Origin: Saccoglossus kowalevskii
Lineage: Eukaryota; Hemichordata; Enteropneusta; Harrimaniidae
Reading direction: 5' to 3'
Assembly: GCF_000003605.2 (NCBI RefSeq)
Contig: NW_003149267.1
Location: forward strand, 595,662 to 636,879
DNA length: 41,218 bases
Below, in pieces: positions 1-41,218 of this stretch (position 1 is its first letter; every line of letters starts with the position of its first letter). The position numbers were made by a program, and so were the translations under genes. The notes under the pieces were generated by a model. It saw only the letters and a program-made list of their open reading frames with translations. It made no database searches and was not told the origin of the DNA.

Positions 1-120
1 GCTTTTGTGCCAATTCAACCAACTCATTTTTCTTCTTCCCAGCACATGGTATACGACGATCAGTTAAATATTTTTTAAATCGGGGACTCGCAGACGACTA
101 AAGTCACAGAAGACCGCCAT
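1..120 (-). pseudogene. SAP-domain-like protein, 5' end, frameshifted, runs off window
   Basis: Reading the minus strand from an ATG at 120, the first 16 codons give MAVFCDFSRLRVPDLK. The match to a SAP-type helix-turn-helix then continues only in another frame, with KKYLTDRRIPCAGKKKN followed by ELVELAQK to the window edge. The break lies in a run of six A (plus-strand T at 71-76); one more base would restore the frame. The pattern leucine-x-x-leucine, short basic helix, G-K-K-x-E-L-V-E-L is typical of SAP modules, which bind DNA or occur at the N-terminus of transposon-related proteins. An ETS-like CCGGAAGT lies upstream at 183-190. Either a true pseudogene or a homopolymer sequencing error; the rest of the gene is outside the window. 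The SAP assignment is by pattern only. Confidence 0.5.
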
Positions 121-294
121 GCAAATAAGCCTCTCAACGTTCAACGTTCTCCGCTGGTGGCGCCATTATTGCGATGTCGACACCGGAAGTGAGAAATGCG
201 TCTTTCCAGGTTATCCGCCGAGGGCGCACTTTATTGTGAAACGCGAGAATTAGTTTGTTATAGTGAAGTGTTCACTATAATGAAGCATGTAATA

Positions 295-502
295 CTGTGG
301 AATACTTTATTTTCGCTGGAATTAATTTTCGCTGAAAAGGCTTTTTGGGCGCTTTGTGTGGAATTTATTTTCACTGATTTTTGATGAGTTCAATATGAAA
401 TATAGGAAAAAAAATATATTCGCTGGATTTTATTTTCATGGAAACATCCCTTCAGCGAAAATAGCGAAAATAAATTCCAAGCGAAAATAAAGTATTCTAC
501 AG
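295..502 (+). mobile_element. MITE family A, copy 1 (TA-flanked, 208 bp)
   Basis: Near-perfect terminal inverted repeats: the left end is CTGTGGAATACTTTATTTTC and the right end is its complement with one change, ending CTACAG. TA dinucleotides flank both ends (293-294, 503-504), as expected for Tc1/mariner-type target duplication. There is no coding capacity. Copies at 28329-28536 and 39629-39820 are in the opposite orientation, and a degraded copy starts at 20140. Confidence 0.88.
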
Positions 503-1585
503 TACCTTATCTTTGCTTGTTATGACCAGGAGACGTGCAATGTGTTCATTACATCAAGAAATTTGTTATAAAGGTGTTCATTATATCAAGGTTACAATGT
601 ACTAAATGAATATACTAAACATGTACTATCAACACAACAAACCCATTCTCTTTAATTTTATAAATATTTATAAATTTCATAATTCTAACTAAACTATACT
701 TTCATTGATTGGTTGTTGGGTTCAACTACCATTGAAATTAATAAATATTCATAAAAATGAAAGGAATTGATTTGTTGTGTCTATATTAATGCATGTTGTG
801 ATTCAAGTCGATGTCTGTATGCACTAACATATCGCCGATACCAACATCATCCACCAGGCATCATCAAAAATTGATTCTTAATAACCAAACAAATTCCATA
901 ATCTGAAAAATTTCAACCTATGATGGAACTCAAGCAGAATGGGGTGGTCATACCATATTACTGTCAAAGTTGAATGACCATATTCACACAATAGGGATAA
1001 ATCCTTAATATTGTAGACGAGATTGAGTATAACTTCAACAGCGCCCCCATAGGCCACATTGTAACCGCGATTAGCACCTTCTCACAGACACACAAATTGT
1101 ATACAACAATACTCTTTGTGGAAGCTATCTGAACGCAATATCTAAATGCCGAATCGAATCGGTGTCCCACCAAACGTAATATACGTCCATATACCAAACA
1201 TCACAAGATTTACTTTCAGGATTCAGATTCCCTAGTTTATATGAACTAAATTCGCTGACCCTTGACCTAACACACGTAATCACACACAGATACAAATCAT
1301 TGCTAAACCGAGAACATGCTCTCGGCACAACAAAACCATTCATTTTATCTTAATACAGATATCAATTTCAGTTGAATCCAACCAGCCAGTTAATGGGTGC
1401 AGTAAGGAGGGCCAATTTAAACCACTCGTTTGGTCTATGAAATTTATAAATATTTATACAGATCACAGTCTTGAGGGTCGACTGTGTACAGATGAAGGGA
1501 ACAGGTTTGTTGTGCCGGGAGAACTATCTATACCTCCGGACCGAAAAATGATTATTATATAAAAAAAATACTGGCCAACTATCTA
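503..1585. other. Intergenic or intronic, no gene recognised
   Basis: AT-rich sequence with no convincing exon on either strand. I searched it for downstream exons of the TauD-like gene on the minus strand and saw none with a dioxygenase pattern. The motif TATAAATATTTATA-like occurs twice (about 660 and 1444). Confidence 0.5.
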
Positions 1586-1590
1586 CTTAC

Positions 1591-2068
1591 CAGTGTCTCC
1601 ATTGGTGGGTACGTGAACCATGTGGTAAACCGAATAACTGTATGGTTTGGGAAAGAACGTTCCGTCAATATGCCACCCAGTACGACCAACATTGGTACAT
1701 CCCTCGGACTCATCATTCGAAACACGAAATATATCTTGTGATGGTGACTTTGGATGTTTATAAAACGCCGACGATTCCAATTCTCCAAACCATCGGCTGA
1801 TTTGCACGTGTCTCTCTGGTGAAATGTCATGTTGATCTTTGAAAACCAAAATCCGGTGTTCGGTAACGTCTTTTTTTATCTGCGCAATAACTTCATCTGA
1901 AACATGTTTTCCTAGATCGATGCCGCGGACCTCGCAGCCCAATTTTATAGGCGTTAGTTTATAATATCCGTGCGCCATCACTGCGGACGTAGTCCTGAAA
2001 ACGCTGAAGCAACTGACGAAGGTCAGCTTTAGGGACAGTTGACGGAGAAAACCCGGAAGTCGAGCCAT
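1591..2068 (-). CDS. TauD/TfdA-family Fe(II)/2-oxoglutarate dioxygenase, first exon (partial)
   Basis: Codes for 159 residues plus one base, ending at a consensus donor (CTG|GTAAGT, phase 1, 1590/1591). The protein shows the TauD N-terminal half: residues 34-55 YYKLTPIKLGCEVRGIDLG, then ILVFKDQ (73-79), and the iron-binding HxD motif at 133-135 within RTGWHIDGTFFP. The distal histidine and the arginine that binds 2-oxoglutarate would lie in later exons, not found in the window. Residues 1-30 are rich in R/L/S and could be a mitochondrial presequence; a second Met at 31 (MAHGYYKL) starts the conserved domain and could be the real start. Family members hydroxylate small acids such as taurine or 2,4-D; the substrate here is unknown. 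Same strand as TRAPPC4, 3.1 kb away. Confidence 0.8.
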
Positions 2069-5000
2069 TTGAAAAACATGCTGACGCGCACGTAGACCTT
2101 AGATGACCTCTCTGCGCTTGTTCTAAATCAGGTGACAATGTGTGTTTGCAAATTAGGTCAATAGTCTCGCGGTCGATTATTCCCGCTCTATTAGTATTTT
2201 ATAGTAAAAATTTACCTCGCAGCAAATCATCGACTTTCATGATATATATTTATTTGACGTTACAATGACAAGAATTTATGCAGCAGTATAGACACTAAAA
2301 ACTACAGTTTCTATTTTCAAAATATAATTGTAGCCTTCACGATGTTGGATTTGCTGAGTCATGAAATAACTATCGTCAATGTGACGGAAGACAGCCATTA
2401 GGGGATGGGAGCAAAATATACGAACTGTTTAGCATTCATACTGATACAAATTATTTTAATATTGACCTTGAAACGTCTGTGGTAGTAAAAAGCTACAAAT
2501 GTTAAACCCCTGTCACAAATACATTTATACTAGGTAGCATTTTACTGTTATTCAAAGTACTAAATAGTCACAGTTGATTATTGTGAAAATTACAACCAAT
2601 TTCACCATCCGAAATTTGAAATAATCACCAACATGCTACTGCATCTTTTCTTAAACACGTTTGACAAAATACGAAGAATTGTTCATAACATTGCTGTGAG
2701 ATAACAGATAAAGAGCTTGTTGATGGTTTTGATATGTAATTCGAAATAAGAAAAATGCCCAGGTAAATGACAAATAAAACAAAACATTAATTTAGTGGCA
2801 TGTTTTTTTTTCTCTTTTTGATCTTGAAATAAATAAACTGAAACTTTACATTCCAAGAAAAGCAATTCAATTGATTAGGAGTTGAAACAAAAAATCGCTT
2901 TTGGTTTAGCAGTTTTCGGGGAAATTGCAAGTAACGTAACCGTCATAACGAATAGAGTACATACATTTCTTAAGATTCAAAGATACGTGCTTTTTTTGGA
3001 CTGTGATAAAAACGAAACGAAACGAAACAAAACGAAACGGAGTGACACGCATAAATTAAACTGTAATCAGAGAAAATGGGTTTTATACGCAAATATTGGC
3101 CGAAAATAATAATGTTTTAATTAGTAAATGGCTCGTTTTGCAAAAATCTGTACAACACGCACAATATTCACAATTGTAGGACGAAACTTGATCAGTATAT
3201 TTACCTTTCAGTCGTGTATATAACTACATAAAACATTTGCCGAAAACAATGGGATTCTAATTAGTAAACGGTTCTTTTCGCTAATTACAGATAATCAGAA
3301 AACTGTAAATATTGTGATTGACGTGACGAAGCATGTATTGTAAATTGCAAATGACCCCACTGTGATGATGCATTCGTTGTGGAATATGGAAAAAGGGCCC
3401 GGGGCATGCGCACTGCATGACGTAGACATATTCATGAATATTATTCAGGTGAAATTATTAATAGAGGGGGGGGCAAGGGTTATTTTCGTTCAACAAAATT
3501 GCAATATTTTTTTTGTTCGTACAACGTAAATTGAAAAAATAAATTCCGTAATTCTGTAATCACAGGCTAGACGTACAACGTAATCAATCAAATATTTGTT
3601 CGTACACTGTAAAAATGTGTCATTTTTCTCGGTACGTACAAGAATTTACATCCAAATAAAAAAAAAGTCGTAAAGAATAGTCCAGGGGAATTACATTTTC
3701 GAAACTGTAAAACGACTAGATGACACAATTCACTGCAAAAATCAATTTTCACTGTAAACTGTAAAAACGTCTTCTTTTCCTTGTAAATTGTAAAAAGCCC
3801 CTTTTTATTTCCCGTAAAACTGTATCAGCTACCCCCCTTGCTCCCTCTCTTAATAGAAAGCATTTAGTATGAAACGCCGGAATCACGTATATTCGATCTT
3901 CACCCCCACTCTGTATATTGTGGTTATTTGAAGACTGTAAACGCTTTCTATCATACTAAACTGGTCACCAAATTTAACAACTGCTTTTTCGTTTTACAAT
4001 GAAATCTAAATGGCTCCGCCAAGCCGAAATAGGTCTCGAATACATACAGCGCCACCAGTGGCTGTTCCCGGCTTCATGCGTCAAGATGACAGACAGTGAC
4101 CGCGTGGTGGCGCCATTTAATAAACAAATTGATGTACTAGCATCAAAAGCAATTATGCAATCAAATAACACCTGGTCATCAATGGTAGTATGGTTTTACA
4201 ATACTAAGAAAAAAATGCATTTCACACTATTTGTGTATCAGGGTTTATATATATATATATTTATTCAGCTTCAAACAAAGTATGTACACACGAAACAGAG
4301 TGCCTTACTGATATTTTTCAAAAAAGTGCTTGATGATGCTGATTTTGGTGAACTCTACTGATATTAAATTTGCCAGTAATAGAGACAAGGTGTAAAATAT
4401 TAAATTATGACCAACAAAGTAACATCTAAGTGTCTGTTAATAGAATCAGTCAAATTAGAGACTTTCTCGATGTAACAGAAAATATACTGATACAGATCAA
4501 TATTGTAGGAATATGTATACAAGTCAATTTTACCAGGAAGATGTCTCCAAACACATGCGAGTCCAGATTTAAGTAATTTTATTCATTTTGCTGACACTGA
4601 TTGACTACATGAATTCTGATGATAATTGGTCCACAGCGGCCATATTTGCCCACTCACATTAAAGCATCCTTTAATGCATACAGTTTAAAAATTGATGTAT
4701 ATTTTGAAATGGCTTTGAAATAATACATAATATTTATATTAAGAATTCAGAAATGAGGGTACGCAACTGGTGTGATATGAATATGAAAATATAAAGTCAT
4801 GAGAATTGTTCAGAAAATCGCAAGCTTACATTTCTAGAAATATTATGTAGATGAGTAATGTGAATGTTTGTCTTGATCATTTTTTCTAGTGCCTTTGCAT
4901 ATTCGCAACGTATGTTTTACAAGCTTTTGGAATACGCTGATAATCTCATTCACTTCTGCTATCACAATCAAACCTTTCCATGTGTTCTCTATATTCTTCG

Positions 5001-5120
5001 ATGCCATTGGTTGAAATAAGTTTGATTAATGCATGCAGGGAACTCGCGAGGTCATGTGATCTTTAATGCATACCACCGTACAAATGTATCAAATTTGCAT
5101 ATTCTTATCTCATACAATAA
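2069..5120. other. Intergenic region, low-complexity tracts only
   Basis: No exon recognised. It contains an (AACGA)n-like tract at about 3010-3040; a degenerate array at 3480-3830 in which short units related to ACTGTAAAA and ACAACGTAA recur; an imperfect inverted repeat spanning about 3851-3962 (TAGAAAGCATTTAGTATGA against its mutated complement); and a TA repeat near 4248. The open frame at 3999-4361 (+) has no recognisable domain. Confidence 0.5.
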
Positions 5121-5126
5121 TTTATT
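5121..5126 (-). terminator. Polyadenylation signal AATAAA for TRAPPC4
   Basis: On the minus strand AATAAA lies 43 bases after the TRAPPC4 stop codon, a normal spacing for a compact 3' UTR. Confidence 0.55.
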
Positions 5127-5168
5127 TTTCCAATATCAATACTAAGTCTACACATGTCAATACTGAGT

Positions 5169-8100
5169 CTATACACTGGCTGTATACATCCCCGCACGTT
5201 CAGACTGTTCTAACGCAGATAATATATTACTTTCAAACAGTTCACATCTGTAAAAAAAAAATAAGACAGTGCTTAAATTTCGAATTTAATTAAGTTTCCT
5301 GCATTATCATTATGACAACAGGTATTAAGAACTATTATTGTAGCAGTATGGCCACCAATATCTTAACAGCAGTGTTCAAAATATCAACTATGCAAAGAGT
5401 CTATATTTAAATTATGTCTATGGGTGTATAGAAGGTGGCAACCAGTTTCCAGTATGCAAATCACACTCCATGGTAGTGTATCTGGTTGAAGTGCTCCACG
5501 AAATGGCATGTTTGGTGATTAGAATGCATGGAAGTACTGTAAAATGACTAATTTTCACTGGGTTTAAATTTCGCTGATTTACCATTTCAGGCATATTTAG
5601 TGGGTTTGAAATTCACTGTTTTATCATTTAGATAATGTGTTTTATGCTAAATTTTACATATTCGCTGGGTTTTAATTTAGCACATTTTCCAGTCAGCGAA
5701 ATAAGCAAAATTAAAACGCAGTGAATAATTAACCCTTTTACAGTACTTTATTTTATTTATGGCATACTACCATGAATACATACTTAGAATACAATTATAA
5801 TTTTGGTTTACAGTTGAGCAAGATTTAAGCACATGGTTTCAAATCGACTTTTAATCACAGGTTTAATTCAAACCAAAATGTTGATCCAAATTTGACTAAA
5901 CCCTAATATAACAATCGTATGCACAGTAAATGATGTGTGGGCCATTCAAATCACATTTCCCATGATGCACTGGTGCAATCCAAGGCAAATGCGTTTTCTC
6001 ACCTAATTGGCATGTCCAATGAATAAAATGGATTCTTCAAAGCAAAATCAGAATAAATTTCATAAATCTTTTTTAGTAAACTTTCCACTCCGCCTTGTCT
6101 TGGATCTGTTAAAACTATAAATTTTATACCTAAAAAATAGGAATAAAAAAAACGTTGTGTAATAAGGAATTATTATTATTTTATTACGGCATATGGAAAG
6201 TGGCAAAATATTGGATATTTCACGTTAGTGAAGGTGAAAAACCCATCAACAATTAATTATGGGTGTGCTCCCATAGTTAATATATACAGCTATGCGCCGC
6301 TGTTTTGACCACACTTTTCTACCGATCTTTTTGAACCCCAATTTTAAGATTTTTGGCTATTTGAGAAAAATTTAGTTCATTTTTTGTCAAGAAACGCTAA
6401 TTTTTGGTGCCATATGTTTCAACCTGCTGAGGTAGCATGGGCAATCATCATCAACCAAGCCGTAAAATGGAACATGAAGCCTGGCTACTCATCTGGTCAA
6501 GTTTAGCAAATCAGTTTCACAACACCCGTGATTTGTGTGCCAAACTCACTGGGAAAAGATTGAGTTTAAGCGCCATAAAATTAAAGCTATACAAGGATGG
6601 TCATCTTTGAGGCTGTGTTCTCAAGAAGAAACCAAAACTACAACCTTGACACATCGCAGCGCAGTTGCAATTTACAAGTCAACCCATCGAGTGAACTCTG
6701 GCGCATTGGGCTCAAGTTATCTGGTCGGACGAATCAAAGTTTATGGTGTTTCGTACCTATGAAAATTTGTTCGTACGTCAGGGAAAAAGGTGAAGAGTAT
6801 GAGTTGGAGTGTGTTAAATCAACAATAAAATTCGGTGGTGGAAGCGTCATGGTGTGCGGGTGTTTTTTGGATACTGGCTTAGGATCGATATTTGGATATC
6901 CTACAAAACAAAATGATACCGTCGGCCCAAAGAATCATTGGACTAGATTTCTATTTCCAACAGTGTAATACCCCAGTTCATACAGCATTGGCAGTGAATA
7001 AATAAATTCACAAGACTGTGGATATCTTTTCGGCAACTTCAACGCTTTTGAATTGACCTGCACAGTCTCCAGATTTGAACCCTATTGAGAACCTTCGGGA
7101 GTTGATCGATTTAGAGGTGCATTCTCGACCAGTCGCTAACATCAAGGATTTATATGCGGTATAAAAGAAGGTTGGAGACTATTCCAGGTGAACATGTGTC
7201 GGAAAACTCATCAACATGTATTATGAAAATTTCATATGAAAAACGTTCCCAAATAGCAGTACGGCCATATGTGCACAGCACCATCTTCTTAACAATAATT
7301 GCAAGATTAATTAAAATAAAAAAATATGACATAATATGTAATTACTGTAATCGCTGTATTAGTAGCGTATTTTAATGGAAGTGAACAATTTGAATTTATT
7401 TTACGCTGGGTCGTTAAAGATGCAATATGGATGAATAGTATTTTTGTTTGACACTGCTTATTGATAAATACATTGGACTTTGATGTATGATGAAATTAAA
7501 AGGTTTTTCTTTTATCACACATCTATATATTCACGAAGCAATGAAATTCTCAAATTTGCATATGCACTGGTTGTGTTGGTACATACAATAACAATCACCG
7601 AATATGAATTATTAGCGGTTTTGATTTTTATTCTTACGAATACTGTTGTGTATAATGCAACATTTTGAGTTGACGATAAATCATAATCCGATATGGTCTT
7701 TAGTATGGAGTATCGTACAACAATATTACAAAAATGTATGATTTCATCCATCTAGCATCAATAAAATATGAATTAATTTGACCATTGGCACACCTCTGTC
7801 ATTTACGTAATGGCACATGCACTATTAATAGAGCAAATACAGTATACATATCCATGCTATTGCTATTTTCAATGGTACCAAAATATTGATTTTATTTGGC
7901 ATAATAGAAAACATGGCTTACCAGTGAGTGTTTGAAAACAATGTAATTTAAATGTATCTACTTCCAACACTTCAATACCTGAAGACCTGACATCCGGTGA
8001 TAGCTGGCAGCTAATTACAAATAATCTATAAATAAAAGAATATATGGTGATATAAAAATGAAAATCAGTGCCTTATTCTCAAAATATTAATTTTTTAAAT

Positions 8101-9453
8101 CTAATTTGAACAGATATGTTACCCAAAAAGCTAAAAATCCACATACCCTAGTGGTGTTTCCACTCATTAACATTCTTGTTGAATTATTCACTTACAAAAA
8201 AGCTCTCCAATATTATAGGACAAATGAGACCAATTTTTCCAACAAACATAAGCCAAAATTTTACTGGCCTGTGATCATACATTGATTAATGATATACCCA
8301 ACTTTGAAAAAGATTACTTGAGTTATTACGGTCACAAGAAATTGTTAACAACGACAACAACGACAGACATGGTTACCTCTACATCTCGGTTCCATCATTA
8401 CAGGCAAGGTAATAAAAATGAGAGACAATACTATATATATTATTATATATGATGTATGGAGCTGAGGGGTTAATCATTGAAATCATGGTGGGGGCGGAAG
8501 AGAGTTATCAGAGCAATTTTCTGTACATTTTGATTGTTCTTGAATGTGCCATCATTCTCCTCTCAACACCTCTCTGTATCTAGCTTGCAAATTTACAAAT
8601 CTTCTAACCTCCTCTAAGTTTTAAATGAATGACCCCCTAGGGTAGATACAATGTAAGTGAAATCTATGACTTACGAATGAAACATACTGGCCAACATGAT
8701 TCGCTCATTTGAGGATAATTTAGGTCTTCCAAACTTGATGGCAATTGGATAATTTTCTGAATCAGCGATGACATCTAATACGTCACGGCCATCTTCTAAT
8801 CCTCTACCAGTCACTGTCTCACCATTGATTGCCAGTAGTGTATGACCAACTAAAACACAAAATATATCATCAATATGCATGCTTTTATTACTAATGTTGG
8901 ATCAAGAAATTGTTTTCCCCGTCTCACACATGGAAATTGAAGCTACATTGATGTGTAGAAAACCTGTCACTGACCTCTTTTACATTATGCAGACATTTAT
9001 TTTCCATGTATCCACGAGTCAAAATCCGACCTCCACCCCTCACCCTCCGTCTTTTAAATGACCCACCCCATAAATCGGGTACACACATCAAATCTGTAAA
9101 TGACATTTCGGGACGTCTATCGATCAGCTACGGGACATGCATTATGACTGTCAATCACGAATTTTGTTAGCTCCATGATTCGACTAACGCGGTGGTTAAT
9201 GTTCCCAGTTCATTTAAATAATGGAGAAGCTCGTGACATGATTTATTTTCCGGGTATCCACAAAATGTTACATATTACCTTTGATGCCGTCACGTTGTCC
9301 AAAGGATACAACCACTCTTTCATCTACGATCTTAAGAACAAGTTCCAGAGGATAGCTGAAGGTTTTTTCTACTTCTGTTTTAGCTGATGTGTGGTCCATT
9401 TGATAAATTAATCCACCAGCTCTATTCACAACATAAACAGCGAAGATCGCCAT
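5169..9453 (-). CDS. TRAPPC4: TRAPPC4 (synbindin), TRAPP complex subunit 4, complete
   Basis: Five exons on the minus strand: 9279-9453, 8675-8849, 7922-8025, 6003-6129 and 5169-5247, all with GT/AG borders and matching phases (1,2,1,2). They join to 660 nt, 219 residues, the same length as I recall for human TRAPPC4. The start [17 protein letters not shown] is the conserved longin strand; exon 2 carries the PDZ-like insert ([10 protein letters not shown]) and [20 protein letters not shown]; exon 3 has [20 protein letters not shown]; exon 4 has TDPRQGG and [20 protein letters not shown]; exon 5 begins CELFESN and ends AGMYTASV, a diverged C-terminus. TRAPPC4 is a core subunit of the TRAPP tethering and Rab1-activating complexes at ER-Golgi membranes. 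Intron 4 contains a MITE (5537-5743) and intron 3 a Tc1 transposase relic. No frameshift or missing core segment is seen. Confidence 0.97.
5537..5743 (+). mobile_element. MITE family B, copy 1 (TA-flanked, 207 bp), in TRAPPC4 intron 4
   Basis: Starts CTGTAAAATGAC and ends with TTTTACAG; TA at 5535-5536 and 5744-5745. Near-identical copies lie at 21915-22122 and 33558-33764. It is non-coding. The inner sequence repeats blocks like TTTTCACTGGGTTT and ATTTCGCTGATT, and the right half contains their complements. Confidence 0.88.
6420..7330 (+). pseudogene. Tc1/mariner transposase relic in TRAPPC4 intron 3
   Basis: Translating across several frames and stops gives an ordered Tc1-like transposase: an N-terminal remnant (about 6437-6600), KKKPKLQP (about 6625), the first catalytic Asp in [12 protein letters not shown] (about 6718-6755), [13 protein letters not shown] (about 6950-6990), and [14 protein letters not shown] (about 7078-7120), which holds the third catalytic acid. 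The second catalytic Asp, normally in QQDNxPxH, is Cys here. Many stops interrupt the frame, so the element is dead. It lies on the strand opposite to TRAPPC4. I could not identify its terminal inverted repeats with confidence; an imperfect palindrome at about 6253-6282 may be unrelated. Confidence 0.8.
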
Positions 9454-9811
9454 TTTGAAAAAACGTTCAACAACTGATGGCGCTGTTCATGAAAATGAAC
9501 AACATTATGCTTGACCATTATGCGTAGGTTCGCTTTTGGGGTCACTTTAGGTTCGCTGAACCATGGAGCTAAAATAAGTTTAGCTCCATGGCTGAACTGT
9601 GCGTCAGATCACGTGACCCTTGCGCGTAGAGGCGGGGACCAGCCAACACTTTAGATGGATTCGGCGACTGCTGACATATGAGAAAAAACGTACACATATA
9701 TTGTCCCCGTGCATTTTATGTCGATTGACGGAGACGGGATATTAGTGATGAGACCAATTTGGCGAATTTTTGTTCACAAAATTATGTTTTTTTTTCTTTG
9801 AAACAGATTAA
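9454..9811. promoter_or_regulatory. TRAPPC4 upstream region with two hairpins
   Basis: Directly upstream of the TRAPPC4 ATG. It holds a small palindrome at about 9486-9501 (GTTCAT-GAAA-ATGAAC) and a perfect 13-bp stem with a 5-base loop at 9561-9591 (stem CCATGGAGCTAAA). No TATA box is evident. Promoter function is inferred only from position. Confidence 0.4.
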
Positions 9812-9968
9812 AGCGGGAGGGTCTTCACCTGCGCACGCCCGGGATTGGAGTCCCAAGCGACGATAACATCACACGCTAAGAACACAAAGGCTCATGGGCA
9901 GACACTTGTTTGTAAACAATGACACGCTATGGCCATTTGACGCATGCGCAGGTGACGACTCCCCCGCT
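9812..9968 (+). mobile_element. MITE family C, copy 1 (TTAA-flanked, 157 bp)
   Basis: Ends AGCGGGAGGG... and ...CCCCGCT form imperfect inverted repeats of about 25 bp (both reach CACCTGCGCA). The element is bounded by TTAA at 9808-9811 and 9969-9972, the piggyBac-type target site. It is much more GC-rich than its surroundings and does not code. A second copy lies at 17219-17368. Confidence 0.82.
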
Positions 9969-10529
9969 TTAAAGGTTGAAATCAAGGGAGTTTACACATA
10001 AATTGACTTCTTGTTTGCACTTTCTTTAATATACCATAAACTATGTTGTAAAGAACTCAATGACTTTCAAATATAAATATTAGCAGCCGACTCGTCTGGG
10101 CATTTTCATTTAATTCTGATATATGTTTCACCGGACCCATATCTGATCCTGTGTGCAAAACGATATTTCAACATGTAAGCTTTTCCTTGGTGAATATGTC
10201 CCACCATTTAGCTACCAACACGAAGAATACACATGTGAATGTGTGTATATTTTACTGTGAAAATATGATAGCCATCAATTTGGGATTTTAAGCATTCTTG
10301 CGACCCCAAAAGTACAGATAAACCCATTTGTGGTTTTCTGTGCTTGTTTTTTATCTGTTTTTGCTGTCACTATTTTGTTGTTGTTGTTGTTGTTGTTTTT
10401 TGTGTAAAATAAATAAATGTATTATAATGTTTGTTCGCCATCCGTTAATAAAAGCTACGCACTGGGACAGCCAGAAATAGAATAACAGAATTGACACAGG
10501 GGTAATTTATTCAATATACTAGAGTATAT

Positions 10530-10604
10530 TCAAAAACGGATGTCAATGTCTTGTTCTGACAAACCCGTTCAATGGGTCAAACCAAGGACATCTCGCCATT
10601 AGGC
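10530..10604 (+). repeat. Duplicated segment, copy 1
   Basis: It shares long identical runs such as GGGTCAAACCAAGGACAT and CGCCATTAGGC with 10816-10884, in direct orientation and about 285 bp apart. Neither copy codes for a recognisable protein. Confidence 0.75.
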
Positions 10605-10815
10605 TGGCACGGTAGAAGAAGTGTTTCCTTCATTTAGTTGTAAATTAAATTACATGTGAGGGCGATGTTCCTGCACACATTTCGTTTATCTATCAACTGT
10701 AACTGTTGATTGCCTGCCTGCCAAATTGGATAAATGTTGCATGGGGAATTATAAATATTCTATATACTAGTATTCGCTCAAATATTAACGTGCAATTTAC
10801 TATTAATTAATTAAT

Positions 10816-10884
10816 TCATAAACGGTGGTCAATGTCTTGCTCTGACATTTAACGGGTCAAACCAAGGACATCGCGCCATTAGGC
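10816..10884 (+). repeat. Duplicated segment, copy 2
   Basis: Partner of 10530-10604, in the same orientation, with a few small indels and substitutions (AACGGGTCAAACC, ATCGCGCCATTAGGC). Confidence 0.75.
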
Positions 10885-11619
10885 ACTTTATTTTAATTTA
10901 CTATTACTAATTCTTTCCATCTCCTCACTTAGTAAAGCGTAAAGACTCCATATTTACAGTTTCACAAGATGCACGAATGACGTTGATTTCTTGATGACTT
11001 AAACTCAAATTGCTATTGAATCATATATTTTGCAGGGTTATCCATGGACGTACTAACATGGGCACGTCCATGGGTTATTCCCGTTGATGCTGCAGCAATG
11101 CACGACTTTTACCCCAGCACCAAGCATTAATAACTGTAAAGTAGCCACTGACTAACACCAACTCTAATCGTATTTCCATGGTACTAACGCATCGCCAGTA
11201 CATCCAGGCAATAATAAAATTATTATCATCGGTAAATTTCATTTTTTATCTCAATTTATGCTCTATACTAACAATATTTGTTCGCGCCATTACCAGAGCC
11301 ATTACCAGTTAAAGTGCTTAAACGAGATCGTAACATTCTAGAACGATTGGTAAGCTAACCCCAAGAAACACAAATGTTGATATAATGTTTTTAAGTCTTG
11401 TCTGTCATATAATATCGTATTACATGTACTTGAAATAGTTTGTGGATGTATGGCCTGGTATCCAATGCAATATATAGTTATTAATAACAACTACCGTGCT
11501 TATCAAGGTACCCGGGCACTCACCTATTACAGGGCTGGTATAGGGAGTGGCATACCTAGACATCAGTCGTATGCATAGCACGTGTACAAAACAGGTGAAT
11601 TGGTCATTGTTCAGGTAGC

Positions 11620-14600
11620 ATGGCAGGGGAAACAATTCAACAATGGTTCTCGGATATCGACATCAACTACGACTCTATCCCGTTTATTGTATACTCCGTA
11701 CTCATAATATCGGTAATATCACTGGTAGCCATATGGTGGTTGCTCCGTATCACCGATCTACCACCTGGACCACAAAATGGTCCAATCACGTGGATTAAGC
11801 TTACGTTTAGTAAGAAATACGCCAATAATCGATTTAATGATTGGTGTAAAGAGTACGGCGATCTATTCAGAGTACGCATGGGAACCAAACACGTGGTCGT
11901 ACTAAACAGCGTCGATGTAATCAAGGAATGCTACATAAAACACCAAGATGCGTTTTCAGATAGACCCAAATGGTGGCCAGCTACACGCCTCAATCAAGGA
12001 CTAGGTAAGAATAACCCGTCATATATAACATACTTAAATCTAATAGATATACGCAATAAATAGTATAATCAAAGATATACGAGACGAGATAAGTCAATTA
12101 AGTATTACAATCTTATGGTAATAGGATATTTTTCTAATTTCACATAGAAAAAATAAAAAAATAAAACAATTGTCAAACTACAAATAATTCCATTAATAAA
12201 AGAATAATTTTGTTTTATAGAATATATTTAAGTTTAACAAATTTTTAAATATAGTTGAAAGCGACATCGCGTTTTAACGGATGCATGGCATAAATCGGCA
12301 AACGACCGGAAGAAAGCTGCAAAGACTCATGGGTGATGGGTACTAGTATTACCAATCGGGAAGGTCTTCCAGGATACATGTTAATAAATAAATGTGCATG
12401 AAAACATTCATGTCTTTATGAAATTCACAGTAAATTTTTAATAATGCAAATAAATCAGTTTAGATATGACTTATTATTTCTTTGTACATATAGGCAATTA
12501 GTTTTGTCAATACCGTGTAATTACTTGTGTCGACTAGCTTCATAAACATTGTAGTTTTTACGATAGATAATACAACCATTTAAGACAAGATGTATTCTCT
12601 TTATCTTGATTCTGTATACAGTTCAAATTATGCGATAATAGGAACCTTGTTTTCTATATTATTACATTCTGTACATTTATATTTTATTTATATTCGTATC
12701 TAACTTTCAGCTCTAGGAACCAGGCCTTATGGAAAGGCATGGATGCGACAACGTGCTTTCACCTCGAATGTTTATCGAAACTCTGGACAAAGTAGAAACG
12801 TCACATTGGAAGAATCCATTCAACAAGAGGTAGTCAATTTCATTGGTGCTTTGAAGAAAATGAGAGGGGAAGCTTTTCATCCAAATCAACTTTTTTGGAA
12901 GCCGTCTGTTAACGTCATTAGTAATATTATGTTCAACAATCAGTTTGATTACCGAAATTATTTTTTTGAGAAAATCATACAAAGATTGAATGAATTTGAC
13001 GTAGAACTGAAACGCAGTGAACCAATCTTTACCTATATCCCGTGCATGTGGTACTTCATGCGAAGCAGAAAAAACGCGTTAAAAGTATCTTATAATAATC
13101 TGACCGACTCCTTTTCCAAGATCATTGAACAACAAAGAAGTACATATCACAATGACGTCATCCGACATGGTTTTGATATGTTCTACCGTGAAGTTAAAAA
13201 GAAAGAGAACAGAGAAAGAAGTGTGTTCGAATCAGACAGACGATACAACGACAGCTTTCTCCATTCATTTGTCGAGCAATTCTACACCGGCGCTACACCG
13301 ATGGCGAAGGCAATGGAGAATATTTTTATGCAAGTGGCACAGCGACCGGAATTACAAGAAAAGATTGCCAAGGAAGTAAAAGAAGCCGTGGGTCAAGATA
13401 AAACACCAACTGTGGACGATCTGGACAATTTACCGTTGACCAATGCAACTGTACTGGAAATCTTAAGATGCTATCCCGTAGAAAGTTACTGCTGGCCAAG
13501 ACATGCAAATCAGTCAATACCTATGAATGAATGCACCATTCCCAAGGGTGACGTCATTTTAGCTAATTTGAATGGTATCCTTAGAGATCCGAGATACTGG
13601 AAGAACCCGGATGAGTTCGACCCCAACAGACACATTGATAAGACTTCCGGTAAACTGGACGTCAACCAAGCATTATTGCCGTGGTCTATAGGTAAGTTAT
13701 TGTTGTAGTCTGTGATAGTTCAATTTGACATTGGTACATTTTATGCTATGATCATGCGCAAAATGTCGGATAATATTTTCAGATTTACCTTCATTCGCCA
13801 TTGTTCAGAATAACTTTGAAACAGAGGCGATTATTTGTGAATCTTACTGTCAGAACAGTACCACGATAAAATAGAAATCACTAAAAATTGAACTTTTAGC
13901 TCATGCTAGTATTTCCCTACCCCAGACCATTTGTCCCGGTGTTATCGCTATCGCCACACGAGACTCCAGCTTGTCTCCTATACAATTTGACTGCGCACAT
14001 CCAGAAAGTAGATGTAGCTGTGATTGGTGGAATACTAATGAGTTGAATGTCAATCAAACGCCCACACTATCTAGTAAACAAAGTCACGTGACACGCGCCA
14101 TTTTAGTTTTGATTAGTTCATCGGATCGGAGTGGTCGGGCAGGCGATTTCAAGGCAGCACGCTTAACCCTTTCGTTCACAGGTTGGGAGATATTAGAATG
14201 ACTGACAATTTCACGCCACTGTTTTACATTATTGGCGGATTTTTCTGCGCTATCAATCTTTCTCTTACAAACTAGACATAGATGAGACGACAGAGTCGCT
14301 CCTTTCACAACGTCGCACTGGATCAAATTGGAAAGACGATTTCCATAAGTTATCCCTCCTGCTTTTCCTGGCTTGAATAAATTCACACACGACTTTAACT
14401 GTCCACAAACTCGAAGACTACACGAACACAGTCTACAATAGTCGTCCGCAACAATATGTATGTATTTCTTCGGTGTACTGATGCACGAATGCACCGTGAC
14501 ACGGTGTTTCTCGGGTGTCGCCGGCGCAATTTTTCACCCAACTCGCGATTCTGTTTTGCAACATTTTATCAATATTCCCTTTGACAAAATCGCCGACAAA

Positions 14601-16095
14601 AGCACAGCTTTGCTGATCTTTTGTTCTATAATTCTTAATGCAAACACCGACCCTAGTAGTAATTAGTAACGTCGCTTAGTACATATGAACGGTCGTCATT
14701 GCAAATCGAACATCCTTTTGAAATTTGGACGTCGGGCAGGCGATTTCAAGGCACCGCACTTAAATATTAGCAACATATTTTTCTGAGCGGTTGTTTATTC
14801 TCTTTCAACGAGACATAAATGTGACGACATAGTCGATCCCTTATCCACCGCTAAGAANNNNNNNNNNNNNNNNNNNNNNNNNNNNNNNNNNNNNNNNNNN
14901 NNNNNNNNNNNNNNNNNNNNNNNNNNNNNNNNNNNNNNNNNNNNNNNNNNNNNNNNNNNNNNNNNNNNNNNNNNNNNNNNNNNNNNNNNNNNNNNNNNNN
15001 NNNNNNNNNNNNNNNNNNNNNNNNNNNNNNNNNNNNNNNNNNNNNNNNNNNNNNNNNNNNNNNNNNNNNNNNNNNNNNNNNNNNNNNNNNNNNNNNNNNN
15101 NNNNNNNNNNNNNNNNNNNNNNNNNNNNNNNNNNNNNNNNNNNNNNNNNNNTAAATTATTTCACACAATGCTCACAATGCTCCCAAATAAAGATCGTTAA
15201 TGAGGTTAAAGTTCAACTTTAGCACTTATATATTTACATTTCATTACTAAAACATTTTCTGCATTTCCGATAACTTCTATATTTCGCCTAAAAGCCAATC
15301 GGGCGTGTAGCTTAACGGTGCAGATAAAACTGCGACCAATAATACTTTACAATGTTGTTAAACAAAAAATAATTAATTATAAATAGTTCACAGATCAAAT
15401 GTTTCATATATTTTGATCACAACATTACGAAAAGGCGGAAAAGTTTATGAAACTTGAAACGGACAACAATTATTTGATTTTTTTTTTCACCACTTTAAAG
15501 ATTGTTTATACGCAATACTCACATTTTGTCAACAGGACCACGTAAATGTGTTGGCGAGATAGTTGCCAGGACAACGATGGTAATTATGTTGGCGGCTGTA
15601 ATTCAGAAGTTTGAGATCCGACCACCGAAAGAAGGTTGCTTCCGATATGTAATGAACGGTTTCAAATCAGCAGTCCTTCGCTGTAAAAGAAAAGTCACTA
15701 AAATATGCGCCCTCGCGAGGGTGATTGAGGAGAATGGTAAACAAATAGATAAAGAACCAAGTGATGCAAGTGTCATTGTAAAGAATTCTGATGAGGAACT
15801 TGAGAAGATAAAACAGTTACAAGATGCTGCTAGCGAGAGTCAGAAATTGAATACTGAGGGGGCAGACAATGCGAAAGATGGCGCGGAGTCACGTGACAAC
15901 GAAACGTTGGATGTGAAGAAAGTTGAAAAGTTGGCAAACGGAGAAGATGAAAATATACCAGGGGAATCAGATAGCGCAGAGTTAACTGAAAATCAGACTG
16001 CAGAGAACGAAACAACTACAGAACCAATCCAAAAATGTGAAGAGACGACCGATGAATACATTGAACGAAAAGGATGGAGATGTGACGTGATGTGA
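11620..16095 (+). CDS. Cytochrome P450, divergent, with long acidic tail and CaaX-like end
   Basis: Exons 11620-12004, 12711-13691 and 15536-16095 join in phase (1,1) to 641 residues; most P450s are about 500. A hydrophobic anchor (about 20-43) and hinge LPPGP place it on the ER membrane. P450 landmarks: RPYGKAWMRQR (helix C), EILR for the ExxR motif (E378, R381), PRH, FDPNRH, and heme loop WSIGPRKCVGE with C460. Three oddities are visible. The I-helix reads YTGATPMAKA (T321-P325) where the family has AGxxTT, so the acid and the oxygen-activating Thr are missing. The usual Phe of FxxGxRxCxG is Trp. After the catalytic domain (about 505 onward) comes a roughly 135-residue E/D/K/N-rich tail ending C638-D-V-M, a possible prenylation signal. 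It looks CYP1/2-like in overall style, but I cannot name the family. Intron 2 contains an antisense zinc-finger ORF and a gap. The exon joins leave no stop. Confidence 0.93.
12005..12710 (+). other. P450 intron 1
   Basis: AT-rich intron with donor G|GTAAGA and acceptor TAACTTTCAG. No other gene or repeat is recognised in it. Confidence 0.8.
14084..14494 (-). CDS. ZAD-like C2C2 zinc-finger ORF, intronless, antisense in P450 intron 2
   Basis: An uninterrupted 136-residue frame. It has a Cys pair C20-x2-C23 (DDYCRLCSCSL), a conserved-looking stretch CVNLFKPGKAGG, then LIQCDVVKGATLSSHLC with a second pair C73-x2-C76 (HLCLVCKRK), and a helical segment KIDSAEKSANNVKQWREI. This spacing resembles the ZAD-type N-terminal zinc domains that mediate dimerisation in arthropod zinc-finger factors and that recur as large families in marine invertebrates. 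No C2H2 fingers follow; the frame stops after KTKMARVT. A decayed second copy follows at 14731-14857 and enters the assembly gap. It could be a retrocopy, a first exon whose partners I cannot see, or a small standalone gene. Confidence 0.5.
   Translation of the reverse strand: MHSCISTPKKYIHIVADDYCRLCSCSLRVCGQLKSCVNLFKPGKAGGITYGNRLSNLIQCDVVKGATLSSHLCLVCKRKIDSAEKSANNVKQWREIVSHSNISQPVNERVKRAALKSPARPLRSDELIKTKMARVT
14731..14857 (-). pseudogene. Decayed second copy of the ZAD-like sequence, cut by the assembly gap
   Basis: It shares a 23-bp identical run at 14731-14753 with 14134-14156. Further on, 14786-14842 aligns with 14247-14306 (AGACATA-ATG-GACGACA-AGTCG) with many changes and a deletion between the two blocks. 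It continues into the N run, so its full extent is unknown. Confidence 0.6.
14858..15151. other. Assembly gap (294 N)
   Basis: A run of N inside P450 intron 2, directly after the duplicated zinc-finger fragment, which suggests a repeat-caused assembly break. Open frames across it are artefacts. Confidence 0.99.
15301..15335 (+). repeat. tRNA-like SINE head fragment (box A only)
   Basis: TAGCTTAACGG at 15308-15318 fits the tRNA promoter box A consensus exactly, within GGGCGTGTAGCTTAACGGTG. No box B follows, so at most this is a truncated tRNA-derived SINE. Confidence 0.3.
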
Positions 16096-16195
16096 ATGGC
16101 GTGACGTCATGATGTGAGACACGGCATGACGTAATGTGTCATGGCGTGGCATAGTGAGACGTGACGTGCATGTCGTCATGTCGTGTGATGTGATG
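16078..16195 (+). repeat. TGACG/TGATG-rich low-complexity tract over the P450 stop codon
   Basis: The units TGACGT, ATGATG and GTGACG recur irregularly. The tract includes a perfect palindromic CRE core TGACGTCA at 16102-16109. The last codons of the P450 (TGT GAC GTG ATG TGA) are part of it, so the coding end may have arisen by repeat slippage. A regulatory role of the CRE is not shown. Confidence 0.6.
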
Positions 16196-17040
16196 TATTT
16201 GTTTTAAATTATCGTTTAGGTATAGTGGTATTGTATTTATCCCATATATCATAAAAACGTGGGATAAAACAATGTAAATAATTGTCGATATCGCCATAAT
16301 TTGCAATGCAAATCCTAGTAACTTGATTGGTCCATGACATCTTACTAACAATCTTCAAAATACATACAATATCTTAATTTGTTGATTGTTTTACACTAGA
16401 TTTCCTGATTTATTTTCACGAATTATAGATATTGGAATATTTCTGGTAGTTACAGATGTCAGTTAAAATGTGTCTTATAAATCCTCATATACACAAATCA
16501 CTATTTACAACTCCACGAACTTGAACTTGTCTTGCACTGCAAGTTTATTTCACCAATGTCTAGCTTCCAAGGACTGTTTGAAGGCCATTAATCAAATTTA
16601 CTCAAAAATTAGTAATAATATGAGGTTATTACATCATGGGAATGCCGAAATCCATTTTTTTTGTATATGGTAGGCTGAAAATAACCCGTAAAATACCGCA
16701 AAATTACGGCACGCTGTGACAGAGTTATAATAATTAGTAAATATCCCCGAAAGCGTAAATTAAATTTAAACATATTTGACCGCGTGAAGATAAACTGAAT
16801 AGGTATTCACCGACAAGCGATCATTTACGCAAATGCGACAGGACTCTCTACGAAGTCGATGTGAAACGGATATTCAAATTCATGACCCCAAAATATTAAA
16901 TTCATTGAATTATTCATTTATTTATTATGTTTAGTTAGTATGATTCGGGAGGTAATAATGTAGTCTTTGTTGTATGGAATTTTATATTGTAGTTGATTTA
17001 CATTGCGACGTTACACTGACTGAGTTAAGATATGGTGTAA
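16196..17040. other. Intergenic, nothing recognised
   Basis: AT-rich sequence downstream of the P450. No exon, RNA gene or clear repeat is seen. Confidence 0.5.
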
Positions 17041-17062
17041 TTGATGTCTTTTTCAACTTTGT

Positions 17063-17200
17063 TTAAAGGGCGGTGGTCTTCGCGCTGCGTCGTGCTAGAT
17101 ATGGAACACATAGCCACAACTCGTGTAATGTACACTGTTTATACGAAATTCGTACGCACACTACGCGACGACAATCGTCACCATTTACGTTTATCACCAT
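17063..17200 (+). repeat. GC-rich dispersed repeat, family D copy 1
   Basis: It starts TTTAAAGGGCGGTGGTC. The following sequence (TATGG-AC-CATAGC, GTGTAA-TACA-TGTTTAT, GAAATTCG-AC) aligns over about 110 bp with 39103-39219, which ends with the complementary GACCACCGCGCTTTAA. This looks like an old non-autonomous element with TTAA-type ends; divergence is high. Confidence 0.5.
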
Positions 17201-17218
17201 TTACATTATCTATGTTAA

Positions 17219-17368
17219 AGCGGGAGGGCCGTCACATGCGCACGCGCGGGAATTGAGTCCCATGCGATGATAACAACACACGCTAAAACGCAAAGGCTCA
17301 TGGGTAGACGCTTGTTTGTAAACAATGATACGCCATCTGACGCATGCGCATGTGACGACTCCCCCGCT
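17219..17368 (+). mobile_element. MITE family C, copy 2 (150 bp)
   Basis: Same ends as 9812-9968 and the same internal landmarks (GAGTCCCA, CAAAGGCTCATGGG, TTGTTTGTAAACAATGA). Flanked by TTAA at 17215-17218 and TTGA at 17369-17372 (one mutation). It sits just after a family D repeat. Confidence 0.82.
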
Positions 17369-17372
17369 TTGA

Positions 17373-20139
17373 AAAAGTATTTTATCAAACAGTAGTATTT
17401 ATCAAAATTTTCTAATAACTCGTAACAAGTGCCCATTTTATAACTATATATATGATACTGTAGGTAACCAAACGAAATATTGAGATATAATGTAAAAAGT
17501 TTTTCAAAAGAAACACAAAAGTTTGAGGACAGCATATTTCAATTTTTCGAATGCTGTGCACGGGGATACTAATTATTTATGATTAAGTTTGAGGTATACT
17601 ATGGTAGAATTTTATTTGTTAATTATGGTTGATATGCGCCATGAATATCGTGTTTTTACAGTCGTGGTGGAAGATTATATTAATGTAAATACTTAAACGT
17701 ATATCGTAATTGTGGCATTTGGTGTACGCTGTTTTGTAACTGTTGTTTGTGTCAATTGTGGTTTAGGTATATTATATTAAGGTAATTATATTCTGTGTCA
17801 ATTATGGTTGGAAATGGAATGTATTGAAATGTAACTATCGTATTCGAATTAAAGTACCTTGATATGATACGAAATATATACTGATATGTAAATATTGTAA
17901 GTTATATACATAGTCACGCGTTCAATGAGAAATGCTGGTATAATGACATGACAAGTTGTGACAGGTCACTGGATAGTCTGTATATAGAGCAATCTATATT
18001 TGGCACAATAATTACATCCGGGTATTACATCCACCGACATTGCGTGTAGTCGCGTTTTATTTATATGCTACCATTTACATTACACTTACACTCACCATTA
18101 AAGAGAACTTTTATTCATTACGTTATTAAATGTTCAAGTTGAAAGCCCCACGCCTTATATAGTTGTATTATTTCTATTTTCGTGCAAGTATGCTTCACCA
18201 AATTAATGTTTTTCCTCATAATTTAAAGAGTCGTCAGTGTTGGTTGGTAGTGCGATAGTTCAGTATGTACTAGTTTATCGTCGCTGCCAATGATACGTAA
18301 CATCAGGCCAAGGTCTGACAATTAGTGTCTTATGGAAATAAAATAATAAATTGGGAATTAAAAACACTGGCAGAGAAGTGTAATTCCTGTTAAGTAGTAA
18401 TTATCATATTTCACCAAGAGTGGGCGCTGTACCCACACAGTAGTTGTAATGAAAAGTTTGGTTCATATCCCATCCAATGAACGCACGTCCAAATAATATT
18501 ATACAAACCATAAATGGGAGCGTCACGCTACATCACTGAATGCGTAGTGGTAAACATTTCTGCATTACAATCCCGCGTCCTCTGTTGAATTTGACAGTTT
18601 CTGTCTTTAGATGGGATATGTCGTCTGACCAAATTATTTATTATTTTTTTTAATATACTACCTCTGAAGAAAACCTGCTCTCTATTGTTTAAATATGGAC
18701 AATAATCCAGAGTGTTTTTATTCACCGCAGAGTAATATAGCACTGTTCAACAGAAATGTTTTCTGTTTTATAAGCTAATACAAACTTCACTCTAACGTCA
18801 GTTTATTGGAAATATTTTATTAGTTACGTTTCGGGTCAATTTATCAAACCATTTATCAAATCACTGACTGTAAGATAAATACAAAAACAATATAAGTTAT
18901 ATATATGTAAAACGGTAATACAACATGAAGGACTCACCATATTGAAATAAACATGCATAGTCAATGCAGATAGAGGCGAGACAGACCTAAGGTAAGAGCA
19001 TCGGAGATCGTGGATCAGCATCGACTCAGCCAAAAACAGGATGATGAGACAAAGCAAATGTAAAAAAGGATCTCGAAAATCCCACATCACAATACAGGAA
19101 GATTTTATAATAATGGTTTTATCACCGTGTTACACAATCTGTGCAGTTTGTATTTCATATCACACCTTACCATTAGTGTATTATTTTACTCCTCTTGAGA
19201 ATATTTATTGATCCGTCAACCAGTACTCACTGATGTCACAGTTCTAGGGGACCACTTTTTCCATATCACTATTCATACTGTTTTTATAAGACATTATCTT
19301 AACTTGGTCTGCGCATGTCACTGAATCGTGCTCCAGTAACATCATGTATCATTGCTCAGGGAAATCACACACAATACAACACTGATGACTAAGTGTTATC
19401 TATAGATTAGATTACTAATTTTTCCATAATTCAGACCTCTTAGAATGCCAGAGGAATGTGTAAAGACAACAATGAAGGAGTCCAGACATACACATGAATT
19501 GGAGGTAAATCAAATCAGACTTTATTCGGTCATAGAAAAACATAGTTTATGGTATCTACTGTGGTTACATAGTTTCTTAACTTGTGCAATAATACTATAA
19601 TTTTGGGTATATAAAAAAGTTTTTTGGCAATTTTTAGGACAGGTAATTTTTTATCCTTTAGTATTCATTAATTGTTTGGCACTGTTCGGGAACCCTTTCT
19701 TAGTAACCTCATATGGTATCTCTGTACCTTTCATCAAGACATCGAAACTTTTGAAATTCCATGTGTTACAGGCTTGAGCTTAGTAATCGAAATTCGTTTG
19801 GGTGTTTCGCACTCGTCCGGCGTTTCGAAATTGTTCAGAGTTTCGTTAGTCAGTTTTGTTTTGTATAAATTGTCGCAAATTTGCACAAATTTGTTATGTA
19901 TAGGTCACCGCTGAACAGACTGAATTGTCAACTTAATTCAGACATGCTATATTCAACAGATTGTATGTAGCATGTCTGTAGTTTGGTCGTTGCTAGAAAA
20001 CAAAGACAGATAATTAAAAACTAATCGCGATCTTCTAGCCTACAGAATTGTAATAGTAAACAAGTCACAATATGAATTTTGCTTTCAGCAAATCCATTTG
20101 ACAAAAGATGATTGGCATATGCACTAGCCTTTTCACCTA
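17373..20139. other. Long intergenic stretch, no gene recognised
   Basis: AT-rich, with short frames on both strands that show no domain. One segment, 19435-19504 (+), could be read as a small exon with acceptor AATTCAG and donor GAG|GTAAAT, but it has no recognisable partner or homology. Confidence 0.45.
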
Positions 20140-20266
20140 CTGTAAACAACTTCATTTTAGCTGGAATTGTTTTGTATGGAATTTAATTTCACTGATTCTT
20201 GATAACTTGAATGTAAAATACAGAAAAGAAGGTATATTCACTGGATTTGATTTGTACTGAATCGCC
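20140..20266 (+). mobile_element. MITE family A, degraded and truncated copy
   Basis: It begins CTGTAAACAACTTCATTTTA after TA at 20138-20139 and follows family A order: GCTGGAATT, GGAATTTAATTTCACTGATT, TATATTCACTGGATTT. The right end is lost. Confidence 0.6.
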
Positions 20267-21018
20267 TCTTTAAATTTTATCTAACCAGATTGTTTAAGTA
20301 ACATTTAAAGATTTCTCCCCTGTTGCTTTCCTAAATGAATTCTAATGACTTTGGTGTTATACTATTTTTACCCAACATGTGAAGGGAATTGCTCTCTAAC
20401 TGTATCGATGCGTTGAATTCTTGATTCCAAATCGGACTTCACTTGTTATTTATAATTGTTAAGTTTTTATCAGGGATGACATTAGTTCTTTATCCAACTC
20501 TTGGGTAAGTAAATTTAGCCTATAAAACAATGCATACACTATCACAGCACGAACACCCTGTTCTCAAACATCTACCAGTATATAAAAAGGCAATATGAAC
20601 GAAAATGAAAAACAGGATAAACATACGAAGACTAAATAATTTACATATTATTTTCAGACTGCATCTGAACGGGGACTACTCTGATCCATTTGCATCTTTA
20701 AATTTACCGTATGTAAAATGTAAAAAAAATAACTGTAAATCGACAGCAGTGGTTTCCTATTCGTTATTAAACTTCTAACTAATGATACTACTTGAACACT
20801 GTATATTAGTGAATTAAAACCATAAACCATTTTGCAACCATAAACCAACTTGATGCATGAAAGCAAGATTGGTCAATACTAAGTCAAGCCAATTAGCTGC
20901 CACCAGTTTTCACTCCACCAAGTACCGTATCCGGATAGTTTGGAATCTGTGATGAGAGTATAATTGTCATAGTTAGTAGTCTATTACAAATAACAACACC
21001 AATTCCATGTAATGGTAT

Positions 21019-23791
21019 TCATATCTTTATTGCTACATCTATATTCAAAGTTCCAGGGTTGCAAACATGATAACCTGTAAGAAACGTGCACCCCTGTGTG
21101 CATCCATAATATGTATGTATATAGTGACTATAAGATGCTATATGTGAACCCTAACTTTTCCAGGGAATTATGCAGAGCATTGTTTTTTGTAGGCCTATTA
21201 TGTACCAAGCAAAATGCAGTTTGTTTCGTATCTGGGCATTGGGGAGTTTTGCAGTTATTGTTCGTTAAAAAGGCTAGGTACCATAAACCACCTAAAGCAG
21301 ACATATCAACCCAAAGTAGCCCAATTATGTTACGGAGGAAGTGATGTAACATTCTGGTTGTGAGGTAAAACACAACATTTGACTGAAGTTTATTATACAT
21401 ATTCTAAAATATATTTCAAATGTCCCAGTACCAAGAAGGCAAACACAATGCATTTTTCTTGGTACATGATAGCTTCCAAACACACATTGTCTGCACGATC
21501 CTTAGATAAGGATAGGGTTCACAAGTACAAGCTCATGAATTATATAATAATTATAGATAACATTAGCATTCGTAATTTAACTTACTTCAAGCACAAATGT
21601 ATTGCTGTCCATCAGAACTCACATAACAAATTTGACTTGGTGGACATGGGTCACTGCTACATGCATCACCATTAACTTTCAATAAAAAGATAAAGGTACA
21701 CAACATCACACATAGAATACATGATTAACACTGATATAATATAATAACTTGCAACATTATAATATGTGTTGAACTTAACACCATGCTGTCAAGGAATACT
21801 TAGACATGACATTTAAAATTTTGGATACAAATGCATTCAAATTTGAAAGACCTATGCTAAAATGTCTGGATCGTATGTGTTCATTGCTTCAATTTATTTG
21901 CAGGAATGTACATACTGTAAAATGACTAATTTTCACTGGGTTTAAATTTCACTGATTTACCATTTCAGGCATATTCAGTGGGTTTTAAATTCACGGTTTC
22001 GTCATTTAGATAATGTGTTCTATACTAAATTTTACATATTCACTGGGTTTTAATTTAGCGCATTTTCCAGTCAGCGAAATAAGCTAAATTAAAACCCAGT
22101 GAATAATTACCCCCTTTTACAGTAAGTTGTTTACAATGATGCGAAATTGCCAATTGTCATGTCCTTGAAAAGCAAGGGAAAGTTAGAAATTACTCAAGAG
22201 AACCAACATATAGTATTGCCGTTGAAAATTATGCTTTAACAAGTAGAAGGAATATGGAATTCAAGGAAGAGTTTCATTTTTCATATTTTTTAAAATTTAA
22301 TATGTAATTGTATAGTGCCATTTGACAGGCATTGAAAAAAAATATTAAAATTTGCTACAAAGAGTTGACATAATTGGTTGCATGCTCTCTTCAGTTATTT
22401 TTTGTTTTGAGTGTGAAATTACATTTTGATAGACACATTGTTCACCCTTGACAACTTGTTTATAATTAAAAGGACCCAAATATGCATGGGAAGTTTGTGC
22501 AAGTTTACACTGATCATGCAATAATAATAGAAATCAAACAAGGGAATTATACAAATACATGCGCACGCTGTTTCGTACCCGTCCATTTTAAAACCGGTAG
22601 TGTATGAGAAAAAATTGTAAATCCAGAAAGATGTTTATATTTACATGTCTGACACTGATTACCAGTCCACCCACTTGCACATTGACAGATGTATGAACCC
22701 GATCCTAAGTTATAGCATGTTCCACCATTCTGACATGGGAAATTGTTACATGGATTTGCAGCCACATCTATAAAAAAAAAAATAAAGAGTCTATTTCTCC
22801 AGATTCATGACATCAATATAAAAGAGTACTACAAAATCATTATCATTATTACTAGTACCTAATCTAAAACGGACAGGTTTATTGGTACTGTGTAAATTGT
22901 CAACCAAGTTACATTTTAGCGTCATTTGTCTTGGCACTATATAACAAAATAAGATCGTACCACTTTCGTATACCCTGAACATGAACAATTCTAAATTCAG
23001 ATATAGATTTAGGTTCATTGGGAGTATTCGGAGTTATACCAAATTTGATTTGAAATTGGTTCAAATTTCTTCATAAACAATTGTGGTATGTGGCGGCCAT
23101 GTTTTTGTCTTTATTTTAATTGCAATGGTGGTCAATTACTGATGTGAGTTCATTGAAACCAAACTATTATGCTCTTTTACCAACGTTTAAAAGATTGGTC
23201 GAAGAGGAACGGAAATAGACTGTAATGACACCTAATAACGTGACAATCCTTCATGAAGATGTCATCCTCATATAAGCTCTACTTTAATGCTAACAGCAAA
23301 GTTTTTACCACAGTCTTCATTTCACTAAGTAAGCTACAAATGGATTAAATGTGGCATAGAGCAAAGGGGAGAAAGCATAGAAATTGTAGACACCATTCAT
23401 TGTAATAAAACTAGTGGCTGTGGTATGAATGACCTTGATTGCCCTTCTGCTATTTTTGCCCCTTACCACATCTGTCCTTTAATAGATTAATGTCTTCAAT
23501 AATGCCCCGCACGTGATCATTCAGGGTTGTTATCTGGTTGTTCTGTTCATCAATCTTATTACGTAACTGCATCACAATATCTATAAGCTGTTGTGTCAGT
23601 GTTTCTTGTTCCTCATTGCCGTTGCAGTATTTCTCATCTCCACAGTCTGGTAGTGTTAGCATGTACTGACATCTGTTGCCTGTCCTGCAATAATGTTGAT
23701 ATGACACAACACCTGATTGCCTGACTGTGCTCTGTGAGTTGACTGTCATGTTCATTACAAGAAGCAAGATTAAAATCAAAAGTGGTGACAT
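21019..23791 (-). CDS. Secreted coiled-coil/EGF-like protein, possibly with premature TGA
   Basis: Exon 1 (23467-23791) starts with a signal peptide (residues 1 to about 19, MSPLLILILLLVMNMTVNSQ). A Cys-containing segment follows, YCRTGNRCQYMLTLPDC, whose CxYxxxLP pattern recalls angiopoietin/multimerin N-termini, then a coiled coil (about 62-105) ending KDRC. Its phase-1 donor joins exon 2 (22645-22767, phase 1-1), which is one EGF domain (NPCNNFPCQNGGTC, ICQCASGWTGNQCQ). Exon 3 (21586-21675, also phase 1-1) holds a second EGF start, DACSSDPCPPSQIC...YICA, and then TGA at 21587-21589, exactly where EGF cysteine 5 belongs, one base before a strong donor A|GTAAGT. With TGA as stop the product is 178 aa. 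A weak candidate last exon, 21019-21074, gives YHVCNPGTLNIDVAIKI in phase. The product is probably extracellular and multimeric. Confidence 0.7.
21915..22122 (+). mobile_element. MITE family B, copy 2 (208 bp)
   Basis: CTGTAAAATGAC...TTTTACAG with TA on both sides (21913-21914, 22123-22124). It lies in intron 2 of the EGF-like gene. Confidence 0.88.
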
Positions 23792-25206
23792 CTTGATGCG
23801 TATAGCTTAGTAGTCTAATTGTAGTAGATTTATGTACTTATTTATACCAGTCCTGGGTTCTGCTATATAGGATGACAAGGAGGTCAATTATTCACGCCCT
23901 AGGTCTCACTGTATAGCAATTGTGTATGTTAAGAAGACCATAACCTGTCCTAAATAACCGATCGTCTTTATGTATATGTTTTGCAATTTGGGGTGTGCAA
24001 TGAATTGTAATAATGTTTATCTGGTTCGACCATAATTGTCATAACGATCCACAGTGTTGCCGTTCCTGCATGTTTAATTACTGGGATGATTTAAGTTTGT
24101 TGTCTTTGGTTAATAAATCTGCTTTAGCTAGTCCACGTCTATTTGTAGAGGTCCTTTTCAACTCAATTCCTGATGCTGCTATGTTAATGGTTACCTACTA
24201 AGAGACGTGGTAGAACGAAGCCAACCTTTAACTTCTATCACACCAGCCATAAGTGTTTGATTTTAAATGTGTAAAAGTTATTTTTAGATATGGGGTAAAA
24301 CGGAAACAAGTAAAAGCAATGCAACAATTGCCATATGATAGCTTAGAAATATTTCCAAGAAACGACTATCATTAATACTTTCTTCTGATTACCAGCTTTA
24401 AATAAAAGTTATTCATATGATTTTTCTGAATGACTTAAACTCTTAAACAGTTGTATTGAAGGTGAGGTGTGCACATAGTCCCTCTATCACATTATACCAC
24501 TTGTGCATATTGCACATTTGGCTACTTGCCACTCACATATGGTATTTTTTCTAGGTCATACATTCTTCTGAAGGTAGTAAAATCTGTGATACTTATTAAT
24601 GTTCATGGACATATCTATATCAACAGGATGAGAACATATTTAAGAAATGTATTCTGTGTCATGGACAATTTTGTGATTGCTACGAAACAATATGTAACTG
24701 AAGTATGTTGAAAGAATGCAACAAAATACCATGTATAGAAGTTACATAATGACAGAATTGTGACATTAATGATGATTTGTGTCAGTCAGCCATCTTGAAA
24801 TGTTATTATGCGAGCATATAGAGTTTGAATGGAATTGGTGTATGTCTATAAGATTTATACGGCTTTGAAAAAGAATTTTTATAAACAAAATGACTGTTGG
24901 GAATCCGATCTGTAAAACAAAATGACATGCATCAGCGTTCTATGAAGTCCCCTATCCATGCACGAGAGAGAAATGGTTTGAAAATGGCAGAAATTCTCGT
25001 ATTTAAACGTTTTGAAGTCATAGGGTAGCTTCTCTGGTACTCAGGAAGTAGTAACCACAGGACACAGCAAGTGCATCAATGTCAACCAGAACAGCACAAC
25101 TGGTGTCATTGATGTATTTTCACCAGGGACAGTTTTCCGAGGGTCAACAGTATCACTAGAAAATGAGGTGATCATTATACATTGAGATTGTCCCAACTGA
25201 TGGACA
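23792..25206. other. Upstream of the EGF-like gene, no further gene recognised
   Basis: It should contain the promoter of the EGF-like gene near 23800-23900 (TATTTATACC at about 23838 on the plus strand; on the minus strand GGTATAAATA, a TATA-like box about 50 bases before the ATG). The rest is AT-rich. Near the gap, 25041-25206 (-) is an open frame without recognisable domain. Confidence 0.4.
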
Positions 25207-25904
25207 NNNNNNNNNNNNNNNNNNNNNNNNNNNNNNNNNNNNNNNNNNNNNNNNNNNNNNNNNNNNNNNNNNNNNNNNNNNNNNNNNNNNNNNNNNNNNN
25301 NNNNNNNNNNNNNNNNNNNNNNNNNNNNNNNNNNNNNNNNNNNNNNNNNNNNNNNNNNNNNNNNNNNNNNNNNNNNNNNNNNNNNNNNNNNNNNNNNNNN
25401 NNNNNNNNNNNNNNNNNNNNNNNNNNNNNNNNNNNNNNNNNNNNNNNNNNNNNNNNNNNNNNNNNNNNNNNNNNNNNNNNNNNNNNNNNNNNNNNNNNNN
25501 NNNNNNNNNNNNNNNNNNNNNNNNNNNNNNNNNNNNNNNNNNNNNNNNNNNNNNNNNNNNNNNNNNNNNNNNNNNNNNNNNNNNNNNNNNNNNNNNNNNN
25601 NNNNNNNNNNNNNNNNNNNNNNNNNNNNNNNNNNNNNNNNNNNNNNNNNNNNNNNNNNNNNNNNNNNNNNNNNNNNNNNNNNNNNNNNNNNNNNNNNNNN
25701 NNNNNNNNNNNNNNNNNNNNNNNNNNNNNNNNNNNNNNNNNNNNNNNNNNNNNNNNNNNNNNNNNNNNNNNNNNNNNNNNNNNNNNNNNNNNNNNNNNNN
25801 NNNNNNNNNNNNNNNNNNNNNNNNNNNNNNNNNNNNNNNNNNNNNNNNNNNNNNNNNNNNNNNNNNNNNNNNNNNNNNNNNNNNNNNNNNNNNNNNNNNN
25901 NNNN
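25207..25904. other. Assembly gap (698 N)
   Basis: An N run bordered on the right by retrotransposon sequence. Frames spanning it are artefacts. Confidence 0.99.
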
Positions 25905-26110
25905 GTGCACAAACGCATGATGTTCAGTGGTGTGGCAAATTCTTTTGGCGAGAGCACTTTGGTGATGAAATCTGCCACTCTGACTCACCTAAGTTGATAT
26001 GGGTTCAAGGCAGTGTGTCAGCTGGATCTACCTGCACTGAAGTTGAGCACACCAGAAGGAAGTCCCTCTTGCAAGTCTACTGAGTAACAGCAACTTCATT
26101 CCTCCTTCTT
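25905..26110 (-). pseudogene. Ty1/copia-like RNase H end, fragment
   Basis: The minus-strand frame reads VADFITKVLSPKEFATPLNI (about 25915-25975), matching the ADxxTKxLxxxxF signature at the C-terminus of copia-type RNase H. The sequence before it (RLARGTSFWC and onward) contains stops. It is cut by the gap. The call rests on one short motif. Confidence 0.5.
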
Positions 26111-26429
26111 GTTGGGGTAGGTGATGAGCGTGGTATTGTTTCACCTCACTAAATCATTCCGTCTATGATTCTTATAAAAACACCCAACGTCTTGTTACTT
26201 ACTGGCAAGGTGAACTATGCATAGTCGTATTCATAAACATATAGACAATGTATCAATTGTTAAACTGAATGAATCTATTGTAGCACTTGACACTAACACT
26301 GAAAGTCATCTCTGCTGTTCATTCTAAACTATTCAAATTCCAGTCTTGTTTTCCTTACATAACTGTCATTGTTTATAATGTCTAAAATAAATGATGGTAG
26401 CATCTTTGTTGATTTTAAACAGAAGCCCC

Positions 26430-26900
26430 TCCTACAACAATAACGCTAGACAATAGTGGTCCTCTGCACCAATGTTGTGCCTTTAACAGAATGATCTAAA
26501 GAGAGAGTTAAACCATGGTTGGCAAGGATGGCAATGATCTACCAGACCAAAGCCTATCTGTGCTTAACTGGCAAGAACAACACCACGATGTCCAGATTGT
26601 TCCCTCGTGGAACCTGACATTTCAGAATCTCAACTAAAAACCATCATAACCACAGAAGTGACTGTGCTGATAGTGTTCTCACAAGGTTTCCTGTGATGGA
26701 CAAATCAGTTATCTATGTATGGGTAGATGAAAATGACCCTGGCATTGAAATTGGCATGCCGTCTTGTTTACTGCAAACCTCAAAACAGGTTGGCTATCTA
26801 GGTGTACCTGTATATGTAGATATGCATCATTCAGATACAAAGCCATCAGACATTTGTTCATCTGGAAATATTGGAAATACTGTAGGTCAACAGGTGACAA
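26430..26900 (-). pseudogene. DIRS/Ty3-like reverse transcriptase fragment
   Basis: The minus-strand frame contains ALYLNDAYLHIQVHLDSQ followed by LRFAVNKTACQFQ, the palm segment typical of DIRS-type RT (DAYLHIPIHPxSxxxLRF). In the next frame, just downstream, VIFIYPYIDN corresponds to the catalytic YxDD region with the last Asp changed to Asn. The continuation to about 26430 keeps scraps of the RT connection but is full of stops. It is on the same strand as the copia-like piece but of a different family. Confidence 0.65.
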
Positions 26901-26999
26901 GGAAATTTAATGAAAGCTTCCTCTACTGACATGTATGTATGTAAGATCATCTCAAAGCATCTTCGCATGATGAAAGGTCACACAGAAGTGCTGACACAA

Positions 27000-27570
27000 C
27001 AGCTGGTTCTATAAATGGTGCAATATGTTCCTTAAGTATTTGATTTACAACTTCAATATATGGCTCAAAGACAGTTGATCCAACTATAGCAAACTGTTGT
27101 TGAGTGTTTTGATAATCGAGCTAACAAGTTCTTGTACTGTTTTGACAAACGTTGATTAACAACTGCTGTATTCACATTCAATGAAGGATGACGCGATGAC
27201 AAAAGGGGCGGCTCAATAAGTTTGACAGAAGATTCTTAGCAAATAAGTGACGTTAACTGGGAACACTTTCTGGCATTATGACAACCACCGGGTTGTACCA
27301 TTACAAATCTCCAGTGAGGGCTAGAATAATGCCGTGATTATATCCCATATTTGTCGTTGTTAGACAATATATAACTATATACAAATTATCAACCTCCATC
27401 TAGGACCACCTGTCTATGAAGGACAATTTCAACAATTAAAAGATTCAGCAAGCAGTTGCACTGCCCCATGCACATCATTCAACAGGCGTTAATTTACATA
27501 AATACAAAATCCTGAATAAATTTAATGCATACCATGTGACACTGAAATGATCATTCTTATGTGACTATTT
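27000..27570. other. Intergenic, nothing recognised
   Basis: No exon or recognisable element. May be further retroelement debris. Confidence 0.35.
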
Positions 27571-27589
27571 CCCAAGAATGTCCATCAGA

Positions 27590-27670
27590 ATTCACAATAG
27601 CTTGGGTGTTTGAGGCTCTAATTACTGTGATTGATATGGGATCAAACCCCAGCCCAGGCCAGCTTTTTCA
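27590..27670 (+). repeat. tRNA-like SINE head
   Basis: Box A-like TAGCTTGGGTG at 27598-27608 and box B-like GGATCAAACCC at 27639-27649, with tRNA-like spacing of about 30 bases. The sequence between does not fold as an intact tRNA by eye, so a tRNA-derived SINE is likelier than a tRNA gene. Confidence 0.45.
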
Positions 27671-28328
27671 ATATTTGAGAATGAACTCTATCAACTCCAG
27701 ACATTGTACCTTGACTGATACCATTTACACTTTGCATATCAATACAAGTGATTGGTTTATGGCATAACTATCATGGACAGAGTATATATGGAGTACAGTG
27801 AAATATGCAAGTCATTGATAAAATTACCACTATTCGTAGATGAAATCAGTCAAGACATTCAAAACATGAACAACCCAATGTGCAGATTATTTTTTGAAGC
27901 AGCGATAGGCTAACCTGATGTAGCAAATATGCTGTACATGTGAGCCAATCGACAGGTTACATAAGTACATCAACACTTCACCACCAACTGCAATAGGGCA
28001 ACTGAGGCAACATTGTGTTCGGACACTAAACCAGAAATGGTCATTTAAAATAATGATGTAACCACAAAATGTGAGTTGCTAACCAAATTTGCATATATTT
28101 TTAAAATAATCATAATCTCATTCTTGTCACAAATATTGAATCAAACCTTGCTGGCCTGAACCAAATCATGCCAATGTATAGGAATAATTAGATTAAAATA
28201 AACACATTTCCTGAAGTGTGGTTGTAGCAAAGTTTATTTAACTATAAAAAACATGGCACAGAAACATTGAACTCAAATTTTGAGCAAACGGAATTTTAGC
28301 TCTCTTAATTTCCACAAAAAAGCACATA

Positions 28329-28536
28329 CTGTAGAATACTTTATTTTCGCTTGGAATTTATTTTTGTTATTTTCGCTGAAGGGATGATTCCGTGAAAATA
28401 AAATCCCGCGAATAAACTTTTTTTCCTATATTTCACATTAAACACATCAGAAATCAGTGAAAATAAATTCCATACAAAACGCCCAAAAAGCCTTTTCAGT
28501 GAAAATTAATTCCAGCGAAAATAAAGTATTCCACAG
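28329..28536 (-). mobile_element. MITE family A, copy 2 (208 bp)
   Basis: The same 208-bp length as copy 1 but in reverse orientation: CTGTAGAATACTTTATTTTC...CCACAG, with TA at 28327-28328 and 28537-28538. Internal GCCCAAAAAGCCTTTTC matches the complement of copy 1. Confidence 0.88.
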
Positions 28537-29239
28537 TACATCATGCACAGGTCTCAATTATTTGTTTTTTAAAGTATGTGACAGCAGAACTGAACATGTT
28601 TTCTTGATGATAAGCTTGGAAGTCACTTTCCACAACTACAACTAATGTTGTTAAGTCTTAGAAACAAAATATAACAGGGAATTTTGAATTTTGTTTGCGC
28701 TGATTAAAGGTTGCCAAATGAGAAATCGTTTTAAAGCACGAGTAAAAGAAATATGCAAATGAATGGCCTGCATTCAAACTGACTAGGTCTTAGTGTCAAT
28801 CATTTTGTGATTGCCTCGTACTCTACCCATACACTGGTGTTAGTTTTGAAGAGATTGTCCACATCAATGATTTTGATTGGTTCATATGCTACATACCGTT
28901 CAAATAACAATGCAGTGTCAGCCATGACATTTTAGCCTCCATGCCATGATGTTACACAAGTTGTTGAAAATTCTGTTTATGCATAAATTATTTAGTCTGA
29001 TTAATTCCTTTGATTTCTCAAAGGGTGGCACTAAATTTATGGATAAAAATACAGAGAACACAGCATAGGCAACAGAGACATAGAGCAAACTTGTTATAGC
29101 TACTGTGGCATACATGATTATTCGTAAGTCGAAAAATTTGATGGAAATGTTGCAAACTAAATTATATAAATCTAGTCACTTTGCATTCACATTTGCCAGA
29201 TACCTTGTACATTTCCCTCTGGATCCTGCCACTTTGTAA

Positions 29240-30290
29240 CCATATTCCCCCATCCTAGCTACTATGTTTACATCTTTTCACTCACATCCTGTCACCTTAT
29301 TTCATTTCAGCCACACTCTGCCACTTAATTCCCATACATCTCTTCACTCACACACCTTCTCAATTCCTTTTCACATTTTCCCCATACCATGTCCCTTTTT
29401 TCATTTTAGCCACACACTGCCATTTTGTTTCCATACGATTCTTTTATCACACCTTCTGACTTTGTTTCCACATTTCCCCCCCACGCCCTGTCACAGAATT
29501 TCCACATTTCCCCCACACCATGTAACTTTGTTTCCACATTTCCCCCACATTCTGTCACTTTGTTTCCACATTTCCCCCATACCCGGTAACAGAATTTCCA
29601 CATTTCCCCCACACCATGTCACTTTGTTTCCACATTTCCCCCACACCCTGTCACTTTGTTTGCACATTTCCCCCATACCCGGTCACAGAATTTCCACATT
29701 TCCCCCCACACCGTGTCACTTTGTTTCCACATTTCCCCCACACCCTGTCACTTTGTTTGCACATTTCCCCCATACCCGGTCACAGAATTTCCACATTTCC
29801 CCCCACACCGTGTCACTTTGTTTCCACATTTCCCCCACACCGTGTCACTTTGTTTGCACATTTCCCCCATACCCCGGTCACAGAATTTCCACATCCCCCC
29901 CCCCACCGTGTCACTTTGTTTCCACATTTCCCCCACACCCTGTCACTTTGTTTGCACATTTCCCTCATACCCGGTCACAGAATTTCCACATTTCCCCCCA
30001 CACCGTGTCACTTTGTTTCCACATTTCCCCCCACACCCTGACACTTTGTTTCCACATTTTCCCCACACCCAGTCATTTTGTTTCCACATTTCCCCCACAC
30101 CCTGTCACTTTGTTTCCACATTTTCCCCACACCCTGTCATTTTGTTTCCACAATTCCCCCACATTCTGTCACTTTGCTTCCACATTTTCCCCACACCTTT
30201 GCAACTTTGTTTCCAACTTTGCGATTTAGTTTCCATACAGTCCTACTCCCACATACCCTGCCACTTTGTTTCCATGTTTTCCACACACAT
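29240..30290 (+). repeat. C-rich minisatellite, about 32-bp unit with about 97-bp higher-order repeat
   Basis: Units of the form CACTTTGTTTCCACATTTCC followed by CCCACACCCTGT repeat throughout, degenerate at both ends. Between about 29640 and 30030 three variants alternate in fixed order: one with TTTGCACATTT, one with CGGTCACAGAATTTCC, one with CCGTGTCACTTTG. The TTTGCAC variant recurs with spacings of 97, 97 and 98 bp. Because the unit lacks stops, long open frames appear (29264-30229 and others); these are by-products, not genes. Confidence 0.93.
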
Positions 30291-30701
30291 CCTATGATAT
30301 ATTCCTCGTTTCCTTATAACATATACACCCTGGCTGCCTGGCAACTGTTACACCCATGGACACTGATTTTGGTAAAGCAAAAAATGAACAAATAGACTTT
30401 CTTTCTGTAAGAAGACATAAAGAAATTATAATGCAAATACAAATACGATAATACAACATGATTATAATCCTATATTAAACATGGCACAATGATTTGATAC
30501 AATATAGATACATTAGATTAGACTCATCTGAGAGCAGCACAGAAAACGTCAGTCAATTAATAAATATGTCAACAATACCTTTTACAAAGCATCAATTACA
30601 AAACAAAAACATTACGTCTTCTGATTAAATAAGTTGATATAATTATATCTTAGTCATGTTAATAATTGGAACCTCTAAATACAAGGTTTACTTTAAACAT
30701 G

Positions 30702-33700
30702 TCACGTTTCTGACTCGATTCCTGCTTCAGATCTACTTAATGCTAACGCTTTCTCTAAATCATCTTGTTCTTGTCGCTGGATTTTCATTTGCCTCTCTTC
30801 TTCAAGCCTTTGACTTTCCATAGTTGCCCACTCAAGCTGTGCCTCTTCTGAGGAGAATTCTTTTATCTGTCATAGGTGAATAAAAAATCAGTGGTCACAT
30901 TACTGGTAGATGTATTTGTTGATTCATTGTGATCGCCTTGTATGTATGCGTCATGCACACATACTACTGTATTACAGAAGCAAAATCAAAAAATGTCAGT
31001 CTAACCTGAGCTTTTCCAAAGTCTTTGCAAATCCTCCAAATCCTTCATACTGTGTACTAGTGGTGCTGCTAAATGGATCAATACCTCCACTAAATGGATC
31101 AGATGCTGGAGCTGATGGTGCACCGTCACCAAATGGATCAGACGATGAAATCGATGCTGTCCCACCACCAAATGGATCAGATGATGTCCCACCGCTAAAT
31201 GGATCAGATGATGGAACTGCCGCTGTCCCACCACTGAAAGGATCAGATGCCGGAACTGATGCTGTCCCACCACTAAACGGATCAGATCCCGGTACACCAC
31301 TGCTGAAAGGATCAGGTGTCTGAGCCAAAGTTGTACTGCCACTAAATGGATCAGATCCTTGAACCGATGGAGAACCACTGCTAAATGGATCAGATGCAGG
31401 CGTAACAGTTTTATCAGAGAATCCACTAAATGGATCTTTATCAGAATTACTAAACTGGAACGGATCATCGTTGGATGATTGAAATGGATCTACTACTTTA
31501 TCGGAGGAAGCTGGTTTGCTTTTCTTTGGAGGTAGTGCTGGCATAGAGTCTTTAGTAGAAAATGTTTCCCCTCCAAATGTATCAGTGGCAATACTGGAAG
31601 CCTGAAACAACAGACAAAACATTCCAAGTTACACACCATGCAAATGTTGTTTCAAACCACATAAGAAGCTGAAGCTGAATTTTCCCCCCTAAGTGAGTTA
31701 GAATTCATGAAGTGCTCAACCAATAACTGCAGTGCACAGAAGAAACCTGTACCTTAGCTCATAAACACATTAATATATTTGTAAATGCTGACCCTGAGCT
31801 TTCATTCAAATTAAAATGTGTAATTGTAACTGGCTTGTGAAATCAACATTTTCTACATCAACACCAAGCATATATATGTCTTCAATCAAATATAGATATG
31901 ACGTAGTATCTGTGATCACCCACATATTCAAATATACCAAAATGAAAGAAACAAGAAACCTAACTATCCAAATTTTCTTAATTTACTAAAGCATCATTTC
32001 CAAATGGGGAGTGAGAAGGAGAAATAAAAGTTACATAAAAGGAAGTGGTCTTATTTAATACCATATTTAAAGTAACAACATTTTCTAATGCACGGCTTAG
32101 AGTTTTTTAATCTGTATTACCGGTAGGCCAAAAAAAAAAAACTGGGTCGGAAAATTGGGTCGGTCAGTCAGGATTTTTTTTTTTTTTAAACTTGTGACAA
32201 CTAAGGGTATCGTAAATAGCCGAGGTATATGGGGAAAAAAAAGCGACCCCATTTTTCATATTTTTCTGTTGGTTGCTGAGGGCAACAAAACAATTTTTTA
32301 TTTTTGGCCTTATCATGAAATGTTTACATTTATACTAGCCATTATATCACAACACCATCGCTGGATTGGTATATTGGAATTCAAACAATGTTTATAATGT
32401 CTGCTGACCATACACTTTAACAATTCACTATCAATAACACAGGCCCTGTTTTTATTTTGCTGAATTAACATTCAACACTATCAGTGAAATTTACCCTACT
32501 TACAAACTGTGAACATTCGTGAGTTTCCTCAGACACAATCGTAATTGGAATCAATACCTTACTTGTATGTATTATCAAAGATATCAGCATTGTATACAAT
32601 AACATAGCAATTTATATTTATAGAAGGTTGCACATGTTTACATTGTGTGTGAATGTGCATTGACCGATCGATGGGCAAGAATCAGCGTTCATATCCGAAG
32701 AAAGAAAAAATGTCAGTTGTTTTCATGGCTTTTATATGGTGTTATGTGTCCCTGTTAATAAAACAACATATAGACAATTTGTCACAGCAGATTGGAAGCT
32801 GGTGCTGATTGGTGGGCAACATGTTTAATCAGACATTTGTACGATGCAGGTAAAAGACGTTATGGAACCAGACAACTCACCTTACATTTGCTATCAAATG
32901 GATCAGTACTAAATAAATCGGTGGAAGTAAATGCATTATACGACTGTCCTACAAATGAAGCACATTCAGAAGCATCAATTGGTTAACCCTTTAAAAGCCA
33001 TCATTTTTCCTGTCATAACTTTGGTTCAGCATTTTGCACAATTTTTCACTACAGTATTTCTGTAATTTTCTTATTAATTCTGGGTGAAATGGACATTGTT
33101 TCTTGTTGATTACAATCATTAAACAAACTTTTGAAAGAAGTAGGAAAATAATGTTTGATTTGAGTGAAGTGATAATAGAAGTTGAGTTGTTCGGTCAAAG
33201 GGGTTAATGCATTACTAATAAATAAACACAAACAAGCAAAGTAAATGTAAAATAAAACATACCGTCCACTGCTGTTGTAGATTTAAACGGGTCATCGGAA
33301 ACCGTGTCTTCTTTGCCAGCACCAAATGGATCTGTATCTTTAAACGGATCGCTGGTAAAAATATCAGTCTTGAATGGATCAACTAAAAAAAAATAATAAA
33401 TAGGAATTTTTTTTTGGAAATTTGTTCTTAATGTAATGAGATGACGTTGTTATCCCAGGTGTCCCCATTTTTAAAGTGAAGTTATCCATTGTTATGCTAA
33501 TGAGTCGATAAGAGGTATTTAAAGAATGCCTCATTGGAACATTCTAATGTTGACATACTGTAAAATGACTAATTTTCACTGGGTTTAAATTTCGCTGATT
33601 TACCATTTCAGGCATATTCAGTGGGTTTTAAATTCACAGTTTTATCATTTAGATAATGTGTTCTATGCTAAATTTTACATATTCACTGGGTTTTAATTTA

Positions 33701-36700
33701 GCACATTTTCCAGTCAGCGAAATAAGCAAAATTAAAACCCAGTGAATAATTAATCCTTTTACAGTACATCACTTGCACTATGCAGTTCCTTTAAACGCAA
33801 TATGGCTGTACAGCGATAAATCTGACTTATGATCATAACCAACATTGATCATCACAAATACCCTCGAAATACAACCAAGCAACACTCAACTTGTTTTGTT
33901 TTTTATTCACTCAGATTGCTACCTGTGAAGACATATCAGGCTTTAATTGGCCATCTAGAAAATAGTGACTTTATAAATAAATTTTTGCATCAATTGAAAA
34001 GTTTAATTTCACACTTCCAAGAAACTGGAGAGGACGAAATTTAACCCAAGGAAAATCGCACAAAGTACTAATCGGGAAACAGGAATGTATGAACAGGCTT
34101 TTGGGAGAAATGAAAGAAATGCGAATCTTGGAAGTTGTCTCAGTTTATGAATTTAAATTTCCAAGAAAAGTCGGAAACAGCAAGATTTAAGATTGGCAAT
34201 AAAATCAGAGGGCTACACAACTAGATATGCTATAACTTATGAACATGATTCAAGTCAAAACATTCAAACACTTAAAAACTTGTGCAACTAATATATTATA
34301 CTCTTTGCATTTACAACATTTGATATATCAAAGTATAGACCTTCTATACGTAATATGAATTTCAATTCTCCAACTCAACTTAACTCAAAATGCGAAATTC
34401 ACATATTTCTTCATACTTCACAGATTTAGGGACATTTGTGAATACTCCAACTTGACAATGCACTGTACATACTCACCGTCTTTGAATGGATCAACTGTTT
34501 CAGTCAGTGTCATTGCAAATGGATCTTTACCATTAAATGCATCGGCATTTATGTCACTATCACCTTTCTCAAACCCCGAACCAGTACTGAATCCACTGAG
34601 ACTGCTCACAGGACTGCTCCCTGCCTGGTAAAAATAAACACTCATTGGTCTACATAACGCTTACAAAGAAATGTACTTCGTGTATTGGATGCATGAAATA
34701 GATGTAGGTAATATGGTTGGGTAATGTATACTGAAGATCAAACTGAATCTGAGAAAATCATGCGACAACAAAAATTTCTAGAAGCTAAAAAGGGTAAGCT
34801 TAATAATAAATACTAGCCCAGTTTTTGGTTCTTGGACGGATTGGCAATCATGTGTACATGTGTTATAATGCCTATGTAAGCAAAGGGGATGGGATCAATG
34901 TTGAAATATGCCCGAAATATAATCGAAATATGCAGGTTCAGGCAGATATTTTATTATTATATAACTTAGGTTTTGTGCCAAACATGTTACTTTTGTATAG
35001 TAGACTACAGGCTATATTTGAATGTTTACAAAATGTTCATATACAAAAAAAAAAAATTTTTTAAATCACATACACACACGAAGAAAGCAGAAAAAGTACT
35101 TTGACCTAAGTACACATATTTTCAGATGTAACATCAGCCATCAGCCAAAGATGTGTATTCAACTTGTAAAACAAGTGGGTATACAACAACCCAGTAACGT
35201 GGCATTAAATGAAGGACCTTAACAATACTCACTGTTGCTCTTGCGCTAAATGAATCAATTTCAGACGGTGTTGGAGTCGTAGCATCTAACAGTGCATTGT
35301 CTATATCATAAATACTAGTAATAGCACCAGTCGATACTTTATTTAATATATCATTATGTCTGTCTATACTGTTGGTTAAGTTACGCTGTGTTTCTTTCAA
35401 TTGGTTCACTTTACTTTGTTCCTGTAATGAAAAATAAATGACATCACTCAAATAAAAATGATTATGTCTCAATCCTAAACCATCTGATAAGTATATTGTA
35501 GACAAGCGTAGTACAATGTGACGACCTCACCTCATTTACATGTGATTGTGACTCTTTTAACGATTTGATCACTTCGTCTAATTGTGCTTTACCAGCTTCA
35601 ACTTTCTGTTCTAACAAAGACTCTTCTTGTCTCAGATTATTCAGCTCTATTCTTAGTCTGTTTAATTCATCATCCTGGCTCTGAATTTAAATAAAATACA
35701 ACTGTTAATAATTGCATGTTGCATATGAACATCTTTGCTGTACATTACCAGACTTATCAATAGCATGACATGTAGGCATGAGTGGCGCCCTCGCTGGCTG
35801 ATCGGCATCAGACCCCACTAACATCTGACAGAATAGTCTTGTCAGCAAGATCAATAATGCAAATTCGCAAAGTTCATGCCTTATTGCAAAGAGTTTCAAT
35901 GAATATTCATTTTGGTGGTCATGGTAACACCGTCAATCAAAGCCTTGTTTGCATTGTCGGCAAAAGACATAGACTGTTTTCAACAAGATGATAAATATAG
36001 GGCGGAAATTTGCCAGCACCTTATAACACATTATGTCAACAAACAAATAAACTTGCTGTGAATGGTTACTCTTAGATGGCTGTCACTATCTGACGTTCCT
36101 GCAATTTGATTGGTACCGACAAAAAATTGTTGGGGGAAGTGAAAAGCTACATTGTTCTGTCAGGCGTGTGTTAAGTTTCGAGCACCACAGAGGGCGCAAC
36201 TCACACGACCTTGTCAGGCTATTATGAGTATTACCAGAGGTACATTACTTGGGGTTTGTAACTACGGTGACATGATACCAAGATCCCGTCACAATCTCGC
36301 TCTCGCATAAGCGTTCCAACTCAGAAAAAATGCGAATGCGCATGCCCGAGGTAACAGCTGCCCACGATATGACGGATTACGAGAACTATATTTTCTGTAC
36401 ATTTTCGATGTATTACATTTTTCACTACGATAGTGGCAAGAAAAGTTTTATTTTTTCATTACAAACCTTGAACATTGATATATGTCATGTCAGAAGGTCG
36501 TAGCCTCAGTCTCGCTATCTACGAGAAGAGACTTGAATGGGATCTTGACATGATGTCACCATACAGTACTATGCGAGTTGCAAACCCCAAGTAATGTACC
36601 TCTGGTATTACTTAATTAAATCGGTCCTGAATATGATTGACCTTATATTTTGGTAACACAAAAGCATGCAGCATTTTTGGTGTTGCTAAGTTTGTGATGT

Positions 36701-39700
36701 AAAATATAAAGCATAATAAAATTAAATCAAAGCACTCCACATTTGTTTATTGTCTACTGGGTGTGTTATCTGCGTGTTTCAGCATACATATGCATATGCA
36801 TATACATATTTCAGGGCCACTACACACTAGTCGTTGAACCACCAAGGTTTTGGGCATAAACAAGCAAAAATAGGCGATATCACCAAGGATACAACATCAA
36901 AACACTGGAATGCCTTAATAAGACAGAATAGCAAACACTCTTAGACTATTAAATTAGAAGAATACACAACAGTATTACCTTTATTGTATTTTCTTGCGTA
37001 GATATTTGTGATCTCAATGTTTTAATATTCTGTTCCTCTTCTTCACACTTGTCTCTAACTTGAGCCAGTGTGGCTTCCAATTTGGCTTTAGATTCATCCA
37101 ATTCATCTAGGTTCTTTTGTGCTTCTGTTTTCTGAAACTCTAGCTGCCTTAACTGTGTATTGGCTTTGTCAAGTTCACTTAGTAATTCCTGTATAATGAG
37201 AGTAGACAAACCCTCTTTATTAATATTACTTAAAAGTTGAATTCACTTTTCAAAATAGTGAGGTACCATTTCCTGACTAAAATATACACCACCAAATGTA
37301 GAGAATATGGATGGATTAATTGTGAAATTAAACTGCAGAATATAAATTAAGTTAAGGGGCTTTGTTTTTGGAGGTTAGTTACATTGTAGGTACATGTATG
37401 TCATTCTATGGGATAAGAAACCTCTAGGACTTACATGTTTTATATTGCGTGTTCTGAGAGTGACGTTTCACTTATTTGCAAAGTGTGAATGCAACTTTAA
37501 AGTGGCACTTCAAAGACCATTTCTGTAGCTCTATCACGGCTTTTGGAATATTAGGTTAAAAAGTGAATTTGAGTGAATTGTGGGGCAAATTTATTTAAAA
37601 GTTAAGATTCCATGTTATTCAAATTTGATTCTGCATGCCGAAATGTTACCGACTTGTTTTGGCTTCCAACTTGTTTGTGAATTCAAATTTCTTTGGCAAC
37701 ATTTTTGAATTGTTCCCATTCTGTTTCAGATTACATTTCACAGGAATTCAAAACAAAGCAAAATCATGACCTGTCACTTGTAGCATAGTGGTTGTCGTAT
37801 CAGACTCATGATCGGTAGACCCAAGTTCAAATTTTACCTTAGGCTGAACATCGAAAGGGTCGACCCCTACCCTGGGTGAGTGTGCCACAGACTCAATGGG
37901 AAGGCCAATTCCACTGGCCGAGATTCATTCACTAACGAATGCAACTTTGAGGGAACTTTGGTTAAGGTCCGCAGGTGCTTGTGTTCGACCGAGCCTGGTC
38001 GACGCCTTGATAGCGTATTAAAATTGCAATTTGATAGGAAGATGGCCACACAGTCCTGTCATGTAGTCCCAAACAGGAAATGACTTCTGTGGCAAAATGT
38101 GTCAGCACTAGCACTTGCACTTACAAAATAAAAAAAAGTCAGGAGAGACAACAGTGACATCCAATGTCCGGAATTGTCGCCTGGCACAAAAACATTTAAA
38201 AAAAAAAAAAAATCATGACAAACTCTCATTTTGTTTCTCCGGTATTCCACACAAATTCTGGCTTTCAAATATGTCACATGTTACAACTGACCCGCCAACA
38301 ACTCTATGATTGCTTTCAGAGAATAACTTTGATGTGCATATCATACTACAAACTATAATAATGTTGTAACATGCTTTATAGATGCCTGCCTTTAAGGGCT
38401 AAAAACTCAGAGAGTCAGATTTGAAAAATGAAACCAGCAGAGTGACTCAAACCTAAGAGAAGGGGAAAAAAAAACTTACACAGTTTTTCTACAATCTCCC
38501 CTCCCAGAGTATCTAATCATAAACACCTCACTTGACATAGTCCCAACTAATGAAAGGTAACTCAATTTTCAGTTCAATGACTACCATAAAAATACAAATT
38601 TGTATTTAACCAGACACTAGTTAGCTAATAACTAATGGTACTTTAAAGAGGCAATAGCATATATGTACAAAACATAATCACATACAAATTACCAAATCTG
38701 ACCGAAATATTGTTTTAAACAATAGCATGGGCAAAGTTATGTGATGTGAAGACTAAGGGTCAAGTAGTCACCATTTTGTTGAAATCGGTCTTTGGGACTA
38801 TAGAAAAGTATGACGCACAACGTACACGTTTATGGGAAATGAGAGGCCATCAGAGAGAGCCTTAAACCGTCAAAATGGTAACATATTTGACATTTTGTTC
38901 AGGGTCACCGGTAAGTTGTCATCTTGTACCGTAATCCCTTGATTTCTATAAAGACAACCCTGCAACATCTTTTTTACTTGCAAGTGAATTAATGGACAAC
39001 GTCATTATGAAGTATATAAGCTATGCTTTTAGTGCCCACATTTAAGTAATTGATATTACAAATTGATACGAATGACACAGGATAGATAATTACAGCTATT
39101 GCGTTGTGCCGCGTCCTGTTCGGTATGGGACTCATAGCGACGTATACAATGCGTGTAAAATACATTGTTTATTTACATGAAATTCGAACATGCGCTCCGC
39201 GATGACCACCGCGCTTTAAGTACCACAATTGATAACACATTGATACAAAATATTACAACCAATGAACACCAAAAAACAAGCCAACAGTTCAGACTTTGAC
39301 AAGCATTCCATGGATGGCTGAACCAACACCGCACCATACTTATTTGCTTGATAAAAACAAATTTCACAGAAATTAGAACACCAAATTGTCAACAACTGTT
39401 TTCATTACACAATACCAACCTGTACTTCATCTTCTTTCTGTTTACTAAGTGACTCCTTCTGATTGATGTCCAACAGCAATTGCGATTTCTCTCGTCCTAA
39501 TTGGTCAATATCTTTGCTGATACTGTCTAGTTCTTTGATAGCAGAAAAATCTCCCATGCTGCTACTTGCACTGACATTACCGCTGCCAGTTCCGTCCTGC
39601 AATTACAAACAAGTTGTCAAGTTGGATACTGTAGAGTACTATATTTTTTCGCTATTTTCGCTGAAGGGATGATTCCATGAAAATAAAATCCAGCGAATAT

Positions 39701-40692
39701 ACTTTTTTTTCTACAGGTCACATTAAACTCATCAAAAATCAGTGAAAATAAATTCCAAGCAAAATGCCCAAAAAGCCTTTTCTGTGAAAATTAATTCCAC
39801 AAAAATAAAGTATTCCACAGTAAGTACTTTGGGTTGACCTTTGTCAGATTTATTACATTTCGTGATGATATCTTCAATTCTAAATTTTTGACAAATGTTT
39901 TTGTAATTTCTGGTAAAAATGATATCTTTTAATTGTTCTTTAACACTACCAACATGATTGCTTTGATATTTGAGGTGTACATTAATTTTGTGAACAATTT
40001 GTTTGATGAAGTTAATGTTGATATGTTCTCAACAGCCAGAATCACGTTTATGGGTATGCATTGCTCAACTTGGCTACCACAATATTCTTGTAGGACAGTA
40101 GAGCTATTTTGGCCAATAAGTCACTTGTTCTATTTTTTAACTTTTATTTGATGGATATTTACTGAACATAAAATTTTTTTTAGAGCATTTTTAAGCATCG
40201 ACTGGGTCCATCTGAGCAACAAATGTTTTTTTTTTTATTTCTATAAATAAATATGCAGCATCTGAAATACCGTGTAAGACGTACGTGACTATATTTACAG
40301 TGTATTACAGTAAAATCTGTATTAGAAGCCGTGGTTTCTATTGAAATGGTACAATGCAACAGAGAGGAAGCGGATTCTATTAGAACATCTACACACATGA
40401 AAAATCGTGGATTTTTTGTTCTCAATTGTTCAAAAAGAATGGGTGCGACTTTTATTAGAGATGCGGCTTCTAATACAGATTTTACGGTATATGAATTTTA
40501 TGATGAAAATAAGGTAATAAATAATAGTGACTTACGGATAATGGTTTGGGTCTTGAAGATGGAGGAATCATTTCACCAGTTAGCTGCAGCGGTGGATCAA
40601 CACCATTATTAGCTTTCTGACTTAAAAGATACAGTGCCAGAGCAAACTGCTCAGCATTCAGTCGACCAATCTGTTTCATATCACACAACATC
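30702..40692 (-). CDS. EPS15: EPS15/EPS15L1 endocytic adaptor, 3' ten exons (5' part beyond window)
   Basis: Exons (-): 40536-40692, 39420-39596, 36979-37188, 35531-35680, 35233-35421, 34477-34624, 33263-33382, 32881-32948, 31006-31601 and 30702-30866. They encode the end of the third EH domain (LCDMKQIGRLNAEQFALALY, GVDPP, EMIPPSSR), then DFSAIKELDSISKDIDQL and a long coiled coil (ELLSELDKAN..., LDELDESKAKLEATLAQVRDK), a linker, and 20 DPF motifs, 13 of them in the 596-nt exon. A Crk-type proline motif PALPPKKSKP and a C-terminal UIM pair (SSEEAQLEWATMES; EQDDLEKALALSRSE) finish the protein. EPS15 binds NPF cargo adaptors by EH domains, AP-2 by DPF motifs and ubiquitin by UIMs at clathrin pits. 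EPS15 and EPS15L1 cannot be told apart here. All junctions agree in phase except the last: exon 31006-31601 ends in phase 2, while the UIM exon reads in phase 0. Confidence 0.95.
32125..32310. mobile_element. Short element with AGGCCAAAAA inverted ends, in EPS15 intron
   Basis: AGGCCAAAAA at 32125-32134 and its complement at 32301-32310 bound about 186 bp that contain poly-A/T tracts and GGTCGG repeats (GGGTCGGAAAATTGGGTCGG). A possible MITE or processed repeat; the target duplication is unclear. Confidence 0.4.
33558..33764 (+). mobile_element. MITE family B, copy 3 (207 bp), in EPS15 intron
   Basis: CTGTAAAATGAC...TTTTACAG with TA at 33556-33557 and 33765-33766. Nearly identical to the copies at 5537 and 21915, which suggests recent activity. 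Confidence 0.88.
36234..36605. mobile_element. Long-TIR element, 372 bp, in EPS15 intron
   Basis: The left arm CCAGAGGTACATTACTTGGG continues GTTTG, and the right arm is its exact complement for the same length. Further in, the arms stay alignable (GGTGACAT, AAGATCCC, CTCGCT) for nearly 100 bp. TA dinucleotides at 36232-36233 and 36606-36607 flank it. The centre is non-coding and contains a GC-rich GCGCATGC. It is a foldback or MITE-type element unrelated in sequence to families A-C. Confidence 0.82.
37770..38120 (+). repeat. tRNA-derived SINE in EPS15 intron
   Basis: Box A TAGCATAGTGG at 37781-37791 and box B-like AGTTCAAATTT at 37824-37834 with normal tRNA spacing, and an anticodon-loop-like CAGACTCATGATC between them. 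A tRNA-unrelated GC-richer body of about 250 bp follows, then an A-rich tail near 38127-38137. Anticodon CAT would suggest a tRNA-Met-like ancestor. The body has no domain-bearing frame. Confidence 0.65.
39103..39219 (+). repeat. GC-rich dispersed repeat, family D copy 2
   Basis: Aligns with 17063-17200 over about 110 bp and ends GACCACCGCGCTTTAA, the complement of the start of copy 1. Lies in an EPS15 intron. Confidence 0.5.
39629..39820 (-). mobile_element. MITE family A, copy 3 (192 bp), in EPS15 intron
   Basis: CTGTAGAGTACTATATTTTT...TATTCCACAG with TA on both sides (39627-39628, 39821-39822). Same orientation as copy 2. It lost about 16 bp near the left end. It starts 30 bp beyond the intron acceptor side of the exon at 39420-39596. 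Confidence 0.88.
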
Positions 40693-40759
40693 CTGCACGA
40701 AAAAAACAGAATTATCGTATAAATTATAATCATCAGCAAGTAATACAATATGAACAACT

Positions 40760-41218
40760 CACCATATATGGTCAAGACAATATGAACAACTTGTCATAAA
40801 TGGTAGAAAAGTCAATATGAACAACTTACCATATATGGTAGTAAAGTCAATATGAACAATTTACCATATATGGGCAAGACAATATGAACAACTTACCATA
40901 TATGGGCAAGACAATATGAACAACTTACTATATATATATATATGGGGGCAAGACAATATGAACAACTCACCATATATGGGCAAGACAATATGTACAACTT
41001 ACCATATATGGTAGTAAAGTCAATATGTACAACTTATCATATATGGGCAAGACAATATGTACAACTTACCATATATGGTAGTAAAGTCAATATGTACAAC
41101 TCACCATATATGGGCAAGACAAGATGAATAACTTACCATATATGGGCAAGACAATATGAACAACTTAACATATATGGGCAAGTCAATATGAACAACTTAC
41201 CATATATGGGCAAGTCGA
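40760..41218 (-). repeat. Tandem array of about 32-bp units with splice-donor-like motif, EPS15 intron
   Basis: About 14 units of plus-strand form CAATATGAACAACTTACC + ATATATGGGCAAGA, some 35 bp long with GGTAGTAAAGT instead of GGGCAAGA. Read on the EPS15 sense strand, each unit carries GGTAAGTT (six units) or GGTGAGTT (three units), or a one-base variant, preceded by CATATAT. The array begins about 70 bp upstream of the EH3 exon and runs off the window. Confidence 0.92.

Follow-up and report, generated by a model that had tools for sequence, protein, structure and literature searches.

The window, by which we mean the whole 41,218-nucleotide stretch of Saccoglossus kowalevskii DNA analysed here, carries on its forward strand a cytochrome P450 gene formed by three exons. 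Exon 1 (11620-12004) holds the start codon and the N-terminal anchor and closes with the donor G|GTAAGA, which matches the consensus at seven of nine positions; exon 2 (12711-13691; donor with eight of nine matches) encodes the bulk of the P450 domain, and exon 3 (15536-16095) the heme-Cys peptide, the end of the domain, a long tail and the stop. The spliced exons, with junctions of the GT-AG type, give a single open frame of 641 residues, and neither frameshifts nor premature stops were found in its 1923 coding bases. Within exon 3 no stop interrupts the frame between 15536 and the TGA at 16093-16095, and the C-terminus of the protein reads ...YIERKGWRCDVM, i.e., W-R-C-D-V-M. The N-terminal ER anchor that the original prediction had assumed is borne out by a hydrophobic stretch at about residues 20-42 (11677-11745, forward strand; mean Kyte-Doolittle value of 2.67 for residues 20-38). 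The codon of the heme ligand, Cys460, lies at 15547-15549, within WSIG-PRKCVGE. Intron 2 includes an assembly gap of 294 N (14858-15151) and, on the reverse strand, a 149-residue open frame (14084-14533) with a weak match to zf-AD (E 0.018, below the cut-off), perhaps a mobile-element remnant.

Several other features were recorded in the window. Two short elements that resemble MITEs, at 9808-9973 and 17215-17373, are 86% identical, have inverted ends like TTAAAGCGGGAGGG and flank the P450 gene on either side. A minisatellite (29448-30215; periods of 32 and 97 bases, 23.7 copies of the 32-base unit) lies inside a 329-residue open frame that is probably no gene, and a second 32-base minisatellite, of 14 copies, is found close to the end of the window (40745-41214). 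On the reverse strand we detected an exon of a TauD/TfdA-type dioxygenase (1583-2098; Pfam E 4.2e-13), what may be the first exon of a Sybindin-like gene (9283-9453; below the Pfam cut-off), which we take, as a guess, to be TRAPPC4, and an open frame of repeated S-D-P-F units (30996-31628; no Pfam match at E 0.1), similar to the AP2-binding tail of EPS15. An Rfam scan of the window returned no match at gathering scores.

The P450 matches PF00067 over residues 48-498 (E 2.7e-80; 270.8 bits, for a cut-off of 22.8), and its best relatives of solved structure are CYP2B4 and other CYP2 enzymes (top E 7.6e-50). It shares with animal CYP2-type P450s the N-terminal anchor, the LPPGP hinge, the ExxR motif (as EILR), the heme-Cys motif and the match to the whole domain. 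It differs from them in a tail of 133 residues, in the heme motif, WSIGPRKCVGE, where Trp replaces the usual Phe, and in the I helix. The acid-alcohol pair of CYP2-type monooxygenases, A-G-x-[DE]-[TS], is missing: the I-helix stretch reads T-G-A-T-P-M (13286-13303, forward strand), where CYP2B4 has A-G-T-E-T-T. Among 14 paralogs from the same genome (see below), acid and alcohol are both present in 11; the alcohol occurs without the acid in two (L020 and L021, on contig C7), and one (L022, on contig C2348; I helix G-N-Q-A-L-G) has neither. The CYP152 peroxygenases carry Arg-Pro where that pair would stand (PMC5377825). The window P450 has in common with OleTJE a Pro at the alcohol position (PMC5377825), preceded there by Arg and here by Thr, a likeness that need not mean close sequence kinship. 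The Thr-Pro I helix points to oxygen being activated in another way, to a reaction driven by peroxide or of an isomerase-like kind, or to decay. As a hint of unusual chemistry the missing pair is stronger than the tail, and it may matter more.

To place the gene among the P450s of the genome, the assembly (572,110,611 bases) was searched with PF00067; 92 of 335 candidates were scored and 100 matches listed. The 14 paralogs were fetched by matching exon 2, along with 20 further stretches, 17 at matches reaching the C-terminal part of the domain and three (L044-L046) downstream of matches that ended earlier; four genes with a single long open frame (L001, L002, L003 and L005) were also read. The resulting census of heme exons had 43 rows, seven of which (one each from L001, L011, L016, L028, L035, L038 and L046) were chance rows judged not to be P450 heme exons and were removed; what is left, 35 exons and the window gene, is a chosen part of the P450s of the genome, and at least one of the listed places extending into the heme region (C1842:88365-88610) lies outside it. 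No heme exon was found in the stretches fetched for L010, L033 and L045. Four exons (L030, L031, L032 and L035; lengths of 54 to 94), which we take to resemble CYP3-type exons, may run into an intron, so that their lengths and last residues are possibly not those of true ends.

The original prediction held that P450s usually end about 50 residues after the heme Cys and that this one continues, and the comparison agrees. The 35 other heme exons end 51 to 94 residues after the Cys, or 51 to 72 for the 31 that remain when the four possible intron run-ons are set aside; in the window P450, with its Cys at residue 460 of 641, 181 residues follow, by far the longest end of the 36 exons read. The last exon begins at a common split glycine (G|xRxC), the very place used by the window gene, in 13 of the 14 paralogs, which end 51-64 residues past the Cys; for L010, no last exon was found. 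Exon 1 matches six places in the genome besides the window gene; for exon 2, identity to the other places is 23-28% among the ten with the highest scores. A search with the exon 3 protein gave nothing beyond the window gene itself, and the tail alone had only one match (E 9.15). However, even the paralogs' heme exons escaped the exon 3 search, and hence only close copies of the tail are ruled out, distant ones having possibly been missed.

The gene is also unusually diverged. In a tree of exon 2 proteins (n = 15) it has the longest end branch (2.28, against a median of 0.8), and its exon 2 has the lowest codon-position periodicity of the 15 (2.03 per 100 nt, against 2.28-4.95). Most forks of this tree are open and its two long branches, those of the window gene and L022, may attract each other; we therefore claim no sister group for the window P450. 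The low periodicity and the long branch would fit relaxed constraint and fast adaptation equally. Relaxed constraint, under which the lost stop, the lost catalytic pair and an end made by a repeat (see below) would all be steps of decay, is a possibility that we regard as rather unlikely: the long branch, the low periodicity and the missing I-helix pair speak for it, but the reading frame and the GT-AG splice sites are intact, the ExxR and heme motifs are kept, and a strong codon-position bias extends over the tail as a whole. On the sequence evidence, the window P450 is best read as a strongly diverged, fast-evolving CYP2-type member of the S. kowalevskii genome.

The tail itself (residues 509-641; 15694-16092, forward strand) had been described in the original prediction as acidic, probably disordered and about 135 residues long, and this description stands. 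Its 133 residues include 35 Asp or Glu and 17 Lys or Arg, with no Phe or His, and by the charge-hydropathy criterion it falls with disordered sequences (mean H of 0.379, the boundary formula giving 0.462). With 0.063 stops per codon, as in non-coding sequence, an open frame of 133 codons would arise by chance with p 1.7e-4. Moreover, the heterogeneity of base composition between codon positions is high (chi2 41.2): dinucleotide shuffles gave a mean of 6.3 and none of 1000 was as high, and the maximum in 52 overlapping 399-nt stretches of positions 16200-23000, a region assumed to be non-coding, was 12.6. The signal is strongest in the first half of the tail and weaker in the second, where 19 of 1000 shuffles match it; it is absent from the last 25 codons (947 of 1000 shuffles match), and for translation to the very end it is thus the open frame by itself that argues. 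A synonymous-codon score, if anything, counts against the tail, with log-odds of -9.2 in the true frame and +4.0 in frame +2; this score was trained on the P450 core, of only 508 codons, and because the training set is so small we prefer the codon-position heterogeneity. Taken as they are, the codon-position bias and the open frame indicate that the tail is probably translated, and it is probably both real and unusual. A comparison of the tail with solved structures gave a single match, at E 0.83, which was taken as chance, and viral contigs searched with exon 2 and with the tail contained no relative.

The tail could also be absent from the mature mRNA, if the protein ended earlier through an internal donor or through a different last exon, which the 294-N gap of intron 2 could hide. 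Exon 3 has donor-like sites at 15542, 15580 and 15721, each with seven of nine matches. Against this, exon 3 starts where the last exon starts in the 13 paralogs, in which that exon holds the stop, and the tail is coding-like; we consider an mRNA devoid of the tail quite improbable. Another reading would make the tail a PEST-type degradation signal that gives the P450 a short half-life. A PEST-like stretch is found at residues 588-621 (15931-16032, forward strand), where 34 residues are uninterrupted by Lys, Arg or His; scored with our own coding of the PEST-find formula, it reaches +11.3 and is the sole one of nine candidates in the protein above +5. However, 40% of shuffled tails exceed +5 and 7.7% have a run of at least 34 residues, and the signal is therefore mostly compositional. 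A dedicated degradation signal is accordingly a tentative proposal, one that we think more apt to be wrong than right.

The DNA that encodes the end of the tail offers an origin for its last residues. A degenerate tract of the pentanucleotide GAYGT extends from the last codons across the stop into the 3' flank (16079-16197, forward strand) and begins with three perfect units, GATGT GACGT GATGT, at 16079-16093. The last codons and the stop, TGT GAC GTG ATG TGA (16081-16095), are themselves repeat sequence and read C-D-V-M-stop. The sequence from 16081 on reappears in the 3' flank, where repeat finding detected a 31-base copy (77%). There are 10 GAYGT units in the 119 nt of the tract, whereas stretches of that length elsewhere in the window have at most two on this strand and three on the other; shuffling the tract gave at most nine, and 10 were reached in none of 2000 shuffles. 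When positions 16060-16210 were compared as DNA with the whole genome, four further matches were found (69-73% identity), all in a single stretch of contig C1210 and each starting at position 16079 or 16081 of the window (query base 20 or 22). The C1210 stretch is a plain pentanucleotide array with the consensus GATGT and 76.2 copies, in which GATGT and GACGT are mixed. Tandem Repeats Finder reported no period-5 array for the window tract, giving only a two-copy row of 8 bases (score 32); for this reason we refer to the tract as a degenerate array, and what links it to C1210 is the trio of perfect units, the number of units overall and the alignments at 69-73% identity.

Such arrays are dispersed in the genome. 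The 15-mer TGTGAYGTGATGTGA occurs 325 times, where about two occurrences are expected from base composition, and many of the places listed are spaced by five bases, i.e., they lie within arrays. The reversed pattern used as a control was commoner still (1293 and 1523 matches); being itself a period-5 repeat, the control gives no evidence that the GAYGT repeat is enriched, and the 325 occurrences indicate only the dispersal of the arrays.

Because 5 and 3 have no common factor, pure (GATGT)n reads TGT GAT GTG ATG TGA repeatedly in any frame, that is, C-D-V-M-stop, and since a stop comes up in frame once per 15 bases, any open frame running into the array at a suitable point is bound to end in CDVM. 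Entry into random GAYGT arrays gave complete four-residue ends that were all of the form (C or R)-D-V-(M or T), and in a second-order model built from the 3' part of the repeat, 11.5% of ends were Cxx[MSQACT], against 1.0% for a model of the 3' flank. The repeat that supplies the stop codon is also what reads C-D-V-M, and the CaaX-like end is thus a by-product; most likely it is a microsatellite accident and not an evolved lipid-attachment signal.

The original prediction had proposed that W-R-C-D-V-M resembles a farnesylation signal. The resemblance is there, in Cys638 at position -4 and in a Val at a2 and a Met at X, both favourable, and it is shared with the CaaX-box proteins N-Ras, Rheb and lamin B. 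The window P450 differs from these in the Asp at a1, in an end made by a repeat and in an approach to the Cys that is acidic rather than polybasic (four Lys or Arg and six Asp or Glu in the 20 residues upstream, with no polybasic stretch). The sequence does not bear out CDVM as an evolved signal: its codons belong to the three perfect GAYGT units, and the a1 Asp breaks the prenylation consensus C{DENQ}[LIVM]X>, which bars Asp, Glu, Asn and Gln at that position (PMC3068285). In the yeast data on Ydj1, Asp is also the sole a1 pattern that proved restrictive (PMC10320760). Moreover, a Cys at -4 occurs in none of the other 35 P450 ends examined in this genome, the four possible intron run-ons included.

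Some published data nevertheless leave room for a true CaaX P450, with Cys638 modified by farnesyltransferase and the protein held in the membrane at both ends. The same yeast work describes a1 as tolerant in general and finds Met at X positive in the data based on Ras; the residues that its simplified decision tree blocks are just Asp, Glu, Lys and Arg at a2 and Lys, Pro and Arg at X, so that CDVM would pass (PMC10320760). Two other reports point the same way, one ascribing low a1 selectivity to the Arabidopsis farnesyltransferase (PMC3017772) and the other, by structure-based modelling, finding a1 less restricted than formerly reported (PMC3188499). The tail should also be cytosolic, as is the enzyme. 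Neither CDVM nor CDV appears in the main texts of the farnesylation papers searched, and a search largely confined to journals outside subscription, and so no proof of absence, produced no paper on a prenylated or farnesylated P450 and none on P450 C-terminal tails. With the motif a readout of the repeat, we regard a true CaaX P450 as very improbable. Prenylation as an evolved feature appears unlikely, though prenylation as such is possible, and a repeat origin is compatible with later use of the motif. As to other C-terminal signals, an ER-retrieval KKxx signal is absent from the end of the protein. The PDZ class III pattern x[DE]x[AVILMFYW]> fits CDVM but is very loose, and was set aside (PMC4822787).

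The account that we favour, with considerable confidence, is that of a diverged CYP2-type P450 that lost its stop, acquired an acidic tail and ends at the remnant of a GAYGT microsatellite. The ancestral gene would have ended shortly past the domain, like the relatives read here. The window P450 would then have lost the usual stop, and reading would have continued for some 130 codons, giving rise to the acidic, probably disordered tail, until the frame met the GAYGT tract, presumably more regular then and decayed since, whose in-frame readout is C-D-V-M-stop. If translated in the animal, as we suppose, the tail would lie at the cytosolic face of the ER, where it would most likely be an acidic disordered appendage for turnover or partner binding and most likely no second membrane anchor. 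A bolder version, in which the GATGT microsatellite gave birth to a working CaaX box, so that the loss of a stop next to an array created, at a single stroke, a site for farnesylation and a P450 anchored at both ends, strikes us as highly speculative; if true, such births could recur at other genes adjoining GATGT arrays.

A C-terminal motif that looks like a sorting signal can thus arise without any selection, and motif-based prenylation calls in genomes with arrays of the GATGT type need checking against the DNA. With its unusually long acidic tail, and with Thr-Pro where the proton-delivering pair would stand, the window P450 is a reasonable candidate for an uncommon chemistry or turnover.
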